Of a stretch of 64,000 nucleotides of DNA, positions 1-64,000 are shown piece after piece. Every line of letters begins with the position of its first letter. The stretch's first letter is position 1. Where the stretch lies: positions 6,185,001 through 6,249,000 of the forward strand of contig NZ_CP060201.1 of assembly GCF_013407925.2 (NCBI RefSeq). Direction: 5' to 3'. The position numbers were made by a program, and so were the translations under genes. Under the pieces are notes generated by a model. It saw only the letters and a list, made by a program, of their open reading frames with translations. It was not told where the DNA came from and ran no database searches. This stretch comes from Pseudomonas protegens (GTDB taxonomy: Bacteria; Pseudomonadota; Gammaproteobacteria; Pseudomonadales; Pseudomonadaceae).

Positions 1-1
1 G

Positions 2-160
2 GACGTGGCGGCCTTCGTCAACAGCCATGAACGGCCGCAGGATCCGCGTCTGGTGGAGGGCTCGATCGAGAAGACCCGGGTCAAGTTTCACGCCAATGAC
101 GGGGTAAATTTGTACGGTCAGACCGTAGAAGGCGTGCTGATCGGCCAGGGCATCCGATAA
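2..160 (+). CDS. C-terminal end of a probable c-type cytochrome (partial)
   Basis: Only the last 52 residues are inside the window; the reading frame is open from the left edge to TAA. The segment DVAAFVNSHERPQDPR resembles the end of the haem domain of diheme cytochromes of the thiosulfate dehydrogenase (TsdA) type, where a helix with this 'INSQPRP' style motif closes the domain. No CXXCH haem site is visible because it would lie upstream. If the match is right, the product is a periplasmic electron carrier or thiosulfate-oxidising enzyme. The tail after the motif is short and charged. A strong terminator follows 20 bases later, so this is the last gene of its transcript. Family assignment rests on a short motif and is tentative. 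Confidence 0.45.
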   Translation, partial: DVAAFVNSHERPQDPRLVEGSIEKTRVKFHANDGVNLYGQTVEGVLIGQGIR

Positions 161-179
161 ACTAGCGCCTGTCGTTACC

Positions 180-219
180 GATGCCGCCTGGGCTCACGCT
201 TTGGCGGCATCGCTTTTTT
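180..219 (+). terminator. Rho-independent terminator
   Basis: A 9-bp stem GATGCCGCC/GGCGGCATC (180-188 with 203-211) is followed by a T run at 214-219. It ends the cytochrome-like transcript. The T run stops one base before the Shine-Dalgarno of the next gene. Confidence 0.8.
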
Positions 220-229
220 GGGAGAGAGC

Positions 230-460
230 ATGAAGCGGGAACACGTCAGGGAAAAGCATGCAGAGGGCTCGATCTCTGCCACCCATGTGATCCAGAACCC
301 GGCCAATTCCGGGGAGTGGATCGTGTTCTTCAAGAAAAGCGCCGGGCGCAGCTATTTTCTGGTGGATGACAGTGACGAGGTGGAGTCTTTCGCCCGCCTC
401 GACGACCTGATCGAAACCATTCGCGGCCTGGGCATCAAGTTCGCCGAAATTCATATGTAG
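230..460 (+). CDS. Small conserved-type hypothetical protein (76 aa)
   Basis: Encodes a 76-residue soluble protein beginning MKREHVREKHAEG. The ATG at 230 is chosen over an upstream TTG because GGAGAG at 221-226 sits at the correct distance. The protein has no signal peptide or membrane segment. A central stretch (EWIVFFKKSAGRSYFLVDD) looks like beta strands, followed by a helix-like acidic region. I do not recognise the family. The ribosome binding site starts immediately after the preceding terminator, so its own promoter must overlap the end of the upstream gene or the terminator must leak. Confidence 0.6.
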   Translation: MKREHVREKHAEGSISATHVIQNPANSGEWIVFFKKSAGRSYFLVDDSDEVESFARLDDLIETIRGLGIKFAEIHM

Positions 461-474
461 CGGGCGTCCGTGCG

Positions 475-756
475 CTACTTGCAGACCACCACCACGCTGC
501 GGCTCTTGTAGTTGCCGACATCGACGCCCAGGGTCTTGTCGCTTTCCTTGGGGGCCGGGGTGCCGTCGGTGCTGACGATCCGATAGCCGGTACCGGCGCA
601 GGAGGCGTCGGCCTTTTCATAGCAGCTGGCCCAGGAGCCGGCTTCTCCGGAGCAATCGATGCTCAGGCCCTGCTCGCCATTGGCCAGGTAAGTATTGGAG
701 GCGGTGGCGCATCCGGTCAGAGCCAGTACCGCGGTGACTGCGAGAAGTCTGTTCAT
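475..756 (-). CDS. Small outer-membrane lipoprotein, hypothetical
   Basis: Encodes 93 residues starting MNRLLAVTAVLALTGCATASN. The hydrophobic leader followed by the lipobox LTGC puts the lipidated cysteine at residue 16; the residue after Cys is Ala, not Asp, which favours sorting to the outer membrane. The mature part is about 78 residues and contains Cys at positions near 35, 45, 52 and 92, so disulfide bonds are likely. The longer upstream open frame (to 948) has no sensible leader and is not used. It is convergent with the preceding small gene. No function can be assigned. Confidence 0.75.
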   Translation of the reverse strand: MNRLLAVTAVLALTGCATASNTYLANGEQGLSIDCSGEAGSWASCYEKADASCAGTGYRIVSTDGTPAPKESDKTLGVDVGNYKSRSVVVVCK

Positions 757-1221
757 GGGGGATTTCGTCGTCTGCAGAGGAGGGGGGAGCTTGGGGCCAT
801 GCATCAGCGTTGCGATGCTATAGCTAATGGCCATTTCGGTACAGCGCATTCCCTTAGTCCGCCGCCGCTGCGCAAAAGTGCCGCTGCTCGATAGACGGAA
901 CATTCCGCGAACTGCCCAGAGGTGGCAGAAGGCCGTGAACGGTGCCATCAGTCGCGCCTGGCAGAGGCGCTGCGAGGGCGTTTGGGATGGCTGCGGCGGC
1001 GTGTCCGCTCGATGCTCGTGTCCGGCGCGCAGGCGGCGGATTTCAAGGCCTGCGGGGTCGTGGTCGTTTACCTTGAGCGCTAACTGATGAATGCGACGGA
1101 ACTATATGGCGCTTTATTTCTCTATGATGGCAGCGGTTAGCCAGCGCGGGGCATTGTAAGGTGCACGCCGCCTGATTAGACTGCGCCGAAACTCGCACGC
1201 ACAGCCTTTTTAAGGACTCAT
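757..1221. other. Intergenic region upstream of galU
   Basis: A 465-base gap between the divergent lipoprotein gene and galU. It must hold both promoters. A short arginine-rich open frame (827-1087) shows no credible start signal or protein character. A possible galU promoter is listed separately at 1154-1182. Otherwise nothing was recognised. Confidence 0.5.
1154..1182 (+). promoter_or_regulatory. Candidate sigma-70 promoter of galU
   Basis: TTGTAA at 1154-1159 and TAGACT at 1177-1182 are separated by 17 bases and lie about 40 bases before the galU start. Each hexamer matches consensus at 4 of 6 positions. This is a sequence reading only. Confidence 0.35.
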
Positions 1222-2061
1222 ATGATCAAGAAATGCTTGTTCCCAGCAGCCGGTTACGGTACTCGCTTCCTGCCAGCGACTAAAGCCATGCCTAAAGAAA
1301 TGCTGCCGGTGGTGAACAAGCCACTGATCCAGTACGGCGTTGAAGAAGCGCTGGATGCCGGATTGACTGAAATCTCCATCGTGACCGGCCGTGGCAAGCG
1401 CGCCCTCGAAGACCACTTCGACATCAGTTACGAGCTGGAAAACCAGATCAAGGGCACCGACAAGGAGAAATACCTGGTTGGTATCCGCAAACTGCTGGAC
1501 GAGTGCTCGTTCTCCTACACTCGCCAGACTGAAATGAAAGGCCTGGGCCACGCAATTCTGACCGGCCGCCCGCTGATCGGTGACGAACCCTTCGCCGTGG
1601 TACTGGCGGACGACCTGTGCGTCAACCTTGAAGGCGACGGCGTCCTGACCCAGATGGTCAAGCTGTACAAGCAGTTCCGCTGCTCGATCGTGGCCATCCA
1701 GGAAGTCGACCCGCAGGAGACCAACAAGTACGGCGTGATCGCCGGCGAGATGATCCGCGACGACATCTACCGCGTTCACAGCATGGTCGAGAAGCCAAAG
1801 CCGGAAGATGCGCCGTCGAACCTGGCGATCATCGGTCGTTACATCCTGACGCCGGACATCTTCGACCTGATCGAGCAGACCGAGCCGGGCAAGGGTGGCG
1901 AAATCCAGATCACTGACGCCCTGATGAAGCAGGCGCAGAACGGCTGTGTAATGGCCTACAAGTTCAAGGGCAAGCGTTTCGACTGCGGTGGCGCCGAAGG
2001 CTACATCGACGCGACCAACTTCTGCTTCGAGAACTTCTACAAGACCGGCAAGGCTTACTGA
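1222..2061 (+). CDS. galU: UTP--glucose-1-phosphate uridylyltransferase
   Basis: Makes UDP-glucose from UTP and glucose-1-phosphate in the cytoplasm, feeding lipopolysaccharide core, exopolysaccharide and trehalose synthesis. The 279-residue length is normal for Pseudomonas GalU. The nucleotidyltransferase signature AAGYGTRFLPATK spans residues 9-21, followed by KEMLPV. Later AGPxK-like features include EKPKPEDAPSNLAIIGRYIL and the C-terminal GKRFDCGGAEGYIDA motif that is strongly conserved in this family. The start at 1222 has AAGGA at 1212-1216. It is monocistronic, closed by a strong hairpin terminator, with gor following on the same strand as in other pseudomonads. Confidence 0.97.
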   Translation: MIKKCLFPAAGYGTRFLPATKAMPKEMLPVVNKPLIQYGVEEALDAGLTEISIVTGRGKRALEDHFDISYELENQIKGTDKEKYLVGIRKLLDECSFSYTRQTEMKGLGHAILTGRPLIGDEPFAVVLADDLCVNLEGDGVLTQMVKLYKQFRCSIVAIQEVDPQETNKYGVIAGEMIRDDIYRVHSMVEKPKPEDAPSNLAIIGRYILTPDIFDLIEQTEPGKGGEIQITDALMKQAQNGCVMAYKFKGKRFDCGGAEGYIDATNFCFENFYKTGKAY

Positions 2062-2084
2062 TAGCAGCTGCGCGGGTTTGTCGG

Positions 2085-2110
2085 AAAAAGCCACCTTCGG
2101 GTGGCTTTTT
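2085..2110. terminator. Rho-independent terminator after galU
   Basis: A perfect AAAAAGCCACC / GGTGGCTTTTT stem with a TTCG tetraloop at 2096-2099. The A run on one side and T run on the other make it usable in both directions. Confidence 0.9.
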
Positions 2111-2193
2111 CATTGGTTGCCCTTATGTCAATCCTCTGCGCTGACCCGATCGCCATCTGCGGTTATGCTTGTCAGCCTGCCTGGGAGAGTGAA

Positions 2194-3552
2194 ATGGCCT
2201 ACGATTTTGATCTTTATGTAATTGGCGCCGGTTCCGGCGGTGTACGTTGCGCACGCTTTGCCGCGGGCTTCGGCGCGAAAGTCGCGGTCGCCGAAAGCCG
2301 CTATCTGGGCGGTACCTGCGTCAACGTCGGTTGTGTACCGAAAAAGTTGCTGGTGTACGGCGCGCACTTTGCCGAAGACTTCGAGCAGGCGTCGGGTTTC
2401 GGCTGGTCCCTTGACGAGGCTCATTTCGATTGGGCGACCTTGATCGCCAACAAGGACCGTGAAATCAATCGTCTCAACGGCATCTACCGCAATCTGCTGG
2501 TCAACAGTGGTGTGACCCTGCATGAAGGCCACGCCAAGCTGATCGATCCGCATCAGATCGAGGTCAATGGCCAGCGCTACACCGCCAAGCACATCCTGAT
2601 TGCCACTGGCGGCTGGCCGCAGATTCCGGACATTCCGGGGCGCGAGCATGCCATCAGTTCCAATGAGGCGTTCTTCCTCAAGGAACTGCCCAAGCGCGTG
2701 CTGGTGGTCGGCGGCGGCTACATTGCGGTGGAGTTTGCCGGGATCTTCCACGGTCTGGGCGCCGATACCCGGTTGCTGTATCGCGGCGATCTGTTCCTGC
2801 GCGGCTTTGACGGCGCGGTGCGCAAGCATCTGCAGGAAGAGCTGACCAAGCGCGGGCTGGACCTGCAATTCAATGCCGACATCGAGCGCATCGACAAGCA
2901 GGCCGATGGCAGCCTGCAAGTCACCCTCAAGGATGGCCGCACGCTGCTGACCGATTGTGTGTTCTACGCCACCGGGCGTCGGCCGATGCTCGACAACCTG
3001 GGCCTGGAGAACACCGGGGTCAAACTCGACAAGCGTGGCTTTATCGAGGTAGATGAGCAGTACCAGAGCAGCGAGCCATCGATCCTGGCGATTGGCGATG
3101 TGATCGGCCGGGTACAGCTGACCCCGGTGGCCCTGGCTGAAGGCATGGCCGTGGCCCGGCGCCTGTTCAAGCCCGAGCAGTACCGCCCGGTGGATTACCG
3201 GATGATTCCCACGGCGGTGTTCAGCCTGCCGAATATCGGCACTGTTGGCCTGACCGAAGAGCAGGCGCGGGAAGCGGGGCACAAGGTGCAGATCTTCGAA
3301 AGCCGGTTCCGGCCGATGAAGCTGACCCTGACCGATTGCCAGGAACGAACCCTGATGAAGCTGGTGGTGGACGCCGACAGCGACAAAGTGCTGGGCTGCC
3401 ACATGGTCGGTCCGGACGCTGGTGAAATCGTCCAGGGGCTGGCGATTGCCCTGAAGGCCGGGGCGACCAAGCGTGATTTCGACGAAACCATCGGCGTGCA
3501 CCCGACCGCCGCCGAAGAGTTCGTCACCATGCGCACGCCTGTCGCCGACTGA
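2194..3552 (+). CDS. gor: Glutathione-disulfide reductase
   Basis: NADPH-dependent flavoenzyme that reduces oxidised glutathione in the cytoplasm. The ATG at 2194 is preferred because GGGAGAG lies at 2183-2189 and the product then begins [16 protein letters not shown], with the FAD-binding GxGxxG at residues 11-16. The redox-active disulfide is GGTCVNVGC with Cys42 and Cys47. The NADPH fold shows [13 protein letters not shown] in the middle, and the C-terminal [10 protein letters not shown] carries the catalytic base of the partner subunit. At 452 residues it is full length. It is convergent with the next gene, and the two stop codons abut with no spacer (TGA|TCA). Confidence 0.96.
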
Positions 3553-4560
3553 TCAGGCGTCGGCTTTCTTGCCGGCCTTCGCCTTGCTGGCGGAGGCCAG
3601 GCGCAGCGCCTCAAGGCCGGCCTCGGCCTTGGCGGCGCGCAACTCCATCTCCTTGCTCAGGCGAGTCTGCTCGTCGGCTCTTTCCCTGAGTGCCTGCATC
3701 TCCTCCGAAGCCACACGCAAGCGTTCCTGCAGCAGGGTGCTGGCGCTGTCCAGGCGTGTCAGCTGTTCGCGCAGCTGTGCCTGCAGGGCGGCGCTCTGGC
3801 TGGCGGCATCCTGGGCGTGCTTGAGCTCCTTGTGGCTGGCCCGTTGTTCGCTGAGCAGGCGCTCGTTGTCGCGATGCAGCTGAGTGATTTCATCCTGGCG
3901 AACCAGGGCGCTCTGCTGGGCTTGGCGCAGTTCGGCCTGCAACTGCTGCAGCTGGCCTTCGTGGCGGCGCTGCTCCTGCTCGCGCTGTTCCTTGCTGGCG
4001 GCGCGGTAGTGTTCCAGGGCGTCCCGGGCGTGCAGGTGCTTGTCTTCCAGGGAGCGAATCTGCTGCTCCTTGTCTTCCAGGCGCAGGTCGTAGTCCTTTA
4101 GCGCCTGGTTGAGCTCGGCATTGCGGGTCTGTTCGCTTTGCAGCATCGAGCGAGTGTCTTGCAGCGCGGCGCTTTCACCGGCCAGGGCGCTGGCCTGGAT
4201 CTGCAGTTGCTGTTGCAGCTGCTCCTGGGTGCGTCGGGCTTGCTCCAGCTGTTGCTCGAATGCCTGCCTCTGTTGCTCGGAGTGGGCGAGGGCCTGCTCC
4301 AGGGGCTCCTGAGCTTGCTCCTGCAGGCGCTGCGCCAGGCGCCCGACCAGTTCGCTCAGTTCCTCATCCAGGGCCACCGGGCCAGCCTCCCGGCGAGTGC
4401 TGCCATCGTCGAGCTCCTTCAGGTAGCGGTGGATGGTGGTTTTTGAGCCGGTATTGCCCATTTCAATGCGTACTGCATCGATGCTCGGGTGTTCGCCGCG
4501 GGCGAGAATCGCCTGGCGCGCCTTTTTCACCACCGCTTTGTTAATACCTCCGCGAGCCAT
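3553..4560 (-). CDS. KfrA-like DNA-binding coiled-coil protein
   Basis: A 335-residue protein. Residues 1-115 (MARGGINKAVVKKARQAIL..., then SKTTIHRYLKEL) match the N-terminal DNA-binding domain of plasmid KfrA proteins, which act as autorepressors. From about residue 65 to 320 the sequence is rich in Gln, Glu, Leu and Arg with heptad-like spacing, so a long coiled coil is expected. Plasmid KfrA uses such an alpha-helical tail to form filaments and to assist partition; here the gene is chromosomal. It is divergent from a tyrosine recombinase gene, and the spacer holds palindromes that could be its operator. The C-terminus ends SKAKAGKKADA, a basic tail. Chromosomal role unknown. Confidence 0.8.
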   Translation of the reverse strand: MARGGINKAVVKKARQAILARGEHPSIDAVRIEMGNTGSKTTIHRYLKELDDGSTRREAGPVALDEELSELVGRLAQRLQEQAQEPLEQALAHSEQQRQAFEQQLEQARRTQEQLQQQLQIQASALAGESAALQDTRSMLQSEQTRNAELNQALKDYDLRLEDKEQQIRSLEDKHLHARDALEHYRAASKEQREQEQRRHEGQLQQLQAELRQAQQSALVRQDEITQLHRDNERLLSEQRASHKELKHAQDAASQSAALQAQLREQLTRLDSASTLLQERLRVASEEMQALRERADEQTRLSKEMELRAAKAEAGLEALRLASASKAKAGKKADA

Positions 4561-4578
4561 GTGTCCTCCGTCGATTTA

Positions 4579-4613
4579 ATACTGTGATACGTAGTATGTA
4601 ATTATCGATAATT
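4579..4613. promoter_or_regulatory. Palindrome cluster, candidate KfrA-like operator
   Basis: Two inverted repeats occur in the AT-rich spacer: ATACT (4579-4583) with AGTAT (4593-4597), enclosing TACGTA, and the perfect 14-bp palindrome AATTATCGATAATT (4600-4613). A further TAGTAT lies at 4664-4669. They lie 19-53 bases before the start codon of the KfrA-like gene. KfrA-type proteins bind palindromes in their own promoters; binding here is inferred. Confidence 0.45.
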
Positions 4614-4740
4614 GTACAGGTATAAAGGCGCAATCGATAGCGTAAATTTGACATGGGATATTGTAGTATTACCCCGTGTGATAGGCGCAGCGGCCGGTTT
4701 TCGCCCCTGGTCGCCGTACATTTGCTTCAGTGGAGTTGCC

Positions 4741-5679
4741 ATGAGTGAGCTGGACCGTTACCTGCAAGCCGCCACCCGCGATAACACCCGTCGCAGCTAT
4801 CGGGCGGCCATCGAGCACTTCGAGGTGCAGTGGGGCGGATTCCTGCCGGCCACCGCCGACAGCGTGGCCCGTTATCTGGTGGCCTATGCCGGTGAGCTGT
4901 CGATCAACACCTTGAAGTTGCGCCTCTCGGCCCTGGCCCAATGGCACAACAGCCAGGGCTTTGCCGACCCGACCAAGGCACCGGTGGTGCGCCAGGTGTT
5001 CAAGGGCATTCGCGCGGTGCACCCGGTTCGTGAAAAACAGGCCGAGCCATTGCAGTTGCAGCATCTGGAGCGGGTGATTGCCTGGCTCGATGGCGAGGCA
5101 ACAGCGGCTCGTGGCGAAGGACGCCAGGCCGACCTGTTGCGGGCGCTGCGCGATCGGGCGTTGATCCTGCTGGGTTTCTGGCGAGGGTTTCGCAGTGACG
5201 AGCTATGCCGCCTGCAGATCGAGCATGTGCAGGCCAGCGCCGGATCCGGCATCAGCCTGTATGTCCCGCGCAGCAAGGGCGACCGCGACAACCTGGGGCG
5301 CACCTATCACACGCCGGCCTTGCAACGCCTGTGTCCGGTGCAGGCCTATATCGAATGGATCAATGCCGCGGCCCTGGTTCGCGGGCCGGTGTTTCGCGCG
5401 ATCGATCGCTGGGGCCACCTGAGTGAGCAGGGCTTGCATGCCAACAGCGTTATTCCCCTGTTGCGCCAGGCCCTGGAGCGCGCCGGTATCGCCGCCGAAC
5501 ACTACACCAGCCATTCCCTGCGCCGGGGTTTTGCCACCTGGGCGCATCGCAGCGGTTGGGACCTGAAGTCGCTGATGAGCTATGTCGGCTGGAAGGACAT
5601 GAAGTCGGCCATGCGTTACCTGGAGGTCAATCCGTTCATGGGCATGGCGCGGATCGACGAGAAGCCTGTGCGCCAGTGA
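4741..5679 (+). CDS. Tyrosine-type site-specific integrase/recombinase
   Basis: Encodes 312 residues of the XerC/D-phage integrase family. The N-terminal SAM-like core-binding domain covers about residues 1-90 ([16 protein letters not shown]). The catalytic domain shows an Arg in [13 protein letters not shown], the [10 protein letters not shown] box (His and second Arg), GWKDMKSAM, and the nucleophile Tyr in RYLEVNPF near residue 297. The ATG at 4741 starts the conserved part; the longer open frame upstream has no domain. All catalytic residues appear present, so it should be active. No attachment-site duplication, excisionase or phage gene is nearby, so it is a solitary recombinase paired with the divergent KfrA-like gene. 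Its target is unknown. Confidence 0.85.
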
Positions 5680-5716
5680 TCAAAGGTTTCTTCTATCAAT
5701 AGGCTGGCCTTATAGC
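5680..5716 (+). promoter_or_regulatory. OxyR-like half-sites upstream of ahpC (weak)
   Basis: CTAT at 5693-5696 and ATAG at 5699-5702 and 5712-5715 lie 115-140 bases before ahpC. OxyR sites are built of ATAG/CTAT elements, and ahpC is a standard OxyR target, but the spacing here does not fit the full four-element consensus. Confidence 0.25.
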
Positions 5717-5830
5717 CAAAACCAATCGTCAGCATCAGGTTTGCCAATGAGCCAAGCGGCGACTGATTGGCTAGGATTCTCCCCATCAAGTTTTCACCCA
5801 ACGTTTTCAACCACTGATGGAGAGTCAACG

Positions 5831-6394
5831 ATGCCTATCATCAACAGCCAAGTTAAACCGTTCAAAGCCACTGCATTCAAAAACGGCGCATTCGTCGAAG
5901 TGTCGGACGCGGATCTGAAAGGCAAATGGTCCGTCGTATTCTTCTACCCGGCTGACTTCACCTTCGTCTGCCCGACCGAGCTGGAAGACCTGGCCGACAA
6001 CTACGCCGAATTCCAGAAACTGGGCGTTGAGATCTACAGCGTTTCCACCGACACCCACTTTGCCCACGCAGCCTGGCACAACACTTCGCCAGCCATCGGC
6101 AAAATCCAGTACACCATGATCGGCGACCCGACCCTGGCCATCTCGCGCAACTTCGACGTGCTGATCGAAGAAGCCGGTCTGGCTGACCGTGGCACCTTCG
6201 TGATCAACCCTGAAGGCCAGATCAAGATCGTTGAAATCAACGATGGCGGTGTCGGTCGTGACGCTTCCGAGCTGCTGCGCAAGATCAAGGCCGCTCAGTA
6301 CGTTGCCGCGCACCCAGGCGAAGTCTGCCCAGCCAAGTGGAAAGAAGGCGAGGCCACCCTGGCTCCGTCCCTGGACCTGGTCGGCAAGATCTAA
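5831..6394 (+). CDS. ahpC: Alkyl hydroperoxide reductase subunit C (peroxiredoxin)
   Basis: Typical 2-Cys peroxiredoxin that reduces hydrogen peroxide, organic peroxides and peroxynitrite; AhpF recycles it. The 187-residue length is exactly that of the AhpC class. The peroxidatic Cys47 lies in FTFVCPTEL, and the resolving Cys166 in [10 protein letters not shown]. The start at 5831 is set by GGAGAG at 5819-5824; the longer upstream open frame is not supported. ahpF follows after a strong terminator, so the pair may be separately transcribed or joined by read-through. OxyR control is expected from family knowledge; only weak sites are visible. Confidence 0.97.
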
Positions 6395-6453
6395 GTCCAT
6401 GTTTTATCCAAGGGCGGTCATCCGCACTTAAGTCAGCCGCACCGCCCTCAAAT

Positions 6454-6489
6454 AACGCCCGGGCGAGATTCGCCCGGGCGTTGTTTTTT
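6454..6489 (+). terminator. Rho-independent terminator between ahpC and ahpF
   Basis: A 12-bp stem AACGCCCGGGCG / CGCCCGGGCGTT (6454-6465 with 6471-6482) followed by a T-rich run to 6489. It separates the two halves of the AhpCF system and would let AhpC be made in excess over AhpF. Confidence 0.85.
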
Positions 6490-6516
6490 ATACCGAATCA
6501 ATAGGAAATCGCCCGT

Positions 6517-8082
6517 ATGTTGGACGCCAATCTTAAAGCTCAGTTGAAGTCTTACCTGGAACGGGTCACCCAGCCGATCGAGATCGTCGCTTCCCTCGAC
6601 GACGGTGCGAAATCCCAGGAAATGCTTGCGTTACTCAAAGACATTGTCAGTCTTTCCAACCAGATTACCTTGCTCGACAACGGCACCGATGCGCGCAAGC
6701 CGTCGTTCTCGTTGAATCGCCCGGGCGGTGATATCAGCCTGCGTTTCGCCGGTATCCCCATGGGCCACGAATTCACCTCCCTGGTGCTGGCCCTGCTGCA
6801 AGTCGGTGGTCACCCCTCCAAAGCCAGTGCCGAGGTGATCGAGCAGATCCGCTCGCTCAAGGGCGAGTTCAATTTTGAAACCTACTTCTCGCTGTCCTGC
6901 CAGAACTGCCCGGACGTGGTCCAGGCGCTGAACCTGATGGCGGTGCTCAACCCCAATATCCGCCACGTGGCCATTGACGGCGCGCTGTTCCAGGCCGAAG
7001 TCGATGAGCGCAAGGTGATGGCGGTGCCAAGCATCTACCTCAACGGCGTGAACTTCGGTCAGGGCCGCATGGGCCTGGAGGAGATCCTCGCCAAGCTCGA
7101 CACCGGTGCGGTGCACAAGCAGGCGCAGAAGCTCAACGCCAAAGAGGCCTTTGATGTGCTGGTGGTCGGCGGTGGTCCGGCTGGGGCTTCGGCAGCCATC
7201 TACGCCGCGCGCAAAGGCATTCGTACCGGGGTCGCCGCCGAACGTTTCGGCGGCCAGGTGCTGGACACCATGGCCATCGAGAACTTTGTCTCGGTGCAAG
7301 AGACCGAGGGGCCGAAACTGGCGGCGGCGCTGGAGGAACACGTCAAGCAGTACGACGTCGACATCATGAACCTGCAGCGTGCCAGCGCCCTGGTGCCGGC
7401 CAAGGAGGTCGGCGGCCTGCACGAGATCCAGTTCGAAAGCGGTGCCAGCCTCAAGGCCAAGTCGGTGATCCTGGCCACCGGTGCCCGCTGGCGTGAAATG
7501 GGCGTGCCCGGCGAGCAGGAATACAAGGCCAGGGGCGTGTGCTTCTGCCCGCACTGCGACGGTCCGCTGTTTAAAGGCAAGCGCGTGGCGGTGATCGGCG
7601 GCGGCAACTCCGGCGTCGAAGCCGCCATCGACCTGGCGGGTATCGTCAGCCACGTGACCCTGCTTGAGTTCGACAGCAAGCTGCGGGCCGATGCGGTGTT
7701 GCAGCGCAAGCTCTACAGCCTGCCCAACGTCAAGGTCATCACCAGTGCCCTGACCAGTGAAGTGAAGGGCGACGGGCAGAAGGTCACCGGCCTGGCCTAC
7801 AAGGATCGTGACTCGGGTGAGTTCCACACGGTGGACCTGGAAGGCATCTTTGTGCAGATCGGTCTGTTGCCCAACACCGATTGGCTCAAGGGCACGGTGG
7901 AACTGTCGCCCCGTGGCGAAATCATCGTCGATGCCCGTGGCGAGACTTCGCTGCCGGGGGTGTTCGCCGCCGGCGACGTGACCACGGTGCCGTACAAGCA
8001 GATCGTGATTGCGGTGGGCGAGGGCGCCAAGGCTTCCCTGAGCGCGTTCGACCACTTGATCCGCACTTCAGCCCCGGCATAA
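6517..8082 (+). CDS. ahpF: Alkyl hydroperoxide reductase subunit F
   Basis: NAD(P)H-dependent flavoprotein disulfide reductase that reduces AhpC. At 521 residues it is full length. The N-terminal tandem thioredoxin-fold domain carries the CxxC pair Cys128/Cys131 (SCQNCPD). The thioredoxin-reductase-like part begins with the FAD motif [12 protein letters not shown] at about residue 213, has the second redox pair Cys344/Cys347 (CFCPHCDGP), the NADH-binding [12 protein letters not shown], and the closing [19 protein letters not shown] motif. It lies 122 bases after ahpC. A hairpin terminator follows. Confidence 0.97.
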
Positions 8083-8100
8083 CCGGCACTGGAAAAACAA

Positions 8101-8132
8101 AACCCCATGAGCCTGCGCTCATGGGGTTTTTT
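8101..8132 (+). terminator. Rho-independent terminator after ahpF
   Basis: A 12-bp stem AACCCCATGAGC / GCTCATGGGGTT with loop CTGC at 8113-8116, then a T run. Upstream A residues could allow use from the opposite gloA strand as well. Confidence 0.9.
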
Positions 8133-8189
8133 ATTGCCGTTTTGCAGGGGGTGCGCTGTGTCTGGGAGCGGGCTCCTGCGCAAACTGGG

Positions 8190-8711
8190 TTACAGCGGGG
8201 CCGGCTGGATGATTTCGACCCAGTAGCCGTCCGGGTCCTTGATGAAGGCCAGGCTCTTCATGCGGCCGTCGTTCAGGCGTTTTTGAAAGTCGCAGCCCAG
8301 GGCTTCGAAACGTTCGCAGGCGGCAACGATGTCCGGCACCGAGATGCAGATGTGGCCAAAGCCCCGCGGGTCGCTGTTGCCGTTGTGGTAGGCGAAGTCC
8401 GGATCGTTTTCGGTGCCGTGGTTATGGGTCAGTTCGAGGATGCCAGGGATGGATTTCATCCATTCGGTACGGGCTGCGGCGTCCGTCGGGATCTGCGCCT
8501 TGTCCACCAGGGCGAGGAAGTACAGGCTGAACTCGGCTTCGGGAAAGTCGCGTTTCTCCACCAGGGAGAAGCCCAGGACCCGGGTGTAGAAGTCCAGGGA
8601 GCGGGTGATGTCCTTGACCCGCAACATGGTGTGGTTGAACACGAAGCGTGCGGTCGCCGCATCCGGTTGAGCGGTCACGCCGGGGAAAGTGTTGAGTTGT
8701 TCGAGGCTCAT
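8190..8711 (-). CDS. gloA: Lactoylglutathione lyase (glyoxalase I)
   Basis: Converts the methylglyoxal-glutathione hemithioacetal to S-lactoylglutathione, the first step of methylglyoxal detoxification. The 173-residue frame starts [12 protein letters not shown]. The four metal ligands of the family are visible: His27 (FNHTML), Glu93 (ILELTH), His120 (GFGHICI) and Glu166 (YWVEII). The long form with extra N-terminal residues is the zinc-type, human-like class rather than the short nickel-type of E. coli. An upstream frame extension to 8813 has no ribosome site. Convergent with ahpF, monocistronic. Confidence 0.93.
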
Positions 8712-8910
8712 GGGCCCTCCAGGAAAAAGTGCGGCAAAGGTTGTTCGCAAGAGCCAGCCAGCCCTTGTCTGGCAAGGGTTCAGGCGTCGTTGGGGTCGGG
8801 CAATGATACGCAACCGGAAGCCCTGACGCCAAACCCAAAGCTCCTGATCTATTGCCCATTCCTGGCGTCGGGCTCAGACTTCCAGGTCCATTTTCCTGGT
8901 GTGTCAATCC

Positions 8911-9438
8911 ATGATCGAATCGCTCAATCCCCGGGTCGCGGCCCTGTTGCTGCTGGCGTTTGCCGGCTTTGCCCAGGCCGCGCCGCAAGTCGCCTGGCCG
9001 CAGGGTTGGACGGTGGAGCCGGTGCCTGTGCAAGAGGGCGATCAGGCAGCCGAGGTTTCCCGCCAACGGGCAGTGAAAAGCGATGCCGCCGGCAATCCGC
9101 AGATGGTCATGGAGTTGACCATGACGCAAGTCGACAGCGGGCATGTAGTCAATCTTCAGGGGGTATTACTGGAGATGCGCAAATCCGTGCAGAAGGACTT
9201 TGCCCGAGGCGGTTATCAGAGTGTCTGTAACAAGATTCATCCGGCGCAGTTGAGTCGGCTGGAGGCCCTGGAGACCACTTGCACCATTACTCAAAATGGC
9301 CGGCATGTGCTGTCGCAAACATTGGTGGCCGCTGTGGATGGGAATAAGGCTTATGTACTTTCATACGCCGGCCAGGCACAGGCTTATGCTGATAGTCGGG
9401 ACGAAATACTGGCTGTACGAAATAGCCTTAAACTTTGA
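8911..9438 (+). CDS. Secreted hypothetical protein, DUF4946-like
   Basis: Encodes 175 residues from ATG at 8911; a GTG at 8899 in frame is an alternative. Residues about 8-25 (VAALLLLAFAGFAQAA) form a signal peptide with a cleavage site after AQA, so the mature protein is periplasmic. The mature part contains two cysteines (SVCNKI and TTCTIT) that could form a disulfide. The overall pattern, including PQGWTVEPVPV and a C-terminal YADSRDEILAVRNSLKL, recalls the Pseudomonas DUF4946 family; the match is from memory. Function unknown. Confidence 0.7.
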   Translation: MIESLNPRVAALLLLAFAGFAQAAPQVAWPQGWTVEPVPVQEGDQAAEVSRQRAVKSDAAGNPQMVMELTMTQVDSGHVVNLQGVLLEMRKSVQKDFARGGYQSVCNKIHPAQLSRLEALETTCTITQNGRHVLSQTLVAAVDGNKAYVLSYAGQAQAYADSRDEILAVRNSLKL

Positions 9439-9643
9439 CGAAAAATCTGAAGCTGTCGGTTTGCTTTCCCATGTCGAGGGCGGGTTAACGCAGAGGTATT
9501 AAGCCCTAAGTTGTACTGGGTCTGTTGTTGCAAGAGACAATCCCGGGTGGGCTTGCAGTCGTCGGGCGCGCTGAAAAATACCGGTTCTCCGTGTTGAAGG
9601 CGGTCTTAGATGCAGGCCGTAATAAGAATATTCTTATCAATGT

Positions 9644-9672
9644 AAAAAGCCCTGCATATGCAGGGCCTTTTT
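9644..9672. terminator. Bidirectional terminator downstream of the mvaT-family gene
   Basis: AAAAAGCCCTGC / GCAGGGCCTTTTT forms a near-perfect stem around ATAT. It lies 17 bases after the stop of the leftward H-NS-type gene and also ends any rightward transcript from the DUF4946-like gene. Confidence 0.85.
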
Positions 9673-9688
9673 CAGGTTGCGGCTTTGT

Positions 9689-10054
9689 TCAAGCGCGCAG
9701 CCAGGAATCTACAGTGGCGGCGCCATACTGTTCTTTCCAGGCTTTCAGGCCGCGATGGTTGCCGCCTTTGGTTTCAATCAGTTCGCCGGTGTGCGGGTTC
9801 TGATAAACCTTGACCACGCGCGCGCGCCGCTGTTTAGGGGCGTTGGCCGGTGGCAGGCCGGTTTTGCCCAGGTTCGGATCAAGGATCGCGATGATGTCAC
9901 GCAGGCTCTTGTCATAGGTTTTCATCAGGGCCTGGAGCTTCTCTTCGAACTCGATTTCCTTTTTGAGTCCGGCGTCATTCTTCAGGGATTCAAGCTGCGC
10001 GAGCTGTTCTTGAAGTGCTTTTTCTGCAGCACGAAATTCAGCAAGTCTGGACAA
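9689..10054 (-). CDS. H-NS-family xenogeneic silencer, MvaT/MvaU type
   Basis: Nucleoid protein that binds AT-rich DNA and silences foreign genes in Pseudomonas. From the proposed TTG start it is 121 residues, beginning with the family's usual SRLAEFRAAEKALQEQ. Residues 1-60 are an oligomerisation coiled coil; the C-terminal domain carries RRARVVKVYQNPHTGELIETKGGNHRGLKAWKEQYG, the MvaT DNA-binding fold. A GTG nine bases upstream would give 124 residues, but it overlaps the GGAG that best serves as Shine-Dalgarno, so TTG at 10054 is preferred. N-terminal wording is closer to MvaU/MvaV than MvaT. Stop at 9689, followed by a bidirectional terminator. Confidence 0.9.
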   Translation of the reverse strand: MSRLAEFRAAEKALQEQLAQLESLKNDAGLKKEIEFEEKLQALMKTYDKSLRDIIAILDPNLGKTGLPPANAPKQRRARVVKVYQNPHTGELIETKGGNHRGLKAWKEQYGAATVDSWLRA

Positions 10055-10298
10055 TATCTTCACTCCAATAGTCTATTTTGGCTGATACAAACCACAAACA
10101 AAGCTATAAGCCATGAGCCGATTAAGGTTCGATTAAGTGGCCTACCTGTGAATCTTGAACAGGCGTGAAAAATTGTAGTAGTTAATGGCGGCGGAGTAAA
10201 TCAGGTTGTTCTTGTTTGCCTCGGTATGGGTCGATTGATTCAAATTGCTGCGCTTTTCGAGTTGTCGATTCGAGTACTTGTTGTTCTGACATGGCTAT

Positions 10299-11837
10299 TT
10301 AATGGCGCGCTAGAACGGCAACAAATTCACTACTGGGCATCGGTCGGCCAAATAAATAACCCTGTAGGAAATCCACCCCTTGCGCGACCAGATAGTCGCG
10401 CTGTTCTGCGGTTTCTATGCCTTCGGCGACTATACCCAGATCGAGTTTGGCCGAGAGTTGGATAATGCTGTCGAGTATATGCAGGGACAGCGCATCGGCA
10501 CCGATCATGGCCACGAAGCTTTGATCGATCTTCAAGTAGTCGACATTGAACTGACGCAGATAAGCCAGGCTGGAATGCCCGGTGCCGAAGTCGTCGATGG
10601 CGATCATCACGCCCAGTTCGTGCAGGGCGGCAAACAGCTGTTGGGTGATGGCCGTGGGTTCGATCAACTCGCGCTCGGTCAGCTCCAGCACCAGAATCAC
10701 CTTGCCGGGCGCAAAGGCGGCGAGGAATTCTCGACAGTCGTCCAGCAACTGCAGATCGTGGCAGTGACTGGCTGTGATGTTGATGCCGATATGAAAGCCA
10801 TCGCTGAAGTGCCCGGCATGGGGCGCCAGGGCTTGCCGGGTCTGCTGCATCAGCGAGCGGGTCATGGGCACGATCAGCCCGGAATGCTCGGCAAAGGGAA
10901 TGAACAGATCAGGACGCACCAGCCCCTCCTTGGGGTGTTGCCAGCGCATCAGCACTTCAACCCCGGCCCATTGCAGGCTGTCGCCGCGTACCACGGGCTG
11001 GAAATAGGCAATGAACTCCTGGGCCTCCAACGCCCGGCGCAGCTCCTGGCTGGGGGAGGCGGAGCGCTTCTGCAGCCAGTGGGCGAGGACGCCGGTGGCG
11101 GCACCGAGGAACACCAGCAGGCCAAATAGCGCCGGGTACTGGCCTTTCATGTAGTGCCAGACATCCCCCTCGGCAAAGCCGGCGCTGACGCTGTAGGGAT
11201 AGCGCGCCGAGTTCAACTGCTGGCTGGCCACCGCCGCCTCGGGCGCCGCGCCATCGTGGACCTGGCCGTCGCTGGACAGCCAGTGCGCGCCCACCTGCAA
11301 TTGCAGGTAGGCAAAGCGGCTGATCAGACGCAGCGCGTTGGCCAGGTGATAGCCGTCGATGGTGGCCAGGACCGCGCCATCGCCCTCACTCCAGCGGTAG
11401 ACCAGCAACGCCGTATTGGGCGTGATGGGGTTGCCGTTCATCAGCCAGAGTCGGCCAGCCACATAATCCCGGGGATCGAGGGGCACCGCGTAACTGCCCA
11501 GCAACGAGCTGCAATAGTTGCTGTTGCGCCACACCAGGTTGGTCGAGCGCACGAAGGGCCGGCGGGTGACCTGATCGCGCAGGGCCAGTTGCCGCGTGGC
11601 GTCGCAATCCTGGCCCACCAGAGGCAGCAGCGCCCTGGCGGCGATATCGGTGTTGTCCAACATCAGGTCGAACTGGCGAATGGCTTCTTCGGCGGTTTCC
11701 AGGCTGCTGCGTTCCAGGGCTCGTTCAGCCTGGGCATAGAGGATCACGGCCCCCAGCCCAATCGGCAGGACAATCGCCAGCAAGGTCCAGAGGGTACGGG
11801 TAGAGCGCTTCAGCGGACCTTTGGCGGTCAGGGGCAT
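10299..11837 (-). CDS. Membrane cyclic-di-GMP phosphodiesterase (CSS-EAL)
   Basis: A 512-residue inner-membrane protein. A membrane segment at about residues 15-37 and another at about 234-256 enclose a periplasmic CSS-motif sensor with YCSSLLG near residue 107 and a second Cys in VGQDCDATR; in the PdeC family these cysteines form a redox-sensitive disulfide under DsbA/B control. The cytoplasmic EAL domain follows: AYFQPVVR, EVLMRWQHP, NITASH, ELTERELI, IDDFGTGHSSLAYL, LKIDQSFV, EGIETAEQ and GYLFGRPMP. The signature reads EVL rather than EAL, a common active variant. It should hydrolyse c-di-GMP and influence attachment and motility. Monocistronic. Confidence 0.92.
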   Translation of the reverse strand: MPLTAKGPLKRSTRTLWTLLAIVLPIGLGAVILYAQAERALERSSLETAEEAIRQFDLMLDNTDIAARALLPLVGQDCDATRQLALRDQVTRRPFVRSTNLVWRNSNYCSSLLGSYAVPLDPRDYVAGRLWLMNGNPITPNTALLVYRWSEGDGAVLATIDGYHLANALRLISRFAYLQLQVGAHWLSSDGQVHDGAAPEAAVASQQLNSARYPYSVSAGFAEGDVWHYMKGQYPALFGLLVFLGAATGVLAHWLQKRSASPSQELRRALEAQEFIAYFQPVVRGDSLQWAGVEVLMRWQHPKEGLVRPDLFIPFAEHSGLIVPMTRSLMQQTRQALAPHAGHFSDGFHIGINITASHCHDLQLLDDCREFLAAFAPGKVILVLELTERELIEPTAITQQLFAALHELGVMIAIDDFGTGHSSLAYLRQFNVDYLKIDQSFVAMIGADALSLHILDSIIQLSAKLDLGIVAEGIETAEQRDYLVAQGVDFLQGYLFGRPMPSSEFVAVLARH

Positions 11838-11918
11838 GGATCGGACCTGTGGCAGAGGAGGGGAGGCTTGGACATCCGACCGTGACCGCGTGCGCGACGG
11901 TCTTGTGGCGTGTTTCGA

Positions 11919-12812
11919 TCACCGCAGGATAGACGGCTTTGTCCGACCATACAGGCGTTGCGCGTGGCGAATGAAGGCCAGGGTCGCCGGCGACGACTGG
12001 CGCTGATCGAGCACGGCAATCCCCACCTGGCGCCGCACCGGCGGCGATAGGGCTTTGCTGACATAGCGGGCATCCGTGCGCGGTGGCAGCGACAGTTCGG
12101 CCAGGATGCTCAGGGCCTCGCCCCGGGCCACGGTTTCCAGGGTGCTGAGCAACTGCGAGCTGCGGTAGCGGATGTTGGGGCGCAAGCCGGCACCGACGAA
12201 CAAGCGTGACACCAGTTCCGCCGAGCCGGCCTCGGTCAGCACGAACGGGTCGTGGCACAGCTGATCCAGGCGCACCTGCGGCTCCCCAGCCAGGGCATGG
12301 GTCGCGGGAATCAGCGCCACCAGTTGGTCCTCCAGCAGGGCGAAGGTGTCGAAACGCTCCTCGGGCAGCACCACGAAACCCAGGTCGATCCGCCGTTCCT
12401 CCAGCCATTGCAGGACCTGCCGGTCCGGCCCCTCGTCGATGTGCACCTCGATCCCCGGGTACTCCTGGCGGTACTCCTCAAGGATGCGCGGCAGCAGGCG
12501 CGTGGAGGAGGTGGGGCCGAACGAGCCGATGCGCAGGGTGCCGCGCTTCATGCCCCGGGCATCGGCGGCCTCCTGTTCCAGGGTCGCGGCCAGCCCCAGC
12601 ATGGCCCGGGCCCGCAGCAGCAGCTGGCGCCCGATATCGGTGAGCTCGACCTGGGCCTGATGGCGGCGGAACAGCTCCACCCCCAGTTCCTGTTCCAGGG
12701 ACTTGATGGCGTGGGAAACCGCCGACTGGCTGATGCCCAGGCGCGTGGCGGCAGCGGTGAAACCGGCAAGCTCGGCCACCCGGGAAAAGATGTCCAATTG
12801 GGTCAGGGTCAT
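11919..12812 (-). CDS. LysR-family transcriptional regulator
   Basis: Encodes 297 residues with an N-terminal winged helix (MTLTQLDIFSRVAELAGFTAAATRLGISQSAVSHAIKSLEQELGVELF, residues 1-48) and a LysR effector-binding domain. It is divergent from a drug/metabolite exporter gene 85 bases away, the usual arrangement for a LysR protein and its target. The spacer contains ATGATCGATCAT (12833-12844) and an ATGAG/CTCAT repeat beside the start codon, either of which could be its site. Ligand unknown. Confidence 0.9.
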   Translation of the reverse strand: MTLTQLDIFSRVAELAGFTAAATRLGISQSAVSHAIKSLEQELGVELFRRHQAQVELTDIGRQLLLRARAMLGLAATLEQEAADARGMKRGTLRIGSFGPTSSTRLLPRILEEYRQEYPGIEVHIDEGPDRQVLQWLEERRIDLGFVVLPEERFDTFALLEDQLVALIPATHALAGEPQVRLDQLCHDPFVLTEAGSAELVSRLFVGAGLRPNIRYRSSQLLSTLETVARGEALSILAELSLPPRTDARYVSKALSPPVRRQVGIAVLDQRQSSPATLAFIRHAQRLYGRTKPSILR

Positions 12813-12832
12813 GAGTAAAAGCTCATTTTACG

Positions 12833-12844
12833 ATGATCGATCAT
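12833..12844. promoter_or_regulatory. 12-bp palindrome in the LysR/exporter spacer
   Basis: Perfect palindrome ATGATCGATCAT between the divergent LysR and DMT genes. It is the best candidate for the regulator's binding site; a second inverted pair ATGAG (12811-12815)/CTCAT (12822-12826) overlaps the regulator start codon. Confidence 0.4.
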
Positions 12845-12897
12845 TAGACAAAGAATATCCCGGCGGCACAAACCCACGAACCCAGAGCATCACGACC

Positions 12898-13854
12898 ATG
12901 AGCGACAGCAGTATCAACGGCCCCTTGAACGCCAGGCACCAGGACCTGGCGGTCTATTGCAAATTGGCGGCGGTCACCATGATCTGGGGCGGCACCTTTG
13001 TCGCCGGGCGGTATCTGGTTGGCGGGCTCTCGCCATTGCTGCTGGCCAGCCTGCGCTTCGTTCTCGCCAGCCTGGCCTTGCTCGGTTTCATGGCCGTGGC
13101 GCGCATTCCTCTGGTACGTCCCAGCCTCCGCCAGTTCGGCCAGTTGGCGCTGCTGGGGTTCTGCGGGATTTTTTTCTACAACCTGTGTTTCTTCCTTGGC
13201 CTGCAACAGGTCAGCGCCTCACGCGCTTCGTTGATCGTGGCACTCAATCCGGCGGTGATTGCCCTGGGGGCCTGGGCGCTGTTCAAGGAGCGCCTGAGCC
13301 GGCGCCAACTGCTGGGTATCGTGCTGTGTTTGAGTGGCGCCGCATTGGTGATCTGCAGCCGTGATCCCGCAGCGCTGACGACCCGCTCCGGCGGTTGGCG
13401 CGGCGATCTGCTGATCCTCGGCTGCGTCCTGGGCTGGGGCCTGTACTCGCTGTTGTCCAGGGACCTCAACCGGCGTCTGGGGCCCTTGCAGACCGTCACC
13501 TACTCGATCCTGCTGGGCACCCTGATGCTGTGCAGCGCGACCTGGCTGCGTGGCGAGTTCGACCTGCCGGCCATCGCCCGGCTGAGCCCGGTCCAGGGCC
13601 TGAGCCTTTTGTACCTGGGCGTACTGGGCTCGGCGCTGGCCTATATCGGGTACTACGACGGGCTGCGGCGCATCGGCGCCACCCGTTCCGGGGTGTTCAT
13701 CGCCCTCAATCCGCTGACCGCGCTGATGCTCGGCGCGCTGCTGCTGGGGGAGCAGTTGAGCCTGGTGATGGGGTTGGGCGCGGTGCTGATTCTGGGCGGC
13801 ATCTACCAGTGCAACAAACCCCTTGCGGGCCGGGCAAAAAAGGCGATTTTATAG
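12898..13854 (+). CDS. EamA/DMT-family transporter
   Basis: A 318-residue inner-membrane protein with about ten hydrophobic segments arranged as two EamA repeats, e.g. LAAVTMIWGGTFVAGRYLVGGLSPLLL in the first half and GLSLLYLGVLGSALAYIGYYDGL in the second. The conserved WGG...FVAGRY motif of drug/metabolite transporters is present. Such proteins export amino acids or metabolites. The ATG at 12898 begins MSDSSINGPL; the longer upstream frame runs through the divergent promoter. The neighbouring LysR regulator probably controls it. Substrate not predictable. Confidence 0.88.
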   Translation: MSDSSINGPLNARHQDLAVYCKLAAVTMIWGGTFVAGRYLVGGLSPLLLASLRFVLASLALLGFMAVARIPLVRPSLRQFGQLALLGFCGIFFYNLCFFLGLQQVSASRASLIVALNPAVIALGAWALFKERLSRRQLLGIVLCLSGAALVICSRDPAALTTRSGGWRGDLLILGCVLGWGLYSLLSRDLNRRLGPLQTVTYSILLGTLMLCSATWLRGEFDLPAIARLSPVQGLSLLYLGVLGSALAYIGYYDGLRRIGATRSGVFIALNPLTALMLGALLLGEQLSLVMGLGAVLILGGIYQCNKPLAGRAKKAIL

Positions 13855-14105
13855 AGAATGCGGACAAAGGCTTTTACGCTGTGTAGAATCCGGTTACGCA
13901 TACAATAATAAAGTCTTCTGGCAGCAGAAGCCTCGCCCCCCAGCCTGTAACACAGGGTCGACATGAAGATTCTCGGGTTTCAACTGATCTACGGTGACTT
14001 CCTCGCCCGCAGCGTGCGAGGCATCTCTTGCGCGCCACCTTCGTTCCTCAGCATTGATAGCAACTAACGATCCGTTAATTCTAAAAATATGATGAGGCGC
14101 CAACC

Positions 14106-15182
14106 ATGGCAGATATCTTCGAAAACCCGATGGGCCTGATGGGCTTTGAATTCATCGAATTCGCATCGCCCACCCCCAACACCCTCGAACCGATCTTCGA
14201 GATCATGGGTTTCACCAAAGTCGCGACCCATCGTTCAAAAGACGTGCATCTGTATCGCCAGGGTGCGATCAACCTGATCCTCAACAACGAACCCCACAGC
14301 GTCGCCTCGTACTTCGCCGCCGAACACGGTCCGTCGGTGTGCGGCATGGCGTTCCGGGTCAAGGATTCGCAGAAGGCCTACAAGCGCGCCCTGGAACTGG
14401 GCGCCCAGCCGATTCACATTGAAACCGGCCCGATGGAACTCAACCTGCCGGCGATCAAGGGCATCGGTGGCGCGCCGCTGTACCTGATCGACCGTTTCGG
14501 CGAAGGCAGCTCGATCTACGACATCGACTTCGTGTTCCTCGAAGGCGTGGACCGCAACCCACAGGGCGCCGGCCTGAAGATCATCGACCACCTGACCCAC
14601 AACGTGTACCGCGGGCGCATGGCCTACTGGGCCGGTTTCTACGAGAAGCTGTTCAACTTCCGCGAGATCCGCTACTTCGACATCAAGGGCGAATACACCG
14701 GCCTGACCTCCAAGGCCATGACCGCCCCGGACGGCATGATCCGCATCCCGCTGAACGAAGAATCGTCCAAGGGCGCCGGGCAGATCGAAGAGTTCCTGAT
14801 GCAGTTCAACGGCGAGGGCATCCAGCACGTGGCCTTCCTCACCGACGACCTGGTCAAGACCTGGGACGCGCTGAAGAAGATCGGCATGCGCTTCATGACC
14901 GCGCCGCCGGACACCTACTACGAAATGCTCGAAGGCCGCCTGCCGAACCACGGCGAGCCGGTCAAGGAGCTGCAAGCCCGGGGCATCCTGCTGGACGGTT
15001 CCTCGGAGGCCGGCGACAAGCGCCTGCTGCTGCAGATCTTCTCGGAAACCCTGATGGGCCCGGTGTTCTTCGAATTCATCCAGCGCAAAGGTGACGACGG
15101 ATTCGGTGAAGGCAACTTCAAGGCACTGTTCGAATCGATCGAACGCGACCAGGTGCGTCGCGGTGTACTGGCCACCGAGTAA
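14106..15182 (+). CDS. hpd: 4-hydroxyphenylpyruvate dioxygenase
   Basis: Non-haem Fe(II) enzyme converting 4-hydroxyphenylpyruvate to homogentisate in tyrosine catabolism and for pyomelanin formation. The 358-residue length matches Pseudomonas HPPD. The iron ligands are His162 (IDHLTHNV), His241 (IQHVAF) and Glu323 (FFEFIQ). The N-terminal non-catalytic VOC domain spans about 1-150 and the catalytic one about 155-340. A 13-bp inverted repeat TAACG/CGTTA (14066-14078) lies 28 bases before the start. A strong terminator follows, then hpaR. Confidence 0.97.
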
Positions 15183-15205
15183 CCCTCGGCAGGCTTGACC
15201 CCAGA

Positions 15206-15242
15206 GCCCGATCAGGCCCCGCCTGATCGGGCTTTGTTTTGC
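15206..15242 (+). terminator. Rho-independent terminator after hpd
   Basis: A 13-bp stem AGCCCGATCAGGC / GCCTGATCGGGCT (15206-15218 with 15222-15234), followed by TTGTTTTG. Confidence 0.88.
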
Positions 15243-15259
15243 CTGTCGGCTGGCGATAG

Positions 15260-15276
15260 TGAATGTGTTAATGTTC
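15260..15276 (+). promoter_or_regulatory. Candidate HpaR operator in front of hpaR
   Basis: GTGAATGTGTTAATGTT lies 36-52 bases before the hpaR start codon. It matches the site at 32454-32470 in the hpa operon promoter at 14 of 17 positions. MarR-type HpaR proteins bind AT-rich palindromes and repress themselves, so autoregulation is inferred. Confidence 0.6.
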
Positions 15277-15311
15277 CCGCCTCTGTTTCCCAGCCCTCGA
15301 CCGACGCCTTG

Positions 15312-15734
15312 ATGAACACACCCAGACCTTCCCTGACCCTGACCCTGCTGCAGGCCCGTGAGGCCGCCATGGCGTTTTTCCGCCCCTCGCTGAACCAGCA
15401 CGACTTGACCGAGCAGCAGTGGCGGGTGATCCGCATCCTGCGCCAGAACGGCGAGCTGGAGAGCCACCAGCTGGCGAAGATGGCCTGCATCCTGCCGCCG
15501 AGCATGACCGGGGTACTGACCCGCCTGGAGCGCGACCAGTACGTCAGCCGGCGCAAATCCCCGGAAGACCAGCGCCGCCTGTTCATCACCCTGACCGACA
15601 AGGGCCAGGCCTGTTTCGAATCCATGAGCGGCGACATGGAAATCAACTACCAGAAAATCCAGCAGCAATTTGGTGAAGACAAGATGCAGGCCTTGCTGGC
15701 CCTGCTCAATGAACTCAAGCAAATCAAGCCCTGA
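15312..15734 (+). CDS. hpaR: MarR-family repressor of homoprotocatechuate catabolism
   Basis: Encodes 140 residues, MNTPRPSLTLTLLQAREAAMAFFRP, with the winged-helix region LTEQQWRVIRILRQNGELESHQLAKMACILPPSMTGVLTRLERDQYVSRRKSPEDQRR. The LLQAREAAMxxFRP start and ILPPSMTGVLxRLERD are hallmark HpaR/HpcR sequence. HpaR represses the meta-cleavage operon until homoprotocatechuate or 4-hydroxyphenylacetate binds. Unusually it is not in the hpa cluster but 9 kb away beside hpd. A matching operator-like 17-mer precedes both this gene and the hpa operon. The ATG at 15312 is the first in frame after that operator. Convergent with rarD. Confidence 0.88.
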   Translation: MNTPRPSLTLTLLQAREAAMAFFRPSLNQHDLTEQQWRVIRILRQNGELESHQLAKMACILPPSMTGVLTRLERDQYVSRRKSPEDQRRLFITLTDKGQACFESMSGDMEINYQKIQQQFGEDKMQALLALLNELKQIKP

Positions 15735-15785
15735 ACCCCAGCCACGCCGGAACCTGTTGCATCTGTGCCCGTGCCGGCCCGTCGA

Positions 15786-16667
15786 TCAGCTGCGGCGTTG
15801 GCGCAGCAGGTGCTTGACCCCTTCGAGCACCAGCACCAGCACCGCCAGCCACACCGGTATGTAGGTCAGCCATTCCCCGGCCTTGATGCTTTCCCCCAGC
15901 AGCAGGGCGACCAACAGCAGCAACACCGGCTCCACATAACTGAGCAGGCCGAACAGGCTGAAGGCCAGCAAGCGGCTGGCGATGACGTAGCACGCCAGCG
16001 CCGAGGCGCTGATCACCCCCAGCAGCGGAATCAGCAGGTACAGGCCGGGATGGCTGTCGACCACGGCAAATCCCTGTTCGCCGCCTTGCACGAACCACAA
16101 TGCCGCCGGGATCAGCAGCGCCATGTCCAGCCACAGGCCGCCCAGGTGATCGGTGCCCAGGCGCCGGCGCAGGACGAAATACACCGGGTAACCCAAAGCC
16201 ACCACCAGGGTCGCCCAGGAAAAACTGCCCACCTGATACAGCTCGTTGAGCACCCCGAGGCAGGCCAGCAGCGTGGCGACCTTCTGCAAGCGCGACAGAC
16301 GCTCGCCATAGACGATGTGCCCGGTCAGGACCATGGTCAGCGGCAGCAGGAAATAACCCAGGGACACATCCAGGCTGTAGCCGTTGAGCGGCGCCCACAT
16401 GAACAGCCAGAGCTGCACCCCCACCAGGGCCGCCGACAGCAGCAGCGCCAGGCTCAGCAGCGGTTTACTTGCCACCTGGCGCAGCACCTGGCCGACCCGG
16501 TGCCACTCGCCGCTGAGGATCATGAACAGGGTCATGCACGGCAGGGTCAGCAGCATGCGCCAGCCGAAGATCTCCACCCCGGTCAGGGGCGCCAGCAGCG
16601 AGGTGTAGAAATACATGACGGCAAACAGCACCGACGCCAGGACCGATAACGCGATTCCTTTAGACAC
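15786..16667 (-). CDS. EamA-family transporter, RarD type
   Basis: A 293-residue membrane protein with about ten transmembrane segments. It starts with GTG at 16667 (VSKGIALSVLASVLFAVMYFYTSLL), with GAGGA eight bases upstream on the coding strand; longer in-frame extensions lack a membrane segment and ribosome site. The RarD signature features WRMLLTLPC near residue 37 and GYFLLPLTMVLTGHIVYGERLS are present. RarD proteins are EamA permeases of unknown substrate, thought to export metabolites. Gene symbol rarD is often used, but the function is unproven. Confidence 0.82.
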   Translation of the reverse strand: MSKGIALSVLASVLFAVMYFYTSLLAPLTGVEIFGWRMLLTLPCMTLFMILSGEWHRVGQVLRQVASKPLLSLALLLSAALVGVQLWLFMWAPLNGYSLDVSLGYFLLPLTMVLTGHIVYGERLSRLQKVATLLACLGVLNELYQVGSFSWATLVVALGYPVYFVLRRRLGTDHLGGLWLDMALLIPAALWFVQGGEQGFAVVDSHPGLYLLIPLLGVISASALACYVIASRLLAFSLFGLLSYVEPVLLLLVALLLGESIKAGEWLTYIPVWLAVLVLVLEGVKHLLRQRRS

Positions 16668-16869
16668 ACTGTCCTCGTAATACCCGAACGCTCGGGACAC
16701 ATAGAAATAGGGGGGAGAGGCGAGGGGGGAATATAGAGGGTTGAGCGCAAGAATTTTGCTCTGATTGCGCCATCGCAGCGGGAATTTTTCTCGATTATGG
16801 CCAACCTGCAGCACCACCGGTCGAGCCCGAGGCCGGTGGCGCGCCGCTTTGCATCGCCACCGGCGCGGT

Positions 16870-17883
16870 TCAGCCCAGGTGCGGAAAACGACCCGAAACG
16901 AAGTGGCCGACATCATTGAAGCCCGGGGTCGAGGCATGCCCCGGACTCACCAGGGCGTCGATGAAGGCTTCGTCCTCGGCGCTGATCTGCACCGCCAGGG
17001 CCCGGGTGTAGGCATCCCACTGGGCCTCGGTGCGCGGGCCGACAATCGCCGAGCTCACCGCCTGGTTGTTCAGTACCCAGGCGATGGCGAACTCGACGAT
17101 ATCGACCCCGCGACCCTGGGCGTAGGCCTGGATCTGCTGGGCGATGCGCAGGGATTCCACCCGCCACTCGGTTTCCAGGATGCGCTTGTCCTGGCGCCCG
17201 GCGCGGCTGGCGCTGTCCGGGGCCACGTCCGGTGCGTACTTGCCGCTGAGCACGCCCCGGGCCAGCGGGCTGTAGGGCACCACGCCCAGGCCATAGGCCT
17301 TGGCGGCGGTGATCTGCTCGGCCTCGGCCTGACGGTTGACGATGTTGTACAGCGGCTGGCTGATCACCGGGCGGTCCACCCCCAGCTGGTCGGCCACGCG
17401 AATGGCCTCGGCGATCCGCCAGCCCCGGTAGTTGGACAGGCCCCAGTAGCGGATCTTGCCCTGGCGCAGCAGGTCGCCGATGGCCGAGATGCTCACCTCC
17501 AGCGGGGTGTTGTGGTCCTCGCGGTGCAGGTAGTAGATGTCCAGGTAGTCGGTGCCCAGGCGGGTCAGGCTGGCCTCGATGCCGTTGAAGATGTGCTTGC
17601 GGCTCAAGCCGCTGCGGTTGGGCAGGCCGTCCACCGGGCCGAAGCCCACCTTGGACGCCAGCACCCACTCATGGCGGTGGCGGGCGATGGCCTCGCCGAC
17701 GATCTCCTCGGAGCGGCCCTGGGTGTAGACGTCGGCGGTGTCGATGAAATTGATCCCCTGGTCCCAAGCCTTGTCGATGATGCGCAGCGAGTCTTCGGTG
17801 CTGGTCTGCTCGCCGAACATCATGGTGCCCAGGGTCAGGGTGGAAACCTTGAGACCGGAATGGCCGAGGATGCGATAGCTCAT
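16870..17883 (-). CDS. Aldo/keto reductase
   Basis: A 337-residue NADPH-dependent reductase with the (beta/alpha)8 fold. It begins MSYRILGHSGLKVSTLTLGTMMFGEQ, and the family motif FIDTADVYTQGRSEEIVGEAI supplies the Asp, with the catalytic Tyr in that segment; DYLDIYYLHRED has the HxxD-like strand and the NADP-binding end shows SSAIVGPRTEAQ. It is close to the potassium-channel-beta/YajO-like subgroup. Substrate unknown. The upstream 220-base gap contains a single REP element. The extra 12 residues encoded upstream of 17883 lack a ribosome site. Confidence 0.9.
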   Translation of the reverse strand: MSYRILGHSGLKVSTLTLGTMMFGEQTSTEDSLRIIDKAWDQGINFIDTADVYTQGRSEEIVGEAIARHRHEWVLASKVGFGPVDGLPNRSGLSRKHIFNGIEASLTRLGTDYLDIYYLHREDHNTPLEVSISAIGDLLRQGKIRYWGLSNYRGWRIAEAIRVADQLGVDRPVISQPLYNIVNRQAEAEQITAAKAYGLGVVPYSPLARGVLSGKYAPDVAPDSASRAGRQDKRILETEWRVESLRIAQQIQAYAQGRGVDIVEFAIAWVLNNQAVSSAIVGPRTEAQWDAYTRALAVQISAEDEAFIDALVSPGHASTPGFNDVGHFVSGRFPHLG

Positions 17884-18044
17884 GGGCGAAATCCTTGTGC
17901 TAGAGGGGTGGCCGGGCATTTCCGGCCACGGGGGCGACCATCAAATACCACAACGCCGGGCTTGCGCAATGCCTGAATGGCGCCTCCTCGCCGGGGCCGG
18001 CTTTTCGGCGAAGAGGCCCATGAGATCGCCTGCCAGGACTTTGC

Positions 18045-18067
18045 GTAGGAGCCGGCTTGCCGGCGAA
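18045..18067 (+). repeat. Single REP element
   Basis: A full 23-bp copy of the REP core (GTAGGAGCCGGCTTGCCGG plus CGAA) without an inverted partner at the standard distance. It lies between the aldo/keto reductase and LysR genes. Confidence 0.8.
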
Positions 18068-18102
18068 CCGCGCAGCGGCCAGCCGCCCCGGGCCGGTGCT
18101 GG

Positions 18103-19002
18103 TCAGGGGCACAGCGCCCGACAGCGCTGCAGCACAAAGCTGTGCAGCAGGCGCACCCGCTCAGAAACCTGCAGGCGATGGGGACACAGCAGATTGAACG
18201 GCGCCAGTTCCCCTTGCCAGTCGCCGAGCAGCGGCACCAGGCGCCCGGCGCGGATGTCCTCGGCCACATCCAGCCGGGCCTTGTAGACAATGCCGTGGCC
18301 GGCCAGGGCCCAGCGCCGGGCCACTTCGCCGTCGTCGCACAGGTAGTCGCCGCGCACCGGCACCTCGCGGGTGTCGTCGCCGCGGCTGAAGCGCCAGCTG
18401 TCATAGGGCCGGTCGTTGCGCAAGTAGAGCAGGGCGCTGTGCTGCGACAGCTCCTCGGGCGACTGCGGGATGCCGCAACGGGCCAGATAAGCCGGGCTGG
18501 CGCAGGCCACGCGCCGATGCTCGGGCAGGATCGGCAGGGCCACCAGGCTTGAGTCCGCGGGCACGCCAAAGCGCAGGGCCACATCCACGGCCTCGCGGAA
18601 CAGGTCGGCATGGCGATCGTTGAGCCGCAGTTGCAGGCGCAATTGCGGGTGTTCGGCCCTGAATTCATCGAGCCAGGGCAGCAGCGCGTTGCGCCCGAAA
18701 TCCGAGGGCGCCGACAGTTGCAGCACACCGGCCAGGCCCTGGCTCTGCTGCTTGAGTGCCTGTTCACCGTCCTCCAGGGTGGCCAGGGCCAGGCGCACGC
18801 TGTCCAGGTAGCGCCGGCCTTCCTCGGTCAAACGCATGCTGCGGGTGGAGCGCGCCAGCAGGCGGCTGCCGAGGCGGGTTTCCAGGCGCTTGAGGGCAAT
18901 GCTGGCCGCAGCGGCCGTCATGCCCAGGGAGCGGGCGGCGGCGGAAATGCTTCCGGAGTCGGCGGTGCGCACGAAGATTTCCAGATCGAGGATCGAGCTC
19001 AT
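18103..19002 (-). CDS. LysR-family transcriptional regulator
   Basis: Encodes 299 residues: MSSILDLEIFVRTADSGSISAAARSLGMTAAAASIALKRLETRLGSRLLARSTRSMRLT is the DNA-binding region, followed by a substrate-binding domain with GVLQLSAPSDFGRNALLPWL. This is the CrgA/DmlR-like branch of LysR proteins. It is divergent from an SDR/VOC gene pair 100 bases away and probably controls it. AAAGATCTTT (19018-19027) is a perfect palindrome just upstream of its start. Inducer unknown. Confidence 0.9.
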   Translation of the reverse strand: MSSILDLEIFVRTADSGSISAAARSLGMTAAAASIALKRLETRLGSRLLARSTRSMRLTEEGRRYLDSVRLALATLEDGEQALKQQSQGLAGVLQLSAPSDFGRNALLPWLDEFRAEHPQLRLQLRLNDRHADLFREAVDVALRFGVPADSSLVALPILPEHRRVACASPAYLARCGIPQSPEELSQHSALLYLRNDRPYDSWRFSRGDDTREVPVRGDYLCDDGEVARRWALAGHGIVYKARLDVAEDIRAGRLVPLLGDWQGELAPFNLLCPHRLQVSERVRLLHSFVLQRCRALCP

Positions 19003-19102
19003 TAGTAAAAATCCTTTAAAGATCTTTGCGTTTTAGCGGGATTTTTCCTCGATTGGCAAGCTGGGAAGATGCAATCACTTTCAATCGCAGCAGGTGATCG
19101 CA

Positions 19103-19840
19103 ATGACTTTTTCCAACTCAAGCTTGTCCCGGCAGACCGTGGTGGTGATCGGCGCCGGCAGCGGCATTGGCGCGGCGGTGGCGCGTCAGGCCGCCGCCCG
19201 CGGCGCCCGGGTGGTGCTGGCCGGGCGCAGCCTCGAAGCCCTGCAACGCCAGCAGGCGCAGTTGCCGGCATCGGTGTCGGCCCGCAGCCTCGCCGTGGAC
19301 ATCACCGATGCCGCCAGCGTCCGCGATCTGTTCGACGCCGTGGGCGCCTTTGACCATCTGGTGATCAGCGCCGGTCCGGCGATCAGCGCCAAGCCCCTGG
19401 CCGACACCGACCTGCTGGATGCCCAGCGGGCCTTCGAGGTGAAGTTCTGGGGCGTGTGGCGCGCAGTCCAGGCGGCGCTGCCGACGCTCGCGCCCCAGGG
19501 CAGCATCAGCCTGACCTCGGGCCTGCTGTCGCGCAAAATGGTCCCCGGGCAAGTGCTCAAGACCACCCTCAACGCCGCGCTGGAAGCCCTGGGCAAGCAC
19601 CTGGCCAAGGAGCTGGCGCCGCGCCGGGTGAATGTCATCAGCCCCGGGGTCACCGCTACCGAAGCCTATGCCGGAATGTCCGAGGAGGCGCGTCAGGCGA
19701 TGTTCGCGCGCACCGCCGCCAGCCTGCCGGTGGGCCGTGTCGGCCAGCCGGACGACATCGCCGCGGCCTTTATCCTGGCCATGGAAAACGGCTTTATCAG
19801 CGGCAGCCTGATCGACGTCGATGGCGGTGGCCTGCTGTGA
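19103..19840 (+). CDS. Short-chain dehydrogenase/reductase
   Basis: A 245-residue SDR with the Rossmann motif VVIGAGSGIGAAVARQ (GxxxGxG) at about residues 13-28 and a nucleotide-specificity Arg in LAGRS. The NNAG-like motif reads ISAGPAIS. The active site is degenerate: after SLTSGLLSRKMVPG the usual YxxxK position is hard to find, so the catalytic Tyr may be missing. The ATG at 19103 has AGGTGA eight bases before it. Its stop overlaps the GTG of the next gene (GTGA), so the two are translationally coupled. Likely under the divergent LysR regulator. Confidence 0.85.
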   Translation: MTFSNSSLSRQTVVVIGAGSGIGAAVARQAAARGARVVLAGRSLEALQRQQAQLPASVSARSLAVDITDAASVRDLFDAVGAFDHLVISAGPAISAKPLADTDLLDAQRAFEVKFWGVWRAVQAALPTLAPQGSISLTSGLLSRKMVPGQVLKTTLNAALEALGKHLAKELAPRRVNVISPGVTATEAYAGMSEEARQAMFARTAASLPVGRVGQPDDIAAAFILAMENGFISGSLIDVDGGGLL

Positions 19841-20247
19841 ACTGGCGCTTCGACCATCTGGCGTTCAACGTCGCCGAGGGCGAGGCGCTGCAGGCGGCGT
19901 TCGCCGACTTGCTGGGGCTGCAAAGGGGGCGGCGTCCACCGTTTCCCTTTCCCGGACGCTGGCTGTATCAGGAGCGGCAGGCGCTGGTCCACGTCATCGA
20001 ACAGGCCGATAGCCCCGAGCCGCAACTGAGCCACATCGCCTTCAGCACCCAGGAGGCGGCCGCAGCCGTGTTGCGGCGGGTGCAAGCCAGTGGCCTGGAG
20101 CATCAAGTGGCGCAGGTGCCGGAAGACGGCATCTGGCAGATCTTCGTGCGCTTGCCCGGCGGCCTGGTGCTGGAGCTGGATGCTCCGGCGGCGGGGGAGT
20201 TGAGCATCAGCCACGACTACGCCCGACAAGGTGGCGCGCCGAGCTGA
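19837..20247 (+). CDS. VOC-family (glyoxalase-like) protein
   Basis: A 136-residue single-domain protein with VOC beta-alpha-beta pattern: WRFDHLAFNVAEGEALQAAFADLLGL, a middle strand pair YQERQALVHVIEQ, SHIAFSTQEAA, and FVRLPGGLVLELD. His6 and the terminal Glu are placed like metal ligands of the superfamily. The GTG start overlaps the preceding SDR stop. Its role probably relates to the same small molecule, e.g. isomerisation or ring opening, but this is inference. Confidence 0.8.
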   Translation: MNWRFDHLAFNVAEGEALQAAFADLLGLQRGRRPPFPFPGRWLYQERQALVHVIEQADSPEPQLSHIAFSTQEAAAAVLRRVQASGLEHQVAQVPEDGIWQIFVRLPGGLVLELDAPAAGELSISHDYARQGGAPS

Positions 20248-20258
20248 GGCCCGCCATG

Positions 20259-20300
20259 AAAAAGCCCGTTGGAGCAGAGGCTCGAACGGGCTTTTTGTCG
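20259..20300. terminator. Bidirectional terminator
   Basis: AAAAAGCCCGTT (20259-20270) pairs perfectly with AACGGGCTTTTT (20285-20296). It ends the rightward SDR/VOC transcript and the leftward MFS gene. Confidence 0.9.
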
Positions 20301-20326
20301 TTGCCGGGGCTGTTTAGTGCCGGGGC

Positions 20327-21637
20327 TTAGCGGTTCAGGGTGCGGGTCATGCGCAGCGCCAGCAGGCTACCGCCGACAATCACCCCGGCCAGCAGGTACA
20401 GCGCGGCATCGGTGGAGCCGGTGCTGTCCTTGACCCAACCGACCAGGTAGGGGCTGAGGAAGCCGGCCATCTGGCCCATGGAGTTGATCAGCGCCAGGCC
20501 ACCGGCCGCCGCGCCGGCGCTGAGCAGGGCGGTGGGCACCGGCCAGAACATCGGCAGGCCGGTGAGGGCGCCCATGGTGGCGAGGGTCAGGCCGAGGATG
20601 GCCAGGGCCGGGGTGGTGGCGAAATTCACCGCGATCAGCAGGCCCACGGCGCCCATCAGCATCGGCACCACAAGGTGCCAGCGGCGCTCCTTGCGCAGGT
20701 CCGCCGAACGGCCCACCAGCAGCATGAACACCGCCGCCAGCAGGTAGGGAATCGCGCTCAGCCAGCCGATCACCAGATTGTCGGCAAAGCCCAGGTTCTT
20801 GATGATCGACGGCAGCCAGAAGTTGATCGCGTAGACCCCGCTCTGGATGCAGAAGTAGATCAGGCCGAAGGCCCAGATCGCCGGGTTCTTGAACACGGCC
20901 GTCAGGGAGTCGCTGGCGGTTTTCGGCTGGTTGGCGGCGTCCGTGGCCTGGTCCGCTTCCAGCACCGCGCGTTCAGCGGGGGACAGCCACTTGGCGTGGG
21001 CGAAGCTGTCGCTGAGCAGGAAGAACGCCAGGGCGCCGAGGATCACCGTGGGAATGCCCTGCAGCAGGAACATCCACTGCCAGCCGGCGAGGCCGCCTTG
21101 CCCGGCGGCGAAATGGTTGAGGATCCAGCCGGAAAACGGGCTGCCGAGCAAGCCGGACACCGGGATCGCCGACATGAACAGGGCCATGATCCGGCCCCGG
21201 CGGAAGGTCGGGAACCACTGCGAGAGGTACAGCACCACCCCGGGGAAGAAGCCGGCTTCGGCGGCCCCGGTGAACAGGCGCAGGGTATAGAACTGGGTCG
21301 GCGTGGTGACGAACAGCAGGCAGGTGGACAGGGTGCCCCAGGTGATCATCATCAGCGCGATCCAGCGCCGCGGGCCGAACCGGTTCAGCGCCAGGTTGCT
21401 CGGCACGCCGCACAGCACGTAGCCGATGAAGAAGATCCCGGCGCCCAGGCCGTAGACCGTTTCGCTGAATTTCAGGGCATCGAGCATCTGCAGCTTGGCA
21501 AAGCCAACGTTGACCCGGTCGAGGTAGTTGAACAGGTAGCAGACGAAAATGAAGGGGATCAGGCGCAGGGTGATGCGCTTGTAGACGGCGTTCTTGTCGT
21601 CAGCCTGGGCCAGTGTGGCAGCGGCGCTCTGTGACAT
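20327..21637 (-). CDS. MFS sugar-acid transporter (anion:cation symporter family)
   Basis: A 436-residue, 12-TM permease of the anion:cation symporter family (relatives GudP, GarP, HpaX). It begins MSQSAAATLAQADDKNAVYKRITLRLIPFIFVCYLFNYLDRVNVGFAKLQM; the DRVNVGFAK motif is diagnostic. Divergent from cdaR with a 155-base shared promoter and near a glycerate kinase gene, so glycerate, glucarate or galactarate is the likely substrate. Genes for glucarate or galactarate dehydratase are absent here, which favours glycerate uptake. Closely similar in architecture to the hpaX gene product in this window, but with a different operon context. Confidence 0.85.
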   Translation of the reverse strand: MSQSAAATLAQADDKNAVYKRITLRLIPFIFVCYLFNYLDRVNVGFAKLQMLDALKFSETVYGLGAGIFFIGYVLCGVPSNLALNRFGPRRWIALMMITWGTLSTCLLFVTTPTQFYTLRLFTGAAEAGFFPGVVLYLSQWFPTFRRGRIMALFMSAIPVSGLLGSPFSGWILNHFAAGQGGLAGWQWMFLLQGIPTVILGALAFFLLSDSFAHAKWLSPAERAVLEADQATDAANQPKTASDSLTAVFKNPAIWAFGLIYFCIQSGVYAINFWLPSIIKNLGFADNLVIGWLSAIPYLLAAVFMLLVGRSADLRKERRWHLVVPMLMGAVGLLIAVNFATTPALAILGLTLATMGALTGLPMFWPVPTALLSAGAAAGGLALINSMGQMAGFLSPYLVGWVKDSTGSTDAALYLLAGVIVGGSLLALRMTRTLNR

Positions 21638-21792
21638 GGTGTGTCTCTCTTTATTATGATTTTTCGCGGTGCAAGGGTAACGTTGACCGCCCCGAGAGTC
21701 TCGGTCACGCCGCGGTCGCTGTCTTTGTGCCGGCGCACAGCGATTGGCCACCGCCCCTGTGCCACTGAACAATGTCCAAGGACCTTCCCCCT

Positions 21793-22923
21793 ATGTTCGA
21801 ACTCGATCATGACCTGGCGCAGGACATCGTCGACCGCGCGATGGCCATCCTGCCCTACAACGTCAACGTCATGGACAGCCAGGGCCTGATCCTCGGCAGT
21901 GGCGAGCCGGAGCGCATCAACACCCGGCATGAAGGCGCGCAACTGGTGCTGGCCAACGGCCGGGTGGTGGAGATCGACGAGCCCACCGCGCAGCGGCTCA
22001 AGGGCGTGCAACCGGGGATCAACCTGCCGCTGCTGCACGACCAGCGGCTGATCGGCGTGCTGGGCATCACCGGTGATCCGGCCTTGCTGCGCACCTACGC
22101 CGAACTGGTGCGCATGACCGCCGAGATGCTGGTGGGCCAGCGTCATCAGCAGGCCGAGCAGCAATGGCGGCGCCAGCGTTGCGACGATCTGCTGGCCTTG
22201 CTCCTGAGCGACGACGGCGACTCCCCGCGCCTGGTGGACGAAGCCCGACAGATGGGCCTCAAGCCGCAGCTGGCGCGCACGCCTTACCTGTTCGAACTGG
22301 CCCTGGAACAGGCCGCGGGGCAGGGCGTCGAGACCCTCAGTGCCTGGCTGATGAGCCGTTACCCGGACAGCTGGTGCGTCAGTTCGTCAAAGACTTCCCT
22401 GCTCTGGTGTCGCCCGGCGACCCTCAACCTGGACAACCCGCGCCTGCTGGAAAAACTCGACGGCCAGGGCTGGAACATCCTGCGGGTCGCCGTGGGCGGA
22501 CAGGCCGAGGGGCTGGCCGGCTTGCGCCGCTGCTATCGCCGGGTCAGCGACCTGCTGGCCTACGGGCGTGATCTGCTGCCGGACGCGCGGCTGCTGACCC
22601 TCAACCGCTACCGCCTGCCGGTGATGCTCTGGCGTCACCGCAACGACGACGCCCTGGACGAATTGCTCAGCCCCTTGCGCAAGGTGCTGGCCAAGGACAG
22701 CAACGGCCAGCTGCTGGCAACCCTGCGCAGCTGGTGCGACCACGATGGCCAGAGCCAGGCCTGCGCCGATGCCCTGGGCATCCACCGCAACAGCCTGCGC
22801 TACCGCATGGAGCGCATCGCCGAACTCAGCGGCGTCGCCCCCCTGCGCCTGGACGGCATGCTGGCCCTGTACCTGGGGGTGCAATTGCTGCCCCGCAACA
22901 CCACTCAACCCAATCCCCTGTAG
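21793..22923 (+). CDS. cdaR: Sugar-diacid/glycerate utilisation regulator, CdaR family
   Basis: Encodes 376 residues. The N-terminal sugar-diacid recognition domain covers about 1-135 (ELDHDLAQDIVDRAMAILPYNVNVMDSQGLILGSG), and the C-terminal PucR-type helix-turn-helix is SQACADALGIHRNSLRYRMERIAELSG. CdaR activates glucarate, galactarate and glycerate genes; here its targets are probably the divergent MFS gene and the glycerate kinase downstream. The ATG at 21793 follows AAGGA by about ten bases; an ATG at 21772 lacks a ribosome site. Its TAG stop codon is the first full triplet of a 138-bp intergenic repeat (TGTAGCCGC), so the repeat defines the protein's end. Confidence 0.88.
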   Translation: MFELDHDLAQDIVDRAMAILPYNVNVMDSQGLILGSGEPERINTRHEGAQLVLANGRVVEIDEPTAQRLKGVQPGINLPLLHDQRLIGVLGITGDPALLRTYAELVRMTAEMLVGQRHQQAEQQWRRQRCDDLLALLLSDDGDSPRLVDEARQMGLKPQLARTPYLFELALEQAAGQGVETLSAWLMSRYPDSWCVSSSKTSLLWCRPATLNLDNPRLLEKLDGQGWNILRVAVGGQAEGLAGLRRCYRRVSDLLAYGRDLLPDARLLTLNRYRLPVMLWRHRNDDALDELLSPLRKVLAKDSNGQLLATLRSWCDHDGQSQACADALGIHRNSLRYRMERIAELSGVAPLRLDGMLALYLGVQLLPRNTTQPNPL

Positions 22924-23056
22924 CCGCTGCCGAGCTTCAGCGAGGCTGCGCAAAGGCCCGCAGGGCCTTGCTTGGCAATCCCCAGCCAAACCTGTATCGC
23001 CTTCAAGACCTTCACGAGCGCTACGCGCCCGTTCGCAGCCTGCGGCAGCGGCTACA
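22919..23056 (+). repeat. 138-bp intergenic repeat, copy 1
   Basis: Starts TGTAGCCGCTGCCG and ends with CGGCAGCGGCTACA, its exact reverse complement, giving 14-bp terminal inverted repeats. Inside, AAGGCCC-GCA-GGGCCTT forms another hairpin. It overlaps the cdaR stop codon. Nearly identical to copy 2, 162 bases on, and related at the ends to 60599-60730. No coding capacity; looks like a small non-autonomous MITE. Confidence 0.85.
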
Positions 23057-23080
23057 GGGTCCAGGAGGATTTAACGGTTC

Positions 23081-23218
23081 TGTAGCCGCTGCCGAGCTTC
23101 AGCGAGGCTGCGCAAAGGCCCGCAGGGCCTTGCTTGGCAATCCCCAGCCAAACCTGTATCGCTTTCAAGACCTTCACGAGCGCTACGCGCCCGTTCGCCG
23201 CCTGCGGCAGCGGTTTCA
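23081..23218 (+). repeat. 138-bp intergenic repeat, copy 2
   Basis: A direct copy of the preceding repeat after a 24-base spacer. It differs mainly by C-to-T in the CGCCTTCAAG segment, A-to-C in GTTCGCAGCC, and a decayed right end (GGTTTCA instead of GGCTACA). Confidence 0.85.
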
Positions 23219-23342
23219 ACACCAGGCGAGGTTGCGCGGTTGTAGCAATGAACAATAAAGCGCCCTCGGACTTGTGCAGCGGCCCGGGGTCAGCGCCGGC
23301 GCCAAGTGGCAGCATGGCGGCACAAGAACCGGAGAACACCCC

Positions 23343-24485
23343 ATGAAGATCATCATCGCCCCCGACTCGTTCAAGGACAGCCTGAGTGCCGAAGGCGTGG
23401 CCCGGGCCATTGCCCTGGGGCTGGTCGAGGTCTGGCCCGACGCCGAGCTGTGCCAATGCCCGATGGCCGACGGCGGCGAAGGCACGGTTGAATCGATTCT
23501 CGCCGCCTGCGATTGGCAACTGCGCCGCCATCGGGTCCAGGGGCCGCTGGGGGCGATTGTTGAAGCCCGTTGGGGCTGGCTGCCGCAGAATCACACGGCG
23601 ATCATCGAAATGGCCGAGGCCAGCGGCCTGCAACTGCTGGCGCTGGATCAGCGCGATGCCTGCAACAGCAGCACCTTCGGGACGGGAGAGCTGATCCTGG
23701 CCGCGCTGGATGCTGGTGCCCAACGCATTATCCTGACCATCGGCGGCAGCGCCACCAACGACGGCGGCGCCGGGGCCCTGCAGGCCCTGGGCGTGAAACT
23801 GCTGGACCAGCAGGGGCGGATGCTGCCCCGTGGCGGTCTGGCCCTGGCCGACCTGGCCAGCATCGAGCTGGACAGCATGGATCCGCGCCTGGCCCGGGTG
23901 CGCTTTGAAATCGCCGCCGACGTCAACAACCCGCTGTGCGGCGCACAGGGCGCTTCCGCGATCTTCGGCCCGCAGAAAGGCGCTTCGGCGCAGCAGGTGC
24001 AGCAGTTGGACCAGGCCCTGGGGCACTTTGCCGAGCGCTGCGCCGAGGTGTTGCCCAGGGACGTGCGTGACGAACCCGGCAGCGGTGCGGCCGGTGGCCT
24101 GGGGTTTGCCGCCAAGGCCTTTCTTGCCGCGCAGTTTCGCCCGGGGGTGGAAGTGGTGGCGGAACTGGTGGGCCTGGAACAGGCCGTGCGCGGTGCCGAT
24201 CTGGTGATTACCGGTGAGGGCCGCTTTGACGCCCAGACCTTGCGTGGCAAGACCCCGTTTGGTGTGGCGCGGATTGCTCGGGAGCAGGGTGTTCCGGTGA
24301 TCGTGATTGCCGGCACCCTGGGCGAGGGTTACCAGCAGATGTACGCCCACGGCGTGGACGCGGCCTTCGCCTTGACCAGCGGCCCCATGAGCCTGGAGCA
24401 GGCCTGCCGCGAGGCCCCGCGCCTGCTGCGCGAACGCGCCGCCGACATCGCCCGCGTCTGGCGCCTGGCCCGCAACGCCCGCTAG
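23343..24485 (+). CDS. garK: Glycerate kinase
   Basis: Phosphorylates D-glycerate with ATP to 2-phosphoglycerate, in glycerate and sugar-diacid catabolism. The 380-residue sequence is of the bacterial GarK/GlxK class: MKIIIAPDSFKDSLSA at the N-terminus, CPMADGGEGT, LTIGGSATNDGGAG, DVNNPLCG, GPQKGA, SGAAGGLGF and ITGEGRFDAQT are all family signatures. ATG at 23343 is used. It follows cdaR on the same strand with two intergenic repeats in the gap, so cdaR and garK may share a transcript through the repeats. The garK label is by homology class; glxK is an alternative name. Confidence 0.93.
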   Translation: MKIIIAPDSFKDSLSAEGVARAIALGLVEVWPDAELCQCPMADGGEGTVESILAACDWQLRRHRVQGPLGAIVEARWGWLPQNHTAIIEMAEASGLQLLALDQRDACNSSTFGTGELILAALDAGAQRIILTIGGSATNDGGAGALQALGVKLLDQQGRMLPRGGLALADLASIELDSMDPRLARVRFEIAADVNNPLCGAQGASAIFGPQKGASAQQVQQLDQALGHFAERCAEVLPRDVRDEPGSGAAGGLGFAAKAFLAAQFRPGVEVVAELVGLEQAVRGADLVITGEGRFDAQTLRGKTPFGVARIAREQGVPVIVIAGTLGEGYQQMYAHGVDAAFALTSGPMSLEQACREAPRLLRERAADIARVWRLARNAR

Positions 24486-24540
24486 AGACTCGCTGGAGCT
24501 GGCCAGCGAAGCTCGTTAATCAGGGCGGGTGGTGGGCATA

Positions 24541-24916
24541 TCCGGTGGTGCGGTAACGGCCGCTCAGGGTTTCGCTCTCACAGTGGCGGTTTGGGGTACA
24601 TATCCATTTCCGCAGGTGCGGCGGCCGGCGGTTTCGCCCTTACGGCGAGTCACTTTGAAGAGCCCAAAGTAACCAAAGGCTCCTGCCCCTCCACTCGGTG
24701 CCTCGCATAGCGAGGCATGCCCGAACTCCGGCATTGATCCGTGGGCCGCCGCCACAGGCCATCCATGGCCTGGGGCGGCTAACCCGGCGTCCTGCCGGGT
24801 TACCCACGGCTCAATGCCTGCGTTCGGCCATCGTGTCTAAAGGGGCAGGAAGATCAAAAGCCAGATCAAGATCAAGATCAAAATCTGACGGCGGCCTTGC
24901 GGCCGGCCTGGGGAGG
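24541..24916 (+). repeat. Modular intergenic repeat, copy A
   Basis: This fills most of the 465-base gap between garK and hpaI (24486-24950). In order: GGGTTTCGCTCTCACAG, GGGGTACATATCC, GGTTTCGCCCTTACGGCG, a CACTTTGAA...CCAAAG segment, TGCCCCTCC, a GCCTCGCATAGCGAGGC hairpin (24699-24715), a GCCATCCATGGC palindrome, an AACCCGGC/GCCGGGTT hairpin, AGGGGCAGGAAGATCAA, then an (AGATCA)n tract. The same modules recur at 60190-60590 and, inverted, at 60752-61180. Short open frames inside (e.g. 24564-24755) are not credible genes. This type of element is frequent in Pseudomonas genomes and is often mis-annotated as small proteins. Confidence 0.75.
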
Positions 24917-24950
24917 GGGCGGTGTGTACCGATCCTACTGCCTGTGCTCG

Positions 24951-25751
24951 TCAGTAAACCCCTCCGTCGCGGGTGGGGGCGTCCAGGGTCTTGTACTGCC
25001 CGACCAGGCTCTGCAAGCCCTTCATCAATACCGTGGTATCCACTCCCACGGCCACGAAGTTCGCCCCCAGCTCGATGCAACGCCGGGCCAGGCGCTGATC
25101 GGCGCTGAGAATCCCCGCCGCCTTGCCCGCTCGACGTATGCGCACGATGGCGTCTTCAATCGCCGCCACCACCTCGGGGTGCCCGGGGTTGCCCCGCTGG
25201 CCCATGGCCGCGGACAGGTCCGCCGGGCCGATGAACACGCCATCGACGCCGTCCACCGCGAGGATTTCATCCAGGTTGCGCAGGCCTTCGAGGTTCTCGA
25301 TCTGCACCAGCAGGCACATCTGTTCATCGGCCCGGTCCAGGTAGTCGGCGATGCTGTTCCAGCGCGACGCCCGGGCCAGGGCGCTGCCCACGCCACGCAC
25401 TCCCTGCGGCGGATAGTGCATGGCGCGCACCAGTTGGCGCGCCTGCTCGGCGCTTTCCACCATGGGAATCAGCAGGGTCTGGGCGCCAATGTCCAGCAGT
25501 TGCTTGATCAGCGCGGTATCGCCGATCGGTGGGCGGATGATGCCCTGGGCGGCGTAGGGGGCGATGGCCTGCAACTGCGCCAGCAGGCTGCGCAGGTCGT
25601 TGGGGGCGTGTTCGCCGTCCAGCAGCAGCCAGTCGAAACCGGCGTTGGCCGCCAGCTCGGCGCAGTAGCCGTCCGCCAGCCCCAGCCACAGGCCGATCTG
25701 CGGTTCGCTGTGCTGCAGGCGTTGTTTGAACAGGTTCAGTGGCATGTCCAT
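24951..25751 (-). CDS. hpaI: 4-hydroxy-2-oxoheptane-1,7-dioate aldolase
   Basis: Last step of the homoprotocatechuate meta pathway: splits 4-hydroxy-2-oxoheptanedioate into pyruvate and succinate semialdehyde. A 266-residue class II HpcH/HpaI aldolase: [24 protein letters not shown], metal-binding region [26 protein letters not shown] and [12 protein letters not shown]. The start at 25751 has GGAG about seven bases upstream; a second ATG two codons later is possible. It is the final gene of the operon, ten bases after hpaH. No clear terminator; the modular repeat begins about 35 bases downstream. Confidence 0.93.
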
Positions 25752-25761
25752 GGCTGTCTCC

Positions 25762-26565
25762 TCAGACAAAGCGGCAGGCGATGCTGCCCAACTGATCGTA
25801 GTCGACGTGGAAGACATCCCCGGGACGGGCCGCCACCGGGCGAGTGAAGGAGCCGCCGAGAATGATCTGCCCGGCCTCCAGGCCGACGTCGTAGGCCGCC
25901 AGCTTGTTGGCCAGCCAGGCCACGCCCTTGGCCGGATGATTGAGCACCGCGGCGGACACCCCGGATTCCTCGATCACGCCATTGCGGTAGAGCACCGCCG
26001 GCACCTTGCGCAGGTCCACATCGCCAGGGCGCACGGCGCGGCCGCCCATGACCACCCCGGCGTTGGCGGCGTTGTCGGAAATGGTGTCGAACACCTTGCG
26101 CGTGGCCTGGGTCTGCGGGTCCAGCTGCTGGATGCGCGCGTCGATGATTTCCAGCGCCGGGATCACCCAGTCGGTGGCGTCCAGCACATCGAACAGGGTG
26201 CAGTGGGGGCCTTTCAAGGGTTTGCCGAGGATGAACGCCAGCTCCACCTCGACCCGCGGCACGATAAAGCGCTGGAAGGGAATGTCCGTGCCTTCATCGA
26301 ACAGCATGTCGTCCAGCAGGGCGCCGAAATCCGGCTCGGTGATGTTCGACGACACCTGCATCGCCCGCGACGTCAGGCCGATCTTGTGGCCCACCAGCTT
26401 GCGCCCGTCGCGGATCTTCTGCTCCACCCAACGGCGCTGGATGGCGTAGGCGTCTTCGATGCTGATGTCGGGGTATTGCAGGGACAGCTGGCCGATCTGT
26501 TCGCGGCTGCGTTCGGCGGCGTTGAGGCGCGCGGCGGCTTCTTGGATATCCGAGGGGCTGAGCAT
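25762..26565 (-). CDS. hpaH: 2-oxo-hept-4-ene-1,7-dioate hydratase
   Basis: Adds water to 2-oxohept-4-ene-1,7-dioate to give the substrate of HpaI. The 267-residue protein belongs to the MhpD/HpcG hydratase family (FAH-related fold): [62 protein letters not shown] with metal-binding Glu residues, [12 protein letters not shown], and VMGGRAV. Separated from the upstream MFS gene by two bases and from hpaI by ten, so co-transcribed. The Pseudomonas name hpcG is also in use. Confidence 0.93.
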
Positions 26566-26567
26566 GG

Positions 26568-27875
26568 TTATTTCTCCCGAGGGTTGACGATATGGGCCGG
26601 CACCCGCAGCACCAGCCAGGCGCCCAGGGCGATCAGCAGGGCCAGGGCATAGAGGGCGAGGCTGGCGCTTTGCGTGGCGTCGCGCACCACGCCGATCAGG
26701 TAAGGGGCAAGGAAGGCGGCCACACTGCCGAAGGAACTGATCAGGGCAATGCCCGCGGCCTGGGTGCTGCTGGCCAGAAAGGCCGGCGGCAATTGCCAGA
26801 ACATCGGCAGCGCGGCGCTGGCGCCCATGCCCGCCACCAGCAGGCCGAACATCACCAGCCACGGATCGCCCGGGGCCAGTCCGGTGAGGATCAGGCCGAG
26901 GCTGGACATCAGCAGCGGTATCGCCAAATGCCAGCGGCGTTCGCGCAGGCGGTCCGAGGAACGGCCAACGCCGAGCATGAACAGGCAGCCGGCCAGATAG
27001 GGCAGGGCGCTGAGCAGGCCGACATTGCTGTCCCGGGCGATGCCGGCGTGGTGGATCAGGGTCGGCATCCAGAAGGCGATGGTGTTCACCGCCAGCATCA
27101 CCGCGAAGTAGATGCACACCAGCAGCCAGACATGGCGCTCCTTGAGGATGCCGCTGAAGCGGGTGATGGATTTGCGCTGTTCTTCCTGGTGCAGCGCCTG
27201 CAGCAGCCGGGTTTTCTGCGCCGGGGTCAGCCAATCCACCTGTTCGATGCTTTCCGGCAGGGCCTTGAGCACCACCAGCCCCAGCAGTACCACGGGCAAG
27301 CCTTCGATCAGGAACATCCACTGCCAGCCGCGCAGGCCGCCGATGTCGTGGAAGCTTTCCAGGATCCACCCCGACAGCGGCCCGCCAATCACCCCGGCCA
27401 TGGGCACGGCAATGGCGAACAGCGCGGTCACCTGACCGCGGCGGCTGGCCGGGAACCAGCGGTTGAGCAGTACCAGGATGCCGGGGAAGAACCCCGCCTC
27501 GGCGACCCCCAGCAGAAAGCGCAGCACGTAGAAGCCCCAGGCGCTGTCCACCAGCATCAGGGCACTGGACAGCAGGCCCCAGACCAGCATCAGCAAGGCG
27601 ATCCAGCGCCGTGGGCCGACCCGTTCCAGGGCCAGGTTGCTGGGCACCCCGAACAGCGCATAGGCGACGAAGAACAGCCCGGCGCCGAGGCCGTAGACGC
27701 TGTCGCTGAAGCCCAGGTCCTGGGTCATCTGCAACTTGGCGAAGCCGATATTGATCCGGTCCAGGTGGGCGAAGATGTAGCAGACGAACAACAGCGGCAT
27801 CAGCCGCCAGGTGATCTTGCGATAGCAGTCGTTGACCTCGGCCACAGGAGCCTCGGCGATTGCGGGATGGGACAT
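26568..27875 (-). CDS. hpaX: 4-hydroxyphenylacetate transporter (MFS)
   Basis: A 435-residue, 12-TM permease of the anion:cation symporter family with [18 protein letters not shown] near residue 35 and [17 protein letters not shown] near the centre. Operon position between hpaF and hpaH supports HpaX, which brings 4-hydroxyphenylacetate or homoprotocatechuate into the cell. A long intergenic stretch with REP elements (27899-28021) separates it from hpaF, so its translation may be tuned separately. It is a homologue of the MFS protein encoded at 20327-21637, as both share DR(V/I)N(V/I)GFAKLQM. Confidence 0.88.
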
Positions 27876-27898
27876 GGGGAGATCTCGTTATTGTTCTT

Positions 27899-28021
27899 GT
27901 GTGGGTCGGCTTGCCGGCGAAGACGGACTCGGGGCTGGCGCCTGGCTTGCGGGCCTGTTCGCTGGCAAGCCAGCTCCTACGGGTTGCATGGACGTTGTGT
28001 AGGCGCCGGCTTGCCGGCGAA
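27899..28021. repeat. REPIN plus extra REP between hpaX and hpaF
   Basis: Three REP cores: 27899-27921 (forward, diverged), 27958-27980 (inverted) and 27999-28021 (forward). The first two form an 82-bp REPIN of the same length as those at 46653, 51648 and 54150. They lie inside the hpa operon, where the mRNA hairpins could affect message stability between hpaF and hpaX. Confidence 0.85.
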
Positions 28022-28037
28022 AGGGCCGGCACAATGC

Positions 28038-28427
28038 TCAGGCCTGTCCGCGCAGAAACTCATGCACGTTGTTGTGCTTGAAGTTCAGCTCGGCATCCAG
28101 CTCGCTCATCTCGAACGACAGGGCCAGCAAGCGCTGGGCCTGCAGCTCGGCAAAGTGCGCCTTGATGATCTCGAACAGCCCTTCGGCCACTTGCCGGCGG
28201 GTCGCCAGGTCGCGCCCGGCACCCACTTGCAGGCGCATATGGACAAAGGCGTAGTCGTGCTTGCCATCGGCCATGCGCCAGGTGTCCAGGCGCACCCCGC
28301 GGCTGCGAATGCCCCCCAGGGGAAACACCCCAGTGGCGCCCAGGTAGTCATGAACCTGGGTGAACAGCCCCGGCAGATCGGCGGCCTGTTCGATGTTGTC
28401 GGTGTACTCAGCGATGAAATGCGGCAC
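28038..28427 (-). CDS. hpaF: 5-carboxymethyl-2-hydroxymuconate delta-isomerase
   Basis: Tautomerase-fold enzyme that isomerises 5-carboxymethyl-2-hydroxymuconate to the 2-oxo-3-ene form. The frame starts with GTG at 28427, five bases after GGAGG, so the product is (M)[13 protein letters not shown]; Pro at position 2 becomes the N-terminal catalytic proline after Met removal, which confirms the start. The longer open frame to 28475 would bury that proline. The 129-residue length is normal for Hpa[13 protein letters not shown] and [22 protein letters not shown] follow family pattern. Confidence 0.93.
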
Positions 28428-28444
28428 GGAGGCCTCCTTCGGAG

Positions 28445-28560
28445 GCAGCGGCAAGCGGCAAGCTACAAGCTGCAAGAGGGTTCTCTTGCGGCTGTAGATT
28501 GGCGACTTGCCGCTGCTGTCGATGTGGTCTTGCAGCTTGTAGCTGGAAACTTGCCGCTGC
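28445..28560. repeat. Large imperfect inverted repeat between hpaD and hpaF
   Basis: GCAGCGGCAAG (28445-28455) pairs with CTTGCCGCTGC (28550-28560), and GCTACAAGCTGCAAGA (28462-28477) pairs perfectly with TCTTGCAGCTTGTAGC (28528-28543). Together they form a two-stage hairpin about 116 bases long with a roughly 50-base apical loop. It occupies the whole hpaD-hpaF gap in the operon. Confidence 0.88.
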
Positions 28561-28562
28561 TT

Positions 28563-29414
28563 CTAGAAGATGGCGTTGATCTGCCCGGTGCCGGAGCTGC
28601 CGAACAGCGGCGTGATGATCTCCGCCGGGCGGTTGTACTCAGGTCCACCCAACAGTCCCAGGAGCATCGCCGTGTCGTGCATGCCGCCCTCGCCGTGACA
28701 GCTGGTGGCGTAGTCCGGGAGCATGGCGCAGAACTCGCGATAGCGACCTTGCTGCCACAGCTCCACCACCCGCTGGTCCACCTGCTTGTCGAACTCCCGG
28801 GTCCAGTTGTGGATGTTGGCTTCGGCTTCGCGGTCGTTGGAGAACCGGTGGGACAGCGAGCCGGACGCCAGCACCAGGACCTTGCGCTCGCTCTTTTCGA
28901 TGGCCCGGCGCACCGCGGCGCCGAAGGTGAAGCTGTCTTCCAGCTTGTGCCAGGCGCACCAGGCGGCGATCGACACCACCTTGAAGTGCTCGGCGGCGGG
29001 CACGTCCATGTGCATGTAGCGCATGGGCACCAGGGTCCCGTACTCCAGCTCCAGGCTGGGGATATTGTGGGCCAGGGTGCGCACGTCGGCGGCGTTGGCC
29101 TCGGCGGCGATCAGTTCCCCCAGCTCCGGGCAGCCCTGGTAGTCGTAGGTCATGTTCTTGATGAAGTGCGGCAGCTCGTTGCTGGTGTAGGTGCCGTTGA
29201 AGGCTTCACCACAGTTGATGTGGTAGCCGCTGTTGACCAGCCAGTGCACATCGAACACCACCGCGGTGTCGGCTCCCAGCGCCCGGGCGCGGCGGGCGAT
29301 TTCCTTGTGCCCGGCAATGGCCGCCTCGCGGCAGCCGTGGTGCTTGCCCGGCAGTTCGGACAGGTACATCGATGGAACGTGGCAGACCTTGGCGGCCATG
29401 ACGACTTCGCCCAT
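28563..29414 (-). CDS. hpaD: 3,4-dihydroxyphenylacetate 2,3-dioxygenase (homoprotocatechuate dioxygenase)
   Basis: Extradiol ring-cleaving enzyme that opens homoprotocatechuate to 5-carboxymethyl-2-hydroxymuconate semialdehyde. The 283-residue sequence belongs to the LigB (type III extradiol) family: HVPSMYLSELPGKHHGCREAA, FDVHWLVNSGYHINCGEAF with probable Fe ligands, and GSLSHRFSND. The start at 29414 reads MGEVVMAAKVCHVPS; an internal Met at position 6 is an alternative. It follows hpaE by 54 bases. Not the type I (VOC) HpcB-like enzyme found in some other genera. Confidence 0.93.
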   Translation of the reverse strand: MGEVVMAAKVCHVPSMYLSELPGKHHGCREAAIAGHKEIARRARALGADTAVVFDVHWLVNSGYHINCGEAFNGTYTSNELPHFIKNMTYDYQGCPELGELIAAEANAADVRTLAHNIPSLELEYGTLVPMRYMHMDVPAAEHFKVVSIAAWCAWHKLEDSFTFGAAVRRAIEKSERKVLVLASGSLSHRFSNDREAEANIHNWTREFDKQVDQRVVELWQQGRYREFCAMLPDYATSCHGEGGMHDTAMLLGLLGGPEYNRPAEIITPLFGSSGTGQINAIF

Positions 29415-29468
29415 GGTGCTTCTCCTGAAACATCTTCTTGTTGGCGTGATCCGGGACGGTGCTAAACC

Positions 29469-30929
<1,461 letters not shown>

Positions 30930-31730
30930 TTATGCGTGCTCCTTGGCCGCAGCGGCGGGTTCTGGTTGGGCGTAGTGGGCGAAGAATTCGCGTTCGCTGA
31001 CGATGCGGTTGACCAGCCGGCCGACGCCTTCGATTTCCACCACCACCTCATCGCCGGGCACTACATCGCTGAGGCCTTCGGGGGTGCCGGTGGCGATCAT
31101 GTCCCCCGGTTGCAGGGTCATGAAGCCGGACAGGTATTCGATCAGGTAGGGGATGTCGAAGATCATCTCGGCGGTGCTGCCTTGCTGGCGCAGCTCGCCG
31201 TTGACCCAGGTGCGCAGGGTCAGCTTGTTGGGTTCCGGCACCTCGGCCGCGTCGATGATCCACGGGCCCACCGGGGTGGTGGCGTCGCGGTTCTTCACCC
31301 GCAGGTTGGGCCGGTAGTAGTTCTCCAGGTAATCGCGGATCGCGTAGTCGTTGCACAGGGTGTAGCCGGCCAGGTAGTCCAGGGCGTCCTCGCGCTTGAC
31401 GTTGCGCGCGGTCTTGCCGATCACCGCCACCAGCTCGCACTCGTAGTGCATGTAGGCGACGTTGTCCGGGCGCCAGGTCACCTGCTTGTGCCCGGTGTAG
31501 GTGCCCGGCGACTTGATGAACACCATGGGCTCGGTGGGCGGCGTGAAGGCCAGCTCGGCGGCGTGGTCGGCGTAGTTCAGGCCCAGGGCGAACATGGTCC
31601 CGGTGGCCGGGGGCAGCCACTGCACCTGGTCTTCGGCGAGAACCCGGCCGTCTTCCAGTTGCAGGGTGTTGGGACCGGTGACCAGGGCCTGGTGGACCTG
31701 ACCCTGATAACGAATGCGTGCATGTTTCAT
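30930..31730 (-). CDS. hpaG2: 2-hydroxyhepta-2,4-diene-1,7-dioate isomerase / decarboxylase subunit
   Basis: FAH-fold protein acting after HpaF: with HpaG1 it decarboxylates 5-oxopent-3-ene-1,2,5-tricarboxylate and isomerises the product. In E. coli the two halves are fused in one HpaG/HpcE chain; here they are separate genes. The 266-residue protein has FALGLNYADHAAE, VFIKSPGT, and the metal site MHYECELVAVIGK plus GPWIIDA and TGTPEGLSDVVPGDEV. It follows hpaG1 by nine bases. Confidence 0.9.
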   Translation of the reverse strand: MKHARIRYQGQVHQALVTGPNTLQLEDGRVLAEDQVQWLPPATGTMFALGLNYADHAAELAFTPPTEPMVFIKSPGTYTGHKQVTWRPDNVAYMHYECELVAVIGKTARNVKREDALDYLAGYTLCNDYAIRDYLENYYRPNLRVKNRDATTPVGPWIIDAAEVPEPNKLTLRTWVNGELRQQGSTAEMIFDIPYLIEYLSGFMTLQPGDMIATGTPEGLSDVVPGDEVVVEIEGVGRLVNRIVSEREFFAHYAQPEPAAAAKEHA

Positions 31731-31739
31731 GTCGGTTCC

Positions 31740-32399
31740 TTATTCGGCAACGATGCTGTTGGCCAGACGGCCCAGGCCGCTGATCTGCACTTCGACCCGG
31801 TCGCCGGGGCGCACATCGACCCGGCCTTCGGGAGTGCCGGTGATCAGCACGTCGCCGGGGTGCAGGGTCATGAACTCGCTGATTTCGGCAATCAGCTGGG
31901 GAATGCTGCGCACCAGGTTGGCGGTGCTGTTGTGCTGCACCCGTTCGCCGTTGACGAACAGCTCCAGGCTCAGGTCGTGGGGATCGCTCACCTCGGCCGC
32001 CGGCACCAGTTGCGGGCCGATGGCGCAGAAGCCGTCGCGGCACTTGGCCTTGACCGCGGGGCGGTAGTAGCTGTCTTCCGGCAGGCTGAACTCGTTGACG
32101 ATGGTGTAGCCGGCCACATGCTCCAGGGCGTTTTCCAGGCTCACCCGGCTGGCACGCTTGCCGATCACCACCCCCAGGGCCGGGCCCGGTTGCAGGCGTT
32201 GGACGTCCTTGGGAAATACCACCGGCGCTTCATGGGAATTGCGGGTGTTGGGGGTCTTGATGAACAGCACCGGTTTCACCGGCGGCTTCTGGTAGGGCGG
32301 CTGGGTGAAGCTTTGCAGATGGCTCTGCAGCAACCCCTGGTAGTTCAGCGCAACGCCGAACAGGGTGCCGCCGGCGTGATCGTTCAGTGCACGGCTCAT
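31740..32399 (-). CDS. hpaG1: Homoprotocatechuate-pathway decarboxylase/isomerase subunit, first gene of hpa operon
   Basis: A 219-residue FAH-fold protein, the shorter partner of HpaG2: GVALNYQGLLQSH, VLFIKTPNTRNSH, GPQLVPAAEVSDP, ITGTPEGRVDVRPGDRVEVQI. The position that is YECEL in HpaG2 reads PGPALGVVIGK here, so the usual acidic metal ligands are not obvious and this subunit may depend on HpaG2. It is the first gene after the divergent promoter that carries two HpaR-like sites. MSRALNDHAGG is the start; no longer frame exists. Confidence 0.88.
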   Translation of the reverse strand: MSRALNDHAGGTLFGVALNYQGLLQSHLQSFTQPPYQKPPVKPVLFIKTPNTRNSHEAPVVFPKDVQRLQPGPALGVVIGKRASRVSLENALEHVAGYTIVNEFSLPEDSYYRPAVKAKCRDGFCAIGPQLVPAAEVSDPHDLSLELFVNGERVQHNSTANLVRSIPQLIAEISEFMTLHPGDVLITGTPEGRVDVRPGDRVEVQISGLGRLANSIVAE

Positions 32400-32453
32400 C
32401 GGGCTCTCCTGGTGTTGGTTCCCGTGGCGGCTTGCCGCTGGCGGGTCGAGTTC

Positions 32454-32490
32454 GTTAATGTATTAACGTTATATTTAATATGTTAACGAT
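32454..32490. promoter_or_regulatory. Two tandem candidate HpaR operators in the hpaG1/hpaA spacer
   Basis: Site 1 is GTTAATGTATTAACGTT at 32454-32470 and lies within the perfect palindrome CGTTAATGTATTAACG (32453-32468). Site 2, TTTAATATGTTAACGAT at 32474-32490, matches site 1 at 13 of 17 positions and starts exactly 20 bases later, two helical turns, so both face the same side of the DNA. They are 55-91 bases upstream of hpaG1. The site in front of hpaR matches 14 of 17. Confidence 0.65.
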
Positions 32491-32598
32491 CGTCAAGCGC
32501 CAGCCTGATCGATTGCCTCGTGCCCTGGCGGGCACGCCGCGAATCGCGCAGGATGCCAACGCTCTGCGTGCTGAAAAAATAAAAAACAGAAGGGTGCC

Positions 32599-33531
32599 AT
32601 GAACCCACGTCAACCCATTCCCAATATCAACATCGGCCAGGTCTACGATCAGCGCTACGCCGATGCCCAGGTGCACTACGACAAGCTGAGCAATCTCGCC
32701 GGCTTCTTCGGCCGCAACATGCCGGTGCATCGCCACGACCGCTTCTTTCAGGTGCATTACGTGCAAAGCGGCGCGGTGCGGGTTTATCTGGACGACCAGC
32801 AGTACCTGGAGTCGGGGCCGATGTTCTTCCTGACTCCGCCGACCATTCCCCACGCCTTCGTCACCGAGGCCGACAGCGAGGGCCACGTGCTCACCGTGCG
32901 CCAGCAACTGGTGTGGGAACTGATCGGCGCCGACCCGGCCCTGGCGCCGGCGCCGCTGGTGCCACCGGCCTGCGTGGCCCTGGCGCGGCTGGGGCCGCAG
33001 TTCGCCGGCGAGGTACGGCGCCTGGAGTGCCTGTTCCAGGAGTTGCAGGAGGAAATCGCCGGACAGGACGCGGGACGCGAGCCGGCCCTGGAAGCCCTGA
33101 CCCGGCTGTTGATGATCAGCCTGCTCAGGCTGTCGGCCAATTCCCTCAAGGCCCGTCCGGCACGGCATGAAGACTTGCAGATCTTCCACCGCTTCAACGA
33201 ACTGATCGAGGCCCGCTACCTGGAGCACTGGCCCCTGGCGCGCTACGCCAGCACCCTGGGGGTCACCGAAGCGCGGCTCAACGACGTCTGCCGACGCATC
33301 GCCGACCTGCCGTCCAAGCGCCTGGTGTATGAACGCCTGATGCAGGAATCCAAGCGTTTGCTGCTGTTCACTGCCAGTTCGGTGAATGAAATCTGCTACC
33401 AGCTGGGCTTCAAGGACCCGGCCTATTTCAGCCGGTTTTTCCAGCGTTACGCCAAGACCGCGCCGGGGGAATACCGGGCGCGCCAGGGACAGATCAACCC
33501 GCCTGTGGCCGAGGCGCCCAAGCGCCCCTGA
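32599..33531 (+). CDS. hpaA: AraC-family activator of 4-hydroxyphenylacetate catabolism
   Basis: Encodes 310 residues. The N-terminal cupin-like ligand domain (PVHRHDRFFQVHYVQSGAVRVYLDDQQYLESGPMFFLTPPTIPHAF) binds the inducer. The C-terminal AraC DNA-binding region includes LARYASTLGVTEARLNDVCRRI and SVNEICYQLGFKDPAYFSRFFQRYAKTAPGEYR. This is the HpaA/PobR-like type that activates the hydroxylase genes hpaBC in E. coli. It is divergent from the meta-cleavage operon. Here hpaB/hpaC are 13 kb away, so its real target needs testing. Confidence 0.85.
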   Translation: MNPRQPIPNINIGQVYDQRYADAQVHYDKLSNLAGFFGRNMPVHRHDRFFQVHYVQSGAVRVYLDDQQYLESGPMFFLTPPTIPHAFVTEADSEGHVLTVRQQLVWELIGADPALAPAPLVPPACVALARLGPQFAGEVRRLECLFQELQEEIAGQDAGREPALEALTRLLMISLLRLSANSLKARPARHEDLQIFHRFNELIEARYLEHWPLARYASTLGVTEARLNDVCRRIADLPSKRLVYERLMQESKRLLLFTASSVNEICYQLGFKDPAYFSRFFQRYAKTAPGEYRARQGQINPPVAEAPKRP

Positions 33532-33540
33532 GCCCTGGCA

Positions 33541-35202
33541 TCAGGAGCACGCTTCGCCTTGAAGCACGTTGCTCGGTTGCGCCTTGGCCGCTCCCAGCAA
33601 CAGGTCCGCGGCCTTTTCGCCGATCATGATTGCCGCTGCGTTGGTGTTGCCGGTGATCAGGCTCGGCATGATCGAGGCGTCCGCCACCCGCAGCCCCTGC
33701 AGGCCGTGGACCCGCAGTTGGTCGTCGACCACCGCCAGTTCGTCATGGCCCATCTTGCAGCTGCCCACCGGGTGGAACACCGTGCCCAGGTGCTGGCGAA
33801 TCCATTGCTCGATCTGTTCCTGGCTCTGCACCTGCGGGCCGGGCACCAGCTCGCCCTTGAGGCGCCGAGAGAAGGCCCGGGTCGCCGCCAGCTGGCGCAC
33901 CAGGCGCAAGCCGGCCACCAGTTTGCGCAGGTCTTCCGGGTGGCTGAGGAAGTTGGCTTCGATCAGCGGTTTGTCGTGCGGGTCGGCGGAGTTCAGGCGC
34001 ACCCGGCCACGGCTCTGCGGGTGCATCACCGCCACATGCAGGCTGATGCCATGGCCCACGGGAATCAGGCGCTGGGGCTGGTTCTTCAGGGCCGGGGCGA
34101 CGATCAGCCCCAGTTCCGGCACCGGGTCCTCGGGCGTAAGGCGCAGGAAGGCCCCGGACTCGACGGTGTTGGAGGTCAGCGGGCCCTGGCGCCGGGTCAG
34201 GTACTGCCAGGGCGAACGGGCCAGGGGCAGCAGGCCCTTGGGCGAAAGGCCGTAGCCCAGCTCGGGGTCGCTGCGGTACATCAGCACGATGTCCTGGTGG
34301 TCCTGCAGGTTCAGGCCGACCCCCGGCAATGGGTGACGCGGCAGGATGCCGTGGGCTTTGAGTTCCTCCGCCGGGCCGATGCCGGAGAGCAGCAGCAACT
34401 GCGGCGAGTTGATCGCCCCGGCGCAGAGGATCACTTCGCGGCGCGCCTGCAACTGCCGCACCTCGCCGTTGTGGCTGATCTCCACGCCGCTGGCGCGGGT
34501 GCCCTGCAGCAGCACCCGGTGGGTCAGGGTGCTGCTCAGCACGCTCAGGTTCGGCCGCTGCAGGATCGGGTGCAGGAAGGCCCGGGCCGCGCTGCAACGC
34601 TCGCCGTTGACCTGGGTGACATGGAAGGGGCCGAAGCCTTCCTGTTCCGGGCCGTTGAAGTCCGGGTTGTAGTTCCAGCCCAGCTCCGTGGCCGCGTCAT
34701 AGAACACCTGATTGACCGGGCTCGGGCTGCGCTGCTCGGCGACGTTGAGCTCGCCGTGCTGGCCGTGCCACGGCGAGGCGCCCGGTTCGAAATGCTCCGA
34801 ACGCTTGAAGTAGGGCAGCAGCTCGTCGTGGCTCCAGCCCTGGTTGCCGGCGGCGGCCCAGCGGTCGAAATCCTGGCGATGGCCGCGGATATAGATCATG
34901 CCGTTGATCGCGCTGGAGCCGCCCCAGACCCTGCCGCGGGGGCAGGGGATCGGCACGTCGCCGCTACTGGCCTGGGGGCTGAACCGGTGCATCCAGTTCC
35001 AGCGCGGGTTGGCGATCAGGCGGATGATCCCCGCCGGGGTGCGCACATAGGCGGCCGGCAGCAGGCTGCGATCGCTGGGCCCGGCTTCGATCAGGCACAC
35101 CTGGACCTTGGGGTCGGCGGACAGCCGGTTGGCCAGCACGCAACCGGCGGAGCCGGCGCCGACCACGATGTAGTCGAAGGTTTGCGTGGTGTGTTCAGTC
35201 AT
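33541..35202 (-). CDS. GMC-family FAD oxidoreductase (choline dehydrogenase-like)
   Basis: A 553-residue flavoprotein. The FAD motif YIVVGAGSAGCVLANRLS lies at about residues 11-28, the GMC signature GRVWGGSSAINGMIYIRG near 90, the second signature GAINSPQLLLLSGIGP near 270, and the C-terminal active-site His in HPVGSCKMG and Asn in ITGNTNAAAIMIGEKAADLLL. Such enzymes oxidise primary alcohols to aldehydes with a membrane or soluble acceptor. It is the last gene of an operon with a porin, Zn-alcohol dehydrogenase, MFS transporter and cupin; the alcohol is probably aromatic. The much longer open frame to 35964 is not a protein. Confidence 0.9.
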   Translation of the reverse strand: MTEHTTQTFDYIVVGAGSAGCVLANRLSADPKVQVCLIEAGPSDRSLLPAAYVRTPAGIIRLIANPRWNWMHRFSPQASSGDVPIPCPRGRVWGGSSAINGMIYIRGHRQDFDRWAAAGNQGWSHDELLPYFKRSEHFEPGASPWHGQHGELNVAEQRSPSPVNQVFYDAATELGWNYNPDFNGPEQEGFGPFHVTQVNGERCSAARAFLHPILQRPNLSVLSSTLTHRVLLQGTRASGVEISHNGEVRQLQARREVILCAGAINSPQLLLLSGIGPAEELKAHGILPRHPLPGVGLNLQDHQDIVLMYRSDPELGYGLSPKGLLPLARSPWQYLTRRQGPLTSNTVESGAFLRLTPEDPVPELGLIVAPALKNQPQRLIPVGHGISLHVAVMHPQSRGRVRLNSADPHDKPLIEANFLSHPEDLRKLVAGLRLVRQLAATRAFSRRLKGELVPGPQVQSQEQIEQWIRQHLGTVFHPVGSCKMGHDELAVVDDQLRVHGLQGLRVADASIMPSLITGNTNAAAIMIGEKAADLLLGAAKAQPSNVLQGEACS

Positions 35203-35237
35203 GGGGATACCTCTTTGGGCAGTCACAGAAATCCATC

Positions 35238-36539
35238 TCACAGCCCCAGCAGCGAGCCGACGTCGAGGGTCACTTGCAGGCCGACGACAAAGCCGTTGCC
35301 GCTCAGCTCGCGGGCCTCGGGGTTGTAGAAGTTGTCCGGGTTGATCAGGTACTGGACGCTGGGCTCCAGGGCCAGTTGCCGAGTCAGGGCGATATGGGCG
35401 TTGGCTTCCAGGGCATAGACATTGCGTTCGCCCAGGCGCGGGTCGCCGCCGTTGGCGGTCCGGGCCTGTTGCTGGAAACGCAGCTGGTGATCGTTGAGGC
35501 GCAGGTAGCTGGCCTTGAGGTTGAGCTTGTCCCGGGGCCGGTCGAAGGGCGCCAGATAGGTCAGCCCGGCCTCGGCGAACTGGCTGAAGGGCTGCTTGTC
35601 GTCGGCCGCCGCCGACAGCGAGCCGAACAGCAGCAGGGCCTGGGGCGCAGTGCCGGTGCCGGCGTCGGCGCGCCACAGCGCCTGCTGGAACTTGAAGAAG
35701 GCGCCACCCGTGCCGAAGGCCGTGGCCCCGGTCAGCGGGTCTACCTGCTTGGAGGTGTTGTAGTAGCCGTTGAGCTCGTAGTGGGCGCTGTAGGCCTCTT
35801 GATTCTGGCTGCCGATGCCCAGCAGCAGGCTGGTGCCGCTGGCGTCGTCGGTACTGAAGTCCAGGCCCTTGCGCTCCTTCAGGTAGTCCACCGGGTTGGA
35901 TTCGAAGGCGCCGCCGTGCACGTACCACTGGGGCGTAAGCCGGTATTTCAGGTAGCCGCCCCAACTGCCGTAGGGCGGCGGCAGGATGCCGGTGGACGAA
36001 TCGATGATCGGGTCGTTGCAGGTGATGGTGCTTTCGCAGTTGTAGATATAGAAGTAGCGCCGGGCGTTGGTCCGCCCCAGGCTCAGATCGACCTGGCCCT
36101 CGAGCCAGGTTTGCTGGTAGGTCAAAAGGCTCAGCTGGTTGCTGGTGAGGTCATTGTGGATCGGCGCGCCGCCGAAGTAGCTGCCGGCGGCGCCCTGCCA
36201 GTTGCGCGAAGTGGGCACGCCGGTCTGCTGGTCGAGGATGAACAGGGTCTGTTCGAAGTGCAGGGCCGCGCCGTCGAGCCCGGCCAAGGTCCCCAGGTCG
36301 ATATCGGCGCCGACGAACAGATCGCCGCTGTTGCCGAAGCTGTGGGGGCGGGGGCCGGTGTCGAGGTTCTTCATCGCCAGGCTGAGAAACTGCACATGGG
36401 GCGTGATGCCCTGGTCGGTCAGGTAGTCGCCCAGCCCGGACAGCGGGCCGCTACGGGTTGCGGGCGGCGTATCGGCAAGGCAATCCAGGGGCAGCAGCAA
36501 GGCGGCCAGCAGCGGGCACAGCGCATAGGAAGCATTCAT
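35238..36539 (-). CDS. OprB-family outer-membrane porin
   Basis: A 433-residue beta-barrel porin of the carbohydrate-selective OprB family. The N-terminal signal peptide MNASYALCPLLAALLLPLDCLA is followed by PLSGLGDYLTDQGITPHVQFLSLAMKN, the family's typical entry segment, and many alternating strands ending with an aromatic-poor terminus DVGSLLGL. Two cysteines in YNCESTITCND may form an extracellular disulfide. Its operon partners suggest it admits the pathway substrate rather than glucose. 35 bases separate it from the GMC gene. Confidence 0.85.
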   Translation of the reverse strand: MNASYALCPLLAALLLPLDCLADTPPATRSGPLSGLGDYLTDQGITPHVQFLSLAMKNLDTGPRPHSFGNSGDLFVGADIDLGTLAGLDGAALHFEQTLFILDQQTGVPTSRNWQGAAGSYFGGAPIHNDLTSNQLSLLTYQQTWLEGQVDLSLGRTNARRYFYIYNCESTITCNDPIIDSSTGILPPPYGSWGGYLKYRLTPQWYVHGGAFESNPVDYLKERKGLDFSTDDASGTSLLLGIGSQNQEAYSAHYELNGYYNTSKQVDPLTGATAFGTGGAFFKFQQALWRADAGTGTAPQALLLFGSLSAAADDKQPFSQFAEAGLTYLAPFDRPRDKLNLKASYLRLNDHQLRFQQQARTANGGDPRLGERNVYALEANAHIALTRQLALEPSVQYLINPDNFYNPEARELSGNGFVVGLQVTLDVGSLLGL

Positions 36540-36590
36540 GTCGGGTACTCGTTTCTTGTTGTTTTTGTCTTGAGTGTTGAAAGCGATGGG

Positions 36591-37655
36591 TCAGGCCTCG
36601 GCCAGGGCCGGTGTCGGGTTGACCAGCACCTTGATCTGGCTCTTGTCTTGCAACAGCGCCTCAAAGCCCTGTTCCACCGCCTGCTCCAGGGCCAGGCAGC
36701 GGGTCACCACCCGGGACAGGTCCAGGCGTCCGCTGGCCAACAGTTCGATCAGTTCGGGGTACACCTGGCGGTAGCCGACGCTGCTGAGCAGGCGCAGTTC
36801 GTTGTTCACCAGATAAAAGGCGTCGAAGTGCACCTGGCCCATCAGGCCCACCAGTACCACTTCGCCGCCCTTGCGCAGGCAATGCAGGGCATGGCTCAGG
36901 GTCTGCTGGCTGCCGGCGGCCTCAAAGGCGGTGTCGAGGCCGCCAGCGCTCAGTTGTCGCAGCCGCTCCTGCAGGTGCGGATCGCGGCCGTCCAGGGCGG
37001 CGCTGGCGCCGAGTTCCAGAGCCAGGTGCCGACGCTCGGGGTCCAGGTCCACGGCGTAGATACGCTCCACGCCTCGCAGCCGGGCCAGCAGGATCAGCAG
37101 CAGGCCGATGGGCCCGAGGCCGAACACCACGCAACTGTCGCCGGCCATCAGGCTGCTCTGGTTCAGGGCGTGGTAGGCCACCGCCGCCGGCTCCAGCACC
37201 GCCGCTTGCTTGAAGCTCACGCCCGCCGGCAGGCGGTGCAGCATGTAGGCCGGCACCAGCGCCTGTTCGGCAAAACCGCCGTCGCCCATCAGGCCGATAA
37301 AGCCCATGGATTCACACAGGTTGTACTGGCCCCTGCGGCAGTACTGGCATTCGCCGCAGCGGTACTCCGGCTCCACCGCCACCCGCTGCCCCAGCAGACC
37401 CGGGTCGACGTCGGGGCCCAGGGCCGTGACCTGACCGCAGAACTCATGGCCCAGGGTCAGTGGCGCCCGACAGCCGGACAGCGGATGGACCTTGTGCTGG
37501 GGAATCGAGTGCGGCCCATCGGCGTATTCATGCAGGTCGCTGCCGCAGATGCCGCAGTAGGCGACCTGCAGCAGGACTTCCCCGGGGCCGGGCTGGCGCA
37601 GTTGCACCTGGCTCAGGCGCAGGTCGCGGGCGGCGTGCCATTGCAGTGCTTTCAT
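36591..37655 (-). CDS. Zinc-dependent alcohol dehydrogenase (MDR family)
   Basis: A 354-residue medium-chain dehydrogenase. The catalytic zinc site is visible as CGICGSDLHEY and LGHEFCG; the structural zinc as CGECQYCRRGQYNLC; the NAD fold as VVFGLGPIGLLLILLA. It resembles butanediol, sorbitol and threonine dehydrogenases. Its start codon overlaps the stop of the upstream MFS gene by four bases (ATGA), so translation is coupled. The expected reaction is alcohol to ketone or aldehyde with NAD+. The longer upstream frame to 37787 overlaps that MFS gene and is rejected. Confidence 0.9.
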   Translation of the reverse strand: MKALQWHAARDLRLSQVQLRQPGPGEVLLQVAYCGICGSDLHEYADGPHSIPQHKVHPLSGCRAPLTLGHEFCGQVTALGPDVDPGLLGQRVAVEPEYRCGECQYCRRGQYNLCESMGFIGLMGDGGFAEQALVPAYMLHRLPAGVSFKQAAVLEPAAVAYHALNQSSLMAGDSCVVFGLGPIGLLLILLARLRGVERIYAVDLDPERRHLALELGASAALDGRDPHLQERLRQLSAGGLDTAFEAAGSQQTLSHALHCLRKGGEVVLVGLMGQVHFDAFYLVNNELRLLSSVGYRQVYPELIELLASGRLDLSRVVTRCLALEQAVEQGFEALLQDKSQIKVLVNPTPALAEA

Positions 37656-38923
37656 GGCTGGTTTCCTTGCAGGACGGAAGAGGCGCTGGCGTGCCGGCGT
37701 TGTTGTCGCGCCAGCACGGCGGGAGCGGTTTCCTTGAGGAACAGCGCCAGTACCGCTGCCAGCAGGGCACCGCCACAGGACATCCACATGACGATGGACA
37801 GGCCGAAGCGGTCGGCGGCGAACCCGGCGATGGTCGGGGCGACGAAGCCGCCCACCAGTTCACCGATGCCCATGATCAGGCCCAGGGCGGTGGCCATGAC
37901 TTCACGGGGCACGGTCTCTGCCGGAATGGTGGCCATGAACAGGGTGAAACAGCCCAGGCCGGTGTAGGTCAGCAGCATCAGGACCCCGAGCATCCACGGC
38001 GAAGACGCGTAGAGCAGGGCGATCGGGCAGCAGGCGGCGATCAGCGAGAACAGCACCAGGGTCGGGCGTCGGCCGATGCGGTCGGAGATCGCCGGCACGC
38101 CGAAGCCCCACAGCACCCAGGCGCCGCCCAGGCAGCTCATCACCGTGCCCATGCTGGCCGGGCTGTAGTCGCGGACCTTGACCAGAAAGGTCGGGGTGAA
38201 GGAAATCAGAATGATGAACCAGGTCAGGAACACGCAGCTGATCAGGGTGCAGAGCACGATGTTGCGGCTTTTCAAAAGAGCCAGCCGATGCCCGCCGCCG
38301 TTGCCCGCTACCACCTCGGCGCGAGGCTCGCGGTGGGGGCGGTCGGCTTGCACATAGCGCCAGATCAGCAGGGCAATCAGCAGCCCGGGAAGCAGCGAGA
38401 CGATAAAGGCGTGGCGCCAGCCATAGGCTTCGGCCAGGCCGATCAGCACCGGCGGGCCGATCACCGCCCCCAGCAAACCGGCGGCCGAGCCTTGCAGCAG
38501 ACCCATGTTCAAGCCCCGGCGCTGGGGCGAGGAGGCCTCGACCATCAAGGATTGCGAGAGCGGCAGGATCGGTCCTTCCGCCAGGCCCATGATGGCGCGA
38601 AACAGCAGCAGGCTGAGGAAGCCGGTGACCAGCCCGGAAAGGGCCGAGCACAGGGAAAACAGGATTACCGCGATGATCAGCAGCGGCTTGCGCACGCCAC
38701 GGCGGTCCGACCAGGCGCCCACCAGGGCCCCGGACACGGCCCAGGCCAGGGCCAGCACCGACGACAGCATGCCCAGGTGGCGGTTGCTCAGTTGCAGTTC
38801 GTCGGCCATGAACGGAAACAGGAAGGACAGCGCCAGACGATCGAAAAAGACAAAGCCGAAGGTCAGGAACAGCACCCCGAGCAAGGTGTTCTCGTAACTG
38901 GCCTTGTTGTTTTTATAAGCCAT
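37652..38923 (-). CDS. MFS transporter (aromatic acid/anion type)
   Basis: A 423-residue 12-TM permease. It begins MAYKNNKASYENTLLGVLFLTFGFVFFDRLALSFLFPFM; the RLALSFLFPFM and GAWSDRRGVRKPLLI loops are MFS motif A. FRAIMGLAEGPILPLSQSLM and the C-terminal half IPAETVPREVMATALGLIMGIGELVGGF place it in the anion/aromatic acid-type branch. In the operon behind the cupin gene and coupled to the alcohol dehydrogenase, it is the likely inner-membrane importer of the pathway substrate. Confidence 0.87.
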   Translation of the reverse strand: MAYKNNKASYENTLLGVLFLTFGFVFFDRLALSFLFPFMADELQLSNRHLGMLSSVLALAWAVSGALVGAWSDRRGVRKPLLIIAVILFSLCSALSGLVTGFLSLLLFRAIMGLAEGPILPLSQSLMVEASSPQRRGLNMGLLQGSAAGLLGAVIGPPVLIGLAEAYGWRHAFIVSLLPGLLIALLIWRYVQADRPHREPRAEVVAGNGGGHRLALLKSRNIVLCTLISCVFLTWFIILISFTPTFLVKVRDYSPASMGTVMSCLGGAWVLWGFGVPAISDRIGRRPTLVLFSLIAACCPIALLYASSPWMLGVLMLLTYTGLGCFTLFMATIPAETVPREVMATALGLIMGIGELVGGFVAPTIAGFAADRFGLSIVMWMSCGGALLAAVLALFLKETAPAVLARQQRRHASASSVLQGNQP

Positions 38924-38957
38924 GGTGGTTCTCCAAAGGAGGGGTGAGCGGCGCAGG

Positions 38958-39491
38958 TCAGCGAAACAGGGTGTCGATATGGGCCGCGCCCAGGCCGATC
39001 TTTTCGTAGTGTTCGCGACACAGGGCGATGTAGGAGTGCACATCGAAATAGCCGTCCGGCTCGCCTTGTTGGTCGAGCCAGATCAGCGGGCCCTTGACGA
39101 TGAAGAACACCCGCATCGGCTGCTCGTGCTCGTAGGCCACCAGGGTGTGGCCTTCGCCCGGGGTTTCGTAGACGAAATCCCCGGCGCTGGCCGTCCAATC
39201 GTGCTCCAGGTAGCCCCACTTGCCGGACAGGGTGTAGGCGAAGACTTCGTGGGGGTGGTAGTGGCGGTTGACCAGCCCGGCGCTGCGGGCCATGAGGATG
39301 TCGCACCAGCGGTTCTCGCTGGGGGAAATCCACAGCGGTCGCGACGACACGGTGTCGGTGAAGGGCACGTACAGGCTCAGGTCATCGCTGGCGGCGTTGG
39401 GCAGGTAGACCTCGGGCTTGGCGTCGGGCTTGAAGCAGTCGGCGATGGGCTGCAGGTCTTTCCAGAATTCACGGGTGGCGGCTTCAGGCAT
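38958..39491 (-). CDS. Cupin, 2,4'-dihydroxyacetophenone dioxygenase-like
   Basis: A 177-residue cupin. The metal site is NRHYHPHEVFAYTLSGKWGYLEHDW with several His and a Glu, followed by GDFVYETPGEGHTLVAYE for the second motif. The overall order resembles the 2,4'-dihydroxyacetophenone dioxygenase (DAD) and acetylacetone-cleaving (Dke1) family, which splits a C-C bond next to a carbonyl using Fe(II) and oxygen. It is the first gene of the five-gene operon. The enzyme would fit ketone cleavage after a dehydrogenase step. Substrate unknown. Confidence 0.78.
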   Translation of the reverse strand: MPEAATREFWKDLQPIADCFKPDAKPEVYLPNAASDDLSLYVPFTDTVSSRPLWISPSENRWCDILMARSAGLVNRHYHPHEVFAYTLSGKWGYLEHDWTASAGDFVYETPGEGHTLVAYEHEQPMRVFFIVKGPLIWLDQQGEPDGYFDVHSYIALCREHYEKIGLGAAHIDTLFR

Positions 39492-39798
39492 GGTTGACCT
39501 CGATTGTTGTTATAGGGGGCGTCATGGGGATGACTGAGGCGACTTTAGGCCCACGGGCAAGGGCCGGTTTGATCGAATCGGACCGGTTTGTTGTCTGTTT
39601 CGGACGGGGACTTTTCCCCGCGCAAACAGCGATGGGATGAGCTCGTTCCGGCGAACGGCTGTCACTGCGTTTCAAGTTGACAGCGCATATAGTTCAGATG
39701 TTAATGAATGGCCGCGAGCCGCAGATCATGCGGTCCCAGGTGCCCGGACGCGGCCTTGCCGTCCGGGGAATATCCCGCCGCCCATGAGAAGAACAACA
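39492..39798. other. Divergent promoter region, cupin operon / AraC
   Basis: A 307-base gap. It contains the promoters of the five-gene operon and of the AraC-type regulator. A GATCGAATCGGACCGGTTT segment (39571-39589) and its GTTTCGGAC partial echo a few bases later are the only notable repeats. The sequence is rather poor in clear -10/-35 boxes. Confidence 0.4.
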
Positions 39799-40767
39799 AT
39801 GTCTCCATGCGCCTTGCTCGAAACCCGACACGCCAGCACCCAGGCCGTCGAACTGGATCAACGCCTGAGGTTCTGGGAGGACTACAACGCCAGCACCCTG
39901 GTGGGCCTCAAGTGCAATTCCTACGCCGAGAGCGGCTTTCGCGCGCGCCAGGACAACCTGCAACTGAGCGCCATGCGCCTGGCCTGCATCGTCGGCAACC
40001 AGCATGTGGTGGAGCGCGACAGCTCGATGATCCGCGGCGTGCCCAAGGAGTCGATCTTCGTCTCCCTGGTCAGCGGCAGCGGCTCGTTCTTCTATCAGGA
40101 TGGCGCCTGCCAGGTGCTGGAGCCGGGCGAGCTGGTGGTCTATCGCACCGACAAGCCCTACCTGTTCGGCTTCTCCGGGGCGATGCGCCAGTTCATCTTC
40201 GACATCCCCCAGGTGCAGTTCGCCGAGCGCTGCCTGAAACGCTTCGACCGGCCCCTGAAGATCGGTGTGCACAGCGGCGTGCAGCGCCTGCTGCTGCGCA
40301 CCCTGGGCGAACGTACCCGGGCCTTCTTCCAGCAGCCACTGTGTGGCGAGGCCGAGGCCTACCAGGAACAGGCCTTCGAACTGCTGGCCAGCCTGATTGC
40401 CGGGCAAGTGGGCGAGCGGCCGATCAACGCCTTGAGCGGGGCCTATCTGCTGGCCGCCAAACAGTGCATCCAGGAGCAACTGGCCGACCCGTCCCTGAGT
40501 TGCGAGCGGGTGGCGGCCCAGACCGGTATCTCCCCCCGGCATCTTGCCCGGCTGTTTGCCCTGGAAGGCACGCTGCCCAGCCGCTTCATCCTGGAAAAAC
40601 GCCTGCACCTGGCCCGCCAACTGCTGGGCAGCCCCCAGGGAGCGGGCCTGGACATCAGCGAGATTGCCTATCGCCATGGCTTTGCCAGCCAGGCGCACTT
40701 TGCCCGGGCGTTCAAGGCCCGCTATCAGCTGACCCCCAGTGAGGCCCGGGCGCGAAAGTCGTCATAG
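39799..40767 (+). CDS. AraC-family transcriptional regulator
   Basis: Encodes 322 residues from ATG at 39799 (MSPCALLETRHASTQ); an in-frame ATG at 39784 would add five residues and cannot be excluded. The N-terminal AraC-binding-like domain (EDYNASTLVGLKCNSYAESGFRARQDNLQLSAMRLACI) has the FeaR/XylS-type pattern of regulators for aromatic catabolism. The C-terminal helix-turn-helix pair is LSCERVAAQTGISPRHLARLFALEGTLPSRFI and ISEIAYRHGFASQAHFARAFKARYQLTPSEARA. Divergent from the cupin-MFS-ADH-porin-GMC operon, which it probably activates. Confidence 0.87.
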   Translation: MSPCALLETRHASTQAVELDQRLRFWEDYNASTLVGLKCNSYAESGFRARQDNLQLSAMRLACIVGNQHVVERDSSMIRGVPKESIFVSLVSGSGSFFYQDGACQVLEPGELVVYRTDKPYLFGFSGAMRQFIFDIPQVQFAERCLKRFDRPLKIGVHSGVQRLLLRTLGERTRAFFQQPLCGEAEAYQEQAFELLASLIAGQVGERPINALSGAYLLAAKQCIQEQLADPSLSCERVAAQTGISPRHLARLFALEGTLPSRFILEKRLHLARQLLGSPQGAGLDISEIAYRHGFASQAHFARAFKARYQLTPSEARARKSS

Positions 40768-40789
40768 CCGGGGCGTTGCCCGCGCGGTT

Positions 40790-41050
40790 TCAGTCCGCCG
40801 TATCCGTCGGCGGCGTGCTCCCGGCGGCCCCTGGGTCGGCTGGCGCCGCCTGTTCGGAGCCGCGCCGCAGCGCGTCGAGGCCGCAGCTGTGCAACAGATC
40901 GTCCAGCGGCTCCTTGGCGGGATTCGCCAGCGCCGGTTCCAGCGGGCCAGGGGGAGGTTCGCGCAATTGTGCCGCGAGTTCCAACAGGCGCGCGCGAGCC
41001 TTCTGCCAGAAGTAGATTTCGTCGAGGTATTGCTGGGTCTTGCGGTCCAT
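40790..41050 (-). CDS. Small hypothetical protein (86 aa)
   Basis: Encodes MDRKTQQYLDEIYFWQKARARLLELAAQLREPPPGPLEP, an N-terminal helical segment followed by a proline- and alanine-rich tail. The ATG at 41050 lies six bases after GGAG; the ATG at 41056 directly abuts it and is too close. An overlapping arginine-rich open frame (40762-41157) looks like a shadow. It converges with the AraC gene. Function unknown. Confidence 0.6.
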   Translation of the reverse strand: MDRKTQQYLDEIYFWQKARARLLELAAQLREPPPGPLEPALANPAKEPLDDLLHSCGLDALRRGSEQAAPADPGAAGSTPPTDTAD

Positions 41051-41500
41051 GGACATCTCCTTTGTCTCAGCGGATAGGCAAGCCCCCGATCAGTGGCAAA
41101 TCCTGACAATCGGGGAGGGCGGGCAAGCAGACGGACAGGCCCCGGCGCGCGACACACCCGCTCCCGAAGGCAAGGGCGCGTTGCTGCAGCACGCGAGGGT
41201 TCTTCCAGGGGTGAACGGCGAGGAATCGGACCTGTGGGTCAGGTTATTGAGGAGAGAATAGAAAACCTTTGGCCATCGTCAGAGCGAATGTGCCGTGGTC
41301 GCACACAAGGCGGCCCGGCGAGGGGCGGCGGCCGGGCATCGGCATCGGGCCGCGCACGCCGCTCAAGCGGCGCCGCTCGCCACCCTTGGCCTGTGGCGCG
41401 AGGATGCGGGGAAGGGGTTGTCAGGCAGGGGGAAGGCAGGCGGTAGCTGATGCCCGGCGTCACGCCGCTGAACATCAGCCCCGCCAGGAAGCCGGGCGGG
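41051..41500. other. Intergenic region, nothing recognised
   Basis: About 450 bases between the small hypothetical gene and the HDAC-like gene. Open frames on both strands are arginine/proline-rich with no ribosome site or family match. GC content stays high. No terminator with a T run, repeat element or RNA gene was seen. Confidence 0.4.
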
Positions 41501-42634
41501 TCAGCCAGCGGCGGCCGCTATGGCCGCGGCCTGACGGTCCAGCAACTGGCGCTGAAAGGCCGCGAAGTCCGGTTTGGGCTGCTGCTGGCGGACGAATTCC
41601 AGCATCGGGTCCTGGACCTCGGTACGGATGCCCGACAGCGCCTCCAGGGTCGCCAGCCCGCAAAACGGCACGTAGGCCTCGGAGTAGCCACCTTCATGCA
41701 CCAGCACCAGGCGCCCCTGGCACAGGCGCTCGGCGGCGTCGCGCAGGCACTGGGTCATCTCGCGGAACGAATCGCTGTGCAGCAGCATCCGCGCCAGCGG
41801 GTCCACGGCGTTGGCGTCATAGCCGCAGGCAACGATGATCAGCTCGGGTTCGAAGCGCTCCAGGGCCGGCACCACGATCTGTCGCATGGCGTACAGGTAG
41901 GCGTCATGGCCGCCGCCGGGCAGCAGCGGGACGTTGATGTTGCAGCCCAGGCCGGCGCCGCGCCCGCGTTCGTGTTCACCGCCGTAACCCGGCGGAAAGC
42001 AGCCGTCCTGATGCAGGGACAGGGTCAGTACGTCGGCCCGTTCCTCGAAGATCGACTGGGTGCCGTTGCCGTGGTGCACGTCCCAGTCGATGACCGCCAC
42101 CCTGCCCAGGCCGTGGCGGGCCTTGGCGGCTTCGATGGCGATGGCGATGTTGGCCAGGAAGCAGAAGCCCATGGCCTGGTCGGCGCTGCAGTGGTGTCCC
42201 GGTGGCCGCGACAGGGCATAGGCATTGTCGGCTTCGCCACTGAGCACCGCGTCCACCGCGGCCAGGGCCAGACCGGCGGACAGCTTGGCGATTTCATAGC
42301 TGCCCGGGCCCACCGGTGCTTCATCCCCCAGGTGGCCGCCGCCGGCATCGCTCAGGGCCTTGAAGCGTTGCAGGTAGTCGGCCGGGTGCACCCGCAGCAG
42401 GTCCGCTTCGCTGGCCGGTGGAGCGCTGCGCACCTGCAGTTGCCGGGTCAGGCCGCAGACGTCCATCAGGCTTTTCAGGCGGCGCTTGGTTTCCGGTGAT
42501 TCGGCGTGTCCGGCGGCGGCCGGCGGTTGCACCCAGCCGCCCACCGGCAGGGTCAGCACATGGGGGCCGCCGCTGTGCCACAGGCAGAGTTCATCGAAGA
42601 AGAACGCGGTTTTACAGGTCATGGTGATGTCCAT
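41501..42634 (-). CDS. Histone-deacetylase-fold amidohydrolase
   Basis: A 377-residue zinc amidohydrolase of the HDAC/acetylpolyamine amidohydrolase superfamily. The charge relay His pair is in SRPPGHHCSADQAMGFCF; zinc ligands are Asp and His in VIDWDVHHGNGTQ and Asp in CGYDANAVDPLARM; the substrate Tyr is in LVHEGGYSEAY. Bacterial members deacetylate acetylpolyamines or other N-acyl amines, not histones. It is the last gene of a group with an outer-membrane protein and an MFS transporter. The start at 42634 gives MDITMTCKTAFFFDE; a Met at position 5 is an alternative. Confidence 0.9.
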   Translation of the reverse strand: MDITMTCKTAFFFDELCLWHSGGPHVLTLPVGGWVQPPAAAGHAESPETKRRLKSLMDVCGLTRQLQVRSAPPASEADLLRVHPADYLQRFKALSDAGGGHLGDEAPVGPGSYEIAKLSAGLALAAVDAVLSGEADNAYALSRPPGHHCSADQAMGFCFLANIAIAIEAAKARHGLGRVAVIDWDVHHGNGTQSIFEERADVLTLSLHQDGCFPPGYGGEHERGRGAGLGCNINVPLLPGGGHDAYLYAMRQIVVPALERFEPELIIVACGYDANAVDPLARMLLHSDSFREMTQCLRDAAERLCQGRLVLVHEGGYSEAYVPFCGLATLEALSGIRTEVQDPMLEFVRQQQPKPDFAAFQRQLLDRQAAAIAAAAG

Positions 42635-42689
42635 TTTTCAGGGAAAAGGGTGAGGGCAGCCCCGGCAAGCCCAGGCTGCCCGGGGCGGG

Positions 42690-43853
42690 CTAGGGCGCGG
42701 GACGGCAACCGAGCACCAGCGCCAGGGAAACCAGGGTGACCACCGCGCCCCCCAGCAACAGGCCCTGGAAGCCGCCGCTGCTTTCGATCAGGCGCCCGGC
42801 GAGGCTCGGGCCTATGGCCAGGCCGGCGCTGATCACCAGGTTGGAGGCATTCATCAGCCGGCCGCTGCGATCCATCTCGGCCATGCGCGCCAGGATCAGC
42901 GGCAGGATGAAGGTCCAGGTGAACTTGAACACCAGCGCCGCCAGGGCGAAACGCGCCAGCTGCGGCTGGTCCAGAAGCAGCAGCACCGAGCCCGCCATCA
43001 GGCCATAGCCCAGCAGGAGCAGGGCGCTGCGGGGCAGGCGGTCACCGAACAGGGTGGCGCACAGCGCCCCGACGATGCCCATCAGGGTGGCGATGGCCAG
43101 GATGTCGCCAGAGGTCTGGGCCGAGAGGCCGGACTGGCTGCCGATGGCGCCGATAAAGGTCCAGATCCCGCTGAGGCTGATGTAGAAGGTGAGGATGCCG
43201 AGGATCCCCAGCCCCGCCTTGAGCCGGGAGATCGCCGGAGCCGGCGGCGCGTCGGCGCCCGGGCGCGCGGCCCCCGCCGGAAAGCAGCGGACCAGGGGCA
43301 GGCACAGGGCCATCAGCAGCGCCAGGATCAGGTAGCAGGCGCCCAGGCCGAAGCGCTGGAAGAGCATGGGCAGCAGGCTCAGGCCGATCGCCCCCAGCAC
43401 CAGTTGGCCCATCACCCAGAAACCGTAGGCACGGCTGGGCGTGGGGCTGGCGGCGGCGCTGGCCAGGCAGATGATCATCAGCGAGCCGCCGGCCAGGGCG
43501 CTGCCAAAGCGCGCCATCAGCAGCAGCGAATAGTCGTGGGCCAGCATCGACAGCAGGTTGGCGACGATGAACAGCAGGGCGCTGCACAGGGCGGCGCGGC
43601 GCCAGTCGATGTGTTTCAGCCACCAGATGGCCGGCAGCGTGGCCAGGCTCATGGCCCCCAGCTCGGCGGAAAACAGGTCGCCGATCTGGGTGGGACTCAA
43701 CTGCCATTGACTGGCCAGTTGCGCAGCAATGGCCGGGGCCGTCAGCAGCACCGCGGGGGTGATGGCGGCGAACAGCACGATGGCCGCCAGCAGCCCCAGA
43801 GACGGGTGGCACAGGTGTGAGGTGACGCTCAAGGTGGGGTTCCGGGTGTTCAT
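42690..43853 (-). CDS. MFS transporter
   Basis: A 387-residue protein with about twelve hydrophobic segments, e.g. LLAAIVLFAAITPAVLLTAPAIAAQLA and LGILGILTFYISLSGIWTFIGAIG. The cytoplasmic loops are short and the motif A Gly-Asp pair is weak, as in small MFS subfamilies. It lies 24 bases after the outer-membrane gene and 55 before the HDAC-like gene. Import or export of the amidohydrolase substrate is inferred from position only. Confidence 0.82.
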   Translation of the reverse strand: MNTRNPTLSVTSHLCHPSLGLLAAIVLFAAITPAVLLTAPAIAAQLASQWQLSPTQIGDLFSAELGAMSLATLPAIWWLKHIDWRRAALCSALLFIVANLLSMLAHDYSLLLMARFGSALAGGSLMIICLASAAASPTPSRAYGFWVMGQLVLGAIGLSLLPMLFQRFGLGACYLILALLMALCLPLVRCFPAGAARPGADAPPAPAISRLKAGLGILGILTFYISLSGIWTFIGAIGSQSGLSAQTSGDILAIATLMGIVGALCATLFGDRLPRSALLLLGYGLMAGSVLLLLDQPQLARFALAALVFKFTWTFILPLILARMAEMDRSGRLMNASNLVISAGLAIGPSLAGRLIESSGGFQGLLLGGAVVTLVSLALVLGCRPAP

Positions 43854-43877
43854 GGGCAGGCTCCGCAGGCAAGGGGT

Positions 43878-44750
43878 TCAGAACACGTGGACCAGGCGCA
43901 GCAGGGCGTCGGTGCCGGCAAAACCGTTCTCGGTGGCGACGTTCTGCGACAGGCTGAACAGCAGCTGGTTCTGCTTGTCCAGCCAGTGCCCGAGCTCGAA
44001 GCCGACCTGGGTGTAGCGCTTGTGGGTGTCGTCGATGCGCCGGTCGTTGATCCGCAGTTCGCCGCCATCGGCGTGGATCAGGCGCAGGGCGCCGTAGGTC
44101 GAGGGGGTGAAGTCGTAGGAGGCGAAGGCCTGCAGGCGATAGAGCGGGTCCTGCTTCAGGTCGCTGCCGAAATAGTCGTCGTTGCTGCCATAGAGCTGGG
44201 CTTCGAGGTTGGCCTCCAGCACCCATTTCTGCCCCAGGCCCTGGGTGTAGTTGTAGACAAAGGTCGTGCCCCAGCGGTTGGCCCCGGGGGACACGTCCGG
44301 GTTGCGCCCGTGGTACTCGCCCAGCGGCAGCGTGACCAGGGTCAGCAGGCCGCTGTAGGTGCGGGTTTCTGGCTGGTTGATGAAGAACAGCGTGCCGCCC
44401 ACCTGGGGGTCGCCGAAGCCGCTTTCGCCGCTGCGGCGCTCGGCGCCGGGCAAGCGGGCGCTGATGTCGGCGAAGGGCACGATGAACTGCGGGGTGCACA
44501 GGGTGCCGCACAGGTCGCTGAAGAACACCTGGCGGTAGGCCATGGCGTTGATCCGCAGATCGGCTTTGCCGCTGCTGTCGGCCGGGCCGTGGAAATCGCC
44601 GGCACGGGTGGCAGGCAGGTACAGCACACCGAGGCTGGTGCCCGCGGGGGCGGCGAAGAAGTCGCGGGCGTTGAGGTCCGCGGCGTTGAGCGACAGGCTG
44701 GCCAGGCAGCCAGCCAGGGCCAGGGCGGTACGGGTCGGAATCCTTGTCAT
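43878..44750 (-). CDS. Outer-membrane protein, MetA-pathway-of-phenol-degradation type
   Basis: A 290-residue beta-barrel protein. Signal peptide MTRIPTRTALALAGCLASLSLNAADLNA; then FFAAPAGTSLGVLYLP, GFGDPQVGGTLFFIN, TLVTLPLGEYHGRNPDVSPGANRW, and a final strand ending in VHVF with the terminal Phe needed for outer-membrane assembly. This matches the family found in phenol and other aromatic clusters, thought to admit hydrophobic substrates. It is the first gene of the group, 136 bases behind the LuxR-type regulator. Confidence 0.85.
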   Translation of the reverse strand: MTRIPTRTALALAGCLASLSLNAADLNARDFFAAPAGTSLGVLYLPATRAGDFHGPADSSGKADLRINAMAYRQVFFSDLCGTLCTPQFIVPFADISARLPGAERRSGESGFGDPQVGGTLFFINQPETRTYSGLLTLVTLPLGEYHGRNPDVSPGANRWGTTFVYNYTQGLGQKWVLEANLEAQLYGSNDDYFGSDLKQDPLYRLQAFASYDFTPSTYGALRLIHADGGELRINDRRIDDTHKRYTQVGFELGHWLDKQNQLLFSLSQNVATENGFAGTDALLRLVHVF

Positions 44751-44886
44751 GGTCGGTGCGTCTCTTGTAGGTGTTGTTATTCGGCGAACGGCTCGCCGGC
44801 ACGCGGCAGTGGGGCAAAAAACAGGCAAAGGCTGCCCGTGGCCGTCAAACGCGACGGCACAAGTCAGTGCGGATTAACGGTCTGGA

Positions 44887-45864
44887 TCAGTCGGGCGGGG
44901 CGTGGAGCAACTGGGCGATGCGCGCCTTGTCCTTGACTCCGAGCTTGCTGTAGATGGCGCGGATGTGGTGGCGCACGGTGTTGGGCGACATGCCCAGCTC
45001 CCGGGCCACTTCCTTGTAGGTCTTGCCGTCGCCGAAGCCCTGGGCGACGGCGTTTTCCCGGGGGCTGAGCTTGGGCAGCAGGGCGCGGCTGCGGGCCGCC
45101 AGCAGGTACAGGTCGCCCACGGCCGAGCAATCGATCTGCAGGCGCTTGCCCTCGAAACCGTTGCTGTCCAGGGCCATGGGCAGTTGCGGGCCGTTCCACC
45201 GCGGCCATTCATTGAGCAGCAGGTCGACAAATCCCCGTTCGGCGCACTGCAGCACCCCACGCTGATCGCACACCGCCAGGGCCAGGTTGCGCGGGCGACT
45301 GAGCTGTTCGCGCATCGCCACCAGGGTGCGGATCTGATTGGCCGACACCGCCGCCACCAGGTGCAGCATCAGGTTGTTCAGCAGCTGGCAGTCGTCCTGG
45401 GTGAAACGCGGCGCGCCCGGGGCGCGGTACAGCGCCAGGTGGTTGCTCAGTTGGGTATGGGGGTCGATGTGCACCACGCACAGCAGTTCGCCGATCTGGT
45501 ACTGGCGGCCCAGCCAGTTGAGGCCCGGGCCGTTGTCCGGATCGGCCATGTCGACGATCACCGCCCGTCCCGGCACCTCGTGCACCCGGCGCACGGTGAC
45601 ATCGGTGTGGCGAATCGATTGCCAGTCCGTCAGGTAGCTCGGCGGCAGGCGGTACAGGTAGCAGCTGTGCTCGTCCGGCAGGCCGTCCACCAGGGCGGCG
45701 CGGCCCCACCAGGCGCTGTCGAAGGGCAAGAGTCTGCCGATGCGCGCCAGGGCATGGGGGTGAAGGCTTTCGATGTCCTTGTGCTGCGCCAGTTGCTGCA
45801 GGTCCAGGGTCAGCTCGCTGAAGGCCTGCAACAGACTGGCCGGAGCCTGATCGGGTCGGTTCAT
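44887..45864 (-). CDS. LuxR-family transcriptional regulator
   Basis: A 325-residue protein with a C-terminal LuxR helix-turn-helix (LSPRENAVAQGFGDGKTYKEVARELGMSPNTVRHHIRAIYSKLGVKDKARIAQLL, about 264-318). The N-terminal 240 residues are a GAF/PAS-like domain with no acyl-homoserine-lactone signature, so it is not a quorum-sensing LuxR. There is no response-regulator receiver domain. Position in front of the outer-membrane/MFS/HDAC group suggests it controls them. ATG at 45864 (MNRPDQAPASLLQ) is chosen over an upstream GTG/ATG frame beginning MVLNPFRDENNNN. Confidence 0.87.
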   Translation of the reverse strand: MNRPDQAPASLLQAFSELTLDLQQLAQHKDIESLHPHALARIGRLLPFDSAWWGRAALVDGLPDEHSCYLYRLPPSYLTDWQSIRHTDVTVRRVHEVPGRAVIVDMADPDNGPGLNWLGRQYQIGELLCVVHIDPHTQLSNHLALYRAPGAPRFTQDDCQLLNNLMLHLVAAVSANQIRTLVAMREQLSRPRNLALAVCDQRGVLQCAERGFVDLLLNEWPRWNGPQLPMALDSNGFEGKRLQIDCSAVGDLYLLAARSRALLPKLSPRENAVAQGFGDGKTYKEVARELGMSPNTVRHHIRAIYSKLGVKDKARIAQLLHAPPD

Positions 45865-46067
45865 GGGTCTGTACCTCTGTGCGACGTTGTTATTGTTTTC
45901 GTCACGGAAGGGGTTGAGGACCATACGCCTGGGGGACGTGGGCAGGGCCTGGTGCGAGTATCGATGGCTGGGGCGGCCACCGCCATCCTACAGATGCAGG
46001 AGGTGGCCCATGGCCTGGAGGCAGAGGGTGCAACCAGGCCGGGACAAGCGAGGGTGGAGGGCGGCGC

Positions 46068-46580
46068 TCAGGCCGCCGGGCAGGGGTGCTGCAAACGGTG
46101 GAAACAGCGGCTGAAATACACCAGCGAGTCGCCTTGCTCGCGCACGCTGATTTCATCCAGTTCCACCAGCATCACCGAGTGGGTGCCGATTTCCTGGACC
46201 TCGGTGATGCGCCCCTGGAGGCTGGCCAGGGCGTCTTCCAGCACCGGCAGGGCCTGCCGGCCGTCGCGCCAGGGGTGCAGGCCGAAGCGCTGGTCCATGG
46301 CCACCCCGGTCATGCCGGCAAAATGCCGGGCGACGTCTTCATGTTCGCCGCCAAGGACGTTGATGCACAGCTGGCCGTTGCCCTTGAACACCGGGTTCAG
46401 GGCGCTGTTGCGGTTGACGCAGACCATCAGGGTCGGAGGGCTGTCGGTGACCGAGCAGACCGCGGTGGCGGTGATGCCGCAACGCCCGGCGGGGCCGTTG
46501 CTGGTGATGACGTTGACCGCAGCGGTCATGTGCGCCATGGCGTTGCGAAAGGCAAGTTGCTTGGGATCGAGTACAGGCAT
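46068..46580 (-). CDS. hpaC: Flavin reductase component of a two-component monooxygenase
   Basis: A 170-residue NAD(P)H:flavin reductase of the HpaC type: LAFRNAMAHMTAAVNVITSNGPAGRCGITATAVCSVTDSPPTLMVCVNRNSALNPVFKGNGQLCINVLG contains the family's FMN/FAD-binding pattern. It supplies FADH2 to the HpaB-like oxygenase encoded upstream. The two genes are 203 bases apart with REP elements between, looser than usual for hpaBC. The symbol follows E. coli usage. Confidence 0.87.
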   Translation of the reverse strand: MPVLDPKQLAFRNAMAHMTAAVNVITSNGPAGRCGITATAVCSVTDSPPTLMVCVNRNSALNPVFKGNGQLCINVLGGEHEDVARHFAGMTGVAMDQRFGLHPWRDGRQALPVLEDALASLQGRITEVQEIGTHSVMLVELDEISVREQGDSLVYFSRCFHRLQHPCPAA

Positions 46581-46652
46581 GACGAATTCCTCGTGGACGC
46601 AGGGCAGCCGGGTATCTGGCTGCCAACGCGGGGCTGACGGCGGGCTTGGCCT

Positions 46653-46767
46653 GTAGGAGCCGGCTTGCCGGCGAAGCGGGCCTGGAGGCTTGTGGTGCTC
46701 TGGCGGGCGTCTTCGCTGGCAAGCCAGCTCCTACACAAGCCAGCTCCTACATGAGCTAGTTCCTACA
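46653..46767. repeat. REPIN with decayed REP tails between hpaB and hpaC
   Basis: Forward REP 46653-46675 and inverted REP 46712-46734 form an 82-bp REPIN. Two degenerate tandem repeats of the last 14 bases (AAGCCAGCTCCTAC) follow at 46737-46750 and 46754-46767. Confidence 0.85.
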
Positions 46768-46783
46768 CACGCTGGCTTCGTGG

Positions 46784-48346
46784 CTATTGGCGGATGCGGT
46801 CCAGCATGTTGATGTCGTCGGGGTTGCTCAGGTGCGGCACGGTCCAGCCGTCGAGGTCGTAGTCGCCCAGGCACCGGTCCACCAGGTCGGTCATGGCCTT
46901 CATCGAGCCGCTGGCCTGGGCGTGGCGCAGGCACTGCATGCGGATCTCGTCCTGGCTGCCGGCGTAGTTGATCTCGTACAGCTCGTGGCGGCCACCGAAC
47001 TCGGTACCGATGGCGTCCCAGAGCAATTTGAGGATCTTGATCCGCTCTTCGTGGCCCATGCCAGCGGAACCCCGGCAGTAGGTACTGAGGTACTGGTTGA
47101 GCACCGGGTCCTTGAGGTCGCGGGAGCCGGACGGCAGGTAGATCAGGCCGCTGGCCACCACCTGCTCGATGATCTTCTTGATGTCGGTGTAGGCCTGGGG
47201 CGCCAGCACCCGGTAGGCCTGCAGGGCCTGGGTGCTGGGCAGGTAGACGCCGTTCATCCATTCGCTGGCGTTGCCGTGCATGGCGTCGGTCAGCGACCAG
47301 AACAGGTTGCGCCAGGCCACCACTTCGCCGACCTGGGCCTGGACCCCGCGAAACTCCAGGGAGCCGGTGCATTGCAACGCCTTGACCAGCAGACCGGTGA
47401 TGAAGTCCAGCTTGACCGCCAGCCGGGTGCAGCCCTGCATCGGGAACAGGCGGCCGAAACCGCCTTGCGGGAACCACTGGCGGCAGCGCTCGAAGTCGCG
47501 GTAGATCAGCACGTTCTCCCAGGGGATGAACACCTTGTCCATGATCAGGATCGCGTCGTTCTCGTCGAAGCGGCTGGACAGCGGGTAGTCGAAGGGCGAG
47601 CCGGTCATGCCGGCCTGCAGTTCGTAGGACGGGCGGCAGATCAGCTTCATGCCGCGGGTGTTCATCGGGGCGATGAACATCAGGGCGAAGTCGGTGTTGT
47701 CGCCCAACAGTTGGGCCGAGCCCTGGCCGACGAAGTTGTAGTGGGTCAGGGCCGAGTTGGTGGCCACCACCTTGGCGCCGCTGACGATGATCCCGCCCTC
47801 GACTTCCTGGTCCACCGAGATGAACACGTCCTTGACCTGATCCACCGGTTTGTCGCGGTCGATGGGCGGATTGACGATGGCGTGGTTGAGGTACAGGCAG
47901 GCTTCCTGGATGCGCTTGTACCAGGTGCGGGCGTTATCCGCGAAGCGCCCGTAGAACTCCGGGTTGGCCCCCAGGGCGCTGCCGAAGGCGGCCTTGTAGT
48001 CGGGGCTGCGGCCCATCCAGCCATAGGTCAGGCGCGACCAGTCGGCGATGGCGTCGCGCTGCTGGCGCAGTTCATCGGGGCTTTTCGCCGAGCGGAAGAA
48101 CTTGTGGGTGTAGCCGCCGTTGCCGGTGTCGGTGTCCCAGCACAGTTGTGACTGGGTGGCCGGGTCGTGCAGGGCGTCGTACAGGCGAGCCATGGAAGCC
48201 GCCGAATTGCGGAAGGCCGGGTGGGTGGTGACGTCCTTGACGCGGTCGCCATAGATGTAGATTTCACGGTCATCGCGCAGGCTGGCCAGGTATTCGGCAC
48301 CGGTCAGCGGGCGGTGGGTTGCGGCACGAAAGTCTTCAGGTTTCAT
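46784..48346 (-). CDS. hpaB: 4-hydroxyphenylacetate 3-monooxygenase, oxygenase component
   Basis: FADH2-dependent phenol hydroxylase that converts 4-hydroxyphenylacetate to homoprotocatechuate, feeding the hpa operon. The 520-residue length and start MKPEDFRAATHRPLTGAEYLASLRDDREIYIYGDRV match the HpaB family, as do SPDYKAAFGSALGANPEFYGRFADNARTWYKRIQE and VDQEVEGGIIVSGAKVVATNSALTHYNFVGQG. ATG at 48346; the longer upstream frame lacks support. It is not linked to the meta-cleavage operon. Some HpaB relatives hydroxylate other phenols, so substrate should be tested. Confidence 0.88.
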   Translation of the reverse strand: MKPEDFRAATHRPLTGAEYLASLRDDREIYIYGDRVKDVTTHPAFRNSAASMARLYDALHDPATQSQLCWDTDTGNGGYTHKFFRSAKSPDELRQQRDAIADWSRLTYGWMGRSPDYKAAFGSALGANPEFYGRFADNARTWYKRIQEACLYLNHAIVNPPIDRDKPVDQVKDVFISVDQEVEGGIIVSGAKVVATNSALTHYNFVGQGSAQLLGDNTDFALMFIAPMNTRGMKLICRPSYELQAGMTGSPFDYPLSSRFDENDAILIMDKVFIPWENVLIYRDFERCRQWFPQGGFGRLFPMQGCTRLAVKLDFITGLLVKALQCTGSLEFRGVQAQVGEVVAWRNLFWSLTDAMHGNASEWMNGVYLPSTQALQAYRVLAPQAYTDIKKIIEQVVASGLIYLPSGSRDLKDPVLNQYLSTYCRGSAGMGHEERIKILKLLWDAIGTEFGGRHELYEINYAGSQDEIRMQCLRHAQASGSMKAMTDLVDRCLGDYDLDGWTVPHLSNPDDINMLDRIRQ

Positions 48347-48724
48347 ATCCAGTCTCTGCGTTGTTTTTATGGACTGGGCCCATGATGGGCAGGCGCCGCC
48401 CCTGAAAAAATGGCTTTTCCGGCGAATGACTTGCACTTTCCATGGCCGTCTGATGGGTGCAGGTCGGTCGTGAGGGGAGGTGGCTGATCAGGGCGCCGGA
48501 CTGCTTTATCGATTCACTTTGAGTTGTGCTGTATCAGCCCTGAAACACTTGTCATATCTAGAAATATTTTTGCGGATCAGCCATATGAAAGCTCAAGTCT
48601 GGCCGATACCTTTAACAGGTTCTCGGCTTTACTACGTGATGTTCCACCTCGGTGCAGCCCCTGACGCGCCTCGCGGTGAACAGCATGAATGCGCGCCGCC
48701 CCGTTCTCCTTCGAGAGTCGCCCT
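48347..48724. other. Intergenic region hpaB / chemoreceptor
   Basis: 378 bases. The part from about 48500 to 48620 is AT-richer than its surroundings. GCCGATAC at 48602-48609 differs by one base from the -10 octamer of sigma-28 (FliA) promoters, which drive many chemotaxis genes, but a matching -35 is not at the right distance. A short open frame at 48480-48743 has no supporting features. Confidence 0.4.
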
Positions 48725-50350
48725 ATGTCCTTGCGTAACCTGAATATCGCTCATCGTGCTTTCCTCGGTTTTGCGTTCATTGCCTTGTTGGTCGTGGTGC
48801 TGGGGGTGTTTGCGGTCAATCGCCTGTCCATCATCCGCCAGGCCTCGGTCGACATGGAAAGCAACCAACTGCCCAGCGTCGGTTTTCTCGGCAACCTCAC
48901 CGAGAACGTGCTGCGCTTGCGAATTCTCTCGTTCCGCGTGTTGGTCAACCGCGACCCGGCGAGCCTGGCCGAAGCCCAGACGCGCATCGGTGTGCTGGTG
49001 GACAAGGCGAAACAGGCCCAGGCCAGTTACGCGGCGTTGCCGATGAGCCCGGATGAAGCGGCGCTCTACAAGGCCTTCACCGTGACCCTGGACAATTACC
49101 TGCAGGCGCAGAGGGAGATGCTGGAACTGTCACGCCAGGACAAGCTGGATGAACTGCGCAACCTGATCAACACCCGGATCAAGGATGGCACCGACCAGAT
49201 GGGCGAGCAGTTGAACAAACTCGTTGCGATGAACGGCGCCGGTGCCAGGAGCGCTTCCCAGGCGGCCGGCGAATACTACAGCGGGGCGATTAACGGAATC
49301 ATCAGCGTGGCCGTGATCGCCGCCTTGCTGACCATCGTCCTGGCGCTGTTGCTGACCCGCAGCATCGTCACTCCCCTGAACAAGGCGCTGAACGCCGCCC
49401 AGGTCATCGCCGGGGGCAACCTGCGGCAGGTCATCGAGGTCGACGGCAAGGACGAACCGGCGAGACTGCTGGGCGCCTTGTCCGAGATGCAGGCCAGCCT
49501 GCGCCGGACCATCGAACAGATCGCCGGCTCGGCGACCCAGCTGGCCTCGGCCTCGGAAGAACTCAGCGCGGTTACCGAAGAAGCCTCCCGCGGGGTGCAG
49601 CAGCAGAACACCGAGATCGAGCAAGCGGCCACCGCGGTCAATGAAATGACCGCGGCGGTGGAGGAGGTGGCGCGCAACGCGGTGTCCACGTCCGAGGCTT
49701 CCCAGCAGTCGACCCAGACGGCCCGCGAAGGCCGGGACCGGGTGGTGCAGACCGTCGAGGCGATCCAGACCATGGCTCAGGACGTGCAAAGCACCTCGGT
49801 GATGATCGAAGGGCTGGCGACCCAGGGTCGGGACATCGGCAAGGTGCTGGACGTGATCCGCGCCATCGCCGAGCAGACCAACCTGCTGGCGCTCAACGCC
49901 GCCATCGAGGCGGCCCGGGCCGGCGAGGCCGGGCGCGGCTTTGCCGTGGTGGCCGACGAGGTGCGGGCCCTGGCCCATCGCACCGCCCAGTCGACCCAGG
50001 AAATCGAGAAGATGGTGGCCGGCATCCAGAACGGCACCGGCGAGGCCGTGGAGTCCATGCAGCAGAGCAACCAGCGCACCCAGAGCACCCTGCAACTGGC
50101 CCGCGCCGCCGGCGAATCCCTGGAGCAGATCGCCCAGTCCATCCATCAGATCAACGAGCGCAACCTGGTGATCGCCAGCGCCTCGGAAGAGCAGGCCCAG
50201 GTGTCCCGTGAAGTGGACCGCAACCTGGTCAACATCCGTGACCTGGCCACCCAGTCGGCGGCCGGCGCCGACCAGACCAGCACCGCCAGCCACGAGCTGT
50301 CGCGCTTGGCGGTGGACCTCAACACCCTGGTGGGGCGTTTCGTGATCTAG
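48725..50350 (+). CDS. Methyl-accepting chemotaxis protein
   Basis: A 541-residue transmembrane chemoreceptor. TM1 spans about residues 10-32, a four-helix-bundle periplasmic sensor about 33-190, TM2 about 194-216 ([19 protein letters not shown]), then HAMP and the signalling domain. The conserved hairpin tip reads [39 protein letters not shown]. No CheR-tethering pentapeptide is at the C-terminus. The sensor lacks the dCache pattern, so the ligand may be a small acid or may need a binding protein. The first in-frame ATG at 48725 is used. Confidence 0.93.
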
Positions 50351-50432
50351 CAGCAACGGTGGCGCCGGACGCTCGACGAGCGCCCCGGCAGCACCTAGGG
50401 TTTTGCCTGAGGCATCTTTCATGGAGAAAGCG

Positions 50433-51641
50433 ATGCGCTACTCAGCCCTGACCCAACGGATCGCCGGTGAAGGTTCCGCGGCCTGGAATATCCATTACCG
50501 GGCCCTGGCCCTGCGCGAGCAGGGCCGGGACGTGTTGCTGCTGACCGTCGGCGACCCGGACTTCGACACCCCCAGGCCGGTGGTCCAGGCGGCGATCGAC
50601 AGCCTGCTGGCCGGGGACACCCACTATTCGGATGTGCGCGGCAATCTGGCGCTGCGCCGCTGCATTGCCCGGCACCACCAGCAGCGCAGTGGACAGATCG
50701 TCGACGCCGAACACGTGGTGGTCCTGCCCGGGGCGCAATGCGCGGTGTTCTCCGTGGCCCAGTGCCTGCTCGATCCGGGGGACGAGGTGCTGGTGGCCGA
50801 GCCCATGTACGTCACCTACGAAGGCGTGTTCGGCGCCTGCGCAGCGCGCATCGTGCCGGTGCCGGTGCGCGCCGAGCAGGGCTTTCGCGTCGATCCGCGG
50901 GACGTGGCGGCGCGGATCACCCCGCGCACCCGGGCCATGCTGCTCAACAGCCCCAACAACCCCTCGGGCGCCAGCCTGTCACTGGACGACTGGCAAGCCC
51001 TGGCGCGGCTGTGCCTTGCCCATGACTTGTGGCTGATTTCCGATGAGGTGTATTGCGACCTGCTGTACGAGGGCCGGCACTTCAGCCCGGGCAGCCTGCC
51101 GCGCATGGGCGAGCGCACCGCCACCATCAACAGCCTGTCCAAGTCCCACGCCATGAGCGGCTGGCGGGTGGGCTGGGTGATTGCCCCGCCGACCCTGGCC
51201 GGGCACCTTAGCAACCTGTCCCTGTGCATGCTCTACGGCCTGCCGGATTTTGTGCAGAACGCCGCGGTGGTCGCCCTGGACCGCGAGCTGCCGGAAGTGG
51301 CGCAGATGCGCGAAGAGTACCGGCGACGCCGGGATCTGGTGTGTTCGCTGCTGGACCAGTGCCCGGGCCTGACCCCGATCCGCCCGGACGGCGGCATGTT
51401 CGTCATGGTGGATGTGCGCAGCACCGGGCTGGACGCCCAATCCTTCGCCGACTGCCTGCTGGAGGGCCACGGCGTCTCGGTGCTGGCCGGCGAAGCCTTC
51501 GGCCCCAGCGCCGCGGGGCACATCCGCATCGGCCTGGTGCTGGACTGCGAGCGCCTGGCCGAAGCCTGCCGGCGCATTGCCCTTTGCACCGGCGAACTCC
51601 TCGAACGCCGCCCGCCCCAACCCGCCAGCCGTACCCCGTAG
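50433..51641 (+). CDS. aruH: Arginine--pyruvate transaminase
   Basis: PLP-dependent class I aminotransferase of 402 residues: MRYSALTQRIAGEGSAAWNIHYRALALREQGRDVLLLTVGDPDFDTP, LPGAQCAVFSVAQCLLDPGDEVLVAEPMYVTYEGVFGACAARIVPVPVR, NSPNNPSGAS, and SKSHAMSGWRVGWVIAP with the PLP Lys. The sequence agrees closely with P. aeruginosa AruH as I remember it. AruH starts the arginine transaminase route by making 2-ketoarginine. Its usual partner aruI is not adjacent here. ATG at 50433 follows GGAG by six bases. Confidence 0.85.
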   Translation: MRYSALTQRIAGEGSAAWNIHYRALALREQGRDVLLLTVGDPDFDTPRPVVQAAIDSLLAGDTHYSDVRGNLALRRCIARHHQQRSGQIVDAEHVVVLPGAQCAVFSVAQCLLDPGDEVLVAEPMYVTYEGVFGACAARIVPVPVRAEQGFRVDPRDVAARITPRTRAMLLNSPNNPSGASLSLDDWQALARLCLAHDLWLISDEVYCDLLYEGRHFSPGSLPRMGERTATINSLSKSHAMSGWRVGWVIAPPTLAGHLSNLSLCMLYGLPDFVQNAAVVALDRELPEVAQMREEYRRRRDLVCSLLDQCPGLTPIRPDGGMFVMVDVRSTGLDAQSFADCLLEGHGVSVLAGEAFGPSAAGHIRIGLVLDCERLAEACRRIALCTGELLERRPPQPASRTP

Positions 51642-51647
51642 CCTCTT

Positions 51648-51729
51648 GTAGGAGCCGGCTTGCCGGCGAAGCGGCCATCAGGTCTTGCATCGCCCTGGTG
51701 AACGCCTTCGCTGGCAAGCCAGCTCCTAC
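51648..51729. repeat. REPIN (82 bp)
   Basis: Forward REP 51648-51670 and inverted REP 51707-51729, separated by a 36-base linker. Lies between the convergent aruH and kguD genes. Confidence 0.88.
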
Positions 51730-51762
51730 GGTCGTCAGGGGCGCTGTGGTGGTGGCGATTCG

Positions 51763-52758
51763 TTAACCGGTCTGTCGTGTCCTGAGGTTCCAGGCGGCGC
51801 TATTGACCAGGTTCGGCGGGCGCTGGCCGGACAGTGCCGCCAGCAGGTTGTCCACCGCGCAGCGGGCCATGGCTTCGCGGGTTTCGTGGGTGGCCGAGCC
51901 CATGTGCGGGGTGGCCACGACATTGGGCAGTTGCAGCAGCGGTGAGTCCGGGTCCAGCGGTTCGCGCTCGAACACGTCCAGCCCGGCGCCGCGAATGTGC
52001 CGCGCCTGCAAGGCTTCGATCAAGGCCGCTTCGTCCACCACCTTGCCCCGGGAAATATTGATGAAGATGCTTTCCGGGCGCATCAGCGCCAGTTCACGGC
52101 GGCCGATCAGCCCCTGGGTCTTCTCGGTCAAGGGCAGGGTCAGGCAGATGAAGTCGGCCTCTTGCAGCAGTTGCTCCAGGCTCCGGTAGCGGGCATTGAA
52201 GCGTTGTTCCACCGCCGGCTTGGGGCTGTTGCTGTGGTAGATCAGCGGCATGCCGAAGCCGAAATGCCCGCGCTGGGCCAAGGCCTCGCCAATGCGCCCC
52301 ATGCCGATGATGCCCAGGGTCTTGCCGTGCACGTCGCTGCCGAAATGCAGCGGACCGATGTTGCGCTGCCATTGCCCGGCGCGCACCAGGTTGGCCAGTT
52401 CCACCACCCGCCGGGCGGTGGCCAGGATCAGTGCGAAGCCGGTGTCGGCGGTGGTTTCGGTGAGCACGTCCGGGGTGTTGCTGAGCAGGATGCCGCGTTG
52501 GGTCAGGTAGTCGATGTCGTAGTTGTCGACCCCCACCGAGACACTGGCCACCGCTTGCAGGCGCGGCGCCAGGTCCAGCAGTTCGGCGTCCAGGCGCAGG
52601 CTCGCGCCCAGCAGCCCGTCGGCGCTGGGCAGGGCCTGGCGCAGGGCCGCAAGGCCGCTGGGGCCGAGGTCTTCGATCAGGGTGACCGCGGCCTGTTCCT
52701 GCAGGCGCGCCATCAGCGACGGCGAGAGTTTCTTGTACAGCACCAGGTGTTTTTTCAT
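51763..52758 (-). CDS. kguD: 2-ketogluconate 6-phosphate reductase
   Basis: A 331-residue D-2-hydroxyacid dehydrogenase that reduces 2-keto-6-phosphogluconate to 6-phosphogluconate. The NAD(P) motif is GIIGMGRIGEALAQRG near residue 150; catalytic residues are Arg in NISRGKVVDE, Glu in DVFEREPLD and His in ATPHMGSATH. Operon context with kguE, kguK, kguT and ptxS fixes the role; sequence alone could fit other glyoxylate/hydroxypyruvate reductases. ATG at 52758 follows an adjacent GTG; either start is possible. Confidence 0.9.
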   Translation of the reverse strand: MKKHLVLYKKLSPSLMARLQEQAAVTLIEDLGPSGLAALRQALPSADGLLGASLRLDAELLDLAPRLQAVASVSVGVDNYDIDYLTQRGILLSNTPDVLTETTADTGFALILATARRVVELANLVRAGQWQRNIGPLHFGSDVHGKTLGIIGMGRIGEALAQRGHFGFGMPLIYHSNSPKPAVEQRFNARYRSLEQLLQEADFICLTLPLTEKTQGLIGRRELALMRPESIFINISRGKVVDEAALIEALQARHIRGAGLDVFEREPLDPDSPLLQLPNVVATPHMGSATHETREAMARCAVDNLLAALSGQRPPNLVNSAAWNLRTRQTG

Positions 52759-52777
52759 CACGGTTCTCTGTGGCGAT

Positions 52778-54073
52778 TCAGGAGTGGGCCAGGCGGCGTG
52801 GCAGGGGCAGGCCCTTGGCCCGAGGCGCGCCGGCGCCGGGTGTCAGCAACAGGGTCAGCAGCACCGAGAGCAGCAGCGCGCCGCTCATCAGCAGGTAGGA
52901 GGCCCCCGGCGAGCCGGTGCTGCTGTTCAGGTAACCCACCAGGTAGGAGCCGCCGAAGGAGCCCAGGGCGCCCATGCTGTTGATCAGGGCCATGGCGCCG
53001 CCGGCCACGTTGGCCGGGAGAATCTCCGGAACGATGGCGAAGAACGGCCCATAGGGCGCGTACATGCAGGCCCCGGCGATCACCAGCAGGCCGTAGGACC
53101 ACCAGAAGTGCTCGGCCCCCAGCAGGTAGGAAGCGTAGAAGGCGATGGCCGCCACCAGCAGCGGCGGCCAGACGAAGCGCTTGCGCTGCTGGGTGCGGTC
53201 CGAACCCCAGGACACCGCGAGCATGGCGAACACCGCCGCCAGGTAGGGCAGGGCCGAGAGCCAGCCGGCCTCGACCATGTCCATTTGTGCGCCGTGCTTG
53301 AGGATCGACGGCAGCCACAGGACGAAACCGTAGACCCCGATGCTCCAGCAGAAAAACTGCAGCGCGAGGAGGATCACCTTGGGCGAGCGGAAGGCCTCGG
53401 CGTAGTTCTTCACCGCCTTGATGCCTTGCTGTTCGGCGGCCAGGGCGCTTTCCAGGTCCTGCTTCTCCTGGGCGCCGAGCCACTGGGCCTGGCTGGGCCG
53501 GTCATCGGCCAGGCGCCACCAGATAAAGGCCCAGAGCACCGCCGGCAAGCCTTCGACGATGAACATCCAGCGCCAGCTGAAGTGCTCCACCAGGTAGCCG
53601 GAGACCACCGACATCCAGAGCATGGTCACCGGGTTGCCGAGGATCAGGAAGGTGTTGGCCCGGGAGCGTTCGGCGCGGGTGAACCAGTGGCACAGGTACA
53701 CCAGCATCGCCGGCATCACCGCCGCTTCCACCACCCCGAGCATGAAGCGGATGGCGATCAGCATGTAGGCGTTGGCGACGATCCCGGTGAGGGTGGCCAG
53801 GCCGCCCCAGAGGATCAGGCTGACGAAGATCAGCTTCTTCACGCTGCGTTTTTGCGCGTAGATCGCCCCCGGCACCTGGAAGAAGAAATAGCCGAGGAAG
53901 AACAGCGCCCCCAGCAGTGATGACAGCCCCGGGGTGATCTGCAAGTCGTCGGCCATCCCCGAGGCGGCGGCGAAGCCATAGTTGGCGCGGTCCAGGTAGG
54001 CCAGGCTGTAGGTGATGAAGACCATCGGCATGATGTACCACCAGCGGCGGGCGGCGAGTTTGAGGCTGTCCAT
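52778..54073 (-). CDS. kguT: 2-ketogluconate transporter (MFS)
   Basis: A 431-residue 12-TM symporter of the anion:cation symporter family with WYIMPMVFITYSLAYLDRANYGFAAASGMADDLQITPGLSSLL; the DRANYGFA motif is typical for KguT. Brings 2-ketogluconate from the periplasm into the cytoplasm. It lies between kguK and kguD, separated from kguD by 19 bases. A REPIN (54150-54231) sits in the 154-base gap to kguK. Confidence 0.92.
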   Translation of the reverse strand: MDSLKLAARRWWYIMPMVFITYSLAYLDRANYGFAAASGMADDLQITPGLSSLLGALFFLGYFFFQVPGAIYAQKRSVKKLIFVSLILWGGLATLTGIVANAYMLIAIRFMLGVVEAAVMPAMLVYLCHWFTRAERSRANTFLILGNPVTMLWMSVVSGYLVEHFSWRWMFIVEGLPAVLWAFIWWRLADDRPSQAQWLGAQEKQDLESALAAEQQGIKAVKNYAEAFRSPKVILLALQFFCWSIGVYGFVLWLPSILKHGAQMDMVEAGWLSALPYLAAVFAMLAVSWGSDRTQQRKRFVWPPLLVAAIAFYASYLLGAEHFWWSYGLLVIAGACMYAPYGPFFAIVPEILPANVAGGAMALINSMGALGSFGGSYLVGYLNSSTGSPGASYLLMSGALLLSVLLTLLLTPGAGAPRAKGLPLPRRLAHS

Positions 54074-54149
54074 GAAAGTTCTCCTGAGCTTGTTGTTTTT
54101 GTCGCAACAGGTGGTTCTGGTTTTTTGTCCGCATGCGCACTGCAGTTGT

Positions 54150-54231
54150 GTAGGAGCCGGCTTGCCGGCGAAGAGGCCCTCGAGCCTCGCATCGCCCTGG
54201 CGGGCCCCTTCGCTGGCAAGCCAGCGTCTAC
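54150..54231. repeat. REPIN (82 bp) inside the kgu operon
   Basis: Forward REP 54150-54172 and inverted REP 54209-54231. It interrupts the kgu operon between kguK and kguT, as REP elements also do in the hpa operon. Confidence 0.88.
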
Positions 54232-55190
54232 AGGGCGCAGGCGGTTTTCAGGGGCGCTGCCGGGTCCGGCAGTTCGTGGCGTCGGGGCAGGCCTTCCATG
54301 TCGCCACGGCTCTGTATCGCGCGGCTGCCGATCCAGTTGGCGCGCTGCACCGCTTCGATCACGCTGCGGCTTTCCAGCAGGGCGCTGATCAGGCCCACGG
54401 CGAAGGCATCGCCGGCGCCGACGGTGTCCACCACCTGGGGCACCGGCACGCCAGCGACGAAGCCGGCGTCCAGCTGGGTGCGGTAGTAGGCGCCATGGGC
54501 CCCGAGCTTGATCACCACGGCTTCGGCGCCCTGGTCCAGGTAGAACGCGGCAATGTCCGCCGGGTCGTCACGGCCGGTGAGCAGGCGGCCCTCGCCGAGG
54601 CCCGGCAGCACCCAGTGGGCCAGGGCCGCGAGGCGGTTGATCTCGCGGATCATCAAAGCTTCGCTGGCCCACAGGGCCGGGCGCAGATTGGGATCGAACG
54701 ACACGCTGCGGCCGTTGGCGCGCTGGGTGCGCATCAGGTGGCCGGACAACTCCCGGGCCGAGTCCGAGAGGGCCGGGGGAATCCCGGTGGCGTGCAGGTG
54801 GCGGGCCTGGAGCAGGGCCGGGGCCAGGTCGTCGAGGCTCAGGTGGCTGGCGGCCGAGCCGCGGCGGAAGTACTCGACCCGCGGGTCATCGCCGGTTTCT
54901 TCCCGGGACTTGAGCTGAAAGCCGGTAGGGTGCAGCGGGTCGCGGCGCACGAAGCGGCAGTCCAGGCCCTCCGCCTGCAAGGTGTCGAGCACGAACTGCC
55001 CGAGGGAATCGTTGCCGACCCGGCTCAGCCACGCCACCTTGAAACCCAGGCGCGACAGGCCGATGGCGACGTTGCTGTCGGCCCCGGCAATGCGCTTGTG
55101 AAAGTGTTCGACCCGGGCCAGGTCGCCGCTGTGTTCGGCGACGAACATCGCCATGGTTTCACCGAAGGACAGAATATCGATCTCAGACAT
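54228..55190 (-). CDS. kguK: 2-ketogluconate kinase
   Basis: A 320-residue PfkB-family sugar kinase that phosphorylates 2-ketogluconate. It begins MSEIDILSFGETMAMFVAE with the PfkB entry strand, has GADSNVAIGLSRLGFKVAWLSRVGNDSLG in the sugar-binding region, and ends with the ATP-site signature VDTVGAGDAFAVGLISALLE. It overlaps kguE by eight bases, so they are translated together. Its last four bases fall within the inverted REP of the REPIN at 54150-54231. Confidence 0.93.
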   Translation of the reverse strand: MSEIDILSFGETMAMFVAEHSGDLARVEHFHKRIAGADSNVAIGLSRLGFKVAWLSRVGNDSLGQFVLDTLQAEGLDCRFVRRDPLHPTGFQLKSREETGDDPRVEYFRRGSAASHLSLDDLAPALLQARHLHATGIPPALSDSARELSGHLMRTQRANGRSVSFDPNLRPALWASEALMIREINRLAALAHWVLPGLGEGRLLTGRDDPADIAAFYLDQGAEAVVIKLGAHGAYYRTQLDAGFVAGVPVPQVVDTVGAGDAFAVGLISALLESRSVIEAVQRANWIGSRAIQSRGDMEGLPRRHELPDPAAPLKTACAL

Positions 55191-55965
55191 GGGCAGGCTC
55201 CAGTCGCGATTGGCCGAGGCCCGCCAGCAGGCCGACCTGCTCGGCGCTCACCTGCAGCAGGTCGGCGCCTTGCAGCGGGTATTCCACGGCCCGGGTCAGT
55301 CCTTGAGTCATGTGCCGCAGCAGGTGTTCCCACTGCTGCAGCTCCGAGGCCTGTGGCGTTACGGCCACCCGCTTGCCATCGGCGCGCAGGCGCACGGCCT
55401 TGCAATGCACGTAGGCCACGTGCCGGCCCAGCAGGCGCGCGGCATCGAGCGCCGACTGCGCCTGCCACTGCCAGTTGCCGATATCGAAGGTCATGCGCAG
55501 CGGCAGGTTCAGCGCCTCCACGGCGCTGAAAAAACGCTGGAAGGGTTCGATGCGGCCACCGTGTGCGGTCTGGTCGTTCTCCACCAGCAGCCGCACCGGC
55601 TGATCCGCCAGCAGGCTGCCGAGGCTGCGCAGGTCGTGATGCGCGCCGAAGTGACCGAGGGACACCTTGAGGTCGCGGGCGCCAAACGCCCGGGCCCGCT
55701 GCAAGACGGCGGCGAGTTCGAGGTTGGGTTCGCGGCGCTCGGCCTGCCACAGCTCCAGGGGCGAGGAATACACGCTTTCCAGGCCATGCTCCACGGCGCT
55801 TTGCGCCAGCTGCGCGGGGTCTTCGTCGCTCAGCAGCTCTTCGCGCCATTCAATGCAGGACGCGCCAGCGGCGGCCACCAGGGGGATGAAATGCGCCTGG
55901 CCGTGCTCGCGCACAAGGTCCGCGCCGTAGCTGGACAGGCTGATGGAAACGGGGGATCGCTGCAT
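55183..55965 (-). CDS. kguE: KguE, sugar-phosphate isomerase/epimerase-like
   Basis: A 260-residue TIM-barrel protein of the AP-endonuclease-2/xylose-isomerase-like family; first gene of kguEKTD. Metal-ligand-like segments are YGADLVREHGQAHFI, VSLGHFGAHHDL, LLVENDQTAHGG and MTFDIGNWQWQ. Its exact reaction is not settled. ATG at 55965 is preferred: AGAGG lies eight bases upstream, and the longer frame from 55992 would start inside the PtxS operator. Confidence 0.9.
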   Translation of the reverse strand: MQRSPVSISLSSYGADLVREHGQAHFIPLVAAAGASCIEWREELLSDEDPAQLAQSAVEHGLESVYSSPLELWQAERREPNLELAAVLQRARAFGARDLKVSLGHFGAHHDLRSLGSLLADQPVRLLVENDQTAHGGRIEPFQRFFSAVEALNLPLRMTFDIGNWQWQAQSALDAARLLGRHVAYVHCKAVRLRADGKRVAVTPQASELQQWEHLLRHMTQGLTRAVEYPLQGADLLQVSAEQVGLLAGLGQSRLEPAHV

Positions 55966-55977
55966 GTCTATGACCTC

Positions 55978-55991
55978 TGAAACCGGTTTCA
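55978..55991. promoter_or_regulatory. PtxS operator for kguE
   Basis: The perfect palindrome TGAAACCGGTTTCA, the known PtxS target. It lies 13 bases before the kguE start codon and between ptxS's terminator and the kgu genes, so PtxS can block the operon. Confidence 0.9.
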
Positions 55992-56001
55992 TTTTTGTTC
56001 G

Positions 56002-56030
56002 AAAAAAGCCGCGGGGTGCTTGCCCCCGCC
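56002..56030 (-). terminator. Rho-independent terminator of ptxS
   Basis: On the minus strand, GCGGGG GCAAGCA CCCCGC followed by GGC and six T residues. It is placed right after the ptxS stop and before the kguE operator, isolating the two transcripts. Confidence 0.8.
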
Positions 56031-56031
56031 G

Positions 56032-57048
56032 TTACAACGCGGTGGAGCCGCGCACGATCAATTGCGTCGGAAAATCCACCACCCGCGGCGCGGCGTCGTC
56101 GCCCTGCAGGCGCTTGAGCAGGCAGTGGAAGGCGCTGGCGCCGATGGCGGCGGTGGGCTGGGCCAGGGCCGTGATGCCGCTGCCCACCAGGGGGTACCAG
56201 TCCAGGTCGTCGAGGGCGATCAGGCCGACACCCTCGAACAGCGGGCACTGCAATTCGCGCAGGGCACGGGTCGCCGCCAGGGTCGCCACGCCGTTGGCGC
56301 AGAACAGCGCCTTGGGCCCGGGCCCGGGGGTGTCGAGAAAGTCTTTCAGGTGGCGGGCCAGGGCCTCGCCGGTTTCCAGGGACTGGCCGCGCAAGGCCGG
56401 GCGCCGGGCGATCTCGGCCTGGAACGCGGCGCTGCGTTCGAGCCGCGAGCTGGTGCCGTCATGGGGTTCGCTGACCAGCAACAGGTCGCGGTAGCCCTGC
56501 TGTTCCAGGTGCTCGATGGCGCTGTGCACCGCCGCCGGGTTGTCCAGGCCCACCAGATCGGCGTGCAGGGGATCGAGCTTGCGGTCCACCAGCACCAGGG
56601 GCATTTCCTGCTGCAATTCCAGCAACTGTTCCAGGTGGTGGCCCAGGGTGTTCACGATCAGGCCTTCGATGTTGTAGGCCCGCAGGTTGGCCAGGTGCCG
56701 GGCTTCCTGTTCGTCGTCGCGGTCGGTGTTGCACACCACCAGGCTGTAGCCGTGCTGGCGGCAGGCGGTTTCCACACCGTGCATCACGGCAATCGAATAG
56801 GGGTTGCGGATATCCGCCACCAGCATGCCGATCAGCCGCGTGCGCCCGCGCTTGAGGCCGCGGGCCATCTGGTTCGGGCGGTAGCCCAGCGCGTTGATGG
56901 CTTGCTCGATGCGCAAGGCGGTGGCAGCGGAAAGCAGGGCGCGGTCGTCGCCGATAAAGCGCGACACGCTGGCCTTGGAGACCCCGGCATGACGGGCGAC
57001 ATCGAGCATGGTGACGCGATTGCGCTGGGCGGCGGAAAACGGATTCAC
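56032..57048 (-). CDS. ptxS: LacI-family repressor of 2-ketogluconate genes
   Basis: A 338-residue LacI/GalR repressor. The helix-turn-helix VTMLDVARHAGVSKASVSRFIGDD lies at about residues 12-35, hinge and periplasmic-binding-like domain follow (GRTRLIGMLVADIRNPYSIAVMHGVE). It binds TGAAACCGGTTTCA; that exact palindrome occurs before its own gene and before kguE. 2-Ketogluconate is the known inducer. In P. aeruginosa it also affects exotoxin A through PtxR, which is not in this window. Confidence 0.95.
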   Translation of the reverse strand: MNPFSAAQRNRVTMLDVARHAGVSKASVSRFIGDDRALLSAATALRIEQAINALGYRPNQMARGLKRGRTRLIGMLVADIRNPYSIAVMHGVETACRQHGYSLVVCNTDRDDEQEARHLANLRAYNIEGLIVNTLGHHLEQLLELQQEMPLVLVDRKLDPLHADLVGLDNPAAVHSAIEHLEQQGYRDLLLVSEPHDGTSSRLERSAAFQAEIARRPALRGQSLETGEALARHLKDFLDTPGPGPKALFCANGVATLAATRALRELQCPLFEGVGLIALDDLDWYPLVGSGITALAQPTAAIGASAFHCLLKRLQGDDAAPRVVDFPTQLIVRGSTAL

Positions 57049-57103
57049 GGGCGACGACCTTATTCTTGGAATGATCGGTTTGCAGTCTTTCCGAGGATGG
57101 TGC

Positions 57104-57117
57104 TGAAACCGGTTTCA
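57104..57117. promoter_or_regulatory. PtxS operator for ptxS
   Basis: A second perfect TGAAACCGGTTTCA, 56-69 bases before the ptxS start. Supports autorepression. Confidence 0.9.
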
Positions 57118-57204
57118 GGAAACCGCAAAACCCATTCTGCCGTCAAGGGCGCAACGTCGATAAATCTGCATAAGGGCTGAAGGTGGCTGACCAACGGCAG
57201 GGGC

Positions 57205-58137
57205 TCAGGGCTGCTCAAGGAACTGGCGCAGGGCGCGCAGCAGGGCGGCATACAGCGCATCGACTTCCACCGCCAGTCCCCTGGCCCGCAGGCAGCCATG
57301 CACCAGGCCCTGGCCCGGATACAGCTGGCTGGCGACGCCGGCCTGCAACAGGCGCTGGTGATAGCACTGGCCGTCGTCGCGCAAGGGGTCGAACTCTGCC
57401 AGGGCGATAAAGGCCGCTGGCAGGTGACGCAAATCCTCTGCCAGCAGCGGCCGGGCATAGGGCGAGGTGGGCTCGGGCTCCGGCAGGTACAGCGCCTGGA
57501 AACAGTCCAGGTCGCTGCTGCTGAGCAGGGGCGCGTCGGCGCACTGGCTGCGCGAGGGCAGGTTGGCCGCGCCACCCAGCCCGGGGTAGACCAGCACCTG
57601 GGCGGCGGGCAAGGGTTCGGCGGCGTCGCGCAGGGCCAGGCACAGGGCCGCGGCCAGATTGCCCCCGGCGCTGTCGCCCATCACCAGTCGACGACGGCGA
57701 TCCAGCTGCACCGGGCCCAGGCCCTGTTCCAGGGCGCGCCATACTGCCAGGCAATCGTTGAAGGCGGCCGGGAACGGGTGTTCCGGGGCCAGCCGGTAAT
57801 CCACCGCGATCACCAGCACCTGCAGTTCGCTGGCCAGATGGGCGGTGATGAAATCGTGGGAATCCAGGCTGCCCAGCACCCAGCCACCGCCGTGCAGGTA
57901 CAGCAGCCAGGGCCAGCCGCGCTCCGGGGCGGCGCGGTCCGGGTGATAGAAACGCAGCGGCACCTGGGCCAGTTGCCGCTCATGCACAACGAGCCCGGGC
58001 GGATGGGCCGGAGTGAAATCCCGGCACATGCGCTCATAGCTGTCGCGCAGGCCCTGGAGGCTGCTGTCGGCGCTGGTGTAACTCAGGGTGCGCTGGACGA
58101 AGGCCGTCAGCTCGGCAGAAAGCGGGTAATGGCTCAT
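57205..58137 (-). CDS. Alpha/beta-hydrolase, HSL-family esterase
   Basis: A 310-residue esterase/lipase of the hormone-sensitive-lipase branch. The oxyanion-hole motif is LYLHGGGWVLGSLDSHD, the nucleophile Ser is in VMGDSAGGNLAAAL, and catalytic Asp and His appear in AEFDPLRDDG and GLVHGCL. It should hydrolyse short acyl esters. ATG at 58137 (MSHYPLSAELTAFVQ) is used; the longer frame runs into a REPIN. Stands alone between ptxS and the betaine-binding gene; substrate unknown. Confidence 0.88.
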   Translation of the reverse strand: MSHYPLSAELTAFVQRTLSYTSADSSLQGLRDSYERMCRDFTPAHPPGLVVHERQLAQVPLRFYHPDRAAPERGWPWLLYLHGGGWVLGSLDSHDFITAHLASELQVLVIAVDYRLAPEHPFPAAFNDCLAVWRALEQGLGPVQLDRRRRLVMGDSAGGNLAAALCLALRDAAEPLPAAQVLVYPGLGGAANLPSRSQCADAPLLSSSDLDCFQALYLPEPEPTSPYARPLLAEDLRHLPAAFIALAEFDPLRDDGQCYHQRLLQAGVASQLYPGQGLVHGCLRARGLAVEVDALYAALLRALRQFLEQP

Positions 58138-58152
58138 GGACAGTCCTGAAGT

Positions 58153-58214
58153 GTAGGAGCCGGCTTGCCGGCGAAGGTCCGTGAGACTGCCTTCGCCGGC
58201 AAGCCAGCTGCTAC
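58153..58214. repeat. Short REP pair
   Basis: Forward REP 58153-58175 and inverted REP 58192-58214 spaced by only 16 bases, giving 62 bp instead of 82. Probably a deleted REPIN. Confidence 0.82.
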
Positions 58215-58223
58215 GGAGGGCGG

Positions 58224-59168
58224 TTACAGATTGGCTTTGACCGCGGCCACGCCGTCGCCGCCATCGAAGGTGGTCACCCCTGTCAGCCAGCGCTGCAAGT
58301 CCTCGGGGTGTTCGCGCAGCCATTGCCGGGCCACGTCCTGGGGCGTCTTGCGCTGCATGATCGGCACCATCAGCTGGCTTTCCTGGGCCGCGCTGAAGCT
58401 CAGGTTCTGCAGCAGTCGATACACATTGGGGCAGCGCTCGGCGTAGTCCGGCGCGGTCACCGTGGACACCGTGGCCGCCCCCTCGTTGGGCCCGTACACG
58501 TCTTCGCTGCCGCTGAGGTAGGTGATGGCCATGTTGATGTTCATCGGGTGCGGGGTCCAGCCGACGAACACCACGAATTCCTTGCGATTGATCGCCCGCT
58601 GCACGGCCGCCAGCATCCCGGCCTCGCCGGATTCGATCAGCTTGAAGCCCTTGAGGCCGAAGTGGTCGGTGTCGATCAGGGTCTTGATGGTGGTGTTGGC
58701 GCCGCTGCCGGGCTCGATGCCGTAGATCTTGCCCCCCAGCTGCTCCTTGAAGCGGGCGATGTCGGCGAAGGTTTTCAGGCCCGCCTGGGCCACGTAGTCC
58801 GGCACCGCCAGGGTCGCCTGGGCGTCGGTGAGGCTGGGCCGGTCCATGACCTTGACCTGCCCGGCCTCAAGGAAGGGCGCGATGTTCTGGTCCATGGCCG
58901 GCTTCCAGTAGCCGAGGAAGATGTCCAGGCGCTTGTCGCGGATGCCGGCGAAGATGATCTGCTGCACGGCGCTGGTCTGCTTGCTGTCGTAGCCCAGCCC
59001 GTTGAGCAGGACATCGGCCACGGCGCTGGTGGCGATCACGTCGGTCCAGTTGACCACCCCCATGCGCACGGCCTTGCAAGCGGCGGGCTCGGCGGCCCAA
59101 ACCGGGGCACTGAGGCAGGCACTGGCACACAGGATCAGGAAACAACGCTTGAACGGTGCTTTCATCAT
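58224..59168 (-). CDS. ABC transporter substrate-binding protein, choline/glycine-betaine type
   Basis: A 314-residue periplasmic binding protein. Signal peptide about residues 1-26 (MMKAPFKRCFLILCASACLSAPVWAAEP). The mature part has VRMGVVNWTDVIATSAVADVLLNGLGYDSKQTSAVQQIIFAGIRDKRLDIFLGYWKP, closely like ChoX/CbcX choline-binding proteins, with Trp and Asp that form the quaternary-amine box, and VVFVGWTPHPMNINMAITYLSG. No permease or ATPase gene is adjacent, so it is an orphan binding protein that may serve a transporter encoded elsewhere. ATG at 59168 or 59165. Confidence 0.87.
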   Translation of the reverse strand: MMKAPFKRCFLILCASACLSAPVWAAEPAACKAVRMGVVNWTDVIATSAVADVLLNGLGYDSKQTSAVQQIIFAGIRDKRLDIFLGYWKPAMDQNIAPFLEAGQVKVMDRPSLTDAQATLAVPDYVAQAGLKTFADIARFKEQLGGKIYGIEPGSGANTTIKTLIDTDHFGLKGFKLIESGEAGMLAAVQRAINRKEFVVFVGWTPHPMNINMAITYLSGSEDVYGPNEGAATVSTVTAPDYAERCPNVYRLLQNLSFSAAQESQLMVPIMQRKTPQDVARQWLREHPEDLQRWLTGVTTFDGGDGVAAVKANL

Positions 59169-59301
59169 GGGGCTCATCCGGCAGGTGGCTTTCAGGCTGG
59201 GTGGCGTCTGCTTGCGCCATGCCGCCCACCTTACGTGGCCCGCCAACTGCACCAAGCGCCCTGTAGCGACCGGCTTTTGCCCTGTGGCGACGCTGGCGGC
59301 C

Positions 59302-59445
59302 TCAGACCCACAGACTCATCCCGGCGCACGCCAGCCATAGCAAGGCCATGCCCCGGTTGAAGCACCGCAGGGCCCGTGGCGAACCCCGCCAGCGCGCGGA
59401 GCCGGTCGCCAGCAGATAGCTGTCGTGGCAGTGACGGGCACAGGC
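59302..59445 (-). pseudogene. Remnant of a LysE-type exporter gene (C-terminal piece)
   Basis: In one minus-strand frame the sequence reads ...RGSPRALRCFNRGMALLWLACAGMSLWV and ends with TGA at 59302-59304. That ending (RSPRALRxFNRGMALL) is typical of the last helix of LysE/RhtB amino-acid exporters. No start or earlier helices are found upstream before the DUF1345 gene, so it looks like a decayed gene. The call is from a short match. Confidence 0.4.
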
Positions 59446-59491
59446 ATGGCCGGTGAAATGGGCGCGCAGGATCCAGACGTGTTGTGCAGGT

Positions 59492-60133
59492 TCAACCGAA
59501 CAGCCCGGCGGCGATATTGATGGAGAAACCCAGGATCGCGGTATTGAACAGAAAGCCGATCAGCGACTGGGCCAGGACGATCCGCCGCAACTCGCGAGTG
59601 GCCACGCCGACGTCCGAGGTCTGCACCGCGACGCCGATGGTGAAGGAGAAATACAGAAAGTCCCAATAGTCCGGATCGGTCAGGCCCTCGGCGAAGCGCA
59701 GCGCCGGTTCCTTGCCGTTCCAGGTGTAGTACAGGCGCGCATAGTGCACGCTGAAAATCACCCCCACCAACAGCCAGGAGCCGATCACGGTGAAACCGGT
59801 GAAGGCGTAGTGCAGCAGGCGTCGGGTGGTGTCCAGGTCCTTGCTGCCGGCCAGTTCCAGGGTGATGGTCACCAGACTGGCGATGGCCGCGACACAGATG
59901 ATCAACAGCACCAGCCCGGCGTTTTCGTCCTCGGCTTCGGCGATGCGTTTGACCTGATCGGCCCGGGCTCGCACGGTGAGCCAGAACATCAGCGCCAGGT
60001 AAGTCCAGACGGCGGCGTTCCAGCCGATGAGGATCTTGCTGATCAGGGTCTCGGCAGGGGCCAGAAAGCCCACGGCGCAGCCGATCAGCACGCCGATGGT
60101 CAGGCGGGGGTGGGTGCGGATGACGATGGACAT
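59492..60133 (-). CDS. DUF1345 membrane protein
   Basis: A 213-residue inner-membrane protein with about five hydrophobic segments: [85 protein letters not shown] and a C-terminal [22 protein letters not shown]. The [20 protein letters not shown] motif marks DUF1345, whose fold recalls potassium-channel-like pores but whose role is unknown. Single gene, 10-base tail to the LysE remnant. Confidence 0.88.
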
Positions 60134-60189
60134 GGTGGCTCGCAGCTTGGGGAAGAAGGGGGGAACAGTAGCATTGGGGAAGGGGGGCG

Positions 60190-60590
60190 GTTTAGGGTTT
60201 TGCTGTTGCGGCGAGTGGGATGGGGTACATATTCGTTGCTGCGGTTATGGCCGCTTAGGGTTTTGCTCTTGCAGCGGTGGGCGGTGTACATATCCGTTGC
60301 TGCGGTCACGGCCACTTAGGGTTTCGCCCTTACGGCGAGTCCCTTTTGTCAAACGCCACAAAAGGAACCAAAAGGGCTTGCCCCTCCATACGGCCCCTCG
60401 CTGGGGCTCGGGGTACCCGAGCTCCGGCATTGCTCCGGGGGCCCGCCGCCAACCGGCCATCCATGGCCGGGTGGCGGCTAGCTCGGCATCCATGCCGAGC
60501 TGCCCCCTACGCAACGCCTACGCTCGGCCTGCTGGGAAGGGGCCTGAAGATCAAGATCAAGATCAAAAGCCAAAGCCAAGGTGCGCAGGC
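60190..60590 (+). repeat. Modular intergenic repeat, copy B
   Basis: Same modules and orientation as copy A at 24541-24916: GGGGTACATATTCGTTGC, GTGTACATATCCGTTGC, GGGTTTCGCCCTTACGGCG, a CCCTTTTG/CAAAAGG hairpin, CTTGCCCCTCC, several stem-loops, GGGGCCTGAAGATCAA and an (AGATCA)n tract ending at about 60570. The GTACATAT box occurs twice. No coding sequence. Confidence 0.75.
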
Positions 60591-60598
60591 TGGTTCCT

Positions 60599-60730
60599 TG
60601 TAGCCGCTGCCGAAGGCTGCGAACGAGCGCTTGCGCTCGCAAAACCAGGCGGCGCGATATGTCAGGAATATCGGGGAGGCAGGTTTAGCGTCTCCTCCGG
60701 AGCCGTTCGCAGCCTGCGGCAGCGGCTACA
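60599..60730. repeat. TIR element between repeat copies B and C
   Basis: 132 bp bounded by 27-bp terminal inverted repeats with one mismatch; both ends begin TGTAGCCGCTGCCG. The ends match those of the 138-bp repeats at 22919 and 23081, while the internal sequence differs. It sits between the inverted copies B and C. Confidence 0.8.
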
Positions 60731-60751
60731 CGTAACGCTAACGGCAATGAA

Positions 60752-61180
60752 ACAGGTCGGCCGGCAGGCCGCCGTCAGATTTTGCTTTTGCTTTTGCTTT
60801 TGCTTTTGCTTTTGCTTTTGATCTTGCTTTTGATCTTCCTGCCCCTTTAGACACGATGGCCGAACGCAGGCATTGAGCCGTGGGTAACCCGGCAGGGATG
60901 CCGGGTTAGCCGCACTGGGCCATGGATGGCCCATTGCGGCGGCCCACGGATCAATGCCGGAGTTCGGGCATGCCGAGCCTAGGCGAGGCACCGAGTGGAG
61001 GGGCAGAAGCGTTTTGCTTACTTTTGCGCTTTTCAAAAGTGAGCCGCTGTAAGAGCGGAACCCTAAGTGGCCGTGACCGCAGCAACGGATATGTACCCCG
61101 TCAAACTCGCTGCAAGAGCGAAACCCAAAGTAGCCGCACCCGCAGCAACGGATATGTCCCCATCAACCCCGCAACAACAG
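60752..61180 (-). repeat. Modular intergenic repeat, copy C, inverted
   Basis: The reverse complement of the copy A/B type: starts with GCCGCCGTCAGATTTTG, contains the (TTTTGC)6 tract (60780-60815), then AAGGGGCAGGAAGATCAA on the minus strand, the AACCCGGC hairpin, GGAGGGGCA, two GTACATATCC/GGACATATCC boxes and the GGGTTTCGCTCTTGCAG box. Copies B and C therefore face each other around 60740. Confidence 0.75.
60780..60815 (+). repeat. Hexanucleotide microsatellite (TTTTGC)6
   Basis: Six perfect TTTTGC units from 60780 to 60815, followed by imperfect TTTTGATC units. Equivalent to the shorter (GATCAA)n/(GATCTT)n tails in the other copies. Such tracts often change length by slippage. Confidence 0.85.
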
Positions 61181-61211
61181 GCTATACCCGCCCCCCCAAA
61201 AAAAACCCAAA

Positions 61212-61838
61212 TCAAGCCAACGACTTAGCCATGACCCCACCAAACAACGGCGACTCCAGCCACCCCCGCAACCACTCCTGCAAAGCGCCATAGGGCGCCT
61301 GCGCAAACCACTCCCGATCCACATGGGCAAACTGCCGGACAAACGGCAGCAACGCCATGTCCGCCAGGCTCGGATGCTCCGCCAGCAGATAGCGCTGCTC
61401 CTGCAGCAACCCGTCCAGGCGCGCCAGAAACACTTCGCCCTGGCCCCGGTAATGCTCCATGGGCGCTTCGGGATAGCGTTCGGCGTACTTGTAGCGATTG
61501 AGGTGCACCTTGAACACCTGATCGTTCTCGGCAATCAGTGCCGCGATCCGCGCCTGGGCCGCCGGGTCCGCGCTCAGCCGCCAGTCCTCGGGGTCATGCT
61601 GGGCCAAGGCCCAGTGCATGATCTCCAGGCTCTCATCGATCACCCGGCCATCCACCGCCAGCACCGGCACCGTGCCCTTGGGCGAGAGTGCGAGCATCTC
61701 GGCCGGCTTGGCCTTGAGGCTGACCTCGACGATCCGCACCGGCACTGCGGCATAGCTCAGGGCCAGTCGCGCGCGCATGGCGTAAGGGCAGCGGCGGAAC
61801 GAGTAGAGGGTCGCCCCAGGCGTTGCTTGCGTGCTCAT
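61212..61838 (-). CDS. Glutathione S-transferase-family protein
   Basis: A 208-residue GST. The N-terminal thioredoxin fold has the motif TLYSFRRCPYAMRARLALSYAAVP with the catalytic Cys in CPYAMR, followed by LSPKGTVPVLAVDGRVIDESLEIMHW; the C-terminal helical domain has LAEHPSLADMALLPFVRQFAHVD. A Cys at this site suggests an omega- or glutaredoxin-like class with thiol-transferase activity rather than a Ser-type GST. The ATG overlaps the sbcC stop codon by four bases, so it may be read with sbcC. Confidence 0.88.
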   Translation of the reverse strand: MSTQATPGATLYSFRRCPYAMRARLALSYAAVPVRIVEVSLKAKPAEMLALSPKGTVPVLAVDGRVIDESLEIMHWALAQHDPEDWRLSADPAAQARIAALIAENDQVFKVHLNRYKYAERYPEAPMEHYRGQGEVFLARLDGLLQEQRYLLAEHPSLADMALLPFVRQFAHVDREWFAQAPYGALQEWLRGWLESPLFGGVMAKSLA

Positions 61839-64000
61839 TTCACCTCCAGGGTGCTCAGGCCGTTGCCCTGGCGGCTGACCTGGATCTGCACCGGAATCCG
61901 TTCGTGCATCTCTTGCACGTGGGAAATCACCGCCACTTTGCGCCCCTGGGCCTGCAGGCCGTCGAGGGCGTCCATGGCCAGTTGCAGGGATTCGGGGTCG
62001 AGGCTGCCGAAGCCTTCGTCGATGAACAGTGATTCGATCTTCAGGGTGCTGGAGGCCATGGACGCCAGCCCCAGGGCCAGGGCCAGGGACACCAGGAAGG
62101 TTTCGCCACCGGACAGCGAGTGCACCGAGCGCAGTTCGTCGCCCATTTCAGTGTCCAGCACCAGCAGGCCGAGCATGCTGCCGCCGCGCTTGAGGCGGTA
62201 GCGGCGCACCAGTTGGCGCAGTTGGGCGTTGGCGTGGTGCACCAGCAGGTCGAGGTTGTAGGCCTGGGCGATCTTGCGGAACTTGTCGCCTTCGGCCGAG
62301 CCGATCAGGGCGCTGAGCCGGGCCCAGCGCTGCCACTCGCCGTAGGCCTGTTCGAGCTGCTGGTTCAGGGCCTGGTTGGCGTCCTGGCGGCGCTGGTCCT
62401 CGCTTTGCCGGGCGCGCAGGTCGGCGACCTGCTGTTCGCTGGCCTGGGCCTGCTGCTGCAAGGCGTCCAGGGCCTGGGTCAGTTGTTCGGCGGCGAGGTT
62501 GCCGTTGTGCTGGGCCTGATGCTGTTCCAGGCGCTGCTGGCGCTCCTGCAGCAGGACCCTGGCTTGCTCGATGGCCTTGTCGTTGGCCTGCAGGCGCTGG
62601 CGCAGTGCCTGGATCTGTTCCTCATCCAGTTGCAGCAGCTGTTGCAGGCCGGCGTCATCCAGCTCCGGGTGCTGGGCGCGCCATTGCTCGATGCTGGCCG
62701 CCAGTTGCTGCTGTTCGCTGTCCAGGGCCTGTTGGCGTTCTTCCCGGGCCTTGAGGGCCGCTCCCAGTTCGATGGCTTGCTGGTGCAGTGCCTGCTGTTT
62801 TTGTTGCGCCTGGGCCAGGGCCTGGCGCGCCTGTTCCACGGCCTGTTCCAGGTGCTGTTGCCAGTGCTCGGCACAGGGCTGCTGGCCCAGCAGTTCGGCC
62901 AGTTTGTGCTGGCAGGCCTGTTGCTCTTGGTGCTGGGTTGCGAACTGCTGCTGCGCTTCGCTCAGTTGCTGCTGGCGGGTCAGCTGGCGGTCCTGCTGTT
63001 TGTCCAGGGCCAGTTGGCGTTGCTGCTGTTCCTCGATCTCTTCCTGCTGCTCGCGCAGTTGTTCAATGCGCTGCAGCACTTGCTGGTCGAGCTGGAGGAA
63101 GGTGTTGGCCGGGTCGCGGCGCAGGCCGTCGAGGACCTCGGCCGGCAGCAGGCTGGCGAAGTAGCTCAGTTCTTCTTCCAGGCGCTGGCGGTCGGCGTTG
63201 AGTTGCTGCTGTTGCTGGTCCAGGTGCTGGGCCGCCTGCTGGCTGGCGTCGATGGCGGCTTGCAACTGGTTTTGCAGGCGCGCGGCGTCCTTTTGCAGGG
63301 TCAACAGGGCGCCCTGGCGGCTTTCGTCCTGGGTGATGCTCTGTTGCAGTTGCTCCAGTTGCTGATGCAGCCAGGCGTCACGCTTGGGCGGCTCCTGGTC
63401 CAGCAGGCTGGCGCTCAGCGGGTGGGCTTGCAGGCTCGGGGCCAGGGCCTGTTGCTGGATCGCCAGCTGTTCTTGCTGCTGGAGGAACTCCTTCTGCTGG
63501 GCAATCAGCCCCTGGACCTGGGCCCGCAGTTCGTTGAGCTGTTCCTTGAGGCCGTCCACCGCCTGGCGGGCGTTGGCTTCTTCGCTTTCGTCGTGGCGCC
63601 CCAGGCTTTGCAGCAGGGCTTCGGGCTGGTGATAAGGGTGCTCGACGCTGCCACACACCGGGCACGGCTGATCGTCCTGCAACTGGGCGCGCAACTCCTC
63701 GACACTGGCGCTGCGGGCCAGGCGCTGACGCTCCAGCAGGGCCTGGGTGACGCTCAAAGTTTGCTCGGCCACGGCCAGTTCGGCCTTGGCTTGCAGACCG
63801 GCCCGGTTCAAGGCCTCGCGCTGGCTGGCCACGGCCTGTTGCTTGTCTTGCAGGGCCTGGGCGCGCTGTTGCAGTTCCTGGTGCTGGGCCCAGAGCCGGC
63901 CCAGTTCCTCGAAGGCGCGCTGCTGTTTGCGGTTGTCCTGGAGCAGGGTGCCGAGCAGTTGGATCTGCTCGGCCACCGCTTGCGGCTCGGCCCCGGCTTC
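61835..64000 (-). CDS. sbcC: SbcC exonuclease subunit (C-terminal part)
   Basis: The 721 residues inside the window form the C-terminal two-thirds of SbcC, the ATPase of the SbcCD nuclease that cleaves hairpin and palindromic DNA. The long coiled coil is very Gln/Leu-rich. The zinc hook CPVC lies in DDQPCPVCGSVEHPYH, and the coil returns towards the ATPase head. The ABC signature is LSGGETFLVSLALALGLASMA, Walker B LFIDEGFGSLDPES, and the final His loop is VISHVQEMHERI. The 5' end lies outside. SbcCD activity limits long palindromes, which is notable beside the inverted repeats at 60-61 kb. Confidence 0.95.
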   Translation of the reverse strand, partial: EAGAEPQAVAEQIQLLGTLLQDNRKQQRAFEELGRLWAQHQELQQRAQALQDKQQAVASQREALNRAGLQAKAELAVAEQTLSVTQALLERQRLARSASVEELRAQLQDDQPCPVCGSVEHPYHQPEALLQSLGRHDESEEANARQAVDGLKEQLNELRAQVQGLIAQQKEFLQQQEQLAIQQQALAPSLQAHPLSASLLDQEPPKRDAWLHQQLEQLQQSITQDESRQGALLTLQKDAARLQNQLQAAIDASQQAAQHLDQQQQQLNADRQRLEEELSYFASLLPAEVLDGLRRDPANTFLQLDQQVLQRIEQLREQQEEIEEQQQRQLALDKQQDRQLTRQQQLSEAQQQFATQHQEQQACQHKLAELLGQQPCAEHWQQHLEQAVEQARQALAQAQQKQQALHQQAIELGAALKAREERQQALDSEQQQLAASIEQWRAQHPELDDAGLQQLLQLDEEQIQALRQRLQANDKAIEQARVLLQERQQRLEQHQAQHNGNLAAEQLTQALDALQQQAQASEQQVADLRARQSEDQRRQDANQALNQQLEQAYGEWQRWARLSALIGSAEGDKFRKIAQAYNLDLLVHHANAQLRQLVRRYRLKRGGSMLGLLVLDTEMGDELRSVHSLSGGETFLVSLALALGLASMASSTLKIESLFIDEGFGSLDPESLQLAMDALDGLQAQGRKVAVISHVQEMHERIPVQIQVSRQGNGLSTLEVK

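Follow-up and report, generated by a model that had tools for sequence, protein, structure and literature searches.

Putative HpaR operators in the predicted hpaG1 core promoter of Pseudomonas protegens and a probable third site before a distant hpaR gene

INTRODUCTION

Does a MarR-family repressor gene that stands beside hpd act on a meta-cleavage operon for 4-hydroxyphenylacetate (4-HPA) breakdown 17 kb away, and can its likely targets be fixed from DNA alone? The question is raised by hpaR of Pseudomonas protegens, which we analysed in a 64,000-bp window (positions 6185001-6249000 of the 6.82-Mb genome), assigning gene families with NCBIfam models.

The HpaR operator-repressor system itself is known. 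As given in the excerpted text of PMC7180172, two HpaR sites of the form TTAA-XXXX-TTAA were footprinted at hpaG1 of Yersinia pseudotuberculosis, one centred at -8 and one placed at -189, an arrangement similar to that of E. coli W. It is also in print, in the same excerpt citing Arcos 2010, that in P. putida U HpaR and a second copy, HpaY, repress the meta operon. Excerpts of two further papers describe HpaR of A. baumannii, which is said to act at the element preceding hpaA and the meta operon (PMC12718150), and NadR of Neisseria meningitidis, an HpaR homologue whose DNA binding is weakened by 4-HPA (PMC2791445). For HpaR operators in Pseudomonas, no paper was found among the titles and abstract openings searched, though they may already have been described. 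The main text of a P. aeruginosa ChIP-seq study (PMC13086498) makes no mention of HpaR, PA4135 or hpaA.

RESULTS

Two inverted repeats in the gap between hpaG1 and hpaA

The features of the window that bear on the question are collected in Table 1. The MFS gene at 26568 scored below the cut-off of the HpaX model (298 versus 615). The hpaBC genes are also in the window, HpaB being recognised by PF03241 at approximately 46.8-48.3 kb and HpaC judged by eye. Two repeat arrays were recorded in the window, a 162-bp unit in 1.8 copies at 98% identity (22918-23213) and a TTTTGC hexamer array of 8.8 copies (60780-60832).

Table 1. Coordinates of genes and of predicted regulatory elements in the window.
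Feature	Position	Strand	Remarks
hpd, 4-hydroxyphenylpyruvate dioxygenase	14106..15182	+	TIGR01263, 420 bits
Intrinsic terminator-like stem, hpd-hpaR gap	15202..15236	+	
Probable HpaR operator before hpaR, GTGAATGTGTTAAT	15259..15272	+	13/14 columns invariant in 11 loci
hpaR, MarR-family repressor	15312..15734	+	TIGR02337, 190 bits (cut-off 121.2); PDB relatives 2fbi, 7el2, 5aip
hpaI	24951..25817	-	TIGR02311, 417 bits
hpaD	28563..29414	-	TIGR02298, 450 bits
hpaE	29469..30929	-	TIGR02299, 737 bits
hpaG2	30930..31730	-	TIGR02303, 416 bits
hpaG1, first gene of meta-cleavage operon	31740..32399	-	TIGR02305, 301 bits
HpaR operator 1 (putative), GTTAATGTATTAAC	32454..32467	-	TTAA-TGTA-TTAA core on + strand; centre at predicted hpaG1 +1
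hpaG1 -10 (predicted), TATAAC	32468..32473	-	In gap between operators; TATAAC in 84/92 distinct exact-tandem promoters
HpaR operator 2 (putative), TTTAATATGTTAAC	32474..32487	-	TTAA-TATG-TTAA core on + strand; inside -35/-10 spacer
hpaG1 -35 (predicted), TTGACG	32491..32496	-	TTG-type hexamer exactly 17 bp from -10 in 90/92 distinct exact-tandem promoters
hpaA, AraC-family regulator, divergent from hpaG1	32599..33531	+	TIGR02297, 431 bits

The 199-bp gap between hpaG1 and hpaA (32400-32598) contains two 14-bp inverted repeats, both with exact TTAA-N4-TTAA cores of the type footprinted in Yersinia. The original prediction had described this pair as two 17-mers, GTTAATGTATTAACGTT at 32454 and TTTAATATGTTAACGAT at 32474, and these do agree at 13 of 17 positions with an offset of 20 bp. 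It had further placed site 1 in a perfect palindrome, CGTTAATGTATTAACG (32453-32468); the 7-bp arms, CGTTAAT and ATTAACG, are perfect, while the central GT is non-palindromic. The spacing had been read as exactly two helical turns. At 10.5 bp per turn, 20 bp is about 1.9 turns, and this reading was dropped in favour of promoter geometry.

The putative operators bracket a predicted -10 element

Read toward hpaG1, the sequence is TTGACG-ATCGTTAACATATTAAA-TATAAC-GTTAATACATTAAC, with 17 bp between the predicted -35 and -10 hexamers. In this predicted layout operator 2 lies within the spacer and the -10 hexamer in the 8-bp gap between the operators, and transcription would start near 32461, at the centre of operator 1. 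This promoter geometry is a better explanation of the 20-bp offset than a count of helical turns. An alternative promoter, TTAACA-18-TACATT, is picked by the scan tool because it requires the terminal T of the -10; the -10 of this alternative falls in operator 1 and differs among species.

We compared 100 distinct hpaG1 upstream regions from 123 loci. The exact tandem was present in 92 of them, with an offset of 20 bp in 66 cases and of 21 bp in 26, and a -10-like hexamer lay within the operator gap in all 92, counts drawn from a biased set since 30 of the input loci (L081-L110) had been fetched for matching tandems; the fair count is therefore that of the genus survey below. In 24 of the 26 tandems at 21 bp the extra base follows TATAAC, so the -35/-10 spacing is unchanged. 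In each of the remaining eight regions a single exact site lay no more than 330 bp upstream of hpaG1.

Two further observations concern the surrounding DNA. The 48-bp promoter block of hpaG1 recurs at 93% identity on plasmid CP109682.1 (408458-408502), labelled Pseudomonas aeruginosa, with a shorter match on a P. frederiksbergensis plasmid. Upstream of the -35, a block CATCCTGCGNGATTCGC (window 32539-32555, minus strand) is kept with 0-2 mismatches in all 11 close relatives and shows at least 4 mismatches, the same as shuffles, in the remaining 83 regions out of 94 distinct ones; it was looked for before hpaBC and not found there. This block is a possible activator (HpaA) site.

The tandem accompanies hpaG1 and hpaR across the genus

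The survey covered 398 genomes of the genus, with an exact tandem defined as a pair of TTAA-N4-TTAA sites with a gap of N7-9 and HpaR called at E ≤ 1e-30. Exact tandems were found in 118 genomes, HpaG1 in 124 and HpaR in 126. The tandem occurred in 116 of the 124 hpaG1 genomes versus 2 of the 274 without hpaG1. HpaG1 and the tandem coincided in 116 genomes, HpaG1 and HpaR in 122, and HpaR and the tandem in 115 (Fisher P = 8e-88, 5e-95 and 1e-82, respectively, values that ignore the relatedness of the genomes). The pattern is conserved where hpaR and hpaG1 are both present, which is the point on which the original prediction had staked itself.

The exceptions are few. In seven of the eight hpaG1 genomes that have no exact tandem, the two sites persist at the 20-bp offset and one of them carries a single core mismatch; in one of these seven, G168 (L236), the tandem is present and neither a -35 nor the usual -10 can be recognised. 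G423 (L240) is the sole hpaG1 genome of the 124 without operators, exact or near. It is also one of the two hpaG1 genomes in which HpaR is missing at the threshold, the other being G076, which has a 91% fragment where a contig ends. The closest HpaR-like protein in G423 is only 40% identical (E 1e-28) and is encoded approximately 5 kb from its hpaG1. The tandems in G077 and G081, which have no HpaG1, are of a different sequence, with no TATAA in their spacers, and look like chance occurrences.

Four genomes had HpaR without HpaG1 (G030, G282, G331 and G369), where other targets are possible. G071, G051 and G344 each had two hpaG1 genes and two tandems, G051 being listed with 9% contamination; G071 had three HpaR copies, one of them hpd-linked, and G344 had four.

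To place the motif among the hpa genes, we counted exact motif copies in the 120 bp upstream of gene matches in 78 named loci, taking matches of ≥50% identity for which this length of upstream DNA was available, with gene starts extrapolated from tblastn. The motif preceded hpaG1 in 48 of 49 cases and hpaA, which shares the gap, in 38 of 50. It preceded hpaR in 28 of 70 cases where this gene was not behind hpaA and in 4 of 22 where it was. For hpaD the count was 1 of 57, and no motif was found before any of 53 hpaE, 33 hpaF, 54 hpaG2, 61 hpaI, 37 hpaX or 1 hpd, giving 1 of 296 for these seven genes pooled. Upstream of hpaBC in the window, the motif was found neither exactly nor with one core mismatch.

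TTAA-N4-TTAA sites also lie before ORFs judged by eye to resemble TRAP binding proteins, OprD-like porins and MFS transporters in relatives L179, L190, L213, L189, L210, L187 and L178, which suggests a wider HpaR regulon in these relatives.

A probable operator before hpaR

The third copy, before hpaR, matches site 1 at 14 of 17 positions as claimed, although it starts at 15259 and not at 15260. Its core is TGAA-N4-TTAA, with one mismatch. Given the terminator-like stem that separates the two genes, hpaR probably needs a promoter of its own; one was looked for in the hpd-hpaR gap and none was recognised.

Linkage to hpd was checked in 52 HpaR loci and in the 78 named loci. In 11 of the 52, the source genome included, hpaR lies behind hpd; other Pseudomonas loci place it behind hpaA, close to hpaI, or at a distance from every gene included in the search. 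All 11 hpd-linked loci retain the site, and their upstream stretches all differ. A twelfth hpd-linked locus, in Pseudomonas sp. NFIX28 (L155), has the site too, its upstream stretch repeating one of the 11. In a gene tree built on few columns, the nine distinct hpd-linked HpaRs form one clade (100/99), and the paralogue from which they arose was not resolved. At E ≤ 1e-30 a second HpaR is missing from 10 of the 11 hpd-linked genomes; the exception, G071, carries two more.

How far such sites arise by chance was considered on three scales. In the window, the 17-mer consensus with up to 3 mismatches had 4 matches (the three sites, site 1 counted on both strands) versus 0.02 expected, a partly circular comparison in that the consensus came from the same sites. 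Weaker matches, with one core mismatch each, lie at 39692 and 5852. Dinucleotide shuffling of the hpaG1-hpaA gap, repeated 20,000 times, produced one site in 55 cases and two in none. In the 6.8-Mb genome TTAA-N4-TTAA occurs at 12 places, two of which are the hpaG1 pair, and a backward control pattern is more frequent still, at 18 places, which makes a lone site of this kind meaningless. Among the other genomic places, the exact site at 3270628 lies within a 649-aa ORF, those at 44178 and 554256 lie outside ORFs of more than 100 aa and with no recognised hpa gene, and an identical core at 556334 falls shortly after the start of an ORF judged by eye to be surface-polysaccharide-biosynthesis-like; these were set aside.

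These counts bear on the reading that the hpaG1 pair is the sole real HpaR target, the site before hpaR being fortuitous or degenerate and hpaR not autoregulated. The core mismatch fits this reading, as does the standing of the site genome-wide, where it is among many places at 2 mismatches to GTTAATNTNTTAAC, and so does the lack of an exact site within 120 bp of 42 of the 70 hpaR genes not behind hpaA. Against it, 13 of 14 operator columns are invariant in the 11 aligned hpd-hpaR gaps versus 53 of the 146 remaining columns (a set that takes in the terminator and the end of hpd), despite a varying distance from site to ATG, and only 11 of 20,000 dinucleotide shuffles of this gap gave a site as good as the real one. 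We regard this reading as unlikely.

Other readings of the tandem

AraC proteins often bind two 17-bp repeats approximately 21 bp apart, and the sites of AraC-type activators are generally direct repeats upstream of or touching the -35. The 17-mers might on this basis be half-sites for the activator HpaA: the spacing fits, hpaA starts 111 bp away, and in many relatives it adjoins hpaG1. Yet the pair does not fit this pattern: each site is an inverted repeat, in the predicted spacer or on the predicted +1. An activator bound there, downstream of the -35, would stand in the way of polymerase. The motif also precedes 28 of the 70 hpaR genes that are not behind hpaA, and in Yersinia, reported in the excerpted text to be without HpaA, it is footprinted by HpaR (PMC7180172). 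Half-sites for HpaA would seem very improbable. That the palindromes are nothing but AT-rich promoter DNA bound by no specific repressor can hardly be entertained: the pair does form an AT-rich island within a GC-rich gap, but the 48-bp block is near-invariant in 11 genomes, the exact arm pattern occurs in 116 hpaG1 genomes while the backward pattern occurs in no row of the survey, and the tandem is lost in the one hpaG1 genome (G423) with only a diverged HpaR-like protein.

DISCUSSION

The link proposed between the remote MarR gene and the meta-cleavage operon holds up, through the HpaR model match, the published operator core and the co-occurrence of motif, HpaR and hpaG1 in the 398 genomes. 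Together these support, at the level of sequence, repression of hpaG1 by HpaR, and perhaps of hpaR itself. We consider it very likely that the tandem sites are HpaR operators placed in the predicted hpaG1 core promoter so as to block polymerase, with probable release by a ligand and, perhaps, a third site through which hpaR limits itself. In uninduced cells, operator 2 would be occupied by an HpaR dimer that covers the -35/-10 spacer and operator 1 by another that covers the start point, and RNA polymerase could therefore not use the promoter. HpaR would be released from the DNA by 4-HPA or an intermediate of the pathway, by analogy with published work on E. coli, Acinetobacter and NadR. At the third site, HpaR may limit its own gene, located beside hpd behind the terminator. 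Evidence for autoregulation is patchy across relatives, as the upstream counts for hpaR above indicate.

The comparison with known systems is instructive. Yersinia and E. coli W share the repressor family and the TTAA-N4-TTAA core, and the Yersinia pair likewise lies upstream of hpaG1 with one site near the start point; in Yersinia, however, the sites are at -8 and -189, whereas the Pseudomonas pair is 20 bp apart and flanks the predicted -10, and hpaR is 17 kb off beside hpd (PMC7180172, excerpted text). Erwinia sp. S63 is Yersinia-like, its sites standing at -22 and -196 relative to the start of hpaG1. An operator centred approximately 180 bp further upstream, as in the enterobacterial hpaG pair, is absent from the P. 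protegens promoter. P. putida U, as described in excerpt, belongs to the same genus and has HpaR acting on the meta operon, and the two-HpaR clusters of many relatives fit its layout, whereas P. protegens has one HpaR, beside hpd rather than in the cluster. In Acinetobacter sp. MB5 (L224), too, hpaG1 is preceded by two sites with a 20-bp offset. It is the only one of four Acinetobacter loci to include hpaG1, and it is AT-rich, with 7 motifs in 20 kb; all four loci share this AT-richness and hold between 1 and 10 motifs apiece, so this evidence is weaker. NadR, in the excerpted account, similarly has several operators per promoter, one over the -10 and start point, but its target is an adhesin gene with a distant operator for which looping has been proposed (PMC2791445).

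More tentatively, Pseudomonas might possess an HpaR switch of fixed architecture, with operators in the spacer and on the start, the -10 in a gap of 8-9 bp, and a dimer on either side of the -10, the two binding cooperatively. The hpaR gene of one clade would have moved beside hpd, where its level might also follow tyrosine breakdown. The fixed tandem layout and the position of hpaR beside hpd may be details not previously described.

For P. protegens, DNA sequence alone fixes the targets on which a remote MarR gene is likely to act. For the genus, exact tandems in 118 of 398 sampled genomes, approximately 30%, present a testable operator-promoter design, which could be of use for 4-HPA biosensors and for the annotation of HpaR targets.
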